Source of the DNA: Prolixibacteraceae bacterium
GTDB taxonomy: Bacteria > Bacteroidota > Bacteroidia > Bacteroidales > Prolixibacteraceae
Direction: 5' to 3'
Assembly: GCA_030602265.1 (NCBI GenBank)
Contig: JAUWAB010000004.1
Location: 1-64,000 of the forward strand
Length of the DNA stretch: 64,000 nucleotides
The number at the start of each line of letters is the position of its first letter. The stretch's first letter is position 1. The translations under genes and the position numbers were made by a program. Below, piece by piece: positions 1-64,000 of the stretch. Below the pieces are notes generated by a model. It did no database searches. It saw only the letters and a program-made list of their open reading frames with translations, and was not told where the DNA came from.

Positions 1-83
1 TTTACCGTTTACCATTTTTAATCCCCCGTCACGCTGCGCGTGCCACCCCCTTTTTCTAAGGGGGACGAGCTTCGATCAACGTT

Positions 84-310
84 TTTCCGGTCTCCGGTTT
101 CCGGTCTCCTGTCTCCGGTCCCCGTTTACTGTTCACCGTTCACACCGGCCAGGGCGACCGCGAGGGTCGCCCCTACGCCGTATTTCATTGCCAGGTCCGG
201 TCTCCGGTCTCCGGTCTCCGTGGGCAGTGACCATAATACTGCGCCAACGATGCCAGCGACAGACTCTTTGCTCTTTGCTCTTCGCTCTTTGCCTTCCGGT
301 CTCCGGGCAT
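84..310. repeat. Repeat island 1: heptamer tracts around a palindrome
   Basis: This gene-free stretch is built of degenerate 7-bp units. TCTCCGG/TTTCCGG units occur on both sides of a palindromic element. A short TTTACTG/TTCACCG run precedes the palindrome, and CTCTTTG units end the island. The same 7-bp period, with other unit sequences, recurs near 12.6 kb and 16.6 kb. Open frames across it are low-complexity and are not credible genes. It ends about 60 bp before the DUF255 start codon. Confidence 0.75.
151..197 (+). repeat. Palindromic dispersed repeat, copy 1
   Basis: The arms GGCGACC and GGTCGCC flank a 4-nt loop and are followed by a CCTACGCCG...TTTCATTGCCAGGTC tail. Related copies lie near 12.35, 12.54, 12.67, 16.63 and 16.74 kb. 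In those copies the arms differ but still pair (GGTGACC/GGTCACC, GGCAACC/GGTTGCC), so the hairpin rather than the sequence is kept. Confidence 0.7.
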
Positions 311-373
311 TCTAATCTTCACAAAACTTATTCTTCAGGAAATTTGTTCCATTACCAAGAAATCGCTTATCCT

Positions 374-2401
374 ATGCAAGAAAAGTTACATACCAACGCC
401 CTCATCCATGAGTCGTCGCCTTATCTCCTGCAACATGCCCGCAATCCGGTCGACTGGCACCCGTGGGGGACTGTTGCATTGGAGAAGGCGGTCAGGGAAG
501 ACAAGCTGCTGCTGGTCAGTATTGGCTACGCAGCCTGTCACTGGTGCCACGTTATGGAAAAGGAATCCTTTGAGGATGAAGAGGTGGCGCAGGTAATGAA
601 TGAACACTTCATCTGCGTGAAAGTAGACCGCGAGGAGCGTCCCGATGTGGACCACTACTTCATGACAGCCGTTCATCTCACCGGAGCCCAGGGTGGCTGG
701 CCACTCAATGTGGTGGCCCTCCCTGATGGCAAGCCGCTCTGGGGCGGTACTTATTTCCCGAAGGAAAACTGGATCTATGCCCTGCGTGAGCTGAACCGCC
801 TTTATCGGGAACAAAGGGATGACACGGTAAGACATGCCGGCAACCTGGCCGACGGCATCCGGCAGGTATCCCTGAAAGTAGACCGCGGTGCGGAAGCACC
901 CGCTACGCCTGAACGGATCCGTCAGGCGGTTGAAAAATGGAAAAACCATTTTGACCTGAAACACGGAGGCCGCCGGGGGCAACCGAAATTTCCCATGCCC
1001 GGCAACCTGGAGTTCCTGCTCCATTATGCCCATACCTCCGGCGATCGGGAGGTAATGGATTTCGTGATGCTTACCCTCCGGAAGATGGCCATGGGCGGCA
1101 TTTACGATCAGATTGGCGGCGGTTTTGCCCGCTATTCCGTGGATGAAATCTGGAAAGTCCCGCACTTCGAAAAAATGCTCTATGACAATGCCCAGATGCT
1201 GTCGGTCTACGCCCGGGCATGGCAGGTTTCACGAGAGCCCGTCTTCGATCAGGTAGTACGGGAGACAGCCGGGTGGCTCGAACGGGAAATGTCCCATCCG
1301 GAGGGGGCCTTTTACTCCTCCCTGGATGCCGACAGCGAAGGCGTGGAAGGAAAATACTACACCTGGACCGCTGTAGAACTGCAAGAGGTCTTAGGGACAG
1401 AATATCCTGAGTTTGCTGAATATTTCAGCATCAACCGTCTGGGCTACTGGGAAGATGACCGGTATATCCTGCTGCGCACCGACAGCGATGCGGAGTTTGC
1501 CGCCCGGACAGGCAATCAGGAAACCGAACTTGCCGTCAGGGTGAAACGCTGGAAATCGCGGCTCATGGAGGTTCGGGAGAAACGGGTCAGGCCCGGACTT
1601 GACGACAAAACCCTGACCTCCTGGAATGCCCTGATGATCCAGGGCCTTTGTGATGCAGCCAAAGCCACCGGCGAAGCCCGATACAGGGAAATGGCCCGTA
1701 AGAATGGCGAATTTCTCAGGAATAACCTGATGACACCCGACGGAAGCCTCTTTCACAACTGGAAAAACGGCAAACCTTCGGTCGAGGGGTTTCTGGAAGA
1801 TTATGCCCTGCTCACCCAGGCCTTTATCTCCCTCTTCGAGATCACCGGAGAAGAGTCATGGATCAAAACTGCACACAGGCTGGTCCTCCATGCCCTGGAA
1901 CATTTCTTCGACCCGGAAAACAACCTCTTTTATTTCAGCAGAAAGGACCACGTCGGCATCACCGGCAACCACTACCAGACCGAAGACAATGTAATCGCAT
2001 CCTCCAATTCGGTAATGGCCCTCAACCTGCTGAAATTAAGCCGGATATTCTCCCAGCCGGAATGGGAACGGTTTGCACGCAAAATGGCCCGTAATATCAC
2101 TGCCAGCTTTGTTTCCTATCCTTATGCCTTCGCCAACTGGGGCAGGCTGTTGCTGATGCTTACCGGTAACATCAGGGAGGTGGCGGTTTCCGGGGAAAAT
2201 GCACTGCAGGTAATCTCCGGAATTCAGCAGCATTACCTGCCGGATGTAATATTTGCGGCCTCCACCGGCAACAGCAACCTGCCTCTTTTGAAAAACCGGC
2301 ATGTAACCGGGAAAACCCTGGCTTATGTGTGTTCCAACGGCAGTTGCCGCTTGCCTGTGGAAACCGCATCGGAAGCCCTCCAACTGCTGGGCCAGCCTTA
2401 A
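374..2401 (+). CDS. DUF255 / thioredoxin-like protein (YyaL, SPATA20 family)
   Basis: This 675-aa protein is of normal length for the family of bacterial YyaL and eukaryotic spermatogenesis-associated protein 20. The N-terminal thioredoxin-like domain carries a C-H-W-C motif at residues 55-58 inside the typical [11 protein letters not shown] block. The family's all-alpha, glycosidase-like (alpha/alpha toroid) region follows to the end. The start was set at the ATG giving [18 protein letters not shown], because conservation begins there; the frame stays open upstream only through low-complexity repeat DNA. No signal peptide is visible, so it is probably cytoplasmic. Its molecular function is not established; the fold suggests a redox or sugar-related role. 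It converges on the glycan-uptake operon. Confidence 0.9.
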
Positions 2402-2410
2402 AAAACATGC

Positions 2411-2447
2411 AAAAAACAGGGAGTCCCGGATTACCCCGGACCCCCTG
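2411..2447 (-). terminator. Rho-independent terminator of the susCD operon
   Basis: On the minus strand a GC-rich stem (CAGGGGGTCCGG pairing imperfectly with CCGGGACTCCCTG) is followed by six T residues. It lies about 28 nt after the stop codon of the last lipoprotein gene. Confidence 0.7.
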
Positions 2448-2475
2448 CATGTCCATTAAGTGTACAATATTCCGG

Positions 2476-4602
2476 TTATTTTAACTGGAATCTGAAATTA
2501 TCAAAACTGAACCTGGTAAAATCGAGTGCTGCAGCCGGCTGGCAAATAAAGCCCCAGTCGCCGGTCGGGCCAATGGCACCGGTTAGTTTCAGGTCGTTCG
2601 CCACATCAAAGGTAACCGTTATCCAGCTTCCGTTGGTCGACCAGGTGCCGTCGGTATTTCTCAGACCAATTTTAATCCATTGGGAGTCCCTGCCATTCAG
2701 CCTGAACTGGAACCTGTTGGCTTCATCGCTGATATTTCCGGTTATGCGGATATCCACCTTGAGCACATACTTAGAGGCGTCGGCCAGACTGGGCTTCGGC
2801 AGCTGGTCGTGGTTACAGCCCCAGATCCATTTCCAGTCCCAGGCATTAAGCTGGGCATTACCCCGAAGGTATTTGCCCGAGATGCCACTGCCGTCGGATA
2901 CCAGCAAACTTACTCCCGACCAGTTATCCCAGTCAAGGCTGTGCCCGGCTTCATCAAAATCATTAAATACGAGGCTCTTGTCCACCACCGGATCGGTCCC
3001 GCCAAAGAAGACCATCGGGGTAAGGCCCTGCTCCCCTTCATAGGTTATCATGGTTATCTGTGCCATACCAAAAGGAACATTTTTAGGCACATATACCTCA
3101 ACCACATTGTCGGTTTTCAGTCCGAAGGCTGTTGCCGTGATATTTCCCGGGAATACCAATTCCTTAATCAGCAGAAGGTTGGTACCCTGGAGCGTCAGTA
3201 TTTTCCCGGGCACTGCAGTGGGTTCCTTGTAAGAAGTGATGTCGGGCAGGTTGGCGGTTATGGTAATATCGACCGGTGATGGCACCTGGGTACCGTTCCT
3301 GGCCACCAGGGTAATTTTCCCGGTTTTGGCGCCTACCGGCACGGTTACCTTCATTGAAGACGCGTTATGATTGCCGATATTTCCTTTAACGCCTCCGTTA
3401 AAGCCGACTTCCACAACCAGATCGAGGTCGGTTCCTTCGATGGTGATTTCGCCATTGGCTTTTGCCGATAACGGTGAGAAGGAACGGAATACCGGATTGA
3501 TTAAGGTAAGTTCCGGGCCAGCCACCTCCTTATCAGCAAGGGTTGCGAATCTTACCACCCCGGAAATGGCATTATCCGGAATGCCTACAACGATCTTTTC
3601 GGCCGTTCCTCCACTCCTGATCACTCCTTCGCGGTTTCCGCCGAAAATTACCCGGCTGACCAGGTCGAGATTCGTTCCGGTTACGGTAATTTCACCGCCA
3701 TTTTTTACCACCAGCGGGGTTACGCTTACCTCCGGCACTACCAGGTCAAGCTCAGCCCCCGATTGTACCTGTACCCCGGAAGCAGGGATGACGGTAACTT
3801 TTCCGGCTTTGGTATCCGCGGGTACCATCACTTTGATTTCGGTAGCCGAATGGCTGACAAAAGTGGTCAGGGTTTTGTTTCCTCCTAACACCACAGTTTT
3901 AACCAGGTCGAGGTTTGTTCCTGTAACCGTAAGTACCGTTCCGGCCTTTACAGGATTGGGCGACACCTCAGTAATGGCAGGCAGCGTGACGGTAAGTGAC
4001 GCTTCAGAATACACAATAATCGGATCCTCGGCCCCGTTGGATACCGCAATTTTCCCGCTCTGGGCGGCAGCCGGCACCACCAGCTTGATCTCCTTGCGGC
4101 TCTGGCTGATAAATGCCTCCAGCAAAACGGTAACGCGGTCAGTAAAAATCACCTCTTTAACCAGGTTCAGGTAATCGCCGGCAATGGAGATTTCACTTCC
4201 GGGTTTTATGGTGGCCGGGGATAAAGAAGCAATGGATATGGGTTCTGAAAACGACATAGGCGTTTTGGTCGTCAATTCACCCTGTGGTGTTTTCAGCTTC
4301 ACCAATCCCGGCGTCGCTTCCTGCGGCACGGTAATGGTAAGCAACTCTGCCGTTTTGGTACCAAAAGTGGTAATTTCGAGATTTCCGGGCAATACTATGG
4401 CGGTCACCTTATCGAGATTCCTCCCGATAAACCTTAGTTCGCCTCCCCTGGCAATGGGCATCGGCCCGTAGCTTTCCAGCCTGATGGTATGGTCCTCATC
4501 GTCATCTTTGTTGCACGAGGTCAGGAACGAACTGGCCATAAAGGCGACAAGGCCAAGGACCAGCATCGTTCTGCTACAATATTTCATGAAATTGGTTTGC
4601 AT
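2476..4602 (-). CDS. IPT/TIG-repeat surface glycan-binding lipoprotein
   Basis: This 708-aa lipoprotein has a lipobox ending LTSC at Cys30, followed by K-DDDED, an acidic tract typical of surface-exported Bacteroidota lipoproteins. Six IPT/TIG (Ig-like) repeats follow, about residues 40-540, several carrying the signature TGTNLDLV...V.F.GN. The C-terminal ~170 residues (from FNDFDEAGHSLDWDNW) resemble the glycan-binding domain of SGBP-B-type proteins. By family knowledge it would bind polysaccharide on the cell surface beside the SusCD pair. An internal ATG at codon 6 is an alternative start. It is the last gene of the operon and is followed by a terminator. The ligand cannot be told from sequence. 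Confidence 0.85.
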   Translation of the reverse strand: MQTNFMKYCSRTMLVLGLVAFMASSFLTSCNKDDDEDHTIRLESYGPMPIARGGELRFIGRNLDKVTAIVLPGNLEITTFGTKTAELLTITVPQEATPGLVKLKTPQGELTTKTPMSFSEPISIASLSPATIKPGSEISIAGDYLNLVKEVIFTDRVTVLLEAFISQSRKEIKLVVPAAAQSGKIAVSNGAEDPIIVYSEASLTVTLPAITEVSPNPVKAGTVLTVTGTNLDLVKTVVLGGNKTLTTFVSHSATEIKVMVPADTKAGKVTVIPASGVQVQSGAELDLVVPEVSVTPLVVKNGGEITVTGTNLDLVSRVIFGGNREGVIRSGGTAEKIVVGIPDNAISGVVRFATLADKEVAGPELTLINPVFRSFSPLSAKANGEITIEGTDLDLVVEVGFNGGVKGNIGNHNASSMKVTVPVGAKTGKITLVARNGTQVPSPVDITITANLPDITSYKEPTAVPGKILTLQGTNLLLIKELVFPGNITATAFGLKTDNVVEVYVPKNVPFGMAQITMITYEGEQGLTPMVFFGGTDPVVDKSLVFNDFDEAGHSLDWDNWSGVSLLVSDGSGISGKYLRGNAQLNAWDWKWIWGCNHDQLPKPSLADASKYVLKVDIRITGNISDEANRFQFRLNGRDSQWIKIGLRNTDGTWSTNGSWITVTFDVANDLKLTGAIGPTGDWGFICQPAAALDFTRFSFDNFRFQLK

Positions 4603-4627
4603 ACTCCATATGTTTTGATGTTAAACA

Positions 4628-5851
4628 TTACCTGGGGACAATCCTTACGTTGTCGACACAGATAAACACATTGCACGGATTGGGTACAGGACCCCAGACA
4701 AAGAAGGTCAGACTCCCGCAATTATCAGGATAAACCAGTTTAAGGTTATTTGCACTGCCATTGTGCGAGTATTTAAAGTCAGCAAGAGGTACCGTTACGG
4801 TAATCCACCCGTCGGTTTTAAATGTACCTCCACTGGTTTCCCAGGGCCTCCAGAATCCGCGTGCAAGGGTTGGATTCGAGTTCACGCTGTTGTTGTTGGT
4901 GCTGTGCGGACTAAGAATCAGCTGCATCCAACCGCCAGACCAGGGATTGACCACATAGGCTTCAAATTTCATGACCATATTTTCCGGATCACCCTGAAAG
5001 AGAGGTCCTGCAGGCCTTCCTGCAGCCTGTCCCCACAGTTCAAAGGCCAGGTCATCTTCAACCCAGTCCCAGTCTCCGTTCAACTGTCCGCGCATGGCCA
5101 CATAATTTCCCGAGATTCCGGCCGGATTGCTTCCCTGAGTTTTCCCAGGGCGCCATCCTGCACCAAATTTGGTGTCGAAATCCAAAAGGATGTTGCGGTC
5201 GTCTTTAAAATAAAAGGTCGAACGGGTTGAGCCGTACAGGCTTTTAACCACGATCGGCCCGACGCCCACATTTTGGGGCACCTTAACTTTAATTTCGCGC
5301 AAGGTAACATCCAGTACCTCTCCTTTTAAATTTCCGGGGAATAAAACTTCGAGCGGTATATTGGGATCATCCAGGAAGAAATTTCCACGGATGACGGCAG
5401 TTTCCCCGGCTTTGACATACTCGCAAAGCATCGACTCAACAAACGGTGCCGGAACGTCAACGCCAAACGGGTGTTTCACTTCCACATTTTTGCCGGTAAC
5501 CAGGGTCATCTCGTTGCTTACTTCCTCCGGAATTTCATTGGGAATAGTAACGATTATGCTGGTGTGGGTTATAAACGCCATATTCAGTTTGGCTTTCTGA
5601 TCGTTAAACCAGACTTCCTTAACATTTATAAGGTTTTCACCGATGATGGCCACGGTGGTTCCCATGAAAGCATGCGTTACCAGCGAATCAGACTTGTCGG
5701 GGTTGGTAACCCGGACATAACGAACCACCGGATCGCCCTCATCCAGGGAATCTTTATCATCGCACCCCGGTAAAATCAGGCCGGAGATCAATGTTGTCAT
5801 GAAAAGCATAAGCCACAGGACCGGTTTTTTAAGTTTCAATATGTTGTTCAT
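4628..5851 (-). CDS. IPT/TIG-domain surface glycan-binding lipoprotein
   Basis: This 407-aa lipoprotein has a signal ending LPGC at Cys30, followed by D-D-K-D. Two IPT/TIG domains occupy about residues 45-215. The C-terminal region has tryptophan-rich segments (GDWDWVEDD, NPWSGGW, GFWRPWETSG) like the neighbouring larger lipoprotein, with a similar ending (VFICVDNVRI versus RFSFDNFRF). It is probably a second surface glycan-binding protein acting with SusD. The start was placed at MNNILKLKK, which gives a normal lipoprotein signal; a start four codons earlier is possible. It sits between susD and the six-repeat lipoprotein with gaps of about 25 bp, consistent with one operon. Confidence 0.83.
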   Translation of the reverse strand: MNNILKLKKPVLWLMLFMTTLISGLILPGCDDKDSLDEGDPVVRYVRVTNPDKSDSLVTHAFMGTTVAIIGENLINVKEVWFNDQKAKLNMAFITHTSIIVTIPNEIPEEVSNEMTLVTGKNVEVKHPFGVDVPAPFVESMLCEYVKAGETAVIRGNFFLDDPNIPLEVLFPGNLKGEVLDVTLREIKVKVPQNVGVGPIVVKSLYGSTRSTFYFKDDRNILLDFDTKFGAGWRPGKTQGSNPAGISGNYVAMRGQLNGDWDWVEDDLAFELWGQAAGRPAGPLFQGDPENMVMKFEAYVVNPWSGGWMQLILSPHSTNNNSVNSNPTLARGFWRPWETSGGTFKTDGWITVTVPLADFKYSHNGSANNLKLVYPDNCGSLTFFVWGPVPNPCNVFICVDNVRIVPR

Positions 5852-5877
5852 AGCAAATTCCATTTAGGGTTAGACAA

Positions 5878-7584
5878 TTAATACGGAATGGTATTGAAGT
5901 CGAACGGCACAGGCTCAACATTGTCGCGAAGGTTTGGATTCATCGCCAGGTCAACTTCAGGGAAAGGTATCCTGAATTTCTTGTCATCGGTGATATTGAA
6001 TTTATGTGAATAAAGTTCAACGCTGGCCTTACCGGTTTCACCGCGGTAGAATTCGCGCAACCCACCCCAGGAACCCCTCTCCTGCTGACTGAGCAGTTGT
6101 TTGGCCAGGCTTGGGTTGTAATAACTGAGCCGCACATAGTCGTACCAGTGGTCACCCTCGCAGGCGAGTTCAAGCCTTCGTTCCCTGAAGATGTCCATAA
6201 AGGTAAGCGAAGTCACGTTCTGATGTGAAGGAACCGACCTTTTCCGGACTGCATTAAACAGTCTGAGGGCTTCCGCATCGCTGGTAGAGGGGTTATTTCC
6301 CAGGACTGCTTCGGCATAAATCAGGTAAATATCAGCTAACCTGAGAATCGGGGTTCCCAGGTCGGTAGCCATACGGCGGGCAGGAACACCGGCTTCTGCC
6401 GTGTGGTCGCCATCGTAATGGCCCACAATATGTTTTACGCAATTGGCACCCGTACCGATGCCAAAGGTAGCCCCGGCCACGTTGTTGGCATCGTCCCAGG
6501 TAACGGTAAAGCCACCCTTATGTCTCCAGAACAGCGGATAGTAGTCGTCTTTCATCATCATGGTAGCCTTGCGGCGTTTATCCAGATTATTGCGCGATTC
6601 CCGGGCATCTTCGCCGAATGCGGTTTGCAGGTCGATGGTCGGTCCGGTCCAGGTTCCCCAGGAATCGGCCAATCCGGTAAATCCCGACAGCGCCAGGTCT
6701 GACTGCAATGAATTTTGCGACGTCCACTGGTCGGAAGCGATCCAGCGCCAGACCAGTATATTTTCTGGATTGAAATTTCCTGTGGAAATCCTGAACAGGT
6801 TGGCATACTCGGGTTCGAGGGCCCAGCCGCTTTCATTAATGACCTTAGCAGCATACTCTTTCGCCTTGTCGAGGTCGGCCTGCAACCGGCTTCCGCTCTG
6901 GCCATAGCCCGACCGGGTCAGGTAAACCTTGGAGAGCAGTGCATAGGCAGTATACTTGTTGATACGGCCCGGCCTGTTCTGCTCCGGTAAAAGTTCAATC
7001 GCCCTGTTCAGTGTACGGACAATATATTCATACACATCTTCCACCCGGTTCTTATAAAGTTCGGTAGCATTACCCTTACCGATTATTTCTGAGTTACTGT
7101 GTACAATCGGCACGGCTCCCCAGGCACGAACCAGGTAAAAATAGGCCATTGCCTTCCAGACCATGACTTCACCGGTCACGGTATTCTTCACGGCTTCGCT
7201 GACGTTGGGGCCAGCCTTGGACGCGATGTTCTCGATAACGGCATTGGCATGGCCGTTAACCAGCCATAAGGAGTTGGAGGCATTAGTCAGGTTTTCGTCC
7301 GATGAAGTCAGGTTAAAACTCTGATAGGCATTATCGGGCGACTTGTACAGGTTTCCGGCCATAACATCGCCAATGTCGATGAATCCGCGCTGGAAATCGT
7401 ACCACGGGGCATTGTAAAGCACATTGGCCGCCTGAAAGCATTGCTCATCGGTTTTATAGAAACTATCGATGGTATAGTTGTCTTCAGTGGGCCTGTCCAG
7501 AAAATCCTCGCAGGATCCCATCAGCAGCACTGCTAAGATTAGCGTTGCCAGCTTGCTGAATTTCAATATATTCTTCATAATCAT
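5878..7584 (-). CDS. SusD/RagB family nutrient-binding outer membrane lipoprotein
   Basis: The 568-aa product has a lipoprotein signal ending LLMGSC (Cys25) followed by EDFLDRPTEDNYT, the characteristic start of mature SusD proteins. An N-terminal TPR-like region (VMVWKAMAYFYLVRAWG, YTAYALLSKVYLTRSGY) and the C-terminal signature LRLADIYLIYAEAVLGNN are present. SusD proteins cap the SusC barrel and capture oligosaccharide at the surface. The gene lies 12 bp after susC. A second start two codons in (MKNILKFSK) is equally likely. The substrate is unknown because no glycoside hydrolase or other enzyme is encoded nearby. Confidence 0.93.
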   Translation of the reverse strand: MIMKNILKFSKLATLILAVLLMGSCEDFLDRPTEDNYTIDSFYKTDEQCFQAANVLYNAPWYDFQRGFIDIGDVMAGNLYKSPDNAYQSFNLTSSDENLTNASNSLWLVNGHANAVIENIASKAGPNVSEAVKNTVTGEVMVWKAMAYFYLVRAWGAVPIVHSNSEIIGKGNATELYKNRVEDVYEYIVRTLNRAIELLPEQNRPGRINKYTAYALLSKVYLTRSGYGQSGSRLQADLDKAKEYAAKVINESGWALEPEYANLFRISTGNFNPENILVWRWIASDQWTSQNSLQSDLALSGFTGLADSWGTWTGPTIDLQTAFGEDARESRNNLDKRRKATMMMKDDYYPLFWRHKGGFTVTWDDANNVAGATFGIGTGANCVKHIVGHYDGDHTAEAGVPARRMATDLGTPILRLADIYLIYAEAVLGNNPSTSDAEALRLFNAVRKRSVPSHQNVTSLTFMDIFRERRLELACEGDHWYDYVRLSYYNPSLAKQLLSQQERGSWGGLREFYRGETGKASVELYSHKFNITDDKKFRIPFPEVDLAMNPNLRDNVEPVPFDFNTIPY

Positions 7585-7596
7585 GGAAATTGATCG

Positions 7597-10500
7597 TTAA
7601 AATGAAAACTTAACACCAAACGAGATGATGCGGGGCGACGGATAGCGTCCGTTGTCCAAACCGGTAACATTATTGCTGGTTTGGCTGGCGCCGACTTCAG
7701 GGTCGAAACCGGTGTACTTTGTAAAGGTCCACAGGTTCTGGATATTGGTGTATACCCGAACGTTTTCGAGCTGGGCCCGACGTGAATATTTTTGCGGCAC
7801 GGTATATCCCAGCGATATATTTTTTATCCGGATGTAAGAACCATCCTCAACAAAACGGTCGGAAATACGGTTGTTGTCGTTGGGATCACCGGCAACGGCA
7901 CGGGGCATATCGGTACGAGAATTTGCCACCCGCACATTGTCGATATCCTCAAACCAGTTGTTGATGGTAGTACCCAGACTGTTAACAAACGGATAGGCCT
8001 TATTGGGATCAATCGGTTCGAGTTTTGCCCGGTTAACGGCAGTCTGCAGCTGGTTACCCCACATGCTTTCCATCCGGATGAGGTTCCGGCCCATATAGTT
8101 CAGGATTTTATTACCGTACGAACCACTCAGGAATATGTTGAGATCGAAATTGGCGTATCTGATGGTATTGTTGAAGCCAAAAGTAATTTTGGGAAGCGGT
8201 GAACCGATATTGGTGCGGTCGTACTCATCGATAATGCCATCGGGTTTGCCTTCAGGTCCCGAAAGGTCAGCAAATTTGAGGTCGCCGGGGAACACGGTAT
8301 TGTAACGGCTGTAGTTTCCGTCGGCCGGGAAAGCCTTGGTTTTGGCACTTGATTCAATATCTGCCCGGTTCTGATATACCCCTATAACCTTATATCCATA
8401 GAAATTAAACAGCGGATCGCCGATTTCGGTAAGGCTGACCAGGTCGGTCCACTGCCCGTATCCCTCAATATGAGCGGCAGGCGTTCCATCAAGTCCCAGC
8501 AATTTATTCCTGTTGTGGGTGATCTGCAATTCACTCTCCCAATTCAGTTTTCCTTCAACCGGCCTGACGATCATGGCCATTTCGATCCCCTTATTCTGGA
8601 TTTTCCCGAAGTTGCCCATGGGTGGATTAAGCCTGATGGATGCGTTGCCACGGGTTCCCATATACGATGGTAATTGCATGTCCATCAGCATGGCGCTGGA
8701 TGTTTTATCATAAACATCGACGGTCATTTCAATCCGGTTATTGAGGAAACCCAGGTCGACGCCAATATTTACCATTTCCTGCTTTTCCCAGGTTATATAA
8801 GGATTGGCGATATTCGACTGCCGGAAGCCCATGCCCAGTCCGGAGGGCATTTTGCTGATGGCTGCTCCCCACCGGTAACTGCCGATACTGGCGTTACCGG
8901 TCTGGCCCCAGCCGGCCCTGATTTTGAAATTGCTCATCCAGTCCTTCGCGCCTTCCATGAAGCTCTCTCCAAGAACCCTCCAGGAAAGGGAGAAGGCATG
9001 GAACGGCGCCCAGCGGTTTTTCGGTCCAAAATTGGATGAACCGTCATAGCGGAAGGTATAGGTTGCCAGATATTTATCAGCGAAAGCGTAGTTCGCCCTG
9101 GTAAAAAACGAAGCCATGGCACCGCTGCCTTTTCCCGAGCCGATGTTCATGGTTTTCGGGTCACCCAGACTGGGCAGCTGAATATCGTTACTCGACAAGC
9201 CCGAACTTTGTCCGCTCATGTATTCGTACATCCACTCCGATACTTCCTGACCGGCCATGACATTTACGTTGTGTTTCCCAAACTGGTTTACATAAGTAAG
9301 ATAGTTTTTCAACTGCCAGAAGAAGTTCTGGTTGTATTGCTGGCGCGAGGTATTGGAGGTGTTCGAGACTGTTCCGTACTTAAAGGTTGGTGTAAAGTGG
9401 TAAGCATTGGAATTTCCGAGATCGCCCCCGATTTCACTGCGGAGGGTCAGCCCTTCGAAGAAATGGATATCCGTATAGAAATTGGCTACCAAAGAGTTGC
9501 GCTTTAGCCGGTTAACCTCATCCAAAGCTTTGGCAATGGGGTTTATACGGCCTGGTGAACCTTCGCGCTCGTCGCCCGACCAGGTTCCGTCGGTATTGTA
9601 AATCGGGATATCGGGCGATGAAGTCAGGGCAATACTGATAATCCCTTCATCACTGTTGTTCAGTCCGAGGTGCTCCTGAGTCTGGGTGAACATGATGTTG
9701 GAGCCCAGTTTGAACCACTCCTTCAGGTCGGCGTCCAGGTTAACGCGTGTGGAAAAGCGCTTGAAGTCTGAACCGATAACGGTCCCATCCTGATCGAAAT
9801 AACTTCCTGAAACAAAATATCGGGCTTTTTCGGTACCCCCGCTGGCGCTGATCTGATGGCTGTTCATGGGGGCCACCTGGAATACGGCACTCTGCCAATC
9901 GGTCCCTTCGCCCAGGATAGACGGGTCCTGCAATTCGGGACGAGGATCCCGGCCATTGGTTTCGGCAGCCCAGTCGGTGCTGTATTCGGCAAATTCACGC
10001 AGGTTCATGACGTCGATGCGTTTGATTTGCTCCTGCACACCGTACAGGCCCTCATAGCTGAACCTGGCATCACCGGCTTTACCGCGCTTGGTAGTGATAA
10101 GCACAACCCCATTGGCACCGCGGGAACCATAAATGGCAGTCGCCGAAGCATCTTTCAGAATTTCGACCGACAAAATATCGGCAGGGTTTATGGCGGAAAG
10201 GCCGGAAAAGGTGGAAACGCTGGCGTTACCCAACCGGTCGCCAAGTCCGACGCTGTGTCCGCTTTGTGTGGTACTCTGTATTGGCACACCGTCGATAACG
10301 TACAAAGGCTCAGAAGCTTCAGCCCTCAGGGTACCCTGACCGCGTACCCTGATGGATACCGAGGCGCCGGGCTGCCCGGAGGTTTGAACCGCCGTAACCC
10401 CTGCTGCACGGCCCTGTAAGGCCTGATCGAGGTTGGCCGATAAGGAAGCACGCAGCTTGTCTTCCGAAACCGAAACCACCGAACCGGTAACATCCGATCG

Positions 10501-10962
10501 TTTCATGGAACCATAGCCAATGGCAACCACCTCCTCAATGCCGATCGTTTCATCCTCTAAAACTACATTGAGAATTGCCTGGCCGTCGTAAACCACTTCC
10601 TTCCGTTGCATGCCCACAAAGGAGAAGACCAGGGTCTGACCACTTGTGGCAGCCGGAAACGAATAATTTCCGTTGGAGTCGGTAACCGTTCCGGAAGTGG
10701 TGCCTTGAATAACCACTGTAGCTCCCGGCACAGCCTCGCCCTTCGGGTTGGTAACCCTACCCCGTACACCGGCCTGCTGATTAGCTGAAATTGCAGTTCC
10801 TGCATCCTGATCACTCCATCGTAACGGTCTGCTTCCCGGGTCGCCAAATGACTGGTAGACCGAAACAATGACCATGATCAACGCTATCCCTGCGATCTGC
10901 AAAAGTTTCATGCCCTGACGGATTGGTCCGCCAAAACATGTCGAGTCAAGGTTTTCTTTCAT
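7597..10962 (-). CDS. SusC/RagA family TonB-linked outer membrane transporter
   Basis: This 1,121-aa protein has the normal SusC layout. An N-terminal hydrophobic segment (MKLLQIAGIALIMVIVSVYQ, near residues 18-37) is followed by a carboxypeptidase-regulatory-like domain (VRGRVTNPKGEAVPGATV, about 66-150), a TonB-box-like IEEVVAIGYG, a plug with LYVIDGVPI, and a long beta-barrel ending in VKFSF. It imports oligosaccharides across the outer membrane using TonB energy. It is the first gene of a four-gene operon with susD and two IPT lipoproteins. No sigma/anti-sigma pair, HTCS or SusR-type regulator lies in front of it, so regulation is not visible. The start gives a longer than usual N-terminus; codon 18 is the alternative. 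Confidence 0.95.
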   Translation of the reverse strand: MKENLDSTCFGGPIRQGMKLLQIAGIALIMVIVSVYQSFGDPGSRPLRWSDQDAGTAISANQQAGVRGRVTNPKGEAVPGATVVIQGTTSGTVTDSNGNYSFPAATSGQTLVFSFVGMQRKEVVYDGQAILNVVLEDETIGIEEVVAIGYGSMKRSDVTGSVVSVSEDKLRASLSANLDQALQGRAAGVTAVQTSGQPGASVSIRVRGQGTLRAEASEPLYVIDGVPIQSTTQSGHSVGLGDRLGNASVSTFSGLSAINPADILSVEILKDASATAIYGSRGANGVVLITTKRGKAGDARFSYEGLYGVQEQIKRIDVMNLREFAEYSTDWAAETNGRDPRPELQDPSILGEGTDWQSAVFQVAPMNSHQISASGGTEKARYFVSGSYFDQDGTVIGSDFKRFSTRVNLDADLKEWFKLGSNIMFTQTQEHLGLNNSDEGIISIALTSSPDIPIYNTDGTWSGDEREGSPGRINPIAKALDEVNRLKRNSLVANFYTDIHFFEGLTLRSEIGGDLGNSNAYHFTPTFKYGTVSNTSNTSRQQYNQNFFWQLKNYLTYVNQFGKHNVNVMAGQEVSEWMYEYMSGQSSGLSSNDIQLPSLGDPKTMNIGSGKGSGAMASFFTRANYAFADKYLATYTFRYDGSSNFGPKNRWAPFHAFSLSWRVLGESFMEGAKDWMSNFKIRAGWGQTGNASIGSYRWGAAISKMPSGLGMGFRQSNIANPYITWEKQEMVNIGVDLGFLNNRIEMTVDVYDKTSSAMLMDMQLPSYMGTRGNASIRLNPPMGNFGKIQNKGIEMAMIVRPVEGKLNWESELQITHNRNKLLGLDGTPAAHIEGYGQWTDLVSLTEIGDPLFNFYGYKVIGVYQNRADIESSAKTKAFPADGNYSRYNTVFPGDLKFADLSGPEGKPDGIIDEYDRTNIGSPLPKITFGFNNTIRYANFDLNIFLSGSYGNKILNYMGRNLIRMESMWGNQLQTAVNRAKLEPIDPNKAYPFVNSLGTTINNWFEDIDNVRVANSRTDMPRAVAGDPNDNNRISDRFVEDGSYIRIKNISLGYTVPQKYSRRAQLENVRVYTNIQNLWTFTKYTGFDPEVGASQTSNNVTGLDNGRYPSPRIISFGVKFSF

Positions 10963-11290
10963 AGCGTTTCAATTTGAATAGATAATTTAGTGTATGGATC
11001 TAAAATTTATGGATTCAGCTTTCCAGAACCCTCCGAAAATCTCTTCAGTATCTGATCATTCGTTATTTATGCATATCTTCATATTTTATTTGGGTTAATT
11101 CCGGCTAAGTACCAGACATTCAAAAGACGATACGACTCGCACACTAACTAACTGTAACTATATACAAATTTACTGAATTTTATTCGTATTAAATCCACAT
11201 AATGACCTGAATTTCACCTATATTATTTAAATTTTTAAAGGTATTCCCTGATCAGTTATTGTATAATAACACGATCGGCCATCCGGAAAT
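10963..11290. other. AT-rich intergenic region between susC and folE terminator
   Basis: About 330 bp without a credible gene. It must hold the susC promoter (minus strand), but I found no clean TTTG-N19-TAnnTTTG match. No repeats of the island type occur here. Confidence 0.5.
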
Positions 11291-11327
11291 AAAAAAAGAG
11301 GCTGCCCCGGTATTACAGGACAGCCTC
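11290..11327 (-). terminator. Rho-independent terminator of folE
   Basis: On the minus strand the 7-bp stem GAGGCTG/CAGCCTC with a 16-nt loop is followed by seven T residues, about 30 nt after the folE stop. Between stop and stem lies the 12-mer GTTAGTTTAAAG, which recurs after the TonB-like gene at 36.35 kb. Confidence 0.75.
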
Positions 11328-11356
11328 GTCATTAAATCTGCTTTAAACTAACAAAA

Positions 11357-12115
11357 CTACAATCTGATATATCTTAAGAACTCTTCGCGAGTGGCACGGT
11401 CTATGAATTTTCCTGAATATTCGGCGGTAACGGTAGTGCTGTGATCATCCTGGATACCACGGCAGGATACGCACATATGTTTGGCATCTATTACCACGGC
11501 GATGTCTTCGGTCTGAAGCGCTTTTTTCAATTCGCTGGCAATCTGAACAGTAAGCCGCTCCTGTACCTGAGGTCTGCGGGCAAAGTAATCCACAATCCGG
11601 TTGATCTTGGAGAGTCCGATCACCACTCCGTTGGAAATGTATCCAACATGGGCCCTTCCGACAATTGGCAGGAAATGGTGTTCGCAAAACGACTGCACCT
11701 GGATTTCTTTTTCCACCAACATTTCGTCGTATTTGAACTTATTGTCAAATACCGAAATCTTGGGCATATTGGCGGGATTCAGACCGTAAAAAATCTCCTT
11801 CACATACATTTTGGCCACCCGGCGCGGTGTACCTTGCAGGCTGTCATCGGTAAGGTCCATCCCCAAAGTTTCCAGAATCTCACGGAATTTTTCTTCAATG
11901 ATGTTCACTTTCTCATCATCACTCAGCATAAATGCATCTTTTCTGAGAGGCGTTTCTGCCGACGAACCGGCATGTAATTCACCCATCTCTTCCCAGTTCG
12001 TCAGGGCATCCTGACCATTATGGTGTTTTCCGTTATGTCTTCCGTTTACAGCGCCATTGCCATTTACGCTTTTAAATGTAATCTGGTCTTTCATTGCTTT
12101 TCTGATTAAGTACAA
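11357..12115 (-). CDS. folE: GTP cyclohydrolase I
   Basis: FolE converts GTP to 7,8-dihydroneopterin triphosphate for folate, pterin or queuosine-type pathways. The catalytic domain fills about residues 65-252 with the zinc ligands in CEHHF and HMCVSCRG and the block GLSKINRIVDYFARRPQVQE. The protein is 252 aa, longer than the usual 190-220, because of a hydrophilic N-terminal extension rich in Asn, Gly and His (VNGNGAVNGRHNGKHHNG). A second ATG seven codons in (MKDQITFKSVNG) is a plausible start but keeps the extension. It is a single gene with its own terminator; a repeat island lies upstream. Confidence 0.95.
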   Translation of the reverse strand: MYLIRKAMKDQITFKSVNGNGAVNGRHNGKHHNGQDALTNWEEMGELHAGSSAETPLRKDAFMLSDDEKVNIIEEKFREILETLGMDLTDDSLQGTPRRVAKMYVKEIFYGLNPANMPKISVFDNKFKYDEMLVEKEIQVQSFCEHHFLPIVGRAHVGYISNGVVIGLSKINRIVDYFARRPQVQERLTVQIASELKKALQTEDIAVVIDAKHMCVSCRGIQDDHSTTVTAEYSGKFIDRATREEFLRYIRL

Positions 12116-12207
12116 CTATAAAACAGACTCACTGGTATTTTGTTTAATGTTTAATGATTTTTATTTAGACATTTTTGTTTCCTAATTGATAATGAGGGAT
12201 TTAACCT

Positions 12208-12300
12208 GATGCCTGGTGTCTGGTGTCTTAAAAAAGAGACAAGAGACAACAGACAACAGACAATAGACCGGGATAAAGGACTGTACTGCATGGCTTTCAT
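12208..12300. repeat. Heptamer tracts (CTGGTGT / AGAGACA / ACAGACA)
   Basis: Two CTGGTGT units are followed by AGAGACA, ACAGACA and ATAGACC units, all with a 7-bp period. The two groups are partly complementary (TGTCT against AGACA) and could pair. This is the left edge of repeat island 2, between the folE start and the DASS transporter end. Confidence 0.6.
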
Positions 12301-12323
12301 GCACTGCAGGATTTATCAACAGT

Positions 12324-12368
12324 GTAGGGGTGACTCTGTGTGGTCACCCTACCCTGTGTGGTCACCCT
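12324..12368 (-). repeat. Palindromic dispersed repeat, copy 2 (partly duplicated)
   Basis: Read on the minus strand, GGGTGACC and a TCACCCCTAC arm match the dispersed palindrome. The half ACCCTGTGTGGTCACCCT is repeated once more directly after it. The orientation is opposite to the two copies further right in the same island. Confidence 0.55.
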
Positions 12369-12418
12369 TTGCAGGCATTGGTGATCGGAAAATAATACAC
12401 ACCCAGTGTTATTAATAT

Positions 12419-12500
12419 GCCATCCCTACGGGATTTGGCTTTAATGGGGGGATCAGATCCTGCGTGGCTACCGATATGTTGATCCTCCGGATCATATCCG
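12419..12500. repeat. Two short perfect palindromes in a non-coding element
   Basis: ATCCC-TAC-GGGAT and GATCC-TCC-GGATC are 5-bp arms around 3-nt loops, 46 nt apart, with GGCTACCGATATGTT between them. The layout resembles dispersed non-coding elements I recall from other environmental genomes, but that is from memory only. No gene spans it. Confidence 0.45.
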
Positions 12501-12536
12501 ACCAGTTGCGTTGCATTACCGATCATAGGGGAGATC

Positions 12537-12590
12537 AGGGTGACCAAACAGGGTCACCTCTACCGCTTTTCATTGCGAGGTTGGGTTACT
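12537..12590 (+). repeat. Palindromic dispersed repeat, copy 3
   Basis: The arms GGTGACC/GGGTCACC are followed by the shared tail CTACCGCTTTTCATTGCGAGGT and then heptamer units. Compared with copy 1, the changes in one arm are matched in the other. Confidence 0.7.
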
Positions 12591-12652
12591 GATTACGACC
12601 GATTACCGATTACTGATTACCGTTTACTGTTTACCGTTTACCGTTTACCTGA
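12591..12652. repeat. Heptamer tract (ATTACCG / TTTACCG)
   Basis: About nine degenerate 7-bp units run from GATTACGACC through ATTACCG, ATTACTG, TTTACTG and TTTACCG. The tract lies directly after palindrome copy 3. Confidence 0.75.
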
Positions 12653-12665
12653 GGAGGGGGAGATC

Positions 12666-12718
12666 AGGGCGTCCGCGAGGGTCGCCCCTACGCCGCTTTT
12701 CATAGCGAGGTCACGTTA
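12666..12718 (+). repeat. Palindromic dispersed repeat, copy 4
   Basis: The arms GGGCGTCC/GGGTCGCCC (one mismatch) are followed by CTACGCCGCTTTTCATAGCGAGGTCACGTTACCG. This is the same layout as copies 1 and 3, again running into ATTACCG units. Confidence 0.7.
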
Positions 12719-12760
12719 CCGAATACCGATTACCGATTACCGATTACCGGTTTCCGCTCA
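12719..12760. repeat. Heptamer tract (ATTACCG)
   Basis: AATACCG, ATTACCG (three times) and GTTTCCG units complete repeat island 2, ending about 12 bp before the stop codon of the DASS transporter. Confidence 0.7.
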
Positions 12761-12771
12761 CCGTCCACTTA

Positions 12772-14283
12772 TCACGGTGCAACAGCCCACCCCGGCAGGC
12801 CTCCTGAGTTGATCCCGAAGATCACCTCACCCCAGAAATACATCATCAGCGTGATGATAATGGCTCCGACCAGGTTGAGAAAGAGTCCGGTCCTGGCCAT
12901 CCGGGCCACACTGATCCGGCCGGTACCGAAGATGATGGCATTGGGAGGGGTGGCCACCGGCAGCATAAAGGCCATGGAGGCCGACAAAGTAGCCGGGATC
13001 ATCAGCAGCAAGGGGTGTATACCTGAGCTGATGGCCATACCCGCTAAAATGGGCAGGATCATCTCGGTGGTGGCGGTATTGGAAGTTAATTCGGTCAGGA
13101 AAGTTATCGTCAAAGATACCATGAGGATCACCCAAATCGGGTGAAAAGTCACCATTCCGGCAAGATGCCCACCGAACCACATGGAAAGTCCCGACTCCTT
13201 AAATCCTGTTGCCAGCGCAAACCCGCCGCCAAACAGCAACAGGATCTGCCAGGGAAGACGGGCGGCAGTGGCCCAGTCCAGCAACGTCTTGCCCCGCTCC
13301 TTCTTCGACGGGATCAGGAACAACACGATGGCCATCAAAATGGCAGATGTTCCGTCGTTGATAAATTTGCTTTCAGGAAAAATATTAGCCCACCCCGGAA
13401 TGGTAAACCAGCCAAACTCCAGGTCAACCCGTAAAAGCCACAGCAAGGCCAGCATCACAAATACAATAAAAACCGAACGTTCCTCAAAACTCGTCCGGCC
13501 CATCTCCTCCAGCTGATGCCTGAAGGTATTTCTTTCCACTTTCACCCATTCCCCTTTACGCGGCCTGAATGACCAGTACAGATAAACCCAGATGACCGCA
13601 AATATGATCAGCGAAACCGGCAGGGCAAAGAGCAGCCAGCTGGAAAACGAGATCTCCGGGGCATCAGGAAAATAGATATGAAAAATCCTTGCAAACGAGA
13701 GGTTTGGCGGGGTACCCACCAAAGTCGCCAGTCCGCCGGTGGAAGCACTGTAGGCAATACCCAGGAGCAATCCGGTGCTGTATGTTGCCGCACCCCTGCT
13801 ATCCATGGAAGCATCAAGCCTGGAGATGATCGACATCGCAATGGGCAGCATCATCATGACCGTGGCGGTGTTGGAGATCCACATGGAAAGGAAAAAGGAG
13901 GCAACCATAAAGCCCAGCAGGATGCGGGCAGGGCTTACCCCGGTGATACACAGGATATGCAGGGCTATCCGGCGGTGAAGGTCCCAGCGCTCCATGGCCA
14001 GGGCCACCATAAAACCTCCCATGAACAGGAAAATCACGTCATTGAAATAGGCCGAAGAAGTTACCTTTCCGTCAAGTATGCCAAACAGTGGAAACAGGGC
14101 TACCGGCAGGAGGGAAGTCACCGCAAGCGGGACAACTTCCGTGATCCACCAGGTAGCCATAAGCAGGGCTACACAAAACGTGTAGGTCACCTTCGGGTTG
14201 CCCGGTTCAAAATCAAAAAAAAGCAGTATGCCTAAAATAACCAGCGGCACAACGACAAAACTGATAATTTGCCTGGTTTTCAT
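12772..14283 (-). CDS. DASS/SLC13 family anion (dicarboxylate or sulfate) symporter
   Basis: This 503-aa, highly hydrophobic protein has roughly 11-13 membrane segments. Two SNT motifs (WISNTATVMMMLPIAMS in the N-terminal half, LTSNTATTEMILPIL in the C-terminal half) are the family's paired sodium/substrate-binding signatures, each in a repeat of inverted topology. It probably imports dicarboxylates with sodium; sulfate and phosphate are also carried by members of the family, so the substrate is open. It is transcribed alone; the promoter is in the 190-bp gap shared divergently with the M3 peptidase. Its 3' end abuts repeat island 2. Confidence 0.9.
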   Translation of the reverse strand: MKTRQIISFVVVPLVILGILLFFDFEPGNPKVTYTFCVALLMATWWITEVVPLAVTSLLPVALFPLFGILDGKVTSSAYFNDVIFLFMGGFMVALAMERWDLHRRIALHILCITGVSPARILLGFMVASFFLSMWISNTATVMMMLPIAMSIISRLDASMDSRGAATYSTGLLLGIAYSASTGGLATLVGTPPNLSFARIFHIYFPDAPEISFSSWLLFALPVSLIIFAVIWVYLYWSFRPRKGEWVKVERNTFRHQLEEMGRTSFEERSVFIVFVMLALLWLLRVDLEFGWFTIPGWANIFPESKFINDGTSAILMAIVLFLIPSKKERGKTLLDWATAARLPWQILLLFGGGFALATGFKESGLSMWFGGHLAGMVTFHPIWVILMVSLTITFLTELTSNTATTEMILPILAGMAISSGIHPLLLMIPATLSASMAFMLPVATPPNAIIFGTGRISVARMARTGLFLNLVGAIIITLMMYFWGEVIFGINSGGLPGWAVAP

Positions 14284-14473
14284 AAAATGGGTTTAAGTTA
14301 GATGAATGATATCAGGCTTTCAATGCTGTATCAAAAATACATATTCTGTGCGGAATAACGCCACCAGCCAATCACTGATTTTACTTAAAATCTGATTTAC
14401 AACCTTAAGCTTTCCGGTAACAACCTATTATTCTAATTGCTAAGTTTGCACCCTCAATTTTAAAATCAGAACC

Positions 14474-16579
14474 GTGAAGAAAATATTCATTTACCTGGCA
14501 TTGGCAGGAGCGTTTACCTCCTGCAGCCAATCATCAAAAACAAGCGATATGAACCCTTTTTTTGAAGCGTACAATACACCGTTCGACGTACCTCCTTTCG
14601 ACCAGATCGTGAATGCCCACTACCTTCCTGCATTTGAGGAAGGCATGAAGCAGCACCTTGCGGAGATAGACGCCATAGTCAATAATTCCGAAGCCCCCTC
14701 TTTTGCCAATACCGTGGAAGCCCTCGATAAGAGCGGTGACCTGCTCACCCGTGTGTCAATGGTGTTTTTCAATGTAAAAGAAGCCCACACCAACGACGAA
14801 ATGGACCAGATCGCCGAGACCGTGGCCCCAAAACTTTCCCGGCACCGCGATGCCATCAATCTCAATGAAAAACTGTTTGAAAGGGTGAAAGCCGTTTACT
14901 CGACGGAAGGACTTCAGCTCGGCCCTGAACAGCAGAGACTTCTTTCCGAAACCTATAAAGGCTTCGTAAGGGGCGGTGCCAACCTGGAGCCAGCTCAAAA
15001 AGAAGAACTCAAAAAGATTAACGAACAGTTAGCCCTTCTGGAGCTGAAATTCGGGCAGAACCTGTTGGCCGAAACCAATAATTTCAAAATGGTGATCGAC
15101 AGGCGCGAAGACCTGGCCGGACTTCCCGAATCCGTAATTTCGGCAGCCTCTGAGGAAGCCAGGTCTGCAGGCTTGGAAGGCAAATGGGTGTTTACCCTGC
15201 ACAAACCCTCCTGGATTCCCTTCCTCACCTACTCGGAAAAACGCGATCTCCGTGAAAAGCTTTACAAAGCCATGTATAACCGCGGAGCCAATGGCAATGA
15301 AAACGACAACCGGGAAATCATCAACCAGCTGGTTAACCTGCGCCTGCAGAAGGCACGGCTGATGGGATTCGACAACTGGTCTTCTTTCGTATTAGACGAC
15401 AATATGGCCAAAAATCCTGAAAACGTGTATGATTTGCTGTACAAAGTCTGGGAACCGGGGCTCAACCGCGCCAAGGCCGAAGCCCGCGACATGCAGGAGA
15501 TGATCCGGCGAGAAGGGGGCAATTTTGAATTGGCCAGCTGGGACTGGTGGTTCTATTCCGAAAAAGTCAGGAAGGAAAAGTATGACCTCGACGAGGAACA
15601 ACTCCGCCCCTACTTTGAACTCAATAATGTGCGCGACGGAATGTTTACCGTGGCTGAAAAACTCTTCGGACTTACCTTCAGCAAACTGGAAGGCATGCCC
15701 TTATTCCACCCGGAATCGGAAGTGTTTGAAGTCAAAGATGCTGACGGATCCCATATTGGCGTACTCTATATGGATTACCACCCCCGCCCGACAAAAAGTG
15801 GCGGTGCCTGGATGACCAACTACCGGGAACAACATTTCCGCGATGGCAGGGACGTCCGTCCGGTAGTCTCCCTTACCTGCAATTTTTCCAAACCTGCAGG
15901 AGGTAAGCCTGCCCTTTTGAGCTACGATGAAGTGGAAACGCTTTACCATGAATTTGGGCATGGCCTCCACGGACTGCTCTCTCGCGCCCAATACAGGTCG
16001 CTGGCAGGTACAAACGTTTCCCGCGACTTCGTTGAACTCCCCTCACAGATCATGGAACACTGGGCAGCAGAACCTGAAGTGCTGAAAATGTACGCCCGAC
16101 ATTACGATTCAGGAGAGGTTATCCCCCGGGAACTGATCACCAAAATGGAAGAATCAGGAAAATTCAACCAGGGTTTTGTGACCACCGAATTCGTTGCAGC
16201 CGCCATCCTCGACATGGATTATCATACGCTTACCGAAAACAAAACCATTGATCCGGAAGCATTTGAGCAGATTTCCATGGAGAAGGCCGGACTGATCAGC
16301 GAGATTATACCACGATATAAGTCTACCTACTTCTCCCATATCTTCGCCGGAGGATACTCCAGCGGGTACTACAGCTATTTGTGGGCAGAAGTTCTGGATG
16401 CCGATGCATTTGAGGCCTTTAAAGAAACCGGTGACCTGTTTAACCCGGATGTGGCCAGGGCTTTCCGCACCAACGTTTTAGAGCGCGGCGGAACAGCAGA
16501 TCCAATGGAACTCTACCTCAATTTCCGTGGAAAACAGCCGGGGATTGAGCCCCTGCTGAGGAACAGGGGGTTGTTGTGA
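14474..16579 (+). CDS. dcp: M3 family peptidyl-dipeptidase (Dcp-like), exported
   Basis: This 701-aa protein has the thermolysin-like zinc site HEFGHGLH (YHEFGHGLHGLLS), with the distal glutamate expected in the following helix. Length and sequence order match oligopeptidase A / dipeptidyl carboxypeptidase. The N-terminus (MKKIFIYLALAGAFTSCSQSSK) is a lipoprotein signal with FTSC, so the enzyme is probably lipid-anchored in the periplasm and trims dipeptides from peptide C-termini. TAAGTTTG at 14441-14448 resembles the -7 element of Bacteroidota promoters, but no good -33 partner was found. It is monocistronic and followed by repeat island 3. Assignment to Dcp rather than oligopeptidase A is by overall resemblance only. 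Confidence 0.93.
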   Translation: MKKIFIYLALAGAFTSCSQSSKTSDMNPFFEAYNTPFDVPPFDQIVNAHYLPAFEEGMKQHLAEIDAIVNNSEAPSFANTVEALDKSGDLLTRVSMVFFNVKEAHTNDEMDQIAETVAPKLSRHRDAINLNEKLFERVKAVYSTEGLQLGPEQQRLLSETYKGFVRGGANLEPAQKEELKKINEQLALLELKFGQNLLAETNNFKMVIDRREDLAGLPESVISAASEEARSAGLEGKWVFTLHKPSWIPFLTYSEKRDLREKLYKAMYNRGANGNENDNREIINQLVNLRLQKARLMGFDNWSSFVLDDNMAKNPENVYDLLYKVWEPGLNRAKAEARDMQEMIRREGGNFELASWDWWFYSEKVRKEKYDLDEEQLRPYFELNNVRDGMFTVAEKLFGLTFSKLEGMPLFHPESEVFEVKDADGSHIGVLYMDYHPRPTKSGGAWMTNYREQHFRDGRDVRPVVSLTCNFSKPAGGKPALLSYDEVETLYHEFGHGLHGLLSRAQYRSLAGTNVSRDFVELPSQIMEHWAAEPEVLKMYARHYDSGEVIPRELITKMEESGKFNQGFVTTEFVAAAILDMDYHTLTENKTIDPEAFEQISMEKAGLISEIIPRYKSTYFSHIFAGGYSSGYYSYLWAEVLDADAFEAFKETGDLFNPDVARAFRTNVLERGGTADPMELYLNFRGKQPGIEPLLRNRGLL

Positions 16580-16630
16580 TTAGAATAAATGGTATACAGT
16601 AAACGGTATACAGTAAACGGCAATCGAAAT

Positions 16631-16687
16631 CGGTGACGTTACCCGGCTATGAAATGCGGTGTAGGGGCAACCCTGTGTGGTTGCCCT
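16631..16687 (-). repeat. Palindromic dispersed repeat, copy 5
   Basis: On the minus strand the arms GGCAACC/GGTTGCC are followed by CCTACACCGCATTTCATAGCCGGGTAACGTCACCG, matching copy 4 almost base for base outside the arms. Confidence 0.7.
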
Positions 16688-16737
16688 GCCCAGATGAAAG
16701 GTAAACGGTAAACAGTGAACAGTAAACGGTCGAAATC

Positions 16738-16790
16738 GGAACCCAACCTGGCTATGAAAAGCGGTAGGGGCAACCCTGTGTAGATGCCCA
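16738..16790 (-). repeat. Palindromic dispersed repeat, copy 6 (one arm decayed)
   Basis: The minus-strand tail CCTACCGCTTTTCATAGCCAGGTTGGGTTCCG matches copies 3-5. The first arm reads GGGCATCTACAC and no longer pairs fully with GGTTGCC, so this copy looks degenerate. Confidence 0.6.
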
Positions 16791-16850
16791 ATATTTCAGT
16801 GAATGGTAATGGGTAATGGGTAATCGGTAATGGGTAATCGGCAAACAGGA

Positions 16851-17063
16851 ATCTGTGTAATCTGTGTAATCTGTGTAATCTGTGGACATTATTCTTTTAT
16901 CGGTGTAATCTGCGGAATCTGTGTAATCTGTGTAATCTGTGGACATTATTCTTTTATCGGTGTAATCTGCGGAATCTGTGTATATCTGTGTAATCTGTGG
17001 ACATTATTCTTTTATCGGTATAATCTGTGGACATTATTCTTTTATCGGTGTAATCTGTGGACA
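16851..17063. repeat. Tandem array of 9-bp and ~57-bp units
   Basis: The 9-mer AATCTGTGT/AATCTGTGG is repeated many times, and the 18-mer ACATTATTCTTTTATCGG occurs exactly at 16886, 16943, 17001 and 17031. The larger unit is therefore 57-58 bp, with the last copy shortened to 30 bp. The array lies between the M3 peptidase and asparaginase genes. No spacers of uniform length exist, so it is not CRISPR. The minus-strand frame reads as (TDY)n and is an artefact of the repeat. Confidence 0.85.
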
Positions 17064-17124
17064 AATAAACAACCGAATCAAAAAATATCTATTTTCAGGA
17101 AATAAACCATTATTCGCATTATCC

Positions 17125-18129
17125 ATGAAAAAAACGATCCCGGCAAATCCAAAATCCATGATCCATATCCTGGTGCTTACCACCCTGATTTTCCTCAGTG
17201 CCATCAGCAACGCACAGCAAAATTGGGCCATTGCCATTCACGGCGGCGCTGGCGTTATGTCCAGAGAACGCATGAGCCCTGAGCGGCAGCAGGAATACAC
17301 ACGTCACCTGGACCGGGCGCTGGCCATCGGCGATTCCATACTTCGCGCCGGTGGAAGTGCCACCGATGCAGTTGTGCTCGTCGTAGCCTACCTGGAGGAT
17401 TGTCCCCTCTTCAACGCAGGCAAAGGGGCCGTTTTCACCAGTCAGGGTACCATCGAGTTAGACGCCTCGATTATGGAGGGCAAGTCCCGTAACGCCGGAG
17501 CCATTGCCGGGGTAACCGACATCAGGAACCCCATAAAGGCCGTAAGGTTGGTCATGGACAAGTCGGAACATGTCATGCTTTCGGGAAAAGGAGCCTCCGC
17601 ATTTGCCCGGGAGCAGGGCCTCGACATGGTGAAGAACCGATATTTCTTCACGGATGAACGATATGAATCACTGAAACAGCTGCAGAAAAGGGAACGACAG
17701 AGGTCACAGCAGGACAAGCACGGCACTGTGGGCTGTGTTGCCCTCGACCTGCAGGGGAACCTTTGCGCCGGAACCTCCACCGGAGGAATGATGAACAAAA
17801 AATATGGCAGGATCGGAGATTCGCCGGTTATCGGAGCCGGAACATGGGCCGACAACCAGACCTGCGCCGTCTCCTGTACCGGACATGGTGAATACTTTAT
17901 CAGGCTGACCGTAGCCAGAGATGTGGCCGCCCATATGGAATACAAGGGAATGGACCTTGCCGGCGCCGGAAACGCCGTTTTAGACAAACTGACTGCCATG
18001 GGCGGGACCGGGGGATTCATTGCCATCGACCGGAACGGCAACATTGCCATGCCGTTTAATACCTCCGGAATGTTCAGGGGATTTTCCCGATCAGACGGTG
18101 ACAAAGAAATTGCTATTTTTGCCGAATAA
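17125..18129 (+). CDS. Isoaspartyl peptidase / plant-type L-asparaginase (Ntn hydrolase)
   Basis: This 334-aa precursor has an N-terminal signal (hydrophobic ILVLTTLIFLSAISNA, then QQNWAIAIHGGAG), so it is periplasmic. The Ntn-hydrolase family is self-cleaved at the Thr of HGTVGCVALD, which becomes the nucleophile; the following GNLCAGTSTGGMMNKKYGRIGDSP and GTGGFIAIDRNG blocks are typical. It hydrolyses beta-aspartyl dipeptides and asparagine. The start is set at MKKTIPANPK; a second ATG 11 codons on (MIHILVL) is possible. Upstream in-frame codons lie inside the tandem array and are excluded. The BatA-like gene begins 9 bp after its stop. Confidence 0.93.
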   Translation: MKKTIPANPKSMIHILVLTTLIFLSAISNAQQNWAIAIHGGAGVMSRERMSPERQQEYTRHLDRALAIGDSILRAGGSATDAVVLVVAYLEDCPLFNAGKGAVFTSQGTIELDASIMEGKSRNAGAIAGVTDIRNPIKAVRLVMDKSEHVMLSGKGASAFAREQGLDMVKNRYFFTDERYESLKQLQKRERQRSQQDKHGTVGCVALDLQGNLCAGTSTGGMMNKKYGRIGDSPVIGAGTWADNQTCAVSCTGHGEYFIRLTVARDVAAHMEYKGMDLAGAGNAVLDKLTAMGGTGGFIAIDRNGNIAMPFNTSGMFRGFSRSDGDKEIAIFAE

Positions 18130-18138
18130 GCATTTATC

Positions 18139-20202
18139 ATGAAATTTCTCTATCCGGCATTTTTATTCGCACTGTTCACCATAATAATCCCCATACTGAT
18201 CCACCTGTTCAGTTTCAGGCGGTTCACCACGGTTTACTTCAGCAATGTCAGCTACCTGAAAAACATTAAAAAGGAATCCCGGAAAAAGACCCGGCTGAAA
18301 CACCTGCTGATGCTGTTAGCGAGGATCCTCACCATCGCGGCGTTGGTATTTGTGTTCGCACAGCCCTATATTCCCTCCGGAAACCAGCAGGGACAGGGCA
18401 GCAGCCAGATTGTCACGGTATATGTCGACAACTCATTCAGCATGAATGCCATTTCAACCCGGGGACAGCTGCTTGAGGTGGCACGCAACAAGGCTTTTGA
18501 GATTGCAGAAGCCTATCCGCCGGGAACCAGTTTCAGGCTGGTCACCAACGACTTGCACCCCAGGCACCAGCACCTCTTCAGCAAGGAGCAGTTTATCCAG
18601 CAGATTACCGATATCCGGCCGTCATCCCGGACGGTTCCACTGTCGGTCATCAGCAACCGGATCATGTCGGGCTTTACCTATCCCCCCGGAAATCAGGGAA
18701 CCACCACATACTTCCTGAGCGATTTCCAGACCCGGATCACCGACCTGCAGAATTTCACCAGCGACAGCCTGTTTCATAACTACCTGCTGCCTTTGTCGCC
18801 CGATCTGACAGCCAACCTGTACATCGACTCCTGCTGGATGGAAACCCCTGCCCATAAGGCCGGACAGGAAGAATTGCTGTATGTGAAGATCATGAACCAG
18901 TCGGATGAAGCCTACCAAAACCTGCCGGTCAGGTTCTACCTGAACGATACCCTGAAAGCATTGGGCAACTTTGATATAGGTCCACGGGGTGAAAATACCG
19001 TAGAACTCCGTTACATGAACCTTTCCCCGGGCCTCCAGTCGGGCTATGCCGAAATCTCCGACTATCCCGTCACCCACGACAATACCTATTACCTGAATTA
19101 CACTGTACAGCCCGAACTGAAAGCCCTTGCCATCACCAGCTCGGCTTTCCGGGAGCAGGGCGGACTGAGGTGGCTCAGGGCGCTGTTTGGCGGCGATGAC
19201 TATGTGAGCTTCGCCGAAATGACCCTCGAAAACCTTACCATCAGCAGGTTACCGGAATACAACGTCATCATCATCCTGAATGCATATGAGATCAGCAGCG
19301 GTTTGATGACCGAACTGGAACGGCTGGCCCAAAACGGGACGACCATCCTCTTCTTCCCTGAACCGGAAGGCAACCTGGCCAGCTACAATGATTTTCTCTC
19401 CCGGTTCAATGCCGGCAGGATCGAGCGTTTCGACACCACACGTCAGCGTCCGGGAGGCATCGAATGGCAGCATCCTGTCTACTCCCAGGTATTCAGGGAA
19501 AGAAGTACCGATATCGATTTCCCGGAAATCATGGGTAGCTTTCTCTTTTCTTCTGCAGTCCGGGTTACAGAAACCCCGCTTCTCTGGTTCCGGAGTGGCG
19601 CGAAGGCACTCTCTACCCAGCCTGCCGGGAATGGCAACCTTGCCGTATTCAGTTTCCCTTTATCACAACGTAACAGCGACTTCGCCAGGCATATGCTCTT
19701 TGTCCCGACGCTTTACAGCCTGGTAATTAACAGCCTTCCGCAACAGAAACTATCCTACACCACGGGATACGACTCCCACGCCCACCTCCCCTCCGTCCCG
19801 GGTGCAGACATTACCTCATGGTCGGTGATGGTTCCGGGAAGCGACCAAACCTTTATCCCTGCTGTTTCGACTTCAGAAGACAACCGGCTCAGGATTGAAT
19901 TAAACGATGCCTTCGACAAAGCCGGTCATTATAAAGTTCTCTCCGGAGATGAAGTCAGAGGCGCCATATCCCTGAATTACGACCGCCGGGAGTCGGATTT
20001 CCGCTTCTTTAACTTCAGCCAGCTGCAGTCTGAAGTGGAGAAATTCCACCTGAAGTACACAGCTGCCATCCAGAACCAGGATGGCCGGTTTTCTGATGTA
20101 TTTGAAGAAATCACCCGCGGAAAAAAGCTCTGGAAGTGGTTCATTATTGCCGCCCTTTTCTTTATCATTGCTGAAGCGGCCATCGCGCGCTTCTGGAAAT
20201 AA
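18139..20202 (+). CDS. BatA N-terminal domain membrane protein (aerotolerance regulator-like)
   Basis: This 687-aa protein begins with two membrane segments separated by a basic loop (PAFLFALFTIIIPILIHLFSFRRF, then KKTRLKHLLMLLARILTIAALVFVFAQPYIP), the BatA N-terminal domain. A VWA-like fold follows, with VTVYVDNSFSMNA in the place of the DxSxS metal site (here D-N-S-F-S). One membrane helix closes the protein (FIIAALFFIIAEAAIARFW). Such proteins are common beside MoxR/Bat operons in Bacteroidota, but here the gene follows the asparaginase by 9 bp and no MoxR or DUF58 gene is near. Its biochemical function is unknown. Confidence 0.85.
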   Translation: MKFLYPAFLFALFTIIIPILIHLFSFRRFTTVYFSNVSYLKNIKKESRKKTRLKHLLMLLARILTIAALVFVFAQPYIPSGNQQGQGSSQIVTVYVDNSFSMNAISTRGQLLEVARNKAFEIAEAYPPGTSFRLVTNDLHPRHQHLFSKEQFIQQITDIRPSSRTVPLSVISNRIMSGFTYPPGNQGTTTYFLSDFQTRITDLQNFTSDSLFHNYLLPLSPDLTANLYIDSCWMETPAHKAGQEELLYVKIMNQSDEAYQNLPVRFYLNDTLKALGNFDIGPRGENTVELRYMNLSPGLQSGYAEISDYPVTHDNTYYLNYTVQPELKALAITSSAFREQGGLRWLRALFGGDDYVSFAEMTLENLTISRLPEYNVIIILNAYEISSGLMTELERLAQNGTTILFFPEPEGNLASYNDFLSRFNAGRIERFDTTRQRPGGIEWQHPVYSQVFRERSTDIDFPEIMGSFLFSSAVRVTETPLLWFRSGAKALSTQPAGNGNLAVFSFPLSQRNSDFARHMLFVPTLYSLVINSLPQQKLSYTTGYDSHAHLPSVPGADITSWSVMVPGSDQTFIPAVSTSEDNRLRIELNDAFDKAGHYKVLSGDEVRGAISLNYDRRESDFRFFNFSQLQSEVEKFHLKYTAAIQNQDGRFSDVFEEITRGKKLWKWFIIAALFFIIAEAAIARFWK

Positions 20203-20254
20203 GCCGGAATGATAAAAGTCATGCAGCGATAAATTAAGAAACAGCTTGCGGCAT

Positions 20255-20285
20255 TTTGAAAATTACCGCAAAAATTGTAATTCTG
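20255..20285 (+). promoter_or_regulatory. Predicted housekeeping promoter of rocD
   Basis: TTTG at 20255-20258 and TAATTCTG at 20278-20285 are separated by 19 bp, as in the Bacteroidota consensus TTTG-N19-TAnnTTTG. It lies 26 bp before the start codon. Confidence 0.6.
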
Positions 20286-20311
20286 CACCTGAATCATTAA
20301 ATCAATCCGAC

Positions 20312-21535
20312 ATGACAAAAATGACCACCCGCGACTATATCGAGCGGGAAGAAAAGTATGGGGCACATAACTACCATCCGCTGCCCGTAGTCCTCGAACG
20401 CGGAGAAGGCGTTTACGTATGGGACGTGGAAGGCCGCAGATATTTCGATTTCCTTGCAGCCTATTCAGCTGTAAACCAAGGACATTGCCACCCACGCATA
20501 GTTAATGCCCTGACCGCACAGGCCGGCCGCCTTGCGCTGACCTCCCGTGCATTCTACAACAACATTTTAGGTGAATGGGAAGAATATATCACCAAACTGT
20601 TTGGTTACGACCGGATGCTCCCCATGAACTCCGGAGCTGAAGCCGATGAAACCGCACTGAAACTCTGCCGGAAATGGGCCTATAAAGTAAAGGGCATCCC
20701 GCGGAATGAGGCAAAAATAGTGGTCTGCAACGGCAACTTCCACGGGAGGACCATCACCATCATTTCGATGTCGTCAGACCCGGATTCCTACAACGATTAC
20801 GGGCCCTACACACCCGGGTTCGTGAACATCCCCTACAACGATACCGGGGCATTGGAAAATGCACTGAAAGACCCGAACGTGGCAGGTTTCCTGGTTGAGC
20901 CCATCCAGGCTGAGGCTGGCGTGTACGTTCCGGAAGACGGATACCTGGCTAAAGCTGCTGCACTCTGCAAGAAGTATAACGTGCTTTTTATCGCCGATGA
21001 GGTACAGACTGGTTTAGCCCGTACCGGTAAAATGATCGCCTGCGAACACGAAGGCGTCAGGCCCGATATCCTGGTCCTTGGAAAAGCGCTTTCAGGAGGC
21101 ATCTACCCGGTTTCCTGTGTATTGGCCGACGATGAGGTGATGCTCACCATCAAACCGGGTGAACATGGCAGTACCTACGGGGGCAATCCAATCGCAGCAG
21201 CGGTTTCCATGGCCGCCCTGGAGGTGATTCAGGAAGAAAAATTAGCTGAAAATGCCGAAAAAATGGGAGAGATTTTCCGGACCGAAATGAAAAAAGTCAA
21301 ATCCGGGATGATTGAAACCGTAAGGGGAAAAGGCCTTCTGAATGCCATCGCCATTAAACCCGGTGCCCCAAAATCGGCCTGGCAGGTCTGCCTGCAGATG
21401 AAAGAGAACGGCATTATTGCCAAACCTACGCATGAACATATCATCCGTTTTACCCCTCCCCTCGTCATCAATGAAGATCAACTGCGGGAGGCTATTGAAC
21501 TGATTAAGAAATCGTTTACAGAAATGGGGATATAA
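20312..21535 (+). CDS. rocD: Ornithine--oxo-acid transaminase
   Basis: This 407-aa class-III PLP aminotransferase has the usual length for ornithine aminotransferase. It carries the cofactor-binding lysine at residue 258 ([15 protein letters not shown]), the aspartate of [15 protein letters not shown], and the block [18 protein letters not shown]. It transfers the delta-amino group of ornithine to 2-oxoglutarate, giving glutamate semialdehyde for proline or glutamate metabolism. The start was chosen at [21 protein letters not shown] because the predicted promoter ends 26 bp upstream and conservation begins there. It is monocistronic and followed by a strong terminator. Confidence 0.94.
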
Positions 21536-21568
21536 TTTTTTCACCGCAAAGAAAGAAACCAAGGATAC

Positions 21569-21605
21569 ATAAAAGGCAGGATTACTAATAAATCCTGCCT
21601 TTTAT
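21569..21605. terminator. Bidirectional terminator between rocD and the LysM gene
   Basis: ATAAAAGGCAGGATT and AATCCTGCCTTTTAT pair perfectly over 15 bp with a 7-nt loop, with T-rich DNA after the stem on the plus strand and A-rich before it. It serves the two converging genes. Confidence 0.85.
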
Positions 21606-21675
21606 GTTTTTAGTCCAGAACGACAATTCGTCAGAAGCCATATTACACTCCTGATCACAAACCGGAAGCCCGGGA

Positions 21676-23952
21676 TTATTCTTTTGCGCGGGAGACTTCT
21701 TTGGCCACTACCCGGTAGTCGCGGGTGAAGCTTACCACACTTAAGCCCTTGTTGATAAACCCTCCGCCGGGAAGCTGCCTGAACCGGTAGTTACCCTGCA
21801 CCAGCTCAGCATTCACCGATCCGATACATCCCCTGAAATCGCGGCCGTAATCACTGGCTGCCTTTACAAAGAAAAAGGTTACATCATAGCCCTGCATACT
21901 GAACTGGTTAGGTTCTGTCCTGAAATTCTCTCTGAATTTCTGTACAAACGAGCGGGTTACCGGTTTGCTGTAATCGGGCCAGTAGGGGGCTAAAAATTCC
22001 AGCTGCCCGTCGTGAAAATATTCCTGGTTGATGCTCTCAAACTGGTGCAGCCTGCTGTTTCCGATTACCGTTATGTCATATCCCGGGGCGAGGGTATGAA
22101 TATTGGACAACCCGACACTCACATCCGCTTCGTTGCCCGAAGTAAGCAGGATAACATTTTTCCGGTCGGCCATAACCATTTCACGCAGTCCGGCTAATCC
22201 GGCCTTCTGAAAATCACAGTTATGGAACCTTCCGCTGCCGTTGACCCTCTGCCTGACCCGGTTATTCAGGTCATTTTCCGCTTCCGTATTCTGTCGGCCG
22301 GTTTTCAGGACTATAAAATTTGCCGATCCGTACCGTTCGGCAACATAATCCGCAGTCAGGTCGTGAATAATCTCACGCGGAGTGTTTATCTGAAAAAACC
22401 ATGGATTTGAACGGGTATGCTCATCGGTGGCCGAAAGCGGCGAAACCATAGGTATCTGGTTCCGCATGGCATATTCCGCCACTTCTTTCTGCTCGGACTG
22501 ATAAACCGGACCTATAATCAGGTCGGCGCCTTTCAGCTGGTCTGTACTGATCAGCTGTCTGACCTTCGCCTCCCTGTTTTCGGTATCAAATACCCGTAGA
22601 TCTACCTTTATACCTGAACGTTGCAGGGAATCCAGGGCGATAAGGGCCCCTTCATAAAAATGTATAAAATTCTCTGAATTTCCCTGAAACCGGATCAGCG
22701 GATTGCGCTCATTACGCATGATACGAACAGAATCGTGCGCCACCGAGAACTCTTCATTCTGCACCAATCCGGATAAAAGCTGCTCGCTGTTAAGGGCATT
22801 GTTCGTTGTTGCCATCAGGGGAAGGAGCATCACTACATGTACAGGCTTACGGCTGAAAAGAGGCAGTTGTGCCTGCTCGCAATCTGACTGTGGCACGCTG
22901 GCAACCACCGAAGATCCGGCTTCCGTTTCCGTGGCAAATATGCCGGGTATCAACCTGACAGTATCACCGGGGATCAGGTTTCTGTATTCCAGATACGGGT
23001 TCCACTTTTTCAGGTCCTCAACGCTAACCCTGTAGCTTTGCGTCAACCTGAACAAAGTCTCCCCTTCCGTTACAACATGCTTCAGGAAATTATCTTCCTT
23101 ACTGATTTCCGTGATCAGCGGAATGCGGATAACCGTACCTGTCCTGAACGACCCGTCAAGTACCGGATTTAGTTCAACCAGCCTCTCGGCAGTGACGTTG
23201 TACTTTCGGGTCAGCGAAAAGAGGGTTTCCCCGGCAACTATGGTGTGTTCCGCATATTCTTCTGTGGCTGGCGCCGGGATAAAGACCCCTTCGGGAATTT
23301 CATCCCTTCCGGCGGGAACCTTTAACTGCATTCCCGGTTTTAGGGCGTCAACGCCCGGGTTCAAGTCCCGGATCTGCTGAACGGAAGTATTGTATTTTCT
23401 CGATATGGCATAAAAAGTCTCACCGGCAGTAACCACATGGACGTCTGTCCCCGAAATCGCGGGCATTGCCACACCAGGTGCACCGGCGACCGTTTTTTCA
23501 GCACTCCACTGTGGTATCCTCAGTTTGTCGCCTCGTCTGAGCTGCCCCAGGCCCGGGTTAAAATTCAGGATGTCGTCGATGCTCACGCCATACTGCCGGG
23601 AAATGGAATAAAGCGTTTCCCTGCGCTGGACATCATGGGTGATCAGCTGATCGGGCATCCTGGCAGGTACTTCCACCGGTGAAAGCTGTTCCTGGGTGGT
23701 CAAAGGAATTTTCAGGACATCCCCGGCCCTGAGACCTGCAACCAGTTGTGGGTTGCTGTTCAGGATCACAACCACCTCCACTCCATATTGTTTTCCGATC
23801 GAATAAAGGGTCTCCCCCGCCTTCACCGGGTGCATAACATACGTTTTTCCATCCTCTGTAACCTGCCTGGGAACAGGCACATCCTGCGCATAAACAGGAC
23901 CCGCGGCCACAACAGCTATCAAAAAGGTAACTAACCGGAGAAAATTTCTCAT
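21676..23952 (-). CDS. LysM x5 and periplasmic-binding-protein-like (PBP1) fusion, exported
   Basis: This 758-aa protein has a cleavable signal (MRNFLRLVTFLIAVVAAGPVYAQ). Five LysM repeats follow, each with a GETLYSI/GETFYAI-like start and an N-x-x-L-x-x-G-x-x-L-x-I/V-P end, about residues 30-335. After a linker, the C-terminal ~380 residues (from PVHVVMLLPLMATTNN) look like a type-1 periplasmic binding fold, as in branched-chain amino-acid receptors (DLIIGPVYQSEQKEVAEYA, IPMVSPLSATDEHTRSNPW). LysM binds peptidoglycan, so this may be a wall-anchored sensor or receptor. The start at codon 26 of the longer frame was chosen for its signal peptide. No permease gene is adjacent. Confidence 0.85.
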   Translation of the reverse strand: MRNFLRLVTFLIAVVAAGPVYAQDVPVPRQVTEDGKTYVMHPVKAGETLYSIGKQYGVEVVVILNSNPQLVAGLRAGDVLKIPLTTQEQLSPVEVPARMPDQLITHDVQRRETLYSISRQYGVSIDDILNFNPGLGQLRRGDKLRIPQWSAEKTVAGAPGVAMPAISGTDVHVVTAGETFYAISRKYNTSVQQIRDLNPGVDALKPGMQLKVPAGRDEIPEGVFIPAPATEEYAEHTIVAGETLFSLTRKYNVTAERLVELNPVLDGSFRTGTVIRIPLITEISKEDNFLKHVVTEGETLFRLTQSYRVSVEDLKKWNPYLEYRNLIPGDTVRLIPGIFATETEAGSSVVASVPQSDCEQAQLPLFSRKPVHVVMLLPLMATTNNALNSEQLLSGLVQNEEFSVAHDSVRIMRNERNPLIRFQGNSENFIHFYEGALIALDSLQRSGIKVDLRVFDTENREAKVRQLISTDQLKGADLIIGPVYQSEQKEVAEYAMRNQIPMVSPLSATDEHTRSNPWFFQINTPREIIHDLTADYVAERYGSANFIVLKTGRQNTEAENDLNNRVRQRVNGSGRFHNCDFQKAGLAGLREMVMADRKNVILLTSGNEADVSVGLSNIHTLAPGYDITVIGNSRLHQFESINQEYFHDGQLEFLAPYWPDYSKPVTRSFVQKFRENFRTEPNQFSMQGYDVTFFFVKAASDYGRDFRGCIGSVNAELVQGNYRFRQLPGGGFINKGLSVVSFTRDYRVVAKEVSRAKE

Positions 23953-23988
23953 TGTATTGCTTTTACGGGATACTTCCCAAATGTGTGC

Positions 23989-23996
23989 CAAAATTA
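23989..23996 (-). promoter_or_regulatory. Possible -7 promoter element of the LysM gene
   Basis: On the minus strand TAATTTTG matches TAnnTTTG about 36 bp before the start codon. No TTTG was found 19 bp upstream, so support is partial. Confidence 0.35.
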
Positions 23997-24081
23997 ATAA
24001 TTCTGAACGAGCGGCAGGCATTTCCATCCGGCCGGCAGAAGAAATTTCCTTTAAGCTTAATCAGATTGGGGCAAATTAGCT

Positions 24082-24112
24082 TTTGATTTTCAGTCTGCAT
24101 GAGGTATCTTTG
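24082..24112 (+). promoter_or_regulatory. Predicted housekeeping promoter of guaA
   Basis: TTTG at 24082-24085 and TATCTTTG at 24105-24112 are spaced by exactly 19 bp, matching TTTG-N19-TAnnTTTG. The guaA ATG follows 21 bp later, which supports the chosen start over an earlier in-frame ATG that would lie upstream of the transcript start. Confidence 0.7.
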
Positions 24113-24133
24113 GCACCACAAAAACATATTTAT

Positions 24134-25663
24134 ATGCAGGAAAAGATCTTGATCCTTGATTTTGGTTCCCAGTATACCCAGCTGATCGGGCGCCGCGTAC
24201 GTGAGCTTAATGTATACTGTGAGATTCATCCCTTCAACCATTTCCCTGAAATCGATGAATCGGTAAAAGGGGTAATCCTGTCGGGAAGTCCCTTTTCTGT
24301 GCGGGACGAAGACGCCCCGCATCCCGACCTGTCGGCCATCAAGGGAAAACTCCCCATCCTGGGCATCTGCTACGGGGCACAATATCTCGCCCACTTCTAC
24401 GGGGGTGAAGTAGCCCCATCGGGCTCCAGAGAGTACGGACGGGCTAATCTCGGATTTATAGACCACGACTGCATCCTCTTTAAAAATATTGAAAAGCATT
24501 CCCAGGTCTGGATGTCGCACGGCGACACCATTGTACGTCTTCCGGCTAACTATAAAATGACTGCCTCTACCGAAGATGTGGAATTAGCCGGATATAAAAT
24601 CGATAATGAAGATACCTGGGCCATCCAGTTCCACCCTGAAGTTTACCACACTACCGATGGCATGAAGCTCCTGCGTAATTTCACTGTGGATATCTGCGGG
24701 TGCATGCAGGATTGGACTCCTGCCTCCTTTGTGGAGACCACGGTAAGGGAGTTGAAGGAGAAACTGGGTGACGACAAGGTGGTCCTGGGATTATCGGGAG
24801 GTGTCGACTCCTCGGTTACCGCCATGCTCCTCAACAAAGCCATCGGAAAAAACCTGGTCTGTATTTTCGTTGATCACGGTCTCCTCAGGAAAAATGAATT
24901 TGAATCGGTCCTGCACTCCTACGAAGATATGGGCCTCAATGTCATTGGGGTAGATGCCCGAAAGAAATTTTTCGATGACCTGAAAGGGATTTCAGACCCG
25001 GAGCAGAAAAGAAAGGTTATCGGGCGCAATTTCATTGAAGTATTCGACGAAGAGGCCCACAAAATACGTGATGTAAAATGGCTTGCACAGGGGACCATTT
25101 ATCCCGATGTGATCGAGTCGGTTTCGGTTAACGGCCCGTCGGCGACCATTAAGTCGCACCACAATGTGGGCGGACTGCCCGAGAAAATGAAACTGAAAGT
25201 GGTGGAACCCCTGAGGCTTCTTTTCAAGGATGAGGTACGCAGGGTAGGCACCTCGCTGGGACTCAAGCCATCATTATTGGGCAGGCACCCGTTCCCCGGC
25301 CCCGGTATGGGCATCCGGATATTGGGAGATATTACCCCGGAAAAAGTTGCAATCCTCCAGGAGGCAGACCACATCTTTATCAACGGCCTCAAAGACTGGG
25401 GATTGTACGACAAGGTATGGCAGGCTGCCGTGATCCTGCTGCCCGTGCAGTCGGTGGGCGTTATGGGCGATGAGAGGACCTACGAAAACGCCGTGGTACT
25501 GCGTGCAGTAACCTCAACCGACGGCATGACTGCCGACTGGGTGCATCTTCCCTATGATTTTCTTGCGAAAATGAGTAATGAAATTATCAATAAGGTAAAA
25601 GGAATAAACCGCGTAGTTTACGATATCAGCTCCAAACCGCCGGCAACCATCGAATGGGAATAA
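24134..25663 (+). CDS. guaA: GMP synthase (glutamine-hydrolysing)
   Basis: GuaA aminates XMP to GMP. The 509-aa protein has the full layout. The class-I glutamine amidotransferase domain (about 1-195) has its nucleophile in [13 protein letters not shown] and the His/Glu of QFHPEVYHT. The ATP-pyrophosphatase domain follows, with the P-loop [16 protein letters not shown]. The dimerisation domain ends the protein in PPATIEWE, the invariant C-terminus of the family. The start [21 protein letters not shown] is the family's own N-terminus and follows the predicted promoter. It is transcribed alone. Confidence 0.98.
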
Positions 25664-25822
25664 GGCAGGAGCGCAAACAAAGTTCTTTCCTGAATGTTTA
25701 TGGTAAGGTACACCGGAAACCTGCAGGTCCGAAATTTTGGTACAGCCTTTGCAGATAACCGGTTAACTGTTGAGTTTGTCCGTCTGACGGGCGCTAATTT
25801 AATTTTAATAACCAGTCTGATT

Positions 25823-27430
25823 ATGAAATTGTCAACCATATTTAAAGGTCTGTCCCTGGCATTGCTGATCCTTGGGATACAGGCCACGGCCGGGGCCCAG
25901 GGGGTTCAGGAAAACACCCAGAAATTTGGCAGGCTTCTCCGTCTGGTCGAATCCTATTATGTGGATACCACCAACATCAACGACCTTACCGAAAAAGCTA
26001 TCGTGTCGATGCTGCAGGAGCTCGACCCTCATTCGGTATATATATCGAAAGATGAGGTGGAAAAGATGAATGAACCCCTGCAGGGAAACTTCGAAGGCAT
26101 TGGTATTACCTTCAACATTCTGAAGGATACCCTCCTGGTTTTATCGACCGTACCCGGTGGCCCGTCTGAAAAAGTCGGACTCCAGGCAGGTGACCGTATC
26201 GTGACCATCGACGGACAGAACGTCGCAGGCATCGGCATTAAAAATGACGATATCATGAAGAAACTTCGTGGGGAAAAAGGCTCACGGGTCGATCTTCAGG
26301 TCAGCAGGAGAAGCAATGCGCAACTACTGGATTTCACCATTATCCGTGATAAAATACCGATTTACAGCCTCGATGCCTCTTACATGATCGACCAGGAAAC
26401 CGGGTACATCAAACTGAACCGGTTTTCGGCAACGACCATCGAAGAGTTCCAGACTGCCATGGCCGACCTGAAGAAAAGCAATGTCAAAAACCTGATCCTC
26501 GACCTGCGCAATAATGGAGGCGGATTCCTCAAGGCGGCCATCGACCTGGCAGATGAGTTCCTTCCCACGAACAGTATGGTGGTTTATACCGAAGGGGTAA
26601 ACAATCCCAAAAGAGATTACCGCGCTACCTCCAAAGGTTTGTTTGAAAGCGGCAGGCTGGTTGTCCTGGTAAACGAAAACTCAGCCTCGGCAAGTGAAAT
26701 TGTTGCCGGTGCCGTGCAGGACTGGGACAGGGCAGTAATCATTGGCCGGAGGTCATTCGGAAAAGGACTCGTGCAGCAGCCATTTTACCTTACCGACGGC
26801 TCTATGGTGAGGCTGACCACGGCCCACTACTTTACCCCCGCCGGAAGGGGAATCCAGAAACCCTACGTCAACGGGGTGACCGACTACCGAAACGACTACC
26901 AGAGACGGATGGAACATGGGGAACTGTTTACCGCCGACAGCATTTCATTCCCCGATTCGCTCAAATTCAAAACCCTGGTCAATGGAAGAACAGTTTACGG
27001 CGGCGGAGGGATCATGCCCGACATATTTGTCAGCCTCGATACCTCATACCTGTACCGGTATTACAACAGGATTCAGCGCAACAGTATTGTCAACAATTTT
27101 GTAATGGACTATGTCGACAAGAACAGGGCCAGCCTTGCCAAAGAATATCAGGATTTCGACCAGTTCAACAAGAAGTACCGGGTAAGCGACAACATCATCG
27201 AATCGATTGTGGCATCAGCCGAAAAGGAGGGGATTGCACGTGACCAGGAAAGTCTCAATTTCACGAAAGACATGATGAAAAAGGACATCAAGGCAATGAT
27301 CGCCAGGGACCTGTTCACCATCAACCACTTCTACAGGGTCCATAACCAGGATGATAAAGCCATCCTGAAAGCACTTGAAATCTTAAAAGATCAGAAACAG
27401 TTCAGGGATCTTCTGGCCAAAATAGAATAA
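25823..27430 (+). CDS. S41 family C-terminal processing peptidase
   Basis: This 535-aa protein has a signal peptide (MKLSTIFKGLSLALLILGIQATAGAQ). Next comes a helical N-terminal region with ELDPHSVYISKDE, a PDZ domain (VGLQAGDRIVTIDGQNVAGI, about residues 95-170), and the tail-specific protease domain. The catalytic Ser lies in NENSASASEIVAGA and the Lys in RRSFGKGLVQQ. It should cleave C-terminal regions of periplasmic proteins. The upstream part of the open frame has no signal peptide and was excluded. PnuC begins 10 bp after its stop, so the genes may be co-transcribed. Confidence 0.92.
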   Translation: MKLSTIFKGLSLALLILGIQATAGAQGVQENTQKFGRLLRLVESYYVDTTNINDLTEKAIVSMLQELDPHSVYISKDEVEKMNEPLQGNFEGIGITFNILKDTLLVLSTVPGGPSEKVGLQAGDRIVTIDGQNVAGIGIKNDDIMKKLRGEKGSRVDLQVSRRSNAQLLDFTIIRDKIPIYSLDASYMIDQETGYIKLNRFSATTIEEFQTAMADLKKSNVKNLILDLRNNGGGFLKAAIDLADEFLPTNSMVVYTEGVNNPKRDYRATSKGLFESGRLVVLVNENSASASEIVAGAVQDWDRAVIIGRRSFGKGLVQQPFYLTDGSMVRLTTAHYFTPAGRGIQKPYVNGVTDYRNDYQRRMEHGELFTADSISFPDSLKFKTLVNGRTVYGGGGIMPDIFVSLDTSYLYRYYNRIQRNSIVNNFVMDYVDKNRASLAKEYQDFDQFNKKYRVSDNIIESIVASAEKEGIARDQESLNFTKDMMKKDIKAMIARDLFTINHFYRVHNQDDKAILKALEILKDQKQFRDLLAKIE

Positions 27431-27440
27431 TCTTTAAAGC

Positions 27441-28043
27441 ATGTCCGAGATCGTGACAGGATGGCTCCAGGCCAATTACACAGAATTGGCGGGGGCCATT
27501 CTGGGTATAGCCTACATCATATTCTCCATCAGGCAGAATGTGCTTACCTGGCCCACCGGACTGGCCACTTCGCTGCTATACATCGTGATTTTCTTTCAGG
27601 CACGGTTTTATGCCGATATGGGCCTGCAATTCTACTATGTCTTTATCAGTATTTATGGATGGTATCTCTGGAAAAAGGGTAAGCCTTCGGATCATGCCTC
27701 CGCCCTGCCGGTTAGCCGGACCTCTGCCACGGACTGGTTTCGGTTTTCGGTCGCTGCCCTTTTGCTATTTGCAGGTATTTCATGGATCCTGAAATACCAT
27801 ACCGATTCACCGGTCCCGTTCGGGGATGCAGCCACTACCGCACTCAGCATAGTGGCTACCTATATGCTTGCCCGCAAAATGATCGAACACTGGCTGATCT
27901 GGGTGGTTGTCGACCTGGTTTCGGCCGGCCTGTATATCTGCAAAGGCTTATGGCCTACCGTCATTCTGTTCCTTGTTTATACCGTAATGGCCATCATTGG
28001 GTTCAGGGAATGGAACAGGGAACTGAAAAACCGGGAACTATGA
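27441..28043 (+). CDS. pnuC: Nicotinamide riboside transporter PnuC
   Basis: This 200-aa protein with about seven membrane segments matches the PnuC family: an N-terminal GAILGIAYIIFSIRQNVLTWP block, the QFYYVFISIYGWYLWKKG segment, and HWLIWVVVDLVSAGLYICKG near the C-terminus. PnuC passes nicotinamide riboside across the inner membrane by facilitated diffusion, driven by phosphorylation inside. The stop codon overlaps the ATG of the following kinase (ATGA), which points to translational coupling and to that kinase as the trapping enzyme. Confidence 0.93.
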   Translation: MSEIVTGWLQANYTELAGAILGIAYIIFSIRQNVLTWPTGLATSLLYIVIFFQARFYADMGLQFYYVFISIYGWYLWKKGKPSDHASALPVSRTSATDWFRFSVAALLLFAGISWILKYHTDSPVPFGDAATTALSIVATYMLARKMIEHWLIWVVVDLVSAGLYICKGLWPTVILFLVYTVMAIIGFREWNRELKNREL

Positions 28044-28579
28044 AAAGGGGGAGCAAACCAGCCATTATTGTCATTACCGGAGCAGAATCAACAGGAAAAT
28101 CGGTACTGACCAGGCAGTTGTCACGTCATTTCAGCGCCCCGGCGTTCATGGAATTCGCGAGGGAATACATCACCGGACTGCACAGGCCGTACGGGTATTC
28201 CGATGTCGAATCGATTGCCCGGATGCAGCAGGCGCAGATGAAGGCCGCCCTGAATATGAACCAGCCGCTGGTTCTGTTCGATACCTGGATGATTATCACC
28301 ATGGTATGGTTCGAAGTAGTATACGGGAAAATCCCCGGGTGGATTATTGAAAACATTGCCAATACCCCGGTTGACCTGTTCCTGGTTTGCGATACCGATC
28401 TTCCATGGGTCCCCGATCCCGTGCGCGAAAACGGAGGGGAGATGCGTGACAGGCTGGAATCAAGATATATGCAACTAATCAGGGAATTCGGGTTCCCCTT
28501 AAGAGTGGTATCGGGCTCAGGTGATAAAAGATTGCACTCCGCAGCCCATTTTATCGCATCAACAGGGTACAACCTGTAA
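28040..28579 (+). CDS. NadR-like nicotinamide riboside kinase (AAA ATPase)
   Basis: This 179-aa protein has a P-loop (ITGAESTGKSVLTRQL), as in the C-terminal ribosylnicotinamide kinase domain of NadR, and a matching EFAREYI segment. The nucleotidyltransferase and DNA-binding domains of full NadR are absent. It most likely phosphorylates nicotinamide riboside to NMN, locking in what PnuC imports. The start was set at the ATG overlapping the pnuC stop; a longer reading of this frame lies inside pnuC and is not credible. Function is inferred from the P-loop region and the PnuC partner. Confidence 0.85.
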   Translation: MKRGSKPAIIVITGAESTGKSVLTRQLSRHFSAPAFMEFAREYITGLHRPYGYSDVESIARMQQAQMKAALNMNQPLVLFDTWMIITMVWFEVVYGKIPGWIIENIANTPVDLFLVCDTDLPWVPDPVRENGGEMRDRLESRYMQLIREFGFPLRVVSGSGDKRLHSAAHFIASTGYNL

Positions 28580-28622
28580 AAACATACCTTACTTTTATCC
28601 GGAAAACATTATCAGACGGAAT

Positions 28623-29549
28623 ATGTACGAAAAAACTTATCAGGAAAAGATAGGCAAAACCATAACAAGGCTCTCAGACCCGGAAACCTACAATCTGGTC
28701 TGCCACGAGCACAGGCTGGGTGAACCCATGCCCTCCATACAAAATATATCACGGATTGTCGAACTGATCAGGGAGATCATATTCCCCGGATATTTCGGGA
28801 ATACATCGCTGAGGCCGGATACGATTCAACACTATATGGGTGTTTATGTGGATGAGCTGTACGGACTGCTGAGCGACGAAATCCTGGCAGGCCTCTGTTT
28901 TGAATGTAAGGATAATGGCCTGAACAAAATTACCAGCCATTCCGGGGCCTCCAAAGAGATGGCTACCGGGTTCATCGAATATCTCCCTGAAATCAGGCGA
29001 AAACTGGTCAACGATGTACAATCCATGTATATCGGAGACCCGGCGGCTACCAGCTTCGGCGAGGTAATTTTCTGTTATCCTGCCATCAGGGCCATCACCA
29101 ATTACCGGGTGGCACACAGGCTTTACGAGCTCAATGTACCCCTGCTCCCAAGATATATTACCGAGATGGCCCACAGCGAAACCGGAATTGACATCCATCC
29201 CAGGGCACAGATCGGCGAATATTTTACCATTGACCATGGCACCGGGGTGGTGATCGGTTCGACATGCATCATCGGCAACCATGTAAAGATTTTCCAGGGT
29301 GTTACCTTAGGGGCAAAAAGCTTTGAGTTAGATGAAAACGGAAATCCGGTCAAAGGCGTCCCCCGACATCCGATCGTGGAGGACAATGTCATTATTTATG
29401 CTGGTGCCACCATATTAGGACGCGTAACTATCGGGAAGAATTCCGTAATTGGAGGAAATGTCTGGGTAACCACAGACCTGCCCCCCAACTCGAAAGTTGT
29501 CCAGAAAAAACACCGGGAAAACAGTTTTTCTGACGGAGCCGGTATTTAA
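28623..29549 (+). CDS. cysE: Serine O-acetyltransferase
   Basis: This 308-aa enzyme acetylates serine as the first step of cysteine synthesis. The N-terminal helical part is followed by a left-handed beta-helix with hexapeptide repeats. It carries the catalytic block IDIHPRAQIGEYFTIDHGTG, then VVIGSTCIIGNHVKIFQGVTLGA and RHPIVEDNVIIYAGATILG. It belongs to the longer EpsC-like form common in Bacteroidota rather than the E. coli 273-aa form. The start is the ATG giving MYEKTYQEKIG; the earlier frame overlaps the kinase gene. It follows the PnuC-kinase pair by 43 bp and may share their transcript. Confidence 0.92.
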   Translation: MYEKTYQEKIGKTITRLSDPETYNLVCHEHRLGEPMPSIQNISRIVELIREIIFPGYFGNTSLRPDTIQHYMGVYVDELYGLLSDEILAGLCFECKDNGLNKITSHSGASKEMATGFIEYLPEIRRKLVNDVQSMYIGDPAATSFGEVIFCYPAIRAITNYRVAHRLYELNVPLLPRYITEMAHSETGIDIHPRAQIGEYFTIDHGTGVVIGSTCIIGNHVKIFQGVTLGAKSFELDENGNPVKGVPRHPIVEDNVIIYAGATILGRVTIGKNSVIGGNVWVTTDLPPNSKVVQKKHRENSFSDGAGI

Positions 29550-29610
29550 AACCTATACAACATTAAGTATTCAGAAAATTTTAATCATCCTGATATTAAA
29601 TTATACTGTT

Positions 29611-30777
29611 TTGGAAAAGTTAAAGATTACCGTAAAAACCCTTGAAGGCCTTGAGGAAGTTTTAAGTGAGGAAGTGAAATCGATTGGAGGAGAAAATATC
29701 ACTGCCGGGAAAAGAGTGGTGTACTTCGACGGGGACCTGGCCATGGTTTACCGGGCAAATTACCGGTTGAGGACGGCCCTTCGGGTTTTCAGGCAGATAC
29801 ACAGTTTCAGGTTCACCGATGCCGACGATTTCTATGTGAAATGCATGAAAGTCAAGTGGGAATCCTTTATGAACCTGAACCAGACCTTTGCCGTACAGAG
29901 TACTGTTTTCAATTCCCTGCTGTTCAAGAATTCCATGTTCGCATCGCTGAAAGTCAAGGATGCGATAGTTGACAGGTTCAGACAGCGCATGGGGAACCGT
30001 CCCGACATCGACACCAAGTCACCTGACCTGATTTTTCACGTACACGTCAACATGAACCAGTGTACCCTGTCAATTGACAGTTCCGGCGAATCGCTGCACA
30101 AAAGGGGGTACAGGCAGATTCAGGGCGAAGCCCCGCTGAGTGAGGTATTAGCAGCAGGCATGATCCTGCTCTCCGGATGGAATGGTGAAACCGATTTTAT
30201 CGACCCGATGTGCGGATCAGGAACACTGCCGCTTGAAGCAGCCATGATTGCCCGGAACATCCCGCCCGGGAAATACAGGAAAGAGTTCGCCTTTATGTCA
30301 TGGAAAGACTATGACAGCGAACTCTTCGAAAAAATAAGGGAAGAGGTTGAACTGAAAGAATTCAGCGGAAAAATTTATGCATCAGACCTGTTGAAGTCAA
30401 GTGTTTTGGGGGCGCAGACCAATGCCCGGTCTGCCAGGATTTTCAACCTGATCAATTTTCAGGCGGTGAACTTTGCTGCTCTGGACCTGACAAATATGAA
30501 AAATGCAACCATGATCATCAATCCGCCATACGGGGAACGGCTCAACAGCCAGGATCTGGAAAAACTTTACCAGATGATCGGCGAGAAACTAAAACACCAG
30601 TTTTCGGGAAATAAGGCCTGGGTGTTGTCGTCTGCTCCTAACCTGATTCATGCAATCGGGCTAAAGGCCTCCAAAAAAATAAAGCTCCTTAATGGAGCCC
30701 TGGTGTGTAGTTTTCAGCTCTATGAGCTTTTTGATGGGAAAAGGAAAGATTTGAAAAAAAGGGATCAGCGATATTAA
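29611..30777 (+). CDS. THUMP-domain class I rRNA methyltransferase (RlmL N-terminal type)
   Basis: This 388-aa protein starts most plausibly at a TTG codon, giving MEKLKITVKTLEGLEEVLSEE, the usual N-terminus of the family. The longer frame starting at an ATG 114 bp upstream overlaps cysE. A THUMP domain (about 5-155) is followed by the UPF0020/RlmL methyltransferase domain with FIDPMCGSGTLPLEAAMIA (SAM motif I) and the target-base motif NPPYGERL. By family it would make N2-methylguanosine in 23S rRNA (RlmL G2445 type), without the RlmK half found in E. coli. A hairpin just after the stop ends this transcript. Confidence 0.9.
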   Translation: MEKLKITVKTLEGLEEVLSEEVKSIGGENITAGKRVVYFDGDLAMVYRANYRLRTALRVFRQIHSFRFTDADDFYVKCMKVKWESFMNLNQTFAVQSTVFNSLLFKNSMFASLKVKDAIVDRFRQRMGNRPDIDTKSPDLIFHVHVNMNQCTLSIDSSGESLHKRGYRQIQGEAPLSEVLAAGMILLSGWNGETDFIDPMCGSGTLPLEAAMIARNIPPGKYRKEFAFMSWKDYDSELFEKIREEVELKEFSGKIYASDLLKSSVLGAQTNARSARIFNLINFQAVNFAALDLTNMKNATMIINPPYGERLNSQDLEKLYQMIGEKLKHQFSGNKAWVLSSAPNLIHAIGLKASKKIKLLNGALVCSFQLYELFDGKRKDLKKRDQRY

Positions 30778-30778
30778 A

Positions 30779-30805
30779 GATGGGCGACAACATCTGTCAC
30801 CCATC
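30779..30805. terminator. Terminator between the methyltransferase and the GG-peptide gene
   Basis: GATGGGCGACA and TGTCACCCATC pair with one imperfect position, which becomes a G-U wobble when read on the minus strand, around a 5-nt loop. T-rich DNA follows on both strands. It ends the two converging genes and lies 34 nt after the stop of the 52-codon gene, supporting that gene as a separate transcript. Confidence 0.65.
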
Positions 30806-30838
30806 ATTTTAAGCTTTGGTTCTTGTGTATGTATGTCA

Positions 30839-30997
30839 TCAGTCTTCTCTGGTGTCGTATATGTCAATCTCTTTACTCTTCAGTTTATCAGTAGTATTCC
30901 CACCGCGGATGTTCAGCATCTCATGAATATTGAGTACTTCGAAATTGTTTGTGAAATTGCGGTTGTTTTTCGGGTTGTTGTTACTGATAGTTTTCAT
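30839..30997 (-). CDS. 52-aa double-glycine-leader-like small peptide
   Basis: A 52-codon frame reads ATG to TGA on the minus strand. The first ~21 residues are Asn-rich. The block LNIHEMLNIRGG at residues 22-33 matches the L-x-x-x-E-M-x-x-I-x-GG pattern of double-glycine leader peptides of natural-product precursors in Bacteroidota. A 19-residue charged tail (NTTDKLKSKEIDIYDTRED) follows. There are no Cys or other obvious modification sites in the tail and no Sec signal. It has its own predicted promoter, matching that of the ECF sigma operon, and its own terminator. It is divergent from the CHAT protease. The function is unknown; a precursor or signal peptide processed at GG is my inference. 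No C39 peptidase or ABC exporter is encoded in the window. Confidence 0.75.
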   Translation of the reverse strand: MKTISNNNPKNNRNFTNNFEVLNIHEMLNIRGGNTTDKLKSKEIDIYDTRED

Positions 30998-31047
30998 TTC
31001 TTATGGATATTAAATTAAACTTTTATACTTTCACTCTCTGTTATAAT

Positions 31048-31074
31048 ATTCCGAAAACAGCGAAAAGGTAACCC
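31048..31074 (-). promoter_or_regulatory. Putative ECF-type promoter of the GG-peptide gene
   Basis: On the minus strand: GGGTTACCTTTT, 8 nt, TCGGAAT, with an A-rich run upstream. The same 19 fixed bases with the same spacing occur upstream of the ECF sigma gene at 36107-36133. The start codon of the 52-aa peptide is about 50 bp downstream. The layout fits a -35/-10 pair for an ECF factor. Confidence 0.65.
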
Positions 31075-31130
31075 GGAAAAATGAAGTTTTTTTCAAAAAA
31101 ATTAAAAAAAAATTACAAATTCCTGATACA

Positions 31131-34013
31131 ATGACAGTTAGATGTCCAGTTTTTTTTCTTGTTTTTCCCCTTTTTTTGCTGGTAACCCTTCGTTCTGCCG
31201 GAAATGTTACCCCTGCCGGATCAGACAGCCTGAAAGCGGTGGAGCTATTCAGGCAGGCTATGGAGTATGCCCAGAATATGGAACCAGAAAAGGCGCTGGA
31301 TTTTTTCAGACAAAGCCTGGAGTTCAGGAAGAATACTTTCGGCGAAAAACATTACCGGCTGGGATCTACTTATATGGCCATGGCCATTCAGTACAAAAAC
31401 ATGTATCAGCTTGAAAATGCCTATTCGTATTACAGGATAGCAGAGCAGATGTACCTGCATAACGCTTCTCCAGATGATTACCGGCTGGGAAGTGTATACA
31501 GCAACATAGGAAATTACTACCGTATCAAAGGAAATTATGCCGAAGCTGTCCGTTACCAGCAAAGAGCACTCGAAATCTACGAAAAAGCAGGCGATAATGC
31601 CAGTCTGCAAAATTATAAGGGAATCTTATACAACCTCGCGGAATCCTATCACCTGTCCAACCGGGAGGATGAAGCCCTCAGGCTGCTGACTGCCAATTAC
31701 CAGCAGGTTACCTTCGACATGAAGAACCAATATCTGAATCTGATGGCAGGAATTTACTACTCCCTGAACCAGTTGGACAAGGCGGAATCGATCATGAAAG
31801 AACTTATCCGTTCCATTAAAAAGGAGTATGGAGAGTCGGACTATGACCTGGCAGACCAGTATACCATTTACGGCCAGTTCCTGATACGGACCGGCAAGGC
31901 CGATTCGGGGCTGGTATGGCTTGGATTGGCGGAAAAAATTTATCTGAATTATGAAAACATTGAGAGAGACCTCGGCGAATTATACGAAGCAATGGCCTTG
32001 GCATGGAGTGAAAAGAGCATCCATTCCTCCTCTATCAGCGACTTCGGACAGGTAAAGTCAGGCAATCTCCACAAGGCAGCGGAGTATTACCTGAAAGCAT
32101 TGGATGTATTGAACGATTCACCTGACCTGACCCATCCAGATATACAACAGCTCGAAAAGTCCAATTTCCCGGTCCATAACCTGCGTATCCTCCACGCATT
32201 GGGACAAACCTGGCACCAGGTCGCCCATTTGCACCGGAAAGCCGACAACAGCAGGACTAATGAGTTTACCGGCAAGGCCTTGCAGATTTATCAGACCGCA
32301 AGTGAACTGGCGATACAGATCAGGACCAGTTTTATCTCCCAGGAAAGCAAAATACTTTTCGCTGAACTCCAGCAGACCATTTTTGCCTCCTCTGTAGCTG
32401 CTGCGCATGAGCTTTATGAATCCACCGGCAAGGCGGAATATGTAGAACTGGCATTCATTAATGCATCCAGGGCTAAGGCCGCAAGTCTGTTCGACAACCT
32501 GTCAGACATGCAGGCCAGGAAGATGAGCCTTATTCCGGACTCACTCGTAGTGCTCGAGAATGACCTGAATGCGAAGATTGCCTATTACCGGGAGAGGCTG
32601 TTTGATGAATCCCACTCCCGGAATCCGGATCAGCAAAAGCTGGAGGAGTTTAAAAATGCCATTTTCCTTAATGAGCAAAACCGAAATAACCTCAGGTCAT
32701 ACCTTGAAAGCCATTTCAGGGAATATTATCAGTTAAAATACACCAGGACACAGATGTCCATCAGGGAGGTCCAGCAGCAGTTAGACAGGAATGAAGCACT
32801 GGTTGAGTATGTGCTGACCACCGGAGGGAAGGGTACTGACGACGGAAGTATCTATGTGTTCACATTTTCCAGAAATCATTTCCAGCTCAGAAAGGAATTG
32901 CTTACTGACCAATTCAGGGAGAATCTGGTCACCATTCGCAGGAACCTGGCTTCAACAGCCTTTCTGAATTCGGGATTGCATGAATTCAGGGATTACTGTA
33001 AAGCCGCAAGCCAGCTTTACAACATCCTGATCAAACCTTCGGAGAAGATTATCGCCGACAAGAGGATAACCATTGTACCCGACGGGATGCTGAACTATCT
33101 TCCCTTCGAGGCACTGCTCACCCATATGCCAGAGACAGGCAGTATCCGTTACCACGATCTCCCATACCTGATTCACGCCCATCCGGTGAACTATGCTTTT
33201 TCCTCGGAACTCTATGTGCGGAATTCCTACAAACCATCCGTCAGGCGAAAATCAGCCATCGCGTTTGCTCCAGACTATTCCACTGCAGATTATGGCGCTG
33301 AGCAGGCTCAGTCCCTCGCTTCCATTCCCGGAACCCTGGAGGAAGTGGAATACCTGTCCCGGAAAATCAGGGCCAGGTCGTATACCGGTCCGATGGCCAC
33401 AGAGGCCCGGTTCAGGGAACAAGCGGGTGACTATGACATCCTTCACCTGGCCATGCATACCCTCATAAACGATTCGTTGCCCCTGTTTTCGAGACTCGCC
33501 TTTCATCCGGGTATCCCGGACGACTTGCATGACGATGGCTGGCTGAATACCTCCGATATATACAACCTCAGGCTGAAGGCAAGAATGACTGTACTTAGTG
33601 CATGTAACACCGGACAGGGAACATTGCACCGGGGCGAAGGAGTCATCAGTCTGGCCAGGGCATTCTTCTATGCCGGATGTCCGTCGGTGGTAATGACGCT
33701 CTGGGATGTAGAAGACCGCTCAGGAACGGCGATCATTAAAGAGTTCTATCGTAACCTTAAATCAGGCAAACCCAAGGATGTAGCCCTTCGGGATGCCAAA
33801 CTCAGCTATCTTGCCGCTGCTGATCCGCTGATGAGCCATCCCCACTTCTGGCTGGGATATATTTCGATCGGACAGTCAGAACCGCTCTATTCGGGAAATG
33901 TGGTCTATTTCTTCATCACGCTGTTTGTGATCATAATTCTGGTGGCAGCCGATCTTTTGAAAAAAAGAATGGCCCGCAGATCGCAGGCCATCAGGGGAAA
34001 GACATTCTCATAA
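31131..34013 (+). CDS. Periplasmic TPR-CHAT protease with C-terminal membrane anchor
   Basis: This 960-aa protein has a signal peptide (FFLVFPLFLLVTLRSAG). Tetratricopeptide repeats follow, about residues 35-330 (AEAVRYQQRALEIYEKAG and similar), then a helical linker. The C-terminal CHAT domain (about 610-920) carries His776 in LHLAMHT and Cys825 in LSACNTGQG, the expected catalytic dyad of this caspase/separase-like clan. One membrane helix (YFFITLFVIIILVAADLL) and a basic tail (KKRMARRSQ) follow. The predicted topology puts TPR and protease in the periplasm. It is divergent from the GG-peptide gene (133 bp apart) and convergent, 21 bp away, with the TPR/ECF sigma operon. The substrate is unknown. 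Confidence 0.9.
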   Translation: MTVRCPVFFLVFPLFLLVTLRSAGNVTPAGSDSLKAVELFRQAMEYAQNMEPEKALDFFRQSLEFRKNTFGEKHYRLGSTYMAMAIQYKNMYQLENAYSYYRIAEQMYLHNASPDDYRLGSVYSNIGNYYRIKGNYAEAVRYQQRALEIYEKAGDNASLQNYKGILYNLAESYHLSNREDEALRLLTANYQQVTFDMKNQYLNLMAGIYYSLNQLDKAESIMKELIRSIKKEYGESDYDLADQYTIYGQFLIRTGKADSGLVWLGLAEKIYLNYENIERDLGELYEAMALAWSEKSIHSSSISDFGQVKSGNLHKAAEYYLKALDVLNDSPDLTHPDIQQLEKSNFPVHNLRILHALGQTWHQVAHLHRKADNSRTNEFTGKALQIYQTASELAIQIRTSFISQESKILFAELQQTIFASSVAAAHELYESTGKAEYVELAFINASRAKAASLFDNLSDMQARKMSLIPDSLVVLENDLNAKIAYYRERLFDESHSRNPDQQKLEEFKNAIFLNEQNRNNLRSYLESHFREYYQLKYTRTQMSIREVQQQLDRNEALVEYVLTTGGKGTDDGSIYVFTFSRNHFQLRKELLTDQFRENLVTIRRNLASTAFLNSGLHEFRDYCKAASQLYNILIKPSEKIIADKRITIVPDGMLNYLPFEALLTHMPETGSIRYHDLPYLIHAHPVNYAFSSELYVRNSYKPSVRRKSAIAFAPDYSTADYGAEQAQSLASIPGTLEEVEYLSRKIRARSYTGPMATEARFREQAGDYDILHLAMHTLINDSLPLFSRLAFHPGIPDDLHDDGWLNTSDIYNLRLKARMTVLSACNTGQGTLHRGEGVISLARAFFYAGCPSVVMTLWDVEDRSGTAIIKEFYRNLKSGKPKDVALRDAKLSYLAAADPLMSHPHFWLGYISIGQSEPLYSGNVVYFFITLFVIIILVAADLLKKRMARRSQAIRGKTFS

Positions 34014-34034
34014 GTGTGTGTTCATCCGCATGAT

Positions 34035-35516
34035 TTATTTTAGTTTCTTCAGCAGCACAGAAGCTTTTCTTTCATAAAAACCCCTTCGTGTTACGATAGC
34101 TTCCATTACCCCGGAAGCTTTTTCAAGATCTCCCAGCTGAACGAGGCACAGTCCCATATACCACTCGGCCTGCTCCACAAAGATATTGTCGTTATGCTGG
34201 ATGACCTGATGATAATCGCCGATAGCGCTTTTATAGTCATTCAGGCTTTGATGGGATGCCCCGGAATAAAACCTTGCCACCGGATTGTCCCCTTCGAGTT
34301 CAAGGACTGTACGGAAAGTAGTAAGGGCCCCGTCGAAATCGGCGTTATTGTATTGCTCAAAACCGGTCTCCAGCCGGGAACTGATATCCGGAACCGCAGA
34401 CCTGAATGTGGTTATGGCAGATGGCGTTTCATTAGCCAGGTCCGCCATGCTTCGATCGGGTAAAGCCATATACCTGACGGTAATGGAAAGTCCCAGGACC
34501 GCAAACATTACCGCGGCAACCGTTCTTAATCCCTTATGCCTGGTCCGGACCGGTACTATCGATTTTTCCTCGGTAACCTTAATGTCTTTCGAAAGAATCG
34601 TAAGTTTCTCCCTCAGGCTGAGAACATCCTGTTCGGTGAATGCCTCGTCGAGCTCGCGGATCAGGTTAATTTCAGCTAAAAGATCAGCATTCTCAGCCAA
34701 TTCACTTTCGACCTGATATCTCAATTCGGCTGAAGACTCCTCACAAATGAATGCCTCCAGGTCTTCGAGCGGGAACGGCGTGGATGTCTCCCTGGAAGCA
34801 ATGCTCCTGAGCGATTGCCTGAGGTCCATGACATCGCGCTCGCCTATCGCGTGCTCCAGGCCGGTAAGCAGATCAACTTCACCTGCAAGCATCGGGTTTA
34901 CCCCCATCTCCTCTTCAAACTCCTTCATCTGGTCAAAAGTAAGTCCGCCCTCCAGATAGGCTTCGATATCACTAAGCGGATAAGTGTTGGCGAACTGGTT
35001 TTTACTGATCTGAAGGAGATTAGCCCTCAGGTCCATCACATCCTTTTCCATGAGGGCAGATTCAATATCGTCCCATTCGCTGTCAGGAGCCTCTGCTTCA
35101 GCAGATTCAAACATTTTCATCTCTGCCAGGTATATCTGGTGAAGAACTTCCCTGGTCTGAAGCTGATGATTGCTCAGGTGAATTTTGGGGAGTGTCTCAA
35201 AATCTTCCGTAGGGGCGGGATCAGGGGAAACCTGTTCGGGAAAGCCTGTCAGATCTGAATTCTCCGCAAGGTCAAAGCTGGCAGTAATTTTATTCTGCTC
35301 AGGGAGGTTACTACTGCCCAAATCCTGCAATGTGGTTCTGAGCTGCCGGATATCATGCTCTGTAATGGCGTCTTCGAGCTCGCGGGTTAAGATCAGGTCT
35401 GACTTTATGCGGGGGTCTTCCTGAAGTAATTTTTCAAATTCAATTTTCTGGCCGTTGGTTAAACTACCCTCAATATATGCCTCAAGCATATGGTCCTTTT
35501 TTGCATCACGTATCAT
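34035..35516 (-). CDS. Membrane protein with repeated anti-sigma-like modules and periplasmic TPRs
   Basis: This 493-aa protein has no signal peptide and one membrane helix near residues 329-350. The cytoplasmic part holds three full copies and one half copy of a helical module (about 10-68, 140-172, 182-242, 250-310). Full modules read like IEAYLEGGLTFDQMKEFE...L...L, and all four end in a D-x-x-x-LR-x-x-L pattern. The periplasmic part has TPRs (NNADFDGALTTFRTVLELEGDNPVARF, YKSAIGDYHQVI). Its start overlaps the sigma gene's end by 11 bp. Position, coupling and topology suggest a membrane anti-sigma or sensor for that factor. This is inference; the modules lack the Cys/His of zinc anti-sigma domains. 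Confidence 0.8.
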   Translation of the reverse strand: MIRDAKKDHMLEAYIEGSLTNGQKIEFEKLLQEDPRIKSDLILTRELEDAITEHDIRQLRTTLQDLGSSNLPEQNKITASFDLAENSDLTGFPEQVSPDPAPTEDFETLPKIHLSNHQLQTREVLHQIYLAEMKMFESAEAEAPDSEWDDIESALMEKDVMDLRANLLQISKNQFANTYPLSDIEAYLEGGLTFDQMKEFEEEMGVNPMLAGEVDLLTGLEHAIGERDVMDLRQSLRSIASRETSTPFPLEDLEAFICEESSAELRYQVESELAENADLLAEINLIRELDEAFTEQDVLSLREKLTILSKDIKVTEEKSIVPVRTRHKGLRTVAAVMFAVLGLSITVRYMALPDRSMADLANETPSAITTFRSAVPDISSRLETGFEQYNNADFDGALTTFRTVLELEGDNPVARFYSGASHQSLNDYKSAIGDYHQVIQHNDNIFVEQAEWYMGLCLVQLGDLEKASGVMEAIVTRRGFYERKASVLLKKLK

Positions 35517-36093
35517 CTTCCACTATTTTTTTGTATTCATTATCCTGCCTGATACGTTCTATCAGAAGTTCTTTACATTTGAATTTCCTGGTTTTCACAT
35601 ATTTCTCACTCTTTAGTCCCATAATCAGGGCAATTTGTCTGATCGGGACCTTATCAAAAAACAACTGTAGTATTTTTTGACAATCGGTACTGATATTCCT
35701 GAAATGTTTCTGGTAGAGCAGGTATCTTTCATTCTTGTCTACGACGGCAACCAGATCGTCGTCGTAAATATCTTCCTGGAACGGTAGTGAATCAGATAAC
35801 TTCTCCTGCTCTATTCTCCTTTTCTCAAGCTGCTTCAACCAAAGAAACCGGCAAACCGAAAACAGATAAACTTCGAAAGAACGATTCTCGAACAGAAGGT
35901 CATTTTCCTTCAGCTTACGGTAAATCACAATAATTGCTTCCTGAAAAATGTCACTGACATCATCCTCACCACCCTGGTTCTTTCTTACAAAGGCATTCAC
36001 CTTATAGAAATACTGTTTATAGATATAAGACAGAACGACATTGTCGTGACGAAGGATTCCCTTCAGGATTTGTTCATCCGTAAAACTTTTCAT
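35506..36093 (-). CDS. ECF sigma factor (sigma-70 family)
   Basis: This 195-aa protein has region 2 (LSYIYKQYFYKVNAFVRKNQGG...DVSDIFQEAIIVIYRKL) and region 4 with a helix-turn-helix (FDKVPIRQIALIMGLKSEKYVKTRKFKCKELL), the standard ECF layout. The linker between them (residues ~100-130) is unusually acidic. Its gene is the first of a two-gene operon with the TPR membrane protein. A GGGTTACC-type element directly upstream matches the one before the 52-aa peptide gene, so it probably controls itself and that peptide. The predicted transcript start would leave a very short leader. Confidence 0.93.
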   Translation of the reverse strand: MKSFTDEQILKGILRHDNVVLSYIYKQYFYKVNAFVRKNQGGEDDVSDIFQEAIIVIYRKLKENDLLFENRSFEVYLFSVCRFLWLKQLEKRRIEQEKLSDSLPFQEDIYDDDLVAVVDKNERYLLYQKHFRNISTDCQKILQLFFDKVPIRQIALIMGLKSEKYVKTRKFKCKELLIERIRQDNEYKKIVEDDT

Positions 36094-36106
36094 GTTCTAT
36101 ATATTA

Positions 36107-36133
36107 ATTCCGATTTTTGGCAAAAGGTAACCC
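36107..36133 (-). promoter_or_regulatory. Putative autoregulated ECF promoter of the sigma operon
   Basis: On the minus strand: GGGTTACCTTTT, 8 nt, TCGGAAT, ending 13 bp before the sigma ATG, with a long A-run upstream. All 19 fixed bases and the spacing equal the element before the GG-peptide gene; the 8-nt spacers differ (GCCAAAAA versus CGCTGTTT). Confidence 0.65.
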
Positions 36134-36314
36134 ATGATTTATGACTTTTTTTTTAAACTTTTGGTCAATTAATCATTATTTACCTAAATATCAGATTTTT
36201 ATTCATAAAATATTTTTTCCGCTCCGGTATAAATCCGGCACACGAATTTATGAATTTATAGGGAACAATAGGTTTCTTATGGTGAAAAGATTGTGGGGCA
36301 CATGCAGATAAAAA
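36134..36314. other. AT-rich gene-free stretch upstream of the sigma operon
   Basis: Only the A/T-rich upstream part of the sigma promoter is recognisable here. I see no repeat, RNA structure or credible small gene in this stretch. Confidence 0.4.
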
Positions 36315-36352
36315 CAAAAGGATAGATTTGGCAATCTATCCTTTCTCTTTAA
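36311..36352. terminator. Bidirectional-looking hairpin downstream of the TonB-like gene
   Basis: GGATAGATT and AATCTATCC pair perfectly over 9 bp around a 4-nt loop. A T-rich run follows on each strand (TTTCTCTTT on plus, CTTTTGTTTT on minus). It is about 110 nt after the stop of the minus-strand TonB-like gene. The DNA between them has the TTAG/TTTAG-rich segment discussed in the findings. Confidence 0.65.
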
Positions 36353-36459
36353 ACTAACTAACCTAACTAAACCTAAACTTATGAAAATAAACGTAATGCA
36401 AAATTATCAAAGATATCCGGAATGCAAAAAACAAAACTGTTAAAACATGTTAAATTACA

Positions 36460-37185
36460 CTACTGGGCGATGAATGTATAGCGAATGGTGCCCTGCTGAG
36501 GATTAGGCGCGCTGTTGTCGGAATTAAAGACTGTACGCTGGGCAGCGGCCTGGGCATAGAGGTATATCTGTTCATCGGTAACCACGCTGTTTCTTCGTGG
36601 GGTGGCCGAAACCACCCTGCCCTGCCGGTTTACCGATATATCGACGATTACGGTACCGCCCCCCCGGGCTAAGTAGATCGGGATGGGCAGCCGGAGATGG
36701 TACCGGTTGGCCAGGTTGTACTCAATATTGCTGTCGCCGGTATAAACGATGTTACTGATGGAATCAGGGTCCATCCCCTCGGTGACCGCCTCCGGCATCT
36801 TAATTTTTGAAAGATCCGGTATCTCACGGGCAAGTTGCTGATTAACATCCGAAACAAGCCTGCGGGCATTCTCAACTTCCTGCTGGTAAGATTCGTCAAA
36901 GAACGATTCACTCCGGTTTACCTGCCGCGGCAGGCTCGCTGCCGCTGAAGGGGTGCTGGTCCGGTATTCCGCAGGTGAAGGCTGCTGACTTTCCGGCACA
37001 AGCTCTTGCTGAAGAACCTCTTCCTCCGGAAGCACGGGAAATTCTATCAGGATCACGTCTTCCACCATCTCCCGTTTCAAATCCATCTCGGCCAGAAGAA
37101 AAATCCCGACAATCAGGATGTGGAACAAAAGTGTCCCCATAACCCCGTAAATATTCCTTTTATAAAGATTCAGAATCCTGTTCAT
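36460..37185 (-). CDS. TonB-like energy transducer
   Basis: This 241-aa protein has one N-terminal membrane helix (GVMGTLLFHILIVGIFLLAEMDL), a short Glu/Pro/Gln-rich stretch (LPEEEVLQQELVPESQQPSP), and a helical linker. The C-terminal domain resembles TonB_C (GGTVIVDISVNRQGRVVSATP, then AAAQRTVFNSDNSAPNPQQGTIRYTF). TonB couples the proton motive force to outer-membrane receptors such as SusC. The start MNRILNLYKRNIYG follows the usual family layout; the longer frame upstream is an unlikely Phe/Tyr-rich segment. ExbB/ExbD genes are not adjacent. Confidence 0.8.
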   Translation of the reverse strand: MNRILNLYKRNIYGVMGTLLFHILIVGIFLLAEMDLKREMVEDVILIEFPVLPEEEVLQQELVPESQQPSPAEYRTSTPSAAASLPRQVNRSESFFDESYQQEVENARRLVSDVNQQLAREIPDLSKIKMPEAVTEGMDPDSISNIVYTGDSNIEYNLANRYHLRLPIPIYLARGGGTVIVDISVNRQGRVVSATPRRNSVVTDEQIYLYAQAAAQRTVFNSDNSAPNPQQGTIRYTFIAQ

Positions 37186-37439
37186 GCACCCGCAAAAATA
37201 TAAATAAACCCCGAGGTAACGAATATGCTGCCAGCGATATCCAAACACAAAAACCGTGTCACGTTTACAGTAAAAATATCTACGAATCTTCAATCTAAAA
37301 AAATTAACAGAATTTAACAAATTGAATAATAGGCAATTACATAAATAACCCTATTTTCAGGACATATTCCAAACGGAAATTCGTAACTTTTCCGTCTTTA
37401 AAGCAGGAAGGTTTATGACCCGTTTTCCTGAAAAAATTT

Positions 37440-39305
37440 ATGCGGATTCTGAATATTGGTATGAACCACATATATATCAGTCTGCTGATGCTAACATCGC
37501 TGGTGCTGATACCCGGACACTCTGCTGCACAGTCGGGTGTTCAGGATTCTGCATTTATTATCCGGGCTTCCAACCACAAAAGTGACGAATTTTACGATTC
37601 CCTTAAAGTAAGGGCTACCCGTAAAAAATTCTCCAGACTGATTTACGATGCCATTGTCACCGGTTATAAGCCAGCTGATGATGGCCGGTCAGAAGCCATA
37701 AATTACTACTCGGAGGCTGAGGGCAAACGTATAGGCAAGATTCAGTTCCTCAGGCTGGATGTTTTCGGGCCGTCGGTTCAGGATACAACACGAAAGGCTA
37801 AATCGGCTTTAGAAAAGGCCGGAAACAACCTTCATACCCGTTCCGACCTTAACAACCTCCGAAAAAACCTGATCATCAAAACCGGTGACATCCTGGATGC
37901 AGAAACCCTGTATGAAAACGAACGTATTTTCAGGACGTTGCCCAGGATCAGGGATGCCCGCTTCATCCTTTTACCCGATACATTGAACCCGGAAATGGTC
38001 AACCTGCTCCTGATTACCCAGGACAGGTTCTCTATCGGGGTCTCCGGGGTTGTTGAGGGGTCCCGGTCGGCTAAGGGCCAGATCTATAACCGTAACTTTT
38101 TCGGACTTGGGCATGAAATTTCGGTGAGTCTCGTGGGACATCTGGCCAAACAACCCTATTTGGGCTTCGAAACATTTTACAAAATCAACAACATCAACGG
38201 AAAGTTCGTGAACTTTTCCGTCGGTTATTATAATACTTACCGCAATGAGGGAGCCTCTGCACAGTTTGAGAAACCGCTTATCCGGACTGCAGATAAATGG
38301 GCATACGGCATCAGCGGATATACCTTTGCAAGAACAAGCGAATTACCGGAATTTATAAGGGAATTCAGGGGATCTGACCTGCGTTACAACCAAATCAACC
38401 TTTGGGGGGCGAGAAATTTTCAGCTCGGACCGGAAAACAATCCGCATTCCCAAATTACCCTGTCTCTGCATGTTGCCGACCGGAATTTCAGGGAAAGGCC
38501 ATTGCCTTTTCCCGGAGAAGACCAGTATTTTGCAGACTCACGGGCAGCATTCGCAGGTTTCACCTGGTCGCAGCGCTCTTTTATCCCCGACAAACTGATT
38601 TACGGTTACGGAATTACGGAAGATATCCCCGAAGGATTTAAGAATGAACTGGTCGTTGGCTTCGATAATAACGAAAACGGCGAAAGGATTTACGGTCACC
38701 TGTTCCTCTCCAACGGCAACTTTCTACGGAACAAACCCGGCTATCTCTATGTTTACGGCGGGGCAAGCACTTATTACAGTCATAATCGCTACAGCCAGGG
38801 ACTGATTGAAGCGGGCATGAACCTGATTTCGGGACTTCGCGGAAACGGGAACGCAAGGTTCAGGCATTTTCTGCGGGCGGATTATATGCTTGGACTGAAC
38901 CGTTTTTCCATAGAAAACCTCTCTTTTCAGAAAAATGACCTTATCAGGGGCTTCGACAGCCGGCAGATTTCAGGCAAGGAAAGACTTAACCTGAGCCTGG
39001 AATCGGTCTATTTCCAAAGGAAGGATTTTTACCGGTTTAATATCGCCATCTTTACCTTCATCGACGTGGGAATTTTAGGAGACACTAAAAAACCGATTTT
39101 CAGGGAGAAATACTATACCGGTTTCGGTGCTGGGCTCAGACTGCACAACGAATCGCTTGTACTGAAAACCATCCTCATCAGGCTGGGATTTTACCCAAAT
39201 CACCCCGACGATGTAGGCTTATTAGGGCTGCTGATCACGGAGCAGACACGGCAGAGGTTCTACGATTTCCAACCCGGGCCGCCCGCACCCAGAAAGTTCG
39301 AATAA
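37440..39305 (+). CDS. BamA/TamA-like outer membrane protein with POTRA-type N-terminus
   Basis: This 621-aa protein has a signal peptide (MNHIYISLLMLTSLVLIPGHSAAQ from codon 8). A region with POTRA-like pattern follows (RIGKIQFLRLDVFGPSVQDTT, LIIKTGDILDAETLYENERIFRTLPRIRDARFILLP), then a beta-barrel from about residue 200. The IYNRNFFGLGHEISVSL and LIRGFDSRQISGKERLNLSLE segments resemble the barrel and L6-loop region of Omp85 proteins (RGF in place of VRGF/Y). It has fewer POTRA domains than BamA, so a role in some assembly or secretion step is only inferred. Either of two nearby ATGs could start it. Confidence 0.75.
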   Translation: MRILNIGMNHIYISLLMLTSLVLIPGHSAAQSGVQDSAFIIRASNHKSDEFYDSLKVRATRKKFSRLIYDAIVTGYKPADDGRSEAINYYSEAEGKRIGKIQFLRLDVFGPSVQDTTRKAKSALEKAGNNLHTRSDLNNLRKNLIIKTGDILDAETLYENERIFRTLPRIRDARFILLPDTLNPEMVNLLLITQDRFSIGVSGVVEGSRSAKGQIYNRNFFGLGHEISVSLVGHLAKQPYLGFETFYKINNINGKFVNFSVGYYNTYRNEGASAQFEKPLIRTADKWAYGISGYTFARTSELPEFIREFRGSDLRYNQINLWGARNFQLGPENNPHSQITLSLHVADRNFRERPLPFPGEDQYFADSRAAFAGFTWSQRSFIPDKLIYGYGITEDIPEGFKNELVVGFDNNENGERIYGHLFLSNGNFLRNKPGYLYVYGGASTYYSHNRYSQGLIEAGMNLISGLRGNGNARFRHFLRADYMLGLNRFSIENLSFQKNDLIRGFDSRQISGKERLNLSLESVYFQRKDFYRFNIAIFTFIDVGILGDTKKPIFREKYYTGFGAGLRLHNESLVLKTILIRLGFYPNHPDDVGLLGLLITEQTRQRFYDFQPGPPAPRKFE

Positions 39306-39435
39306 GCCGCAAACGATGGTTCAGGAAACCAATTCGTTAACATTGGCGCAATTTTCAGTAAATCAAAACCTTTTACTCCTCTATACCAAATAAAAGAATA
39401 CCTTTGCGCCCTGATTTTTAAGACAATTTATTTTA

Positions 39436-41127
39436 ATGATTTTATTTAACGAAACGGGGCTTGCCCCCGACATGCTCAAAGCAACAGAACAATTGGGTTT
39501 CGTAAACCCCACACCTATCCAGGAAAAAACCATTCCGTTGATTTTAAATGACAAATCAGATATAGTTGCCCTCGCCCAGACAGGTACAGGAAAGACAGCT
39601 GCATTCGGATTGCCGGTAATTCAGCAGATTGAAGTGAACAACCTCTCAACCCAGGCACTTGTATTGTGCCCAACGCGTGAATTGTGCCTGCAAATCACCG
39701 GCGACCTGACCAATTTCTCAAAATTCAGGGGTAACCTGAATATCGTTCCGGTATACGGTGGCGCATCCATCAATGATCAGATCCGCCTGCTCGATAAAGG
39801 GGCACATATCGTTGTGGCCACTCCGGGAAGGGCCGTTGACCTGATCAACCGGAGAAAGCTGAAGCTGAATACGGTCAACTGGCTCGTTTTAGACGAGGCC
39901 GATGAAATGCTTTCCATGGGATTCAAGGATGACCTTGACAAGATCTTATCGGGGACCCCGCAGGAAAAACAAACCCTTCTGTTTTCGGCCACCATGCCTA
40001 AGGAGATAGCCTCCATTGCCAAAAAATACATGAATGCCCCTGTGGAAATTTCTGTTGGCAGAACCAACCAGGGAGCCGAAAATGTGGAGCATGAATATTT
40101 TGTGGTCCACGCCCGCGACCGCTATGAAGCTCTGAAACGGATCGCCGATGTTAACCCCAGGGTTTATGGCATCGTCTTCTGCAGAACGCGTGCGGAAACC
40201 AAAGAGGTAGCCGACAACCTCATCCGCGACGGGTACAATGCCGATGCACTGCATGGTGACCTTTCCCAGGAAATGAGGGATATCGTCATGAACCGCTTCA
40301 GGAACCGCCGGCTTCAGATCCTGGTGGCCACCGACGTGGCTGCGCGCGGACTCGATGTGAACGATCTGACCCACGTCATTAACTATAATCTCCCCGACGA
40401 TCCGGAAGTATATATCCACCGGAGCGGCAGGACCGGCCGTGCCGGAAAAAAGGGAACCTCCATTTCGATCCTCCATCTCAAGGAGAGAGGCAAACTTCGC
40501 GAAATAGAGAAAATGCTGAACCGGAAAATGGAACTCAAACAAGTTCCGACCGGCAAGGATATCTGTGAAAAACAGCTCTTTAACCTGATCGACAGAGTAG
40601 AAAAAGCCGATGTCAGTACTACGGCCATCGACAACTACCTTCAGGTTATATACAAAAAACTGGAGTGGCTCGATCGTGAAGAACTGATCAAACATTTTGT
40701 GGCTGTCGAATTCAACCGCTTCCTGGAGGCCTATGAAAATGCCCCCGACCTGAACGTCGACCAGGCAAAATCATATGATCGCAACGGTGAATCAGGCTCA
40801 AGAGGTAAAAAACAGTCCAAAGGCGAAAGCTGGGACTATGAAAACGGCTTCGGCGGCAAAAACAATTTTGCCCGGCGCAAGGGCGTAAAATTCTCCAGGA
40901 TGTTCATGAACATCGGGAAGAGTGACCGGATGGACAAGCGCACCATCATCAATATGATCAACGATACCATGCCGGGTAAATCGGTAGAGATCGGAGAGAT
41001 TGAAGTGCTGCGTAATTTCTCCTTCTTTGAAATTGACCGCCGGTTTGAATTTGACCTGCAGAAAGCTTTCAGGCAGGTAGAGTTCAAGGGAAAACGGATC
41101 GGCCTCGAGGTAGCCAAGCCCAAATAA
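39436..41127 (+). CDS. DEAD-box ATP-dependent RNA helicase (DeaD/CsdA-like)
   Basis: This 563-aa protein has the Q-motif region (FVNPTPIQEKTIP), Walker A AQTGTGKT at residues 47-54, DEAD, SAT (FSATMPK) and the C-terminal HRSGRTGRAGKKG motif VI. A DbpA-type RNA-binding domain closes the protein (RMFMNIGKSDRMDKRTIINMINDTMPG...). Such helicases remodel structured RNA during ribosome assembly or in the cold. TACCTTTG at 39399-39406 resembles the -7 element, about 30 bp before the ATG. It is convergent with the SNF2-type helicase gene, 7 bp apart. Confidence 0.95.
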   Translation: MILFNETGLAPDMLKATEQLGFVNPTPIQEKTIPLILNDKSDIVALAQTGTGKTAAFGLPVIQQIEVNNLSTQALVLCPTRELCLQITGDLTNFSKFRGNLNIVPVYGGASINDQIRLLDKGAHIVVATPGRAVDLINRRKLKLNTVNWLVLDEADEMLSMGFKDDLDKILSGTPQEKQTLLFSATMPKEIASIAKKYMNAPVEISVGRTNQGAENVEHEYFVVHARDRYEALKRIADVNPRVYGIVFCRTRAETKEVADNLIRDGYNADALHGDLSQEMRDIVMNRFRNRRLQILVATDVAARGLDVNDLTHVINYNLPDDPEVYIHRSGRTGRAGKKGTSISILHLKERGKLREIEKMLNRKMELKQVPTGKDICEKQLFNLIDRVEKADVSTTAIDNYLQVIYKKLEWLDREELIKHFVAVEFNRFLEAYENAPDLNVDQAKSYDRNGESGSRGKKQSKGESWDYENGFGGKNNFARRKGVKFSRMFMNIGKSDRMDKRTIINMINDTMPGKSVEIGEIEVLRNFSFFEIDRRFEFDLQKAFRQVEFKGKRIGLEVAKPK

Positions 41128-41134
41128 AGGAAGG

Positions 41135-44095
41135 CTACTCAAAAAGGGCAGCGATTTCTTCCCTGCTGATCGCCCTGAACGGATTATTTGAATTGATGAA
41201 TTTATCCGCCAGGGCGCTTTTGCGTTCTTTAAGCATCTCGATCTTCTCTTCGATGCTGTTCTCGGTAATAAACCGGTAAACAAATACGTGCCTGTCCTGG
41301 CCAATCCGGTGTGCCCTGCTGATGGCCTGGTTCTCCGAAGCCGGGTTCCACCACGGATCAATGATAAAGACATAATCGGCCCGGGTTAGGTTCAGTCCAA
41401 CCCCGCCCGCCTTCAGAGAGATCAGGAAAATCTTGTTTTCCGGGTCATCCTGAAACTCACTGATGACCTCCTCCCTGTTTCTTGTTTTTCCGGTAAGCAG
41501 GCTGTATTTCCAGTTCTCTGATTCTATGCGTTTACGGATCAGCTCAAGGTGGCTTACAAACGATGAAAAAATCAGTACTTTATGGTTTTCAGACACCAAA
41601 CCGGAAAGTGCCATAAAAATTTCTTCAAATTTCCCTGAACCGGAATTATCGTCCTTTCCGGCAAGCGTGGGATGGTTAGCCAGCTGCCTCAGGCGGGTAA
41701 GGCCTCTGAGTATCTCTATGGATGAGGCTGCCAAACCATTTTCACCGATGGTAGCCAGGATGGTATTCCTGATCAGCGACTTCTCCCGTTCATAAATAGT
41801 CTGCTGTTCAGGGGCCATGGTGCAGTACATAACGGTTTCGACCAGGGGCGGAAGTTCACCGGCAACTTCATCTTTCGTACGCCGCAGAATAAACGGACGG
41901 ATAAGCAGCTGCAGCTTTTCCCCGGCTTTTTCCTCTGAATGGTTTTCGATAGGGAGCTGGTACTGCTGCCTGAAAAACGGATAGCTGCCAAGCAGTCCGC
42001 GATTAAGGAAATTCATCTGCGACCAGAGGTCGGCCAGCGAGTTTTCCACGGGAGTTCCCGTAAGCACCAGGTGGTGATACGATTTCAGGGCCATCACTGC
42101 CCCGAAAGTTTTCGACGTCTTATTCTTGATGTACTGGCTTTCATCCAGAATGGTGATAAAAAACCGCACCTTATCAAACAATTCCCGATCGTTCCGGAGT
42201 ACCCCATAGGTGGTGATCACCGCATCGTATGAAGCGGCAATCCTGCTGAAATCGCCATTCTTTCGCCTCAGGTTCCCGGTATGAACATAAACCTTCAGTG
42301 AAGGTGCAAATTTCCGTATTTCATTGATCCAGTTGTGGACCAGAGAAGTAGGCACAACGATCAGCGAAGCCGGCTGGCCGGAAGCCTCCGCTGAGGGTTC
42401 ATCAAACAGCGACAGCTGCCCGCCGGAATTATTTAGCCGGCCGGTTTGCTCCCTGAAGGCATCTCCGCTTCCCGGTTCTCTTTTCAGGCTTAACAGCAGC
42501 GCAAGGGCCTGGAGAGTTTTCCCCAATCCCATATCGTCGGCCAGGCAGCCCCCCATTCCATTACTGATGAGCGAATGCATCCAGCGGAAACCGGTAAGCT
42601 GATAAGAACGCAGGGTTGCCTTCAATCCGGCAGGAACAGCCGCTTGTTCCGACTGTTTTATCTTTTCCTGAAACTCCAAAAGAGCCGTCAGGCTTTGTCC
42701 AGGAATCCGTTCTTTCAGCAGATGGTAAAAATGACGGTCGAAAACCAGCCGGTCGCCTTCAGCCCTTCCAGCCTGAATCAGCTGGCGGTAATGTTCAAAC
42801 CACTCTTCCGGAAGAATGGCTATTTGCCCGTCGGGTAATTCAAACTCCCTGATCCCGTTGAGGATATATTTGCGGAGTTTTATAAAAGGTATCCTGAACG
42901 GTCCGAAGGTAACGGTCGCATACAGGTCGAACCAGTCGCTTTTCTGCCTCAGGTCGAAAGTAACCTCCTGATTCCCGGTATGATAACGCTTTTCAAAAAA
43001 AGTCTGTCTGATTTCAACATTTCGGGCAGCAAGATCCTCCCTGTGCCTGGATAACCATTCCACCAGGGCGTACAGCACACTGTCGCTGTCCGGCAATCCG
43101 GAATTGGGCAGCACATAACAACCCGCCTCTTCCTGCAGACCCGCTCCGGTCAGGAATCCGGAAATTTCCTGTTCCAGCTGGCGGTTCCGCCGATATTTCA
43201 GGAAAGTATACCCATCCCCCTCGGTAATCAGTTTAACCAGTACCTCGCGTTTGTCGTTCGGCAATATTTCCGTATCGCCATATATCAGCCGGAGAATCAG
43301 GGCCGGAGTGTTTTTCAGGTTCCTCTCAAGGCTGACCGCTGCCGTCAATACCCCCTCAGGCTCCCGTATGATGAATCCGCGGGCTTCCACCTCATGGTCC
43401 CTGACCATATTAAACACAAAATTGGAATAATACTTTGGTTCAACGTTTACAGGCACAAAAATGAAGTCACGATCCAGGAAGGGCTGAACCTTTCTTGAGT
43501 CCATATCCCTGAAAACCAAAAGCCTGTCCCTGACCATCATCACACAGGGGTCATTGGCAATAAGCCTGACCTTCCGGTTTTTCAAAGGAACCGGTTCATC
43601 TCCCAGAAATAACCTGACTTCATACCGGGTACCTGCGGATGTCCGTTCAAACAGATACCGGGCGCTTGCGTAGCGGTCAGAAACCATAATGCGGTCCTCG
43701 TCATAGAGGTTGGCATATTTGGGCTCCTTAAAAAAAAGGGGGATATCCTGGTTCATCAAAATTTGCGCAACAGAGAACAAATACTTTGACACATAGGGGA
43801 ATACATGCGAAGTTAAATATTCCGGTGAGACCTGGCCAAAAAATTCAGTACTGTTCTTACTCCTCGAAAACCGGGCAGAAATCCTGCTGTCGGCATATTT
43901 TCCGCTGAGCCTTACAATCTCCTTCTCTGCCGCTGAAAATGCAAAGGCCATGTTGTCGGTTTCCTCCGGACGAACGATATACCGTACTGAATAGTATGCA
44001 GACAAAGGCTCCACCAGGTATGGTACAAAGACCATCCCCAGGTGGCGGTGCTCGGTCAGGGCAACAATAAATTTCAGATTTGCGGCATTCTCCAT
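41135..44095 (-). CDS. SNF2-family DEAD/DEAH helicase
   Basis: This 986-aa protein has a SNF2 ATPase core: LADDMGLGKTLQALALL (Walker A), LDESQYIKN (motif II, DESQ rather than DEAH), LTGTPVENSLADLWSQMNFL, and the C-terminal ISLKAGGVGLNLTRADYVF and NPASENQAISRAHRIGQ motifs. The N-terminal ~450 residues are not assigned and have no visible zinc-finger (SWIM) signature. Bacterial members translocate on double-stranded DNA and may remodel protein-DNA complexes; the exact role is not known. No restriction or defence genes are adjacent, so nothing here suggests a phage-defence system. Confidence 0.88.
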   Translation of the reverse strand: MENAANLKFIVALTEHRHLGMVFVPYLVEPLSAYYSVRYIVRPEETDNMAFAFSAAEKEIVRLSGKYADSRISARFSRSKNSTEFFGQVSPEYLTSHVFPYVSKYLFSVAQILMNQDIPLFFKEPKYANLYDEDRIMVSDRYASARYLFERTSAGTRYEVRLFLGDEPVPLKNRKVRLIANDPCVMMVRDRLLVFRDMDSRKVQPFLDRDFIFVPVNVEPKYYSNFVFNMVRDHEVEARGFIIREPEGVLTAAVSLERNLKNTPALILRLIYGDTEILPNDKREVLVKLITEGDGYTFLKYRRNRQLEQEISGFLTGAGLQEEAGCYVLPNSGLPDSDSVLYALVEWLSRHREDLAARNVEIRQTFFEKRYHTGNQEVTFDLRQKSDWFDLYATVTFGPFRIPFIKLRKYILNGIREFELPDGQIAILPEEWFEHYRQLIQAGRAEGDRLVFDRHFYHLLKERIPGQSLTALLEFQEKIKQSEQAAVPAGLKATLRSYQLTGFRWMHSLISNGMGGCLADDMGLGKTLQALALLLSLKREPGSGDAFREQTGRLNNSGGQLSLFDEPSAEASGQPASLIVVPTSLVHNWINEIRKFAPSLKVYVHTGNLRRKNGDFSRIAASYDAVITTYGVLRNDRELFDKVRFFITILDESQYIKNKTSKTFGAVMALKSYHHLVLTGTPVENSLADLWSQMNFLNRGLLGSYPFFRQQYQLPIENHSEEKAGEKLQLLIRPFILRRTKDEVAGELPPLVETVMYCTMAPEQQTIYEREKSLIRNTILATIGENGLAASSIEILRGLTRLRQLANHPTLAGKDDNSGSGKFEEIFMALSGLVSENHKVLIFSSFVSHLELIRKRIESENWKYSLLTGKTRNREEVISEFQDDPENKIFLISLKAGGVGLNLTRADYVFIIDPWWNPASENQAISRAHRIGQDRHVFVYRFITENSIEEKIEMLKERKSALADKFINSNNPFRAISREEIAALFE

Positions 44096-44205
44096 TCCAA
44101 AGAAATCTTGTTACAGGTTGGTGATCCGTCTAAAATGAAAACGGAACATGAAACGATCAACCTGCAAAGAAAGGGAAAAAGACTTACCCCTATGCCATAA
44201 AACAG

Positions 44206-44234
44206 AATCGTCCGTGATTTTTTCACAGACGATT
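44206..44234 (-). terminator. Terminator after the DUF1080 gene
   Basis: A 12-bp stem with one mismatch (AATCGTCTGTGA against TCACGGACGATT on the minus strand) has a 5-nt loop and is followed by a CTGTTTTA tail. It is about 24 nt after the gene's stop codon. Confidence 0.6.
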
Positions 44235-44257
44235 CACGATTATTTCATTCAGGAAAT

Positions 44258-45013
44258 TTATAATTCTCTTATCCAGATATTTCTGAAACTGACCAGATCT
44301 CCGTGGTCCTGCAGGGAAATCGGCCCTTTTCCGTGGGGTACCACAAAATATTCAGGAACACCGATATAGACCGTCGGACCGCGCACTTCTACTGCATTCT
44401 GCACCACTACCCCATTGTGGATAACGGTAACCCGCGGAGGAACCAGGTAAGTTCCATCGGCTTTAAAGAGCGGAGCAGTATAGATGATGTCATAAGTCTG
44501 CCATTCACCCGGAGCCCGGCAGGCATTCACCATCGGCGGATGCTGCTTGTAAATGCTGCCGGCCTGGCCGTTGCGGTAGGTCCGGTTATTGAAGTTGTCC
44601 AGCACCTGCACTTCATAAATACCCTGCAGGAATACCCCACTGTTCCCGCGGCCCTGGCTTTCGCCCTTCACTTCGGAAGGCGAACGCCATTCAATGTGAA
44701 GCTGAAAATTCTCAAACTCCCGCTTGGTTTTTATACCACCCGTTCTCGGGACCACCGTCATCGCACCGTTCTCGACCTTCCAGCCCGGCTTTCCGGCGCC
44801 CCGCTCGCTTACCCACTCCTCTTCCAGGTTGGTGCCGTCGAAAAGTACAATGGCATCAGAAGGGGCATCGCCGTATTGTTTTCCGGGATTAATAATACGA
44901 ATTTCCGGCTCCCAGATCTCCGTCATCTCAGGTTTCATTTCCATGGTAGGTTTTTGTTGGGCATAGGCAAAGGCACTAGCCATCATCAGCAAAATCAAAA
45001 AAGACTTTTTCAT
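44258..45013 (-). CDS. DUF1080 (3-keto-disaccharide hydrolase-like) secreted protein
   Basis: This 251-aa protein has a signal peptide (MKKSFLILLMMASAFAYAQ). It has one DUF1080 jelly-roll domain: DAIVLFDGTNLEEEW at the start, WKVENGAMTVVPRTGGIKTKREFENFQLHIEWR in pieces, GNSGVFLQGIYEVQVLDN, and the C-terminal ISLQDHGDLVSFRNIWIREL. Such domains bind or cleave glycans, and some act on 3-keto disaccharides; this cannot be told here. It follows the phosphohexomutase gene by 36 bp and may be the last gene of the dTDP-sugar operon. Confidence 0.88.
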   Translation of the reverse strand: MKKSFLILLMMASAFAYAQQKPTMEMKPEMTEIWEPEIRIINPGKQYGDAPSDAIVLFDGTNLEEEWVSERGAGKPGWKVENGAMTVVPRTGGIKTKREFENFQLHIEWRSPSEVKGESQGRGNSGVFLQGIYEVQVLDNFNNRTYRNGQAGSIYKQHPPMVNACRAPGEWQTYDIIYTAPLFKADGTYLVPPRVTVIHNGVVVQNAVEVRGPTVYIGVPEYFVVPHGKGPISLQDHGDLVSFRNIWIREL

Positions 45014-45049
45014 CGTTCAGTATTTTAAAAGTTGATTATTGTTTCTTGT

Positions 45050-46795
45050 TCAAAGACCAAGCTCCTTCACCATTGCATCGATCCTGCGGTCGACATCCGC
45101 TTCGGCTTCATCAAGCCCGTCGTATGCGTTCAGGACTCCCTTAACTTCGAAATAGAACTTGATTTTTGGCTCCGTACCTGAAGGCCGTACAGATATTTTG
45201 GTACCATTGCCGGTCAAAAACTGAAGCACATTGGAGCTTGTTTTCTGATTGATGGGCACGGACTCCCCGGTGGCTGGATTTTTACTGACCAGGCTTTCAT
45301 AATCCTTCACCCAAACAACCGGAGAACCGCCAATGGCAAGCGGGGGATTTTCCCTGAAACCCACCATCATGGCCTGGATTTCGGCAGCTCCCGACTGGCC
45401 TTTTCTGGTCACGGAAATGGTCTTTTCTTTCGAATAACCATATTCAATATAAATATCCAGCAAGAGTTCATAGAGGGTTTTTCCCTTGCTTCTTGCCCAT
45501 GCGACAATTTCAGCCATCATGGCTATAGATGTAACGGCGTCCTTGTCCCTGACAAAATCGGCAGGAAGGAAGCCAAAACTCTCCTCGCCGCCACCGATAT
45601 ACTTTTTAACCCCCTCATTCTCCCGGATAACCTCGGCAATAAACTTAAATCCGGTGTACACGTCATAATATTCGATCTGGTTTTTCCTGGCAATTTCCGC
45701 GATTACTTCGGTCGATACAATAGTCTTTACAACATATTCATTGCCTTTCAATGTACCGTTTTCACGCATCTTGCCAATGATGTAGTAGATAAAGAGCAGG
45801 GCAGTCTGGTTACCATTGATGATTACGAAATCGCCCTTCAGGTTGCGGGTGGCTACTCCAAGGCGGTCGCTGTCGGGATCGGTGGCCATCACTACATCGG
45901 CATCCGTTTCGACCGCCTTTTCGATGGCCATTTTCATGGCTGCAGGTTCCTCGGGATTGGGCGAAACCACCGTCGGGAAGTTGCCGCTGACCACATCCTG
46001 TTCTGGGACATTGATGATATTGGTAAAACCATAGGCCCGGAGTGCCATGGGAACCAGTTTTACACCGGTTCCGTGGATCGGGGTGTATACTATTTTCAGG
46101 TCGTGGTATTTCTGTACCAGCTCGGGAGAGAGGGATGCCGATTTCACCATTTCGATGAATTTCTCATCGGTTTCGGCACCTAACCCGGTAATCAACTCTT
46201 GTGGCCCGTCGAAAAGGATATTTTCATGTTTCATGGCCAGCACCTCGCCGATCACGGCTTCATCGTGCGGTGCCACGAGTTGCGCGCCATCATCCCAATA
46301 TGCTTTAAACCCGTTATATTCAGGCGGATTATGGGATGCTGTAATGATAATGCCACTCTGGCATCCGTACTCGCGGATGGCGAACGACATTTCGGGAGTG
46401 GGCCTCAGGTCCTCGAACACCAACGCCCGGATACCGTTTGCGGCAAAGATGCCCGCGCAGGTTTCGGCATAGAGCCGGCTGTTATTGCGGCAGTCGTGCC
46501 CGATGACCACTTTAATTTCAGGAAGTTCCGGAAAACTCTTTTTCAGGTAATTGCACATCCCCTGAGTAGCTGCCCCGATGGTATACCGGTTCATCCGGTT
46601 GGATCCGGCCCCCATGATGCCACGAAGTCCGCCGGTACCAAATTCCAGGTCCCTGTAAAAGGAGTCAATCAATTCGGTTTTATCCTCACTGCTGAGCATC
46701 CGCTGAACTTCAGCGCGTGTTTCCTCATCATAGAAAGGATCCAGCCACAGGCCGGCCCTCTCCTCCACCAATTTCAATAATTCGCTGTTACTCAT
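45050..46795 (-). CDS. Phosphohexomutase (phosphoglucomutase/phosphomannomutase)
   Basis: This 581-aa member of the alpha-D-phosphohexomutase family matches the longer bacterial phospho-sugar mutase type. It has the phosphoserine loop TASHNPPEYNGFKAYWDDG, the metal site ATDPDSDRLGV, the sugar-binding GGGEESFGFL, and the phosphate-binding RPSGTEPKIKFYFEV near the end. It interconverts hexose-1- and 6-phosphates; with rfbA beside it, supply of glucose-1-phosphate for dTDP-glucose is the obvious role. The start was moved to MSNSELLKLVEERAG, 5 bp after the rfbD stop. Confidence 0.93.
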   Translation of the reverse strand: MSNSELLKLVEERAGLWLDPFYDEETRAEVQRMLSSEDKTELIDSFYRDLEFGTGGLRGIMGAGSNRMNRYTIGAATQGMCNYLKKSFPELPEIKVVIGHDCRNNSRLYAETCAGIFAANGIRALVFEDLRPTPEMSFAIREYGCQSGIIITASHNPPEYNGFKAYWDDGAQLVAPHDEAVIGEVLAMKHENILFDGPQELITGLGAETDEKFIEMVKSASLSPELVQKYHDLKIVYTPIHGTGVKLVPMALRAYGFTNIINVPEQDVVSGNFPTVVSPNPEEPAAMKMAIEKAVETDADVVMATDPDSDRLGVATRNLKGDFVIINGNQTALLFIYYIIGKMRENGTLKGNEYVVKTIVSTEVIAEIARKNQIEYYDVYTGFKFIAEVIRENEGVKKYIGGGEESFGFLPADFVRDKDAVTSIAMMAEIVAWARSKGKTLYELLLDIYIEYGYSKEKTISVTRKGQSGAAEIQAMMVGFRENPPLAIGGSPVVWVKDYESLVSKNPATGESVPINQKTSSNVLQFLTGNGTKISVRPSGTEPKIKFYFEVKGVLNAYDGLDEAEADVDRRIDAMVKELGL

Positions 46796-46800
46796 AACTG

Positions 46801-47667
46801 TTATGTATGTAAACGTTTGATGCAATCTTTAAGGCTGTCCTGCCACCATGGAATAGCCAGGTTATAGGCAGCTTTTATCTTCCCCTTGTCCAGCACCGAA
46901 AAAGAGGGCCTTTGTGCCGGGGTTGGGTACTCCGCCGACCGGATGGGTTCCACCACACAGGGTACACCGGCAATATCAAAAATTTCACGGGCAAAATCAT
47001 ACCAGCTGCAGACCCCTTCGTTGGAATAGTGGTATATCCCGGGTTTCCAACCGGCCGGGCCCTCCGCCGACCTTACCATATGCAGGATAGCCCCGGCAAG
47101 GTCCCGCGCATAGGTTGGCGTACCGGTCTGGTCGAACACCACCCTGAGCGATGCCCTCTCACGGCCCAGCCTGAGCATGGTCTTAACAAAATTATGGCCA
47201 AACGGAGAGTATAGCCAGGAAGTCCTTACGATTATTGCCCCGGGCAGGATTTCCCTGACCAGGTTTTCCCCTTCCAGTTTGGTCAGACCGTAAACTCCCT
47301 GGGGGTCGGCCTGGAATTCTTCATCGTATGGTACACACGACCTGCCATTGAAAACGTAATCGGTACTCACATGGATAAGCCGGGCATCATAATCCCTGCA
47401 CGCCCCGGCAAGCAGTCCCGGGCCGCCAGCGTTCAGCCCGGCAGCCTTTTCCGGCTCTTTTTCGGCCTGGTCAACTGCCGTGTAAGCAGCACAGTTGATT
47501 ACCATGCCGGGCTTTGTCATTTCGAAAAAACGCTTTATGCCAGCCCCGTCGGTTATATCCAAAGTATCATAATCCGTAAAAAAGAACTGTACACCCGGAT
47601 AATCTGCAGCCAGAGAACTGATTTCACTGCCTAATTGTCCGTATGCCCCTGTAACCAGAATATTCAT
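46801..47667 (-). CDS. rfbD: dTDP-4-dehydrorhamnose reductase
   Basis: This 288-aa short-chain dehydrogenase/reductase performs the last step of dTDP-L-rhamnose synthesis. It begins MNILVTGAYGQLGSEIS (NAD(P)-binding GxxGxxG), carries VINCAAYTAVDQAEKEP and the catalytic Tyr/Lys of YGLTKLEGE, and ends with the usual substrate-binding region. It lies 9 bp after rfbC. A start two codons upstream is also possible. Confidence 0.94.
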   Translation of the reverse strand: MNILVTGAYGQLGSEISSLAADYPGVQFFFTDYDTLDITDGAGIKRFFEMTKPGMVINCAAYTAVDQAEKEPEKAAGLNAGGPGLLAGACRDYDARLIHVSTDYVFNGRSCVPYDEEFQADPQGVYGLTKLEGENLVREILPGAIIVRTSWLYSPFGHNFVKTMLRLGRERASLRVVFDQTGTPTYARDLAGAILHMVRSAEGPAGWKPGIYHYSNEGVCSWYDFAREIFDIAGVPCVVEPIRSAEYPTPAQRPSFSVLDKGKIKAAYNLAIPWWQDSLKDCIKRLHT

Positions 47668-47676
47668 TTCCAAGGT

Positions 47677-48225
47677 TTAAAAATTCATTTCTGCCCCGGA
47701 GAACAGCGGGGCCTGTCTGTCTTTTTCAGAAATCAGCTGCTTTTCCGGTTCAATTTTCCAATCGATGGCCAAAGCGGGATCATCAAAGCGTATGGCCCTT
47801 TCAAACGCTTTTTGGTAGACCTGGTCACACTTGTAAGCAAACACCGCAGTAGGTGAAAGTACGGAAAACCCGTGGGCAAACCCCCTCGGGATGAACAGCT
47901 GCAGTTTGTTTCCGCCGGTCAGTTCAATCCCAAACCATTTGCCAAATGTAGGAGAATCACGTCTGAGGTCTACAGCAACATCGAATACCGACCCCGATAT
48001 GACTCTTACCAGCTTTGCCTGAGACCAGGGATCAAGCTGATAATGAAGCCCCCTGATCACGCCATACGACGACATGGACTCATTATCCTGGACAAACTGG
48101 CTGCTGACGCCAGCGTCCAACCATTTCTGTGTATGGTAACTTTCAAAAAAATAGCCCCGCGGATCGCTGAAAACATCCGGTTCAATAATTTTTAACCCCC
48201 CGATGGGAGTATCTGAGATCTTCAT
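47677..48225 (-). CDS. rfbC: dTDP-4-dehydrorhamnose 3,5-epimerase
   Basis: This 182-aa cupin enzyme has the family's typical length. It starts with GLKIIEPDVFSDPRGYFFESYH and carries GVIRGLHYQ, whose His is the catalytic base, then VDLRRDSPTFGKW and IPRGFAHGFSVLS. It epimerises dTDP-4-keto-6-deoxyglucose at C3 and C5. It follows rfbA by 3 bp, so the two are co-transcribed. Confidence 0.95.
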   Translation of the reverse strand: MKISDTPIGGLKIIEPDVFSDPRGYFFESYHTQKWLDAGVSSQFVQDNESMSSYGVIRGLHYQLDPWSQAKLVRVISGSVFDVAVDLRRDSPTFGKWFGIELTGGNKLQLFIPRGFAHGFSVLSPTAVFAYKCDQVYQKAFERAIRFDDPALAIDWKIEPEKQLISEKDRQAPLFSGAEMNF

Positions 48226-48228
48226 GAA

Positions 48229-49110
48229 TTAAAAAGATTTGATCTGGTCGGCTGCAAGCCTGAGCAGATACTGTCCATACTGATTTTTCTTCAGGGGTTC
48301 AGCCAATCGGAGCAACTGCTCACGGCTGATAAAGCCTTTTTTGAAGGCAATCTCCTCTATGCAGGATATTTTCAGTCCCTGTCGTTGTTCTATGGTAGCA
48401 ATATAATTAGAGGCCTGCAGCAGGCTGTCGAAGGTCCCGGTATCCAGCCATGCAAATCCCCTGCCTAACAGCCTAACGTTCAGTCGGTCTTCTTCCAGAT
48501 AGAGACGATTCAGGTCAGTAATTTCCAGTTCACCCCGGGCTGAAGGTTTAAGTGATTTAGCCTTTCTTACCACATCATTGGAGTAAAAGTAGAGTCCGGT
48601 TACTGCATAATTGGAGCGCGGTTTTTCAGGTTTTTCCTCAATGCTGACCACCTTGCCTGCATCGTCAAATTCGACTACCCCATATCGTTCAGGATCATTC
48701 ACATAATAACCGAAAACCACGGCACCGTCCTCCAGGGAGGCAGCACTTTCCAGGATACTGCGAAAGTTATATCCGTAGAAGATATTGTCGCCAAGGATCA
48801 TACAGACAGAATCATCGCCAATGAACTCCTCCCCCAGGATAAATGCCTGGGACAGGCCATCGGGAGAAGGCTGAATCTTGTATGAAATTTTCAGGCCCAG
48901 CTGTTCGCCGCTTCCGAACAGGTCTTCGTACAAATGGATGTCGGTTGGAGTGGAGATGATCAGAATTTCCCGGATACCTGCCAGCATGAGCACCGACAGG
49001 GGATAGTAAATCATCGGTTTATCGTATACCGGTATGATTTGCTTTGAAATGCTCCGGGTAATCGGATAGAGCCGGGTACCTGCGCCTCCGGCCAAAACTA
49101 TGCCTTTCAT
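48229..49110 (-). CDS. rfbA: Glucose-1-phosphate thymidylyltransferase
   Basis: This 293-aa nucleotidyltransferase has the N-terminal [36 protein letters not shown] in the usual form (GGxGTRL, KPM), the metal site [10 protein letters not shown], and [16 protein letters not shown]. It makes dTDP-glucose from dTTP and glucose-1-phosphate. It is first in the operon rfbA-rfbC-rfbD-mutase. The next enzyme in the pathway, dTDP-glucose 4,6-dehydratase (rfbB), is not in the window. Confidence 0.95.
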
Positions 49111-49384
49111 AATTTACCTTTTTTATTATCTGGTCAATTTTTTCAATGTTTTTTTTGAACCCGGAATGGAGATCCAACCGCGTTCACCATCTGCCTGAAA
49201 ACGCATCAGCATATTACCCCTGCCCGGGAAAACCCGGGGGTACAAATGCCGTCATGGCTTTCTCAGTCAAAAATAGTAATTCTAACAGAGCAATCAACTT
49301 TTCGGCAGGTTCTTCTTGATAAAAGATAAAAAAAAGCCCAACATTGTTTTTATCTCATTTTTACTAAAAAAAACACCGAAATTC
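49111..49384. other. Intergenic region between rfbA and rpsA
   Basis: This divergent spacer must hold the rfbA promoter and the upstream part of the rpsA promoter. A short CCCGGG-AAAA-CCCGGG hairpin lies at 49223-49238 with no T-tail; its role is unclear. Nothing else is recognisable. Confidence 0.45.
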
Positions 49385-49415
49385 TTTGATATACAGCGCA
49401 GAAGTCTTAATTTTG
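49385..49415 (+). promoter_or_regulatory. Predicted housekeeping promoter of rpsA
   Basis: TTTG at 49385-49388 and TAATTTTG at 49408-49415 are spaced by exactly 19 bp, a full match to TTTG-N19-TAnnTTTG. The leader to the rpsA ATG would be about 45 nt, AT-rich and without a Shine-Dalgarno sequence, as is common in this phylum. Confidence 0.75.
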
Positions 49416-49467
49416 CGGCCGATTTCACAAGAAATAATGTCTAACTTATTAATTTTGTAACAATTAC

Positions 49468-51336
49468 ATGACTGAAATTAAAAACGAGAACCTGGAGCCC
49501 CAGGAAGTAACTGAAAATGTAACTGCCGGCACACCAGCAGAAACCGCAGTTAAAACTACCGCTGCCAAAGAGGAAGAATTTGACTGGGAAAGTCTTGAGG
49601 AAGGTCTTGACCTCTATTCAAAAAAACGCAGAAATGAACTGGAAAATCTTTACAACGACACACTGAACACCGTTCAGGAGAAAGAAGTGATCGAAGGAAA
49701 GGTTATTTCCATGAACAAAAGGGAAGTTGTGGTCGATATCGGCTATAAATCCGACGGCGTGGTCAGCCTTAATGAATTCCGCTACAATCCCGAACTGAAA
49801 GTAGGTGACAAAGTGGATGTTTACATCGAGAGCCTTGAAGACAAAAAAGGCCAGATGTCGCTTTCGCACAAGAAAGCACGTGCCATGCGCTCATGGGAGA
49901 AAATCAACCTTGCGCATGACAATGACGAAATTATCAAAGGTTACATCAAGTGCCGTACCAAAGGCGGTATGATCGTTGATGCCCTTGGAATCGAAGCGTT
50001 CCTCCCGGGATCACAGATTGATGTCAAACCGATCCGCGACTACGACATGTACGTAGGCAAAACCATGGAATTCAAGGTGGTCAAAATCAACCACGAATTC
50101 CGCAACGTGGTGGTATCGCACAAGGCACTTATTGAAGCCGAACTGGAACTGCAGAAAAAAGAAATCATTTCGAAACTTGAAAAAGGACAGGTACTGGAAG
50201 GTACCGTCAAGAACATTACGTCTTACGGTGTATTTATCGACCTGGGTGGTGTTGACGGTCTTATCCACATTACCGATCTTTCATGGGGCCGCATTACCCA
50301 TCCGAACGAAATTGTTGAGCTTGACCAGAAACTGAATGTGGTTATTCTCGATTTCGACGATGACAAGAAACGTATTGCCCTCGGTCTGAAACAGCTGACC
50401 CCACACCCATGGGATAAACTGGATGAAGCCCTTAAGGTAGGCGACAGCGTGAAAGGCAAAGTCGTTGTTCTTGCCGATTATGGTGCGTTTGTTGAGATTG
50501 CACCCGGTGTTGAAGGACTTATCCACGTTTCTGAAATGTCATGGAGCCAGCACCTGCGCAGCGCACAGGACTTCCTGAAAGTTGGCGACGAAGTGGAGGC
50601 CCAGATCCTTACCCTCGACCGCGACGAAAGGAAAATGTCTCTTGGCATCAAACAACTCAAGAACGACCCATGGGAAAATATTGAAACCCGTTTCGGATTG
50701 GGAACCAGTCACAAGGCAACCGTCCGCAACTTCACCAACTTTGGTGTATTTGTCGAAATTGAGGAAGGCGTTGACGGCCTGATCCACATCAGCGACCTGA
50801 GCTGGACCAAAAAGATCAAGCATCCTTCTGAATTCACCGGCATCGGCGAAGAGATTGAAGTGGTTGTTCTCGATATCGACAAGGAAAACCGCAGGCTCAG
50901 CCTCGGACACAAACAGCTGGAAGAGAATCCGTGGGATGTATTTGAAACCATCTTCACTCCTGATTCCGTACACGAAGGAACCATCGTCGAACTGATGGAC
51001 AAAGGTGCCGTAATTGCACTGCCATACGGTGTGGAAGGTTTTGCCACCCCGCGTCACCTTGTGAAAGAAGACGGCGGACAGGTAAAAATGGATGAGAAAC
51101 TGGAATTCAAGGTTATTGAATTCAATAAATCCGCAAAACGGATCATCGTATCGCATTCCAGAGTATACGAAGATGAAAAACGGGGTGAAGAAACCTCAAG
51201 GAAAAAAGCAGAAAGCAAGGCAACCAAGAAAGCCATGAAGAATGTTTCCGAAAATGTGGAAAAAACCACACTCGGTGATATCTCCGAACTGGCCGATCTC
51301 AAGAAGCAGATGGAAGCCGACGAGAAAAAAAGATAA
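49468..51336 (+). CDS. rpsA: 30S ribosomal protein S1
   Basis: This 622-aa protein has an acidic N-terminal extension typical of Bacteroidota S1 and six S1 (OB-fold) repeats, roughly residues 70-570. Repeats are recognisable by GVFIDLGGVDGLIHITDLSW, GAFVEIAPGVEGLIHVSEMSW, GVFVEIEEGVDGLIHISDLSW and similar. The C-terminus is lysine- and glutamate-rich. S1 brings mRNA to the 30S subunit and is especially important where Shine-Dalgarno sequences are weak. The predicted promoter directly upstream is a full consensus match. Confidence 0.97.
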   Translation: MTEIKNENLEPQEVTENVTAGTPAETAVKTTAAKEEEFDWESLEEGLDLYSKKRRNELENLYNDTLNTVQEKEVIEGKVISMNKREVVVDIGYKSDGVVSLNEFRYNPELKVGDKVDVYIESLEDKKGQMSLSHKKARAMRSWEKINLAHDNDEIIKGYIKCRTKGGMIVDALGIEAFLPGSQIDVKPIRDYDMYVGKTMEFKVVKINHEFRNVVVSHKALIEAELELQKKEIISKLEKGQVLEGTVKNITSYGVFIDLGGVDGLIHITDLSWGRITHPNEIVELDQKLNVVILDFDDDKKRIALGLKQLTPHPWDKLDEALKVGDSVKGKVVVLADYGAFVEIAPGVEGLIHVSEMSWSQHLRSAQDFLKVGDEVEAQILTLDRDERKMSLGIKQLKNDPWENIETRFGLGTSHKATVRNFTNFGVFVEIEEGVDGLIHISDLSWTKKIKHPSEFTGIGEEIEVVVLDIDKENRRLSLGHKQLEENPWDVFETIFTPDSVHEGTIVELMDKGAVIALPYGVEGFATPRHLVKEDGGQVKMDEKLEFKVIEFNKSAKRIIVSHSRVYEDEKRGEETSRKKAESKATKKAMKNVSENVEKTTLGDISELADLKKQMEADEKKR

Positions 51337-51357
51337 TTTCAAGCGTGTGTGTTTGAA

Positions 51358-51376
51358 TACAATTTTGTAAATTGTA
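51358..51376. promoter_or_regulatory. Perfect inverted repeat upstream of the STAS gene
   Basis: TACAATTT-TGT-AAATTGTA is an 8-bp perfect palindrome with a 3-nt centre, ending 3 bp before the STAS start codon. It lies 21 bp after the rpsA stop. It could be an operator or a small hairpin at the start of the message. Confidence 0.4.
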
Positions 51377-51379
51377 CTC

Positions 51380-51733
51380 ATGGAATTTGAGATCATAAAA
51401 AAGGAAAACCACGCCCTCGTCAGAATTCTTTCAGAAAAACTGGATGCGAACAATGCACCTGCACTGAAATCAGAATTTGTAATGCTCAGCGGCAATGGGG
51501 TAAAGAATATCCTTGTCGACATGACTGCCTGCAAATACTGCGATTCATCAGGACTGCGCTCGATTCTGGTTGCCAACCGGCTCTGTGACGAAGCCATCGG
51601 AACTTTAGTCATTTGCGGGCTTCAACCCGATGTGGAAAGTATATTCCGGATTTCGATGCTTCATACGGTACTGTTGATTACAAAAGATGTCGAAGAGGCT
51701 GAAGATTTGCTGAAGAAAAAGGAAAACCTGTAA
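51380..51733 (+). CDS. STAS-domain protein (anti-sigma factor antagonist-like)
   Basis: This 117-aa single STAS domain has an N-terminal strand region (MEFEIIKKENHALVRI) followed by NILVDMTACKYCDSSGLRSILVANRL. The DSSGLR block marks the usual phosphorylatable serine of SpoIIAA/RsbV-type antagonists. No RsbW-type kinase or phosphatase is nearby, so its partner is unknown. It sits between rpsA and the RNase Z gene (14 bp gap) and could be translated from the rpsA transcript or from its own start. Confidence 0.85.
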   Translation: MEFEIIKKENHALVRILSEKLDANNAPALKSEFVMLSGNGVKNILVDMTACKYCDSSGLRSILVANRLCDEAIGTLVICGLQPDVESIFRISMLHTVLLITKDVEEAEDLLKKKENL

Positions 51734-51747
51734 TTCAGGGGTCGCCA

Positions 51748-52662
51748 ATGACTTTTGAACTTACCATCCTGGGCAGCAGCTCTGCCCTGCCGACAGCCGG
51801 AAGATACCCAACCGCTCAGGTACTTAATGTATCTGAGCGGTTTTTTTTGATCGACTGCGGGGAAGGCACGCAGATCCAGCTCCGGCGAACAGGAATCAGC
51901 TTCGGAAAAATCAGGCATGTATTCATTTCGCACCTGCACGGGGATCATTATCTCGGCCTGACTGGCTTCATATCTTCGCGGAACCTGTTAGGACTGCGCA
52001 GCGACCTGCATATTTATGCACATTCCGACCTGGTCGGGCTGATACAGCCCCAGCTTAATTATATGAAGGGGGAAATGGGTTTCGAGGTCATTTTTCACCC
52101 GCTGAATTTCAAGAAGCCCGGTCTGATCTACAGCGACAAGGTTTGTGAAGTATGGTCGTTTCCGCTCAAACACAGTATACCCGTATGCGGTTTCCTTTTC
52201 AGGGAAAAACAGGCCATGCCGAATATGATTAAAGAAAAGATAGAGGAATATAACATTCCGTTCAGGGAAATCCAGGGAATCAAGCGGGGTGAGGGATTTA
52301 CCACAGCTGAAGGGATTTTTGTCGGGCATGACGACCTGACCAAACCGGCCCCACCGTCCCGGTCGTATGCCTTCTGTACCGATACCATACCATACGAACC
52401 GGCAGCAGAATTCATCCGCGGGGTCAATCTTCTATACCACGAGGCTACCTTTTTATCAGATATGGAACAATGGGCTGAAAAAACACTCCATTCAACCGCC
52501 CGTCAGGCAGCTGAATTTGCCGGAAAAGCTGAAGCCGGAAAACTGATTATCGGTCACTTTTCGAACCGTTACAAATCGGTCGAATCCTTTCTGGAAGAGG
52601 CTGCCGCCATATTCCCGGCAACCATTCTGGCGGAAGACGGGAAAAGCTACCCCATTGAATGA
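51748..52662 (+). CDS. rnz: Ribonuclease Z
   Basis: This 304-aa enzyme matures tRNA 3' ends. It has the metallo-beta-lactamase metal motif HLHGDH at residues 62-67 within VFISHLHGDHYLGL, the early FFLIDCGEGTQIQL block, the YHEATFLSDM strand region, and HSTARQAAEFAGKA with LIIGHFSNRY near the end, all characteristic of RNase Z. It follows the STAS gene by 14 bp and converges on the RecD/Pif1-like gene, 3 bp apart. Confidence 0.95.
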   Translation: MTFELTILGSSSALPTAGRYPTAQVLNVSERFFLIDCGEGTQIQLRRTGISFGKIRHVFISHLHGDHYLGLTGFISSRNLLGLRSDLHIYAHSDLVGLIQPQLNYMKGEMGFEVIFHPLNFKKPGLIYSDKVCEVWSFPLKHSIPVCGFLFREKQAMPNMIKEKIEEYNIPFREIQGIKRGEGFTTAEGIFVGHDDLTKPAPPSRSYAFCTDTIPYEPAAEFIRGVNLLYHEATFLSDMEQWAEKTLHSTARQAAEFAGKAEAGKLIIGHFSNRYKSVESFLEEAAAIFPATILAEDGKSYPIE

Positions 52663-52665
52663 TCC

Positions 52666-54084
52666 TTATTCAAAAAAGTGTTTATCAAAATTCACCAGGC
52701 AAAGTTTTTCAACAGGTCTTGTAAAAGCGGTGTACAGCCACCTGTAAAATTCAACATCCAGCATTTCCGGAGACAGGTACCCGGTGTCGACGAATACTGA
52801 TTTCCACTGCCCTCCCTGAGCTTTATGACAGGTAATGGCATATCCGAATTTTACCTGCAGCGCATTAAACCATGGATCCTCGCGTATTTTTTTCCACCGC
52901 TCCCGTTTATTCCTGATTTCCGCATAATCTTCAGCAATGGCATAATAAAGCTTCTGATTATCTTCCTGCGATAGTGCGGCAGACTCAATCTCCAGGGTAT
53001 CGAGCAGTATCTTGCAATCAATCTCGGCGTCAGCGTAATCGATAAACCTCAGGCTTACCTCGGCAAACCTGAATCCGTAAAGGTTATCATAACCATAGAT
53101 ATGCACAATCTCCGCCAGGTCGCCGTTGGCAATAAAGTCTATACTTTCTGATCCGGAGGCCCAGAAATAGTTATTTTTCACCACCATCAGCAGGTCACCC
53201 CTGGCGATTTCAGAGTCACGGTAAAGAACCGATGACCGTATTCCTTTGTTGAACAGGTTTGCCCGCTTGTTGGAACGAGTCAGCACGGTAGTCTCAAATA
53301 TCCCGTACTTCTCATAGCTCTCCCCTATTTTTTCGATCAGGTCCCCACCTGAAAGCCGCTCGATATCACCATGTTCACCTGTTACAATCCTGAAAAAACC
53401 GGATGCCTCCCCACCGGAAAGAAACTCCCGGATGGCCGTTGCGTTCATAAGTATGTCCGACTGGCTTTCCTGCCTGACCACATCCTTCAGTTCATTTTCA
53501 ACCACCTCAAATCCATATTCACCCAGGACACGGGCATCCAGGGCGGGGCTCAGCGGCAGGCCTACCGGAGGGAGCTGTGCCGTGTCGCCCGACAATACAA
53601 GCCGGCAGCCGTGACCCGAATACACATACTCCAGCAGGTCATCAAGCAGTTTTCCCGATCCGAATACTGAACTGTCGGCCGACTGGTTTGAAATCATGGA
53701 GGCCTCATCAACGATAAAAACCGTAGATTTGTGCAGGTTTTTGTCAAGTACAAAAAGCCCTGTACCGTCTTCAGCCGATTTCTGGCGGTAAATCTTCTTG
53801 TGAATGGTATAGGCAGGACGACCCGTGTAATTCATCAGGACCTTTGCGGCACGACCCGTTGGTGCTAACAGTACAACCGGGATGCGACACCTTTCAAGCG
53901 CCTTAACCAACAGATTAATCAGTGTGGTTTTCCCAGTTCCGGCAAAACCTTTCATCAGGAATATCCTGTCATCACCGGAAAAACTTATGAATTCAGATAA
54001 AAAATGAAGCATATCATCCTGACTTTCTGTCAGTTGAAACTCTACATCACTGATCAGGATATTATAAATATGATTTTTAAGCAT
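52666..54084 (-). CDS. RecD2/Pif1-like superfamily 1 DNA helicase
   Basis: This 472-aa protein has Walker A FAGTGKTTLINLLVKAL, Walker B FIVDEASMIS, the SF1 motif LSGDTAQLPPVG, and the C-terminal AITCHKAQGGQWKSVFVD (motif V/VI region with UvrD_C_2-type fold). The N-terminal FTESQDDMLHFLSEFI-type region is short. It is probably a 5'-3' DNA helicase of the family annotated as ATP-dependent RecD-like or AAA family in this phylum. It is transcribed alone from its start near 54.1 kb. Confidence 0.88.
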   Translation of the reverse strand: MLKNHIYNILISDVEFQLTESQDDMLHFLSEFISFSGDDRIFLMKGFAGTGKTTLINLLVKALERCRIPVVLLAPTGRAAKVLMNYTGRPAYTIHKKIYRQKSAEDGTGLFVLDKNLHKSTVFIVDEASMISNQSADSSVFGSGKLLDDLLEYVYSGHGCRLVLSGDTAQLPPVGLPLSPALDARVLGEYGFEVVENELKDVVRQESQSDILMNATAIREFLSGGEASGFFRIVTGEHGDIERLSGGDLIEKIGESYEKYGIFETTVLTRSNKRANLFNKGIRSSVLYRDSEIARGDLLMVVKNNYFWASGSESIDFIANGDLAEIVHIYGYDNLYGFRFAEVSLRFIDYADAEIDCKILLDTLEIESAALSQEDNQKLYYAIAEDYAEIRNKRERWKKIREDPWFNALQVKFGYAITCHKAQGGQWKSVFVDTGYLSPEMLDVEFYRWLYTAFTRPVEKLCLVNFDKHFFE

Positions 54085-54174
54085 ACAAGGTAAAATATGT
54101 ACAGGCGAGGGAAGGTAAATGATTTTTTTTTATAATTTTGCCTCTACCGAAAATAACTTACTAAAAAAATAAAA

Positions 54175-54807
54175 ATGAGAACAGTAATTCAAGTCCTGCT
54201 TTTTATTGCCGCAGTAGCGTTGGCTTATTTTATCTATCAGAGTATTCAAAGACCCATCGTTTTTGAAAAAGAAAGAGCAGCCCGGTATTCGGCAACTATT
54301 GAAAGGCTGAAAGACATCCGTAAGGCACAGATTGCCTTTAAAGAAGTTAATGGCAGATTTACGGGAGACTGGGACACGCTGATTAATTTTGTCAAGTACG
54401 ATTCCCTGAGGATTGTCCGCAGGATCGGAAACCTGACTGACAGTATGGTTGAGAAAGGGATTACAGAAAGAAAAGCCATGCAAATGGGACTTATTATCCG
54501 TGATACCATCCGCGAGAGTGTACTGCATTCGGTATTCGGCGACAATTATAACGTCGATCAGCTCAAAATTGTACCTGTACCGGATACTACGGCTTATTTT
54601 TACCTGGGAGCCACAGTAATTACAACCGGTTCAGGCATCAAGGTACCCGTATTTGAGGCCCGCGCACACAACAATGTAGTACTCAGAGATTTAGACCGTC
54701 AATTGGTCATCAATCTGAATGACCAGCGCAGGGTTCAGAACAGGTATCCCGGACTGAAAGTGGGTTCACTGACTGAAACCAACAATAACGCAGGAAACTG
54801 GGAATAA
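54175..54807 (+). CDS. Conserved membrane-anchored protein of unknown function
   Basis: This 210-aa protein starts with one uncleaved membrane helix (MRTVIQVLLFIAAVALAYFIYQ). A periplasmic or cytoplasmic helical stretch (YSATIERLKDIRKAQIAFKE, with FTGDWDTLINFVK) and a beta-rich C-terminus follow. I do not recognise a catalytic motif. The pattern of a helix followed by a short ruler-like segment occurs in pilin-like proteins, but nothing here proves that. TAATTTTG at 54133-54140 resembles a -7 element. It is followed after 5 bp by the DUF3822 gene and that by rsmD, which forms a three-gene operon. Confidence 0.75.
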   Translation: MRTVIQVLLFIAAVALAYFIYQSIQRPIVFEKERAARYSATIERLKDIRKAQIAFKEVNGRFTGDWDTLINFVKYDSLRIVRRIGNLTDSMVEKGITERKAMQMGLIIRDTIRESVLHSVFGDNYNVDQLKIVPVPDTTAYFYLGATVITTGSGIKVPVFEARAHNNVVLRDLDRQLVINLNDQRRVQNRYPGLKVGSLTETNNNAGNWE

Positions 54808-54812
54808 ATCCG

Positions 54813-55646
54813 ATGCATGATTTTATTTATCAGGACGCGTCCTGTGACCTGACAAATTGCGAAAGATACAATCTATCCATCCAGCTCGCTCTGGATGGAT
54901 TTTCTCTTTTAATACAAAACCCGGAAGATCAGGCCATTCTATTGCTTGACCATACCCCGCTTCAACTTTCCGGAGTTTCCGGAATGATGCGGAAATCAGG
55001 AGAACTGTTAGCCGCTAAAAACCTATCAGGAAATAAGTTTAACAATGTAGTGGTGTTTCCTGAAAGCAGGCTGTCCAAACTGGTCCCCTTGATGATCCAG
55101 CCCGGGAACTACCTGAAAAACCTCTTCAACCTGAGCTCCCGGGAGCTGAAATCTTTGAGTTTTGTCTCTTACGACCTGGACGACCGGTATAAGTCGGTGT
55201 TCGGATGCCATACCGACATATTTGACATGTATACTTCCCTGTTTCCGGGCTGCCTTTTCCAGCACGAAACAGTCCCGCTGATCAACAGAAACCGTAAGGA
55301 TATTTCTGATGATGAGACCATACTGAAGTGCCATTTTCATACCGGATATTTTTTTGTTACTGCCTTTAAGGGCAAAGAAATCAGGTTGTTTAACAACTAT
55401 ACCTACACAACTCCCGAAGATGTGCTGTACTATCTGACTGCTGTTGCCAGCGTGGTTGAAGCCCCTGCCCTTCACCTTGAGCTTTCAGGAAATATTATGT
55501 TAGACAACCCTGTATTTACCCTTTTAAAGCAACATTTCGGGATGATCAGGTTTATATCGTTTGAGAACAGGGAAGCGTTTAAGGGCAAACCAGGGGATTT
55601 TGACATGCACACTGTTTCACCCCTTTTATCCTATGCAGGATTATGA
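54813..55646 (+). CDS. DUF3822 family protein
   Basis: This 277-aa protein matches the DUF3822 family of Bacteroidota, with the start MHDFIYQDASCDLTNCERYNLSIQLALDGFSLLI in pieces and the C-terminal segment LHLELSGNIMLDNPVFTLLKQHFG. The family resembles an actin-like/sugar-kinase fold by reputation, but its function is not known. It overlaps the rsmD start by 4 bp (ATGA) and is thus translationally coupled to a ribosome-maturation enzyme, the usual arrangement for this family. Confidence 0.85.
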   Translation: MHDFIYQDASCDLTNCERYNLSIQLALDGFSLLIQNPEDQAILLLDHTPLQLSGVSGMMRKSGELLAAKNLSGNKFNNVVVFPESRLSKLVPLMIQPGNYLKNLFNLSSRELKSLSFVSYDLDDRYKSVFGCHTDIFDMYTSLFPGCLFQHETVPLINRNRKDISDDETILKCHFHTGYFFVTAFKGKEIRLFNNYTYTTPEDVLYYLTAVASVVEAPALHLELSGNIMLDNPVFTLLKQHFGMIRFISFENREAFKGKPGDFDMHTVSPLLSYAGL

Positions 55647-56194
55647 GAATAGTAGGCGGAAAATTCAAGGGAAGGATTTTTAATCCGGGAAAAAGTTTCA
55701 AGGCCAGGCCTACGACCGATTTCGCAAAGGAGAACCTCTTTAATATTTTAGAGAACCGGATAGACTGGGAATCCACCGATGCCCTTGATCTGTTTTCGGG
55801 GACCGGAAGTATCAGCTATGAGCTGATCAGCAGGGGGTGCCGTCGGGTTACGTCCGTTGAGATGATTTTCAGGCACTACAGGTTTATAGGGGAGGTAAAG
55901 GCCTTGCTTGAAATCGGTAATTTGAACATTGTCAGGGATAATGTCTTTGAATTCATTGAGAAGCATCAGGACCAGTACGACCTGATATTTGCCGATCCTC
56001 CCTTTGATTTGAAGAACCTCGGTGAGGTTCCCGGCAGGATATTGGCATCAGGATTGCTTAGACCAGGCGGGTTACTGATTGTGGAGCACGGCAGGAACAA
56101 CCAGTTCAGCAATTTGCCGGGTTTCAGGGAGATAAGATCATATGGCAGTGTCTGTTTCAGTTTCTTTCAATTGGAGAAACCAGAGGAAAATTAA
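55643..56194 (+). CDS. rsmD: 16S rRNA (guanine966-N2)-methyltransferase
   Basis: This 183-aa enzyme has SAM motif I DLFSGTGSISYELISRG, the catalytic motif FADPPFDL, and the N-terminal MRIVGGKFKGRIF with RPTTDFAKENLFNIL, all typical of RsmD. It methylates G966 (E. coli numbering) of 16S rRNA during 30S assembly. It is translationally coupled to the preceding DUF3822 gene. The tRNA-Asp gene follows after about 110 bp. Confidence 0.94.
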   Translation: MRIVGGKFKGRIFNPGKSFKARPTTDFAKENLFNILENRIDWESTDALDLFSGTGSISYELISRGCRRVTSVEMIFRHYRFIGEVKALLEIGNLNIVRDNVFEFIEKHQDQYDLIFADPPFDLKNLGEVPGRILASGLLRPGGLLIVEHGRNNQFSNLPGFREIRSYGSVCFSFFQLEKPEEN

Positions 56195-56221
56195 AATTCA
56201 TTCAGTTTTTTTACTCAGGAT

Positions 56222-56252
56222 ATTGTAGGAAACAAAAGAAAATCTATCTTTG
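56222..56252 (+). promoter_or_regulatory. Predicted promoter of tRNA-Asp
   Basis: ATTG at 56222-56225 (three of four bases of TTTG) and TATCTTTG at 56245-56252 are spaced by 19 bp. The tRNA starts about 54 bp later. Confidence 0.55.
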
Positions 56253-56305
56253 CAACGCTTTTGGAAAGCAGTTCATCCGCTACAAAAGTTTAGTTCATTT
56301 ATTCT

Positions 56306-56380
56306 GGTGCGGTAGTTCAGTTTGGTTAGAATATCGGCCTGTCACGCCGAGGGTCGCGGGTTCGAGTCCCGTCCGCACCG
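56306..56380 (+). tRNA. tRNA-Asp (GTC anticodon)
   Basis: The 75-nt sequence folds as a cloverleaf: acceptor GGTGCGG/CCGCACC, a D-arm with GGTTAGA, anticodon loop CTGTCAC with GTC, and T-arm GCGGG-TTCGAGT-CCCGT. The discriminator base is G, as expected for tRNA-Asp. CCA is not encoded. It is followed at once by a terminator. Confidence 0.97.
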
Positions 56381-56381
56381 C

Positions 56382-56410
56382 AAAAAGCAGCCTTTTGGGC
56401 TGCTTTTTTT
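56382..56410 (+). terminator. Terminator of tRNA-Asp
   Basis: AGCAGCC and GGCTGCT pair around a 5-nt loop and are followed by a T-run. It begins 2 nt after the tRNA. Confidence 0.85.
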
Positions 56411-57662
56411 ATATATTCTGAATCTCCCCGTTCAAAATCAGCGTATCAACCAGGTTGCTCCCATAGCTGTAAAAAAGATAGTCACAACCAGGTATCTTGC
56501 TGGTAATAAACAAATTAGCAATCTTACCCTTAGCAATACTCCCCAACCTGTCGCTGACGCCCATGGCATATGCCCCGTTGATGGTTGCCGCATTAATCAC
56601 CTCCTCTGGAAGCAGGTCCTGCTTCAGGCAGGCCAGTGATCCGGCAAGGCTCATATTTCCGGAAGGTGATGAGCCCGGGTTATAGTCGGTGGCAAGGGCA
56701 ACCGGCAAACCTTCATCTATCATCCTTCTTGCGGGAGCATAGGGCATATTGAGGAAAAAGGAAGCGCCGGGAAGTATGGTTGGCATAGTTTCACTTCCCA
56801 ACAGCAGGTCGATTTCTTCCCTGTCCATATACTCCAGATGGTCCACGCTAAGGGCATTGTATTTGACCCCAACCTGCACACCTCCCGAAAATCCCATCTC
56901 ATTGGCATGGATTTTAGGCCGCAGGCCGTATTTGATACCCGCCATCAGAATCCTCTCGGTATCTGTGGGTGAAAAATATCCGTCTTCACAAAAAACGTCG
57001 ATGTAGTCGGCTAGTTCCTCTGCAGCCACCTGGGGGATCATTTCATTTATGACGAGATCGACATATCCGGAAACATTGTTTTTATACTCAGCAGGTACTG
57101 CATGGGCACCCAGAAAGGTTGCCCGGATACATACGGGTGTAGTCTGGCGCAGCCATTGGATTACCCGGAGCATTTTAAGCTCATCTTCGGTATTCAGTCC
57201 ATAACCGCTCTTGATTTCAATGGCCCCTGTACCCTGCCGCATAACTTCCAATATCCTCGCGGATGCCTGTTCAAACAAAACCTCTGCTGGCGTTTCGTGT
57301 AAAAGTTTTGCAGAATTCAGGATACCCCCTCCCCGATTGGCGATTTCCTGATAGGTAAGTCCCCTGATCCTTCCGACAAACTCCATCTCTCTCGAACCAG
57401 CATATACAATATGGGTATGCGAATCGCACCAGGCCGGCATAACCAGTCGGTCCCTGCAGTCGATCTCTACCAGGGTGTCATCTCCAACCTGTACCCGGTC
57501 CATATCTTTCATCGGACCAAAGTCACTGATCAGCTCATCATCTATCAGAAGATAGGCGTCCTTAACCGTTTTCAGGAGAGCCATATCCTTCCCGCTTACC
57601 TTTTCTGCAGGTTGCTCCTCTACCTGGACCAGTTCACGTATGTTCTGCAACAAAAGTTTCAT
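56409..57662 (-). CDS. hutI: Imidazolonepropionase
   Basis: This 417-aa enzyme of the amidohydrolase superfamily opens imidazolone-5-propionate to formiminoglutamate in histidine degradation. It has the metal-binding DSHTHIVYAGSREMEF, the YGLNTEDELKMLRV block, HANEMGFSGGVQVGVKYNALSVDHLEYMD in pieces with its metal His and substrate Glu, and ATDYNPGSSPSGNM. Length and motifs are normal. No other hut gene is in the window. Its 3' end abuts the tRNA-Asp terminator on the other strand. Confidence 0.95.
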   Translation of the reverse strand: MKLLLQNIRELVQVEEQPAEKVSGKDMALLKTVKDAYLLIDDELISDFGPMKDMDRVQVGDDTLVEIDCRDRLVMPAWCDSHTHIVYAGSREMEFVGRIRGLTYQEIANRGGGILNSAKLLHETPAEVLFEQASARILEVMRQGTGAIEIKSGYGLNTEDELKMLRVIQWLRQTTPVCIRATFLGAHAVPAEYKNNVSGYVDLVINEMIPQVAAEELADYIDVFCEDGYFSPTDTERILMAGIKYGLRPKIHANEMGFSGGVQVGVKYNALSVDHLEYMDREEIDLLLGSETMPTILPGASFFLNMPYAPARRMIDEGLPVALATDYNPGSSPSGNMSLAGSLACLKQDLLPEEVINAATINGAYAMGVSDRLGSIAKGKIANLFITSKIPGCDYLFYSYGSNLVDTLILNGEIQNI

Positions 57663-57792
57663 AGTAAAATGATATAGTTTTCCGTCTTCAATTTACAAAT
57701 TCAGCGGAGAATAATCTGACTATTATGCAATTTAATTGCCTTTAAGCAATATTTTTTTCTCTGTGGGCTGAACATTGCGCAGATTAAACAGA

Positions 57793-57833
57793 ATACGCCG
57801 CGAAGACCAGGTAAACTGACCTTCGCGGCGTAT
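57793..57833 (-). terminator. Terminator of the TIM-barrel gene
   Basis: ATACGCCGCGAAG and CTTCGCGGCGTAT pair perfectly over 13 bp with a 15-nt loop, followed on the minus strand by TCTGTTT. It lies 19 nt after the gene's stop codon. Confidence 0.8.
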
Positions 57834-57852
57834 CGAAAAACCGTATAAAAAA

Positions 57853-58809
57853 TCACACAGGCTGAAAAGCCTCCCTGATCATTTCAAGACTTTTGGGAAT
57901 GGCCGTCATGGGATCCTCATTTCCTTCGAACTCTATGGAGATATATCCTTTGTATCCGGCATTACGGAATATTTCAGCCACTTTATGGTAGTCGATATCC
58001 AGCGTATACCATTTTCCACCGCCATAATAGGTTTTAGCCTGAACGAGGAATGTCTGCGGAGCCATCATCTCCAGCTGTTCATACTGTCTTTCCAGAAAAT
58101 TGCCCGTATCTGAAGTAATCTGCAGCCAGGGCGAATTAACGGCACTTACAATACGCAGTACCCCCTCGGCCGTGCGTCCCAGTCCCCAGTGGTTTTCCAG
58201 TCCCAACACCACTCCGCACTTCTCGGCAACCGGCAGGCACTGCTCAATGGCATCGATTACCCAGTCGAACCCCTGGTCGTCGGTATATCCCTCCAATACC
58301 GGTTCAATACCCTTATTGGCCATAAAATCGTCGAAAGATTCAATGGTACGCCATCGCCCGGTGTTCAAACGCATGGTAGGGATTCCCAGCTGATACGCCA
58401 GCTCAATCTGACCGATGGTTTTGGCAATTTCGGCATCTCTTTTCTCTTTCTCCGGAAAAACAAAACCCTGATGCGTACTGAAGCCCATCAGGTCTAAACC
58501 GGCATGAAACGCGCGCCGCTTAAGCGACTGCAGGTAACTGTTCTCCTCAGAAGCCATCTGAACAAGCAGAAGCTCAATCCCGTCGAACCCCATTTCAGCG
58601 GCTTTGTCGATACAGTATTCGATGGGCACGTTTTCCTTTGGCCCGTTAAATTGCCAGAAAGAATAGGTAGATACGCCTATGCGGTTGGTCGGCCGCTGAA
58701 GAACGGCAGGGGCCTTAACGGCCGGAGCAGCACAACCGCCTGCCATTAAGCCGGCTCCGGCTGTTGCCGTCAGGGCGGTTTTCAGAAAATTTCTTCTGTT
58801 GTTTTCCAT
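57853..58809 (-). CDS. Tat-exported TIM-barrel sugar isomerase/epimerase-like protein
   Basis: This 318-aa protein begins with a twin-arginine signal (NNRRNFLKTALTATAGAG) followed by MAGGC, so it may be a Tat-exported lipoprotein. The mature part is an AP endonuclease 2-type TIM barrel: RIGVSTYSFWQFNG, EMGFDGIELLLVQM, GVVLGLENHWGLGRT, then TSDTGNF and KGYISIEFEGNEDP with likely metal ligands. Such secreted barrels are often linked to glycan catabolism, including keto-sugar pathways, but no substrate is clear. It is monocistronic with a strong terminator. Confidence 0.87.
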   Translation of the reverse strand: MENNRRNFLKTALTATAGAGLMAGGCAAPAVKAPAVLQRPTNRIGVSTYSFWQFNGPKENVPIEYCIDKAAEMGFDGIELLLVQMASEENSYLQSLKRRAFHAGLDLMGFSTHQGFVFPEKEKRDAEIAKTIGQIELAYQLGIPTMRLNTGRWRTIESFDDFMANKGIEPVLEGYTDDQGFDWVIDAIEQCLPVAEKCGVVLGLENHWGLGRTAEGVLRIVSAVNSPWLQITSDTGNFLERQYEQLEMMAPQTFLVQAKTYYGGGKWYTLDIDYHKVAEIFRNAGYKGYISIEFEGNEDPMTAIPKSLEMIREAFQPV

Positions 58810-59098
58810 GTCTGTTTTTTGGGCTAATTTAAGGATAAAGCAGCAAAATGGCTATACATTATTAAATATTTTATAAAGTTTTGCCATTTAATTCCACGAA
58901 CCGATCTACCCTTTTATGTTTATTATGCTACTTTTTGTAATTTTTTACTGAAATTCGGCACCGATTCTTCACAAAAGCAAGCGATATTAAAAAAAATTGC
59001 CATTTTTAAAGACGCTTTACGGAATTCCGTACCAGACTAAACAAGGATTTATCATCATAAGTCCTTTGGTTTGAATTCCAATTCAAAAAATAAGATCT

Positions 59099-60757
59099 AT
59101 GAAAAATGTATTCTTTTCATTTTTACTGGTTATTCTTTCGGTAACCGTAACCGCACAGACAGCCCGTGAGAAGGGACTGTCGACCATAACACACGCGTCC
59201 ATTCAAGGTCAGCTGGAATTTTTGGCATCCGACTGGATGGAAGGGAGGGCGACAGGTTCCAAAGGCATATTTATGGCTTCAGATTATCTTGCTTCCATGT
59301 TCAAGGTATTCAACATCGAACCCTTTGGCGACGAGATAACGATTATGCCCACCCGTGAGGAGATGCGTCAGGGAAGGCGCCCTGAGACAAGGAAGACCTA
59401 TTTTCAGAACATCGCACTGGTGAGGTATGAACAGGGCGACAATCAGTCATTGTCTTTGATCACGCAGTCAGGACCAGGCCAAAGTGCCGTTGACTTTACC
59501 CACAAAGTAGACTTTCAGGTTCAGACGGGTACGGTCAGCGTTTCGGGAAATGCCCCGGTTTTCTTTGCTGGTTACGGGCTTTCGGAGAAGGATTATGACG
59601 AATATGCCAGGAAGGACATAAAGGGCAAGGTTGTGGTCATTCTGGCCGGCTATCCCGGACACAAGGACAGCACTTCTGCTGCCTACAGGAAGTTCAAGCC
59701 GGAAGGAGGTCCCAATGCCAGACTCTCTCCGGAGCGCAATAAAATCAGAAAGGCTGAGGAAATGGGAGCTGCAGCTGTGGTCCTGGTGAATTCCTCATCC
59801 AATCCGGCTTTAGGATGGGCGGTAAACGACCCCTATCCGGTGAAGGGTGCCTGGTATGAATCAGACACCAGGCTCAGTTCCTTTTATGACAAACGGATAA
59901 CCCTCCCTGGTGATACCCTGAGGGGCAGCATTCCGGTATTTATGGTTACCACCAGGATGGCCAACCAGATAGCCGACGGGACAGGCCTCGATTACGCACA
60001 ATACGAAAAAAAGGCACAGGAGACGATGCAGCCCGCTTCCAGGGACCTGCCGGGGAAATCCCTTTCGTGGAATTCAACCGTTCATTCAGAAATCATCAAA
60101 TGCCGGAACGTTATCGGCTATATTGAAGGAGAGAAGAAGGATGAATTTGTGGTGATCGGGGCCCATTACGACCATCTGGGCAAATACGACGGATGGATCT
60201 GGAACGGTGCGGATGACAACGGTTCAGGGACGGTAGGCGTAATGAGCATGGCCAGGGCATTTGCTGAATCGGGGAAAAAGCCTGAGAAATCGATCATCTT
60301 TGCGGCCTGGACGGGTGAAGAGATGGGACTGCACGGGTCAAGGTATTTTGTGGCCAATTTCCCGAAAGAGCTGAAAATCGCCTACAACCTCAACTTCGAC
60401 ATGTTGTCAAGGAATACCGCAGATGACACGAAAGGCAACCAGATGAGCATGATGTACCAGTCGTGGGTGCCCGGACTGAAGGAGCTGACAGAAAAGAACA
60501 TCCGTGAATTCAACATCAACCTGGATGTAGCTTTCAGGCCATCGGCACAGCTAAGTGGTGGCAGTGACCATGCGCCTTTTGCCGCGGTGGGAATCCCGGC
60601 TACTTTCTTTTTTGCGGCCATGCATCCCGACTATCACCAGCCTTCGGATGAGCTCAGCAAAATCAACTGGGAAAAGATGCTGAACATGATCAGATTAGGT
60701 TATCTGAATATCTGGGAATTAGCAAACAGTGATACCTATCTGAAAAGATCGGAGTAA
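59099..60757 (+). CDS. M28 family zinc aminopeptidase with PA domain, exported
   Basis: This 552-aa protein has a signal peptide (MKNVFFSFLLVILSVTVTAQ). A protease-associated-like insertion comes first (about residues 130-260: GYGLSEKDYDEYARKDIKGKVVVILAG in pieces, AEEMGAAAVVLV). The M28 domain follows with metal ligands in IGAHYDHLG, GADDNGSGTVGVM, WTGEEMGLHGS, LNFDMLSRN and SGGSDHAPF. It would be a periplasmic or secreted aminopeptidase. It is monocistronic and converges on nagB with a shared hairpin. The substrate cannot be read from the sequence. Confidence 0.93.
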   Translation: MKNVFFSFLLVILSVTVTAQTAREKGLSTITHASIQGQLEFLASDWMEGRATGSKGIFMASDYLASMFKVFNIEPFGDEITIMPTREEMRQGRRPETRKTYFQNIALVRYEQGDNQSLSLITQSGPGQSAVDFTHKVDFQVQTGTVSVSGNAPVFFAGYGLSEKDYDEYARKDIKGKVVVILAGYPGHKDSTSAAYRKFKPEGGPNARLSPERNKIRKAEEMGAAAVVLVNSSSNPALGWAVNDPYPVKGAWYESDTRLSSFYDKRITLPGDTLRGSIPVFMVTTRMANQIADGTGLDYAQYEKKAQETMQPASRDLPGKSLSWNSTVHSEIIKCRNVIGYIEGEKKDEFVVIGAHYDHLGKYDGWIWNGADDNGSGTVGVMSMARAFAESGKKPEKSIIFAAWTGEEMGLHGSRYFVANFPKELKIAYNLNFDMLSRNTADDTKGNQMSMMYQSWVPGLKELTEKNIREFNINLDVAFRPSAQLSGGSDHAPFAAVGIPATFFFAAMHPDYHQPSDELSKINWEKMLNMIRLGYLNIWELANSDTYLKRSE

Positions 60758-60772
60758 AAACTGCTCTATAAA

Positions 60773-60810
60773 AAAACAGGCTGCCACGGAACAACGCGGC
60801 AGCCTGTTTT
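60773..60810. terminator. Bidirectional terminator between the M28 peptidase and nagB
   Basis: AAAACAGGCTGCC and GGCAGCCTGTTTT pair perfectly over 13 bp with a 12-nt loop, and T-runs appear after the stem on both strands. Confidence 0.85.
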
Positions 60811-60846
60811 GCTTTTCAAGAGCCAGATCAGGCCAGGCATTAAATT

Positions 60847-61674
60847 TTACCACCTGAGGTCTGATTCCCAGATCGAAGCCAAATCAAGGTTATCCTGCTC
60901 AATATCTACGAAATGCTTGAAAGTGCCTACCTTGAGCTCGTATGTTGCGGCCTCGTCGCATACCACCATAGCCCTGGGGTGCATCTGAATGGCAGAAGCC
61001 GTCCACATCTGACTAATGCCGCCTTCCACCATCTGGTGCAGGGCCCTGGCCTTATTCAGGCCATTGACCACAACAATAACTTCCCTGGCATCCATTACCG
61101 TACCCACGCCTACGGTGAGTGCACGTTTAGGAACCTTATTCACATCATAATCGAAGAAACGGGAATTGACCACTCTGGTGTCATAATTCAGTTCCTTATC
61201 CCTGGTGCGGCTCACCAGAGACGAACCAGGCTCGTTAAAGGCTATGTGGCCGTCGACACCCACTCCGCCTAAAAACAGGTCGATTCCGCCTGCATTGATA
61301 ATCTTTGCCTCATAAAGGGCACACTCCTCCTTTAAATCTTCTGCAAGACCATTCAGGATATTGACATTCTCCTGCCTGATATCGATATGGCTGAAAAAGT
61401 TGGACCACATAAAGTAGTGGTAACTTTGAGGATGATCAGGGGCGAGGCCAACATATTCATCCATATTGAAGGTTTTAACGTTCCTGAAGCTGACCCGGCC
61501 CAATTTGTACAGGGCTATCAGCTCGCTGTAAACACCCATCGGTGAAGATCCTGTGGGTAATCCCAGAACAAACGGCTTCTCGGCAGAAGGCCTGGCCAGT
61601 TCGATCTTTCTGGCAATGTAGTGGGCAGTCCACCGGGCCAGATGGTCATAATCAGGTTGTATTACCAGTCTCAT
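60847..61674 (-). CDS. nagB: Glucosamine-6-phosphate deaminase
   Basis: This 275-aa enzyme converts glucosamine-6-phosphate to fructose-6-phosphate and ammonia. It has LPTGSSPMGVYSEL (phosphate binding), the base Asp72 in FNMDEYVGL, and GGVGVDGHIAFNEPGSSLVSRTR in pieces, with the catalytic His. Spacing matches the well-studied E. coli enzyme. No N-acetylglucosamine deacetylase gene is next to it. The convergent terminator separates it from the M28 peptidase. Confidence 0.96.
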   Translation of the reverse strand: MRLVIQPDYDHLARWTAHYIARKIELARPSAEKPFVLGLPTGSSPMGVYSELIALYKLGRVSFRNVKTFNMDEYVGLAPDHPQSYHYFMWSNFFSHIDIRQENVNILNGLAEDLKEECALYEAKIINAGGIDLFLGGVGVDGHIAFNEPGSSLVSRTRDKELNYDTRVVNSRFFDYDVNKVPKRALTVGVGTVMDAREVIVVVNGLNKARALHQMVEGGISQMWTASAIQMHPRAMVVCDEAATYELKVGTFKHFVDIEQDNLDLASIWESDLRW

Positions 61675-61804
61675 TTTTATCTATTTTTTAAATTAACCTT
61701 TCAGACAATCAAAGTTCTGCCAAGTTCGCTCTTTTTATGGAAATGCTCAACTTTTTCCAAAACAATTGTAATTTTTTATAAAGCACCCCCTGAATTTATA
61801 AAAT

Positions 61805-62515
61805 TCACTGATTTAAGGGAAGGGTAAGCCGGGCTAAAAAATCGTTTTCGCTTCCCTCCCCCATGCATTCAATGTACATCCCGGCCTTTTCTGCAGCCAG
61901 GCTCAGGATTTCGAAACCGACAAACAGCCAGGGAAAAGTGGAAACTTGCTCCCTGTACCTTACAGTATACTCCATTTCACCATAATAGTTATCACTGGCA
62001 AGATCCATCCATACCGAGCCATCCTCTTCCTCGAAGAGGTAGCTGATATCGGAAGAATCGAGCAATATCTGTCCACCCGGAGCAAGCAATGATTTCAGGT
62101 GGTTAAGTAGCCTGTCCAGCCCGTTTAGCGTACCGGCGATTCCGGCCCCGTTCATAAGGAGCAGGATGGTATCGTAGCTGCCCGCTGTAAGCCCATACAA
62201 ATCGCTGTGCAGGACATTCAGGACACCACGTGCCTTCATCACCTCGCAAGCAGCCGCCGAGTGGTCAAGGGCCACCACATCAAAATGTTTATCCTGAAGC
62301 GCCAGTGCATGGCAGCCGGCGCCCGCCCCGGCATCCAGGACTCTGCCCCGGCAGAGATCCAGTGCCAGCCTCTCCAATACAGGCATTTCCTGATAATTCC
62401 GGAAAAACCAGGAAGGATCTATCTCTTCATCTTCTGTGTAGTTACTGTCGACCTGAATAACTTCCCTGTCGTTATTAAAGAAACGGTTAAATATTGCTGC
62501 TCCTATCGGATCCAT
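61805..62515 (-). CDS. Class I SAM-dependent methyltransferase
   Basis: This 236-aa protein has a SAM-binding core: GRVLDAGAGAGCHALALQ (motif I), VVALDHSAAACEVMKARG (acidic loop), SYDTILLLMNGAGIAG and LLAPGGQILLDSS. An N-terminal part before the core and a C-terminal ~60-residue tail complete it. The target molecule is unknown. It is transcribed alone, about 130 bp after the nagB start, on the same strand. Confidence 0.85.
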   Translation of the reverse strand: MDPIGAAIFNRFFNNDREVIQVDSNYTEDEEIDPSWFFRNYQEMPVLERLALDLCRGRVLDAGAGAGCHALALQDKHFDVVALDHSAAACEVMKARGVLNVLHSDLYGLTAGSYDTILLLMNGAGIAGTLNGLDRLLNHLKSLLAPGGQILLDSSDISYLFEEEDGSVWMDLASDNYYGEMEYTVRYREQVSTFPWLFVGFEILSLAAEKAGMYIECMGEGSENDFLARLTLPLNQ

Positions 62516-62631
62516 AGAATTGAAATTTCAGGCCTAAATTAATGGTTTTCAGGCTTAGTAAAGCTGGTCTGCAAGAGTACAGGCCAGCAACCGGAAAGAA
62601 TTAATGTTTGATAAATCATTCTCGGTCTCTT

Positions 62632-62657
62632 AAAAAAAAGCCCGGCGCAAACCGGGC
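62632..62657 (-). terminator. Terminator of the FadL-like gene
   Basis: On the minus strand GCCCGG-TTTGCG-CCGGGC is a perfect 6-bp stem followed by eight T residues. It lies about 30 nt after the stop codon. Confidence 0.8.
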
Positions 62658-62687
62658 GTAAATATGGGTATGAAAAAACGTTTATTC

Positions 62688-64000
62688 TTAGAACCTGAAA
62701 CCAAGTGTAAGCATTACCTTGTTGGTACTCCTGTCGAATTTGGCCATCGAAGGAACCGGATAATCGGCGGTTAAAGGTGCCGGGTACAAATAATTATACT
62801 CACTGTTTACCGCATAACGGTATGCGAGGTCCATGAAAAATCCTCCGCTTTTGTACCCGAAGCCAGCTGAGTAAACATTATATTGATTTTCGGCATTGGG
62901 TTGTGAAACGCCGAACGCATTTGCCTTGTAGGCAGAAGGATAATGTTCGAATCCGGCCCTGACCGAGAACATATCCGTCAGACGGTATTCACCGCCGAGG
63001 CGGATGTTACCGGTAGCCCTGAATAATTCGGCAATATCATTGTTCTGATTAATAAATTCATCACCATAGCTGTCGTCTTTGAGACGAGCCTTGCCATAAT
63101 TCAGGTATTCGTAATCCAGGCTTACAAGGCCTTTTTTAGCCAGGATGACTGCACCGCTGACAACCGCCTTGAACGGTGTTTCCAGATTGTATTCATAATC
63201 CAGGAATGGTGAATTCTGGCGATAGTTTTCCGTTCCGTCGTTATAGGTAATGGAAGACTCCATCCAGGTTTCAAAATTGTCCCTCAGGCTATAAAAAGTA
63301 GGGGTATGCACTGCGACACCCAGCCGGACCACATCCACGGGCCTGAAAATGGCTCCCAGTTTGAAGTTGTATCCGGTTCCTGAAGTTCTCAGTGAAGTAC
63401 CGAAACTAAAATCGTTGAAGTACGGAATATTATTCTGTGCGTCCCATTCCCGGAGAACGGTATATTCTTTAAAGTAGAGATCAGTAATACCGAGGGTTGC
63501 GCCAAGGTAGAAACGGTGACCGAAGTTCAGACCGACGCCAAAGGTATACTCATCGAGAGCCCCGTTATAGCTGTAGCTTTTTCGCTGGCTCTGACCATAA
63601 CCGGCATCCATAATATCATGATAATACTCATCGTTTTGCTGGTCCAGCAACAACATATCGGTTTTCCAGGCAAGTTCCTCGTAAAACTCGCTCCAGTCGT
63701 TCCAGTTGGCATTCTCGGCAATGTAGTCCATGAAGGAAGAGTTTGCACGTGCTCCCTGCACCATCATTTTCGCATTAAAATCGTTCAACCGGTTAACCCC
63801 GACACCGAAATTAATGCCAACCAGTCCGGATTCACCCTGATTTCCTGTCCGGATGGTTCCGACATAATTAAGGTTGCTGAACCGGAGGTTGTACTTGTAA
63901 TCGTTCATTTGCGATCCCAGATAAGTTGCATCGGCATCGGTCCTGCCGAAATAGGGAGTCAGTGCAAATTCTCCTGACCGGTATATACCCAGTCCAGCCG
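62688..64000 (-). CDS. OmpP1/FadL-like outer membrane protein, N-terminus outside the window
   Basis: The reading frame stays open from the internal ATG at 63908 to the window edge, with plausible protein throughout (GIYRSGEFALTPYFGRTDAD), so the gene is cut by the edge and at least 437 codons long here. The pattern is a 14-stranded-type beta-barrel: alternating hydrophobic strands, GVGLNFGHRFYLGATLG, VVRLGVAVHTPTFYSL, GLVSLDYEYLNYGKARL, FSVRAGFEHYPSA, and a C-terminal LTLGFRF ending in Phe. FadL-like proteins pass hydrophobic compounds. Annotation as such rests on overall resemblance; the hatch domain is not in the window. Confidence 0.75.
   Translation of the reverse strand, partial: AGLGIYRSGEFALTPYFGRTDADATYLGSQMNDYKYNLRFSNLNYVGTIRTGNQGESGLVGINFGVGVNRLNDFNAKMMVQGARANSSFMDYIAENANWNDWSEFYEELAWKTDMLLLDQQNDEYYHDIMDAGYGQSQRKSYSYNGALDEYTFGVGLNFGHRFYLGATLGITDLYFKEYTVLREWDAQNNIPYFNDFSFGTSLRTSGTGYNFKLGAIFRPVDVVRLGVAVHTPTFYSLRDNFETWMESSITYNDGTENYRQNSPFLDYEYNLETPFKAVVSGAVILAKKGLVSLDYEYLNYGKARLKDDSYGDEFINQNNDIAELFRATGNIRLGGEYRLTDMFSVRAGFEHYPSAYKANAFGVSQPNAENQYNVYSAGFGYKSGGFFMDLAYRYAVNSEYNYLYPAPLTADYPVPSMAKFDRSTNKVMLTLGFRF

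Follow-up and report, generated by a model that had tools for sequence, protein, structure and literature searches.

How might a 52-aa peptide with a double-glycine (GG) leader, a CHAT protease, a modular membrane protein, and an ECF-type sigma factor, packed together in one Prolixibacteraceae genome, work as a system? The preliminary description of this locus, which lies in a 64,000-nucleotide window (the whole stretch of DNA analysed), treated the four genes as one module, with a cut or sensed peptide as the input and the ECF factor as the output. All four genes are present (Table 1), and the grouping is kept in related genomes. It is well supported that the peptide, protease, anti-sigma protein, and sigma factor make up a single conserved circuit, under its own control, in a family of Bacteroidota; that the circuit senses the peptide is what we infer.

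Table 1. Features of the locus, with positions in the window
Feature	Position	Strand	Basis or remark
52-aa GG-leader peptide precursor gene	30839..30997	-	Conserved at the same place; pS > pN against genus relatives
Leader, residues 1-33, ending in VLNIHEMLNIRGG	30899..30997	-	Double-glycine leader recognised by eye
Predicted mature tail NTTDKLKSKEIDIYDTRED, residues 34-52	30842..30898	-	Strong purifying selection on tails of tandem copies elsewhere
ECF promoter box of peptide gene, GGTTACCTTTT-N8-TCGGAAT	31048..31073	-	Zero-mismatch site; conserved in relatives
TPR-CHAT protease gene	31131..34013	+	Signal peptide, predicted periplasmic TPRs, CHAT domain, C-terminal membrane anchor, His776/Cys825
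CHAT protease domain, residues 625-915	33003..33875	+	PF12770, 1e-56
Membrane anti-sigma-like (modular) protein gene	34035..35516	-	Repeated cytoplasmic three-helix modules, membrane helix, periplasmic TPR
Anti-sigma-like module, residues 179-243	34788..34982	-	Module folded alone, pLDDT 89.9; RslA is 7 of 8 Foldseek matches
Second anti-sigma-like module, residues 248-313, adjoining the membrane helix	34578..34775	-	Aligned with the first module
ECF-type sigma factor gene	35506..36093	-	11-base overlap with the anti-sigma gene
ECF promoter box of sigma gene, GGTTACCTTTT-N8-TCGGAAT	36107..36132	-	Starts 39 bases before the ATG; zero-mismatch site

Protease, anti-sigma-like protein, and sigma factor

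The CHAT protein matched PF12770 with 193 bits (cut-off 24). The dyad described earlier as intact, His776 and Cys825, was kept in all 53 aligned CHAT proteins (the window's and 52 relatives). By hydropathy calculation, most of these 53, some of whose frames begin or end early, have an N-terminus resembling a signal peptide and a membrane helix at the C-terminus, in agreement with the periplasmic location first proposed. The protein is thus predicted to be a membrane-anchored, periplasmic TPR-CHAT cysteine protease. Its catalytic domain is more conserved than its TPRs (mean distances 0.46 vs 0.72). PADLOC gave the CHAT protein only a weak, generic TPR match, so nothing in its result points to a listed defence system. 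An Rfam search of 25-42 kb returned no match reaching the gathering thresholds.

In the modular protein, hydropathy placed one membrane helix near residues 331-347, ahead of the TPRs. The zinc-finger family PF13490 (zf-HC2) was found in 7 of 15 family members, with a best E of 6e-4, below the Pfam cut-off. A fold search with the whole protein was swamped by TPR proteins, which made up nearly all of the 50 matches listed, and one module was therefore folded alone. Foldseek then retrieved only eight PDB chains at E<=10, seven of them M. tuberculosis RslA bound to sigma-L (E 1.3-4.1), and comparison with the RslA structure (VIA) gave Z 5.7 and rmsd 5.7 with 61 aligned. The anatomy of cytoplasmic repeats and periplasmic TPRs stands as originally described, and the protein is now read as most likely a multi-module membrane anti-sigma factor with periplasmic TPR. 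It is a likelier CHAT substrate than the peptide.

The sigma factor is divergent, scoring 41.4 bits with TIGR02937, just below the cut-off of 42.9, and 17.9 with Sigma70_r2 (PF04542; cut-off 24). A phylum-wide search yielded matches at E<=1e-40 in 4 of 395 genomes, the window's own included. The factor may already fall in an existing ECF group number.

The peptide, its promoter box, and its probable exporter

Peptides of 30-60 aa are easily overlooked by gene callers. Homologues of this one occur at the equivalent position in many genera, and pS exceeded pN in all six pairs formed by the window peptide and three genus relatives (0.71 vs 0.26 between the window and L062; 0.61 vs 0.44 in the weakest pair, L063 and L065), so the reading frame is more than chance. 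Among the 48 testable named loci (those whose CHAT gene is near-complete and has sufficient DNA upstream of it), 46 had a GG peptide upstream of CHAT behind the same promoter box, and in the remaining two a peptide was visible on inspection. The claim of a genuine, easily missed peptide is borne out, as are the two expectations attached to it, conservation beside the CHAT and sigma genes of relatives and purifying selection. The peptide is thus a member of a family that evolves fast but keeps its place strictly. The double-glycine leader model TIGR01847 gave 11.1 bits for the window peptide, below its cut-off of 15.7, and exceeded the cut-off in three of nine relatives. Assignment to the rSAM-modified RiPP precursors of TIGR04149 was rejected (best score among nine peptides 21.5 bits vs 25); at E<=1, no TIGR04149 match to the window peptide was listed.

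The tails after the GG, mostly 10-20 residues long and charged, range from acidic to hydrophobic. They are almost the same among tandem copies of one genome and different between genomes: in four Draconibacterium-type genomes, tails differed by 0.043 within and 0.143 between genomes, and leaders by 0.487 within and 0.386 between. For tandem copies, dN/dS was 0.07 in the tails (31 pairs) vs 0.27 over the final 15 residues of the leader (34 pairs), and between genomes tail dN was 0.228 vs 0.053 for the same leader residues; these pairs are non-independent, those of unequal length were skipped, and 5 of 76 peptide reading frames were left out, three resembling chance frames and two (L254, L257) genuine. 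In L094 and L105, the tail is repeated within a single precursor. The purifying selection on tandem-copy tails points to the tail as the active part of the peptide.

Only two sites in the whole genome (4.41 Mb) match the box GGTTACCTTTT-N8-TCGGAAT perfectly, one ahead of the peptide gene and one ahead of the sigma gene. A genome of the same genus (G002) has exactly two sites of a looser pattern, both in its own locus. Across 48 genomes the box pattern had 162 sites and its reversed form 14; seven of these genomes had no CHAT match, and six of the seven had no box site (two sites in G024). Of the 44 testable loci in which the sigma and anti-sigma genes adjoin, 43 have the box ahead of the sigma gene, 37-47 nt from where the sigma match begins. 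In 35 of 80 named loci, a set that overlaps a second one and is not additive with it, no anti-sigma gene follows the sigma gene, and none of the 35 has a box within 70 nt. One group of genera carries the box before a peptide and anti-sigma operon, with the sigma gene apart, and in several genera further genes also follow a box. The sigma factor is predicted to be autoregulated through its own box, probably a private promoter type, with the peptide gene as a predicted target. This layout fits the sigma factor as the module's output, as first suggested; the peptide would be more than an input, since its gene is a predicted target and so lies inside the regulatory loop.

The circuit occurs in named species, including members of Draconibacterium, Maribellus, Mariniphaga, Prolixibacter, and Marinifilum. 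Within the stretch covered, L277 and L279 hold the sigma gene, anti-sigma gene, and box without CHAT or peptide, and L244, L248, L261, and L266 hold the sigma gene alone. Of the three other genomes matched in the phylum-wide sigma search, L289 has the box before a gene for a 207-aa secreted-looking protein together with CHAT; in L290 it precedes the sigma gene, and in L288 only another gene. A GG-pattern search found no peptide in these three loci, so the peptide was either a later addition or lost there.

The preliminary description saw no export signal in the peptide and called for an exporter elsewhere. Genes for the sigma factor, anti-sigma factor, CHAT, GG peptide, a C39/ABC protein, and HlyD are contiguous in this order in L305, L306, L308, and L309, and equally in L326 from another family; the linkage is thus seen in another genus and another family than the window's. 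The exporters of the four loci form a clade (support 100/100) with those of 20 other family genomes, including G000:C83 of the window's genome, at 54-60% identity; six other C39 exporters stand at 27-31%. In 19 of the 20 other genomes, this exporter is the only C39 gene found. The window genome's orthologue has C39 and ABC domains and an HlyD neighbour, and is encoded away from the locus. Of 90 family genomes, 63 had CHAT and the exporter, one CHAT only, nine the exporter only, and 17 neither (p 5e-11), and the association of generic C39 with the anti-sigma gene was weaker (54/3 vs 23/10, p 0.003); both tests ignore kinship and count incomplete assemblies as absences. With a linked exporter in five loci and an orthologue here, the missing-signal problem is gone: the GG leader itself is likely the export signal. 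Export by a C39-peptidase ABC transporter with HlyD is well supported by linkage and orthology, and the exporter is a better candidate than CHAT for making the predicted cut after GG.

Proposed circuit and alternatives

We give about an even chance to an autoregulated, peptide-responsive sigma-factor circuit in which the exported peptide acts through CHAT and loss of the anti-sigma factor to release the ECF factor. The ECF factor would transcribe the sigma and anti-sigma operon and the peptide gene from its private promoter type. The C39 ABC transporter and HlyD, tied to the peptide by linkage and orthology, would cut the precursor after GG and export it. The released tail, mostly 10-20 residues, may then be recognised in the periplasm by the TPRs of CHAT, acting as a sensor. 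Tail and CHAT-TPR divergence covaried (partial r 0.38, 0/500 permutations, n=34), with r falling to 0.13 (31/500) without four hydrophobic-tail loci; in one subset of 22 it was 0.16 (30/500), equalled by the anti-sigma modules (0.18), and in the other 12 loci 0.43 but unspecific. Because this signal leans on four loci and covers 34 of 81 (those with all four sequences), we keep it as a hint. Judging from the anatomy and from Csx29-Csx30 and RseA, active CHAT would be the first to cut the anti-sigma protein, on its periplasmic side. The cytoplasmic modules of that protein would hold the sigma factor until then, and general intramembrane proteases would complete the destruction. Free sigma factor would raise peptide, sigma, and anti-sigma together, giving a self-limiting auto-induction.

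A stronger form of this reading, to which we lean only tentatively and with slightly under an even chance, is a new class of Gram-negative pheromone system, in which the genome-specific tail of the exported GG peptide would be the ligand of the periplasmic TPR-CHAT protease. CHAT would respond by cutting the membrane anti-sigma factor, and the ECF factor thus set free would induce itself. Strain-specific pherotypes would then arise from tandem copies and from a divergence of tail matched by that of the receptor.

The peptide could conversely be an output, with the sigma factor answering an envelope stress, or another stress, sensed by the TPRs and the peptide acting on other cells or on the envelope as a bacteriocin-like or protective product. 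Bacteriocins typically have GG leaders and C39 exporters (PMC10352776), the peptide gene is the only other perfect box target in the genome and so could encode an effector, and in 16 of 30 loci examined from other genera the box also precedes the gene for a conserved protein of 73-80 aa. Yet the tails are mostly 10-20 charged residues, inspection of the loci by eye recognised neither an immunity gene nor a modification enzyme, the near-identity of tandem tails per genome and their difference between genomes are as expected of a ligand, and the nearly constant company of CHAT and exporter would be needless for a pure stress sensor; we rate this reading at roughly one chance in four. Negative feedback, in which the tail, once exported, would block CHAT or shield the anti-sigma TPR and so end a response begun by another stimulus, is rather improbable. 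In several genera the peptide and anti-sigma genes share a single box, and L077, L082, and L085 carry duplicates of the pair; this is the layout of a brake, but auto-induction with a built-in brake fits equally.

We consider it very unlikely that the peptide stays inside, to be cut or sensed by a cytoplasmic factor, with the GG motif meaning something else. The exporter does not adjoin the peptide in the other family genomes examined; against this stand the five loci in two families where it does, the co-occurrence of exporter and CHAT, and the TIGR01847 scores above cut-off in relatives. Equally slight is the chance that CHAT itself cuts the peptide and that this controlled cut is the signal, as originally put forward. 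The two genes lie head to head in nearly all loci showing both, but the linked C39 exporter already explains the GG cut, and varied tails beside a conserved catalytic domain would fit TPR binding better than a single cleavage site.

Relation to known systems

An open-access literature search found no description of the peptide/CHAT/anti-sigma/sigma combination. The nearest precedent in the accessible literature is the Csx29/Csx30/CASP-sigma system of type III-E CRISPR, in which a TPR-CHAT protease cuts a sigma inhibitor and CASP-sigma has binding motifs inside its own locus, leading its authors to propose positive autoregulation (PMC10028731). A TPR-CHAT protease, a sigma inhibitor, and a sigma factor with own-locus motifs are common to both, as far as that text describes them. 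In CASP, Cas7-11 and target RNA act as the switch for Csx29 (PMC10028731), whereas here the GG peptide and exporter replace the RNA-guided part; unlike in CASP as described there, CHAT is predicted to be periplasmic and membrane-anchored, and the anti-sigma factor is a membrane protein. The CASP feature seen in the window is a TPR-CHAT protease gene near an ECF-type sigma gene, the sigma score being just below cut-off.

RseA/DegS/RseP is a case of regulated intramembrane proteolysis of anti-sigma factors. Here, in contrast, a CHAT cysteine protease paired with its own peptide would take the site-1 role, and the anti-sigma factor has several modules and TPR. The receivers known for GG peptides are histidine kinases and cytoplasmic Rgg/RRNPP proteins, whereas here the receiver would be a CHAT protease with an anti-sigma factor, in a Gram-negative phylum. 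From the accessible text of PMC10028731, RseA/DegS/RseP shares with the locus a membrane anti-sigma factor, a periplasmic first protease, and an ECF factor. GG-leader peptides with PCAT exporters (bacteriocins and pheromones; e.g. PMC7018657, in its accessible part) share the GG leader, C39 exporter, short tails, and tandem copies. Caspase/ECF/TPR neighbourhoods carry EACC2/TRADD-N parts, and no GG peptide or exporter appears in the accessible account of them (PMC8195603). The Dma dual membrane-spanning anti-sigma factors of Bacteroides are likewise membrane anti-sigma factors in Bacteroidota, with neither CHAT protease nor peptide in the accessible part of that source (PMC13088901).

If the proposed circuit is true, these Bacteroidota would have a new means of sensing a peptide that they make themselves. 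Signalling by peptides is familiar from Gram-positives, and to our knowledge it has hardly any described counterpart in Bacteroidota. The prokaryotic caspase-like CHAT proteins would gain a non-immune job as peptide receptors acting on an anti-sigma factor, and the Csx29-Csx30-sigma logic would exist outside CRISPR loci, in a compact circuit of named species in which every step is open to direct test.

Gene content and conservation of the locus

The GG peptide, TPR-CHAT protease, modular membrane protein, and ECF sigma factor of the preliminary description were all present as stated there. In the window's genome (4.41 Mb, 168 contigs; nearest named relatives in the sigma-factor scan, Prolixibacteraceae and Bacteroidales), the peptide and CHAT genes lie head to head, and the overlapping genes for the modular protein and the sigma factor are directed towards CHAT. 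Relatives were examined as 60 stretches around matches to the modular protein, and as 80 named loci from a single scan with a sigma-factor alignment (the best 80 of 212 relatives). Of these 80, 65 contained CHAT and 60 the anti-sigma gene; several of the others lay at contig ends. At L244, L248, L261, and L266 the sigma gene stood alone, and L277 and L279 carried the sigma and anti-sigma genes with a putative promoter word (the box), with no CHAT or peptide within the stretch examined.

Using the 52-aa peptide as a query against 149 related genomes, we obtained strong matches in four genomes of the same genus and weak matches elsewhere, many at the anti-sigma locus; the 54 of 149 genomes reached at E ≤ 1 include the window's own and are partly noise. 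Forty-eight of the 80 loci, having a near-full CHAT gene and >400 nt beyond its start, were testable for the peptide, and a GG peptide behind the box in 46 of them bore out the peptide as a real, conserved gene. Of the two exceptions, L256 shows the peptide in what is apparently the same stretch (L112), without a matched box, and at L268 the contig stops within the peptide (L197).

The catalytic dyad was retained in all 53 aligned CHAT proteins, most of which have a signal-peptide-like start and a C-terminal membrane helix. The cytoplasmic part of the modular protein consists of repeated modules of ~65 aa. The zinc anti-sigma domain zf-HC2 matched 7 of 15 family members (best 6e-4, under the curated cut-off). 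Folding one module together with 41 further rows gave a confident three-helix model (pLDDT 89.9), for which Foldseek listed eight of 350,542 PDB chains at E ≤ 10. Seven were RslA, an anti-sigma factor of M. tuberculosis, in complex with sigma-L (E 1.3–4.1, each weak alone), and comparison of the module with RslA (VIA) gave a Z of 5.7 and an rmsd of 5.7 over 61 residues. Because of these domain and fold matches and the overlap with the sigma gene, the modular protein is best read as an anti-sigma factor. Distal to its membrane helix, the TPR region resembles TPR proteins in fold, and the structures of several of these include a bound peptide; by predicted topology, this region and CHAT would both be periplasmic. 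A conserved motif, LPKxHxxxH..ExxHxxY, with nearly invariant His and Glu, separates modules.

Box, peptide, and anti-sigma gene are duplicated in tandem at L077, L082, and L085, with identical peptides and equal match scores for the two copies. In a distant family (L289, L290), sigma, short anti-sigma/TPR, CHAT, and box occur with a 207-aa secreted-looking protein adjoining CHAT; the GG peptide was not found in these two stretches.

Coordinates of features in the window and in related genomes
Feature	Genome or stretch	Position	Strand
GG peptide, 52 aa	window	30839-30997	-
CHAT protease	window	31131-34013	+
Anti-sigma-like protein	window	34035-35516	-
Motif between modules (anti-sigma residues about 109-130)	window	35127-35192	
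ECF sigma factor	window	35506-36093	-
C39-ABC exporter	G000:C83		
73-80-aa family with box	L330-L341, L345, L346, L348, L350	e.g. G023:C75:21710-21928	
Additional box, genus g8	L087	6197	
Additional box, genus g8	L092	9815	
Additional box, genus g8	L097	6074	
Additional box, genus g8	L108	6398	

The putative promoter box and its candidate targets

By eye, a common word precedes the peptide and sigma genes on the same strand. The window's genome holds exactly two perfect copies and no further one anywhere; the next best site has two mismatches. Of the 44 testable loci in relatives with neighbouring sigma and anti-sigma genes, 43 carry the box ahead of the sigma gene, beginning 37–47 nt upstream. 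The other 35 loci had no box within 70 nt before the sigma gene; where one was seen, it preceded the peptide, a peptide and anti-sigma operon, or the anti-sigma gene. In 48 chosen genomes, a looser pattern gave 162 sites versus 14 for its reversed form; among the seven of these genomes without a CHAT match, six had no site. The distribution of the box makes it very probable that, in the window's genome, the sigma factor drives transcription of both its own gene and the peptide gene.

A further sigma-factor target in other genera is likely a family of 73-80-aa cysteine-bearing proteins (motif YYGLIFNCP..KH..C; no Pfam match for two members). In genera g2, g12, g18, g20, and g21, the box lies 55–91 nt upstream of where the similarity begins. 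This arrangement was seen at 16 of the 30 loci retrieved, each of them ranking among the 21 best matches. Matches were listed for 29 of the 149 genomes, and the window's genome was not one of the 29. In two genomes of genus g6 (L182, L291), the box lies 0.6–0.7 kb before an HlyD-C39 operon of a different exporter clade, near which other GG-type ORFs occur. The additional box of genus g8 is directed away from the sigma gene and, at L087, L092, and L097 (ORFs listed), reads antisense into an argS-like gene from its 3' end; no target gene was identified for it.

A probable dedicated exporter

The preliminary description held that an exporter elsewhere is needed unless the peptide and CHAT act separately. 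A C39-ABC exporter stands beside the peptide in L305, L306, L308, L309, and L326, with an orthologue in the window's genome. In the first four, from genus g15, the genes for sigma, anti-sigma, CHAT, GG peptide, exporter, and HlyD follow one another in this order; the fifth g15 stretch, L307, ends after CHAT. L326, from another family, has the same six genes; L329 has sigma, anti-sigma, exporter, and HlyD, L327 has anti-sigma, a kinase-like gene, exporter, and HlyD, and in L328 8.7 kb separate anti-sigma and exporter (the L326–L329 genomes were chosen because an exporter lies near a CHAT or anti-sigma match). In L327 and L328, from two other families, the gene adjoining anti-sigma is histidine-kinase-like by eye.

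The g15 exporter forms a single clade with those of 20 further family genomes (54–60% identity), including the window genome's exporter, which has an HlyD partner and lies close to an rpsL-like gene. The tree also includes six more C39 exporters, at 27–31% identity. In 19 of the 20 genomes the clade member is the sole C39 gene found; three C39 genes occur in the window's genome. In 80 of 90 family genomes, CHAT and exporter were either both present (63) or both absent (17), with one having CHAT only and nine the exporter only, as raw counts that ignore kinship and completeness.

Tail evolution and the proposed circuit

Peptides occur in tandem, three in each of four Draconibacterium-type loci and two to five in four Marinifilum loci. 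Within one genome, the tails (residues following GG) differ little or not at all, often through different codons, and the leaders diverge (dN/dS 0.07 for tails versus 0.27 for leaders). Across the four Draconibacterium-type genomes, the mean difference was 0.043 within versus 0.143 between genomes for tails, and 0.487 versus 0.386 for leaders. In L094 and L105 the tail is repeated inside the precursor. Most tails carry acidic residues (..KSRDKDIFDFEEE); those of some clades are hydrophobic (YGIPVPIIITE). Tail distance tracks CHAT TPR distance beyond sigma distance (partial r 0.38, 0 of 500 permutations), dropping to 0.13 (31 of 500) without four loci; it does not track the CHAT catalytic domain (-0.01) and does not clearly track the anti-sigma TPR (0.10, 49 of 500).

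In the CASP system of type III-E CRISPR, a TPR-CHAT protease cleaves the protein that inhibits a sigma factor (PMC10028731). The comparison rests on the TPR-CHAT protease and the putative sigma-factor inhibitor, and we do not assign this circuit to CASP. We consider it highly probable that the locus encodes an ECF circuit that regulates itself and includes an exported peptide. The gene anatomy, tail evolution, and CASP precedent further suggest, at about even odds for the full chain, that the peptide would be the ligand and that CHAT would act on the anti-sigma factor as its site-1 protease.
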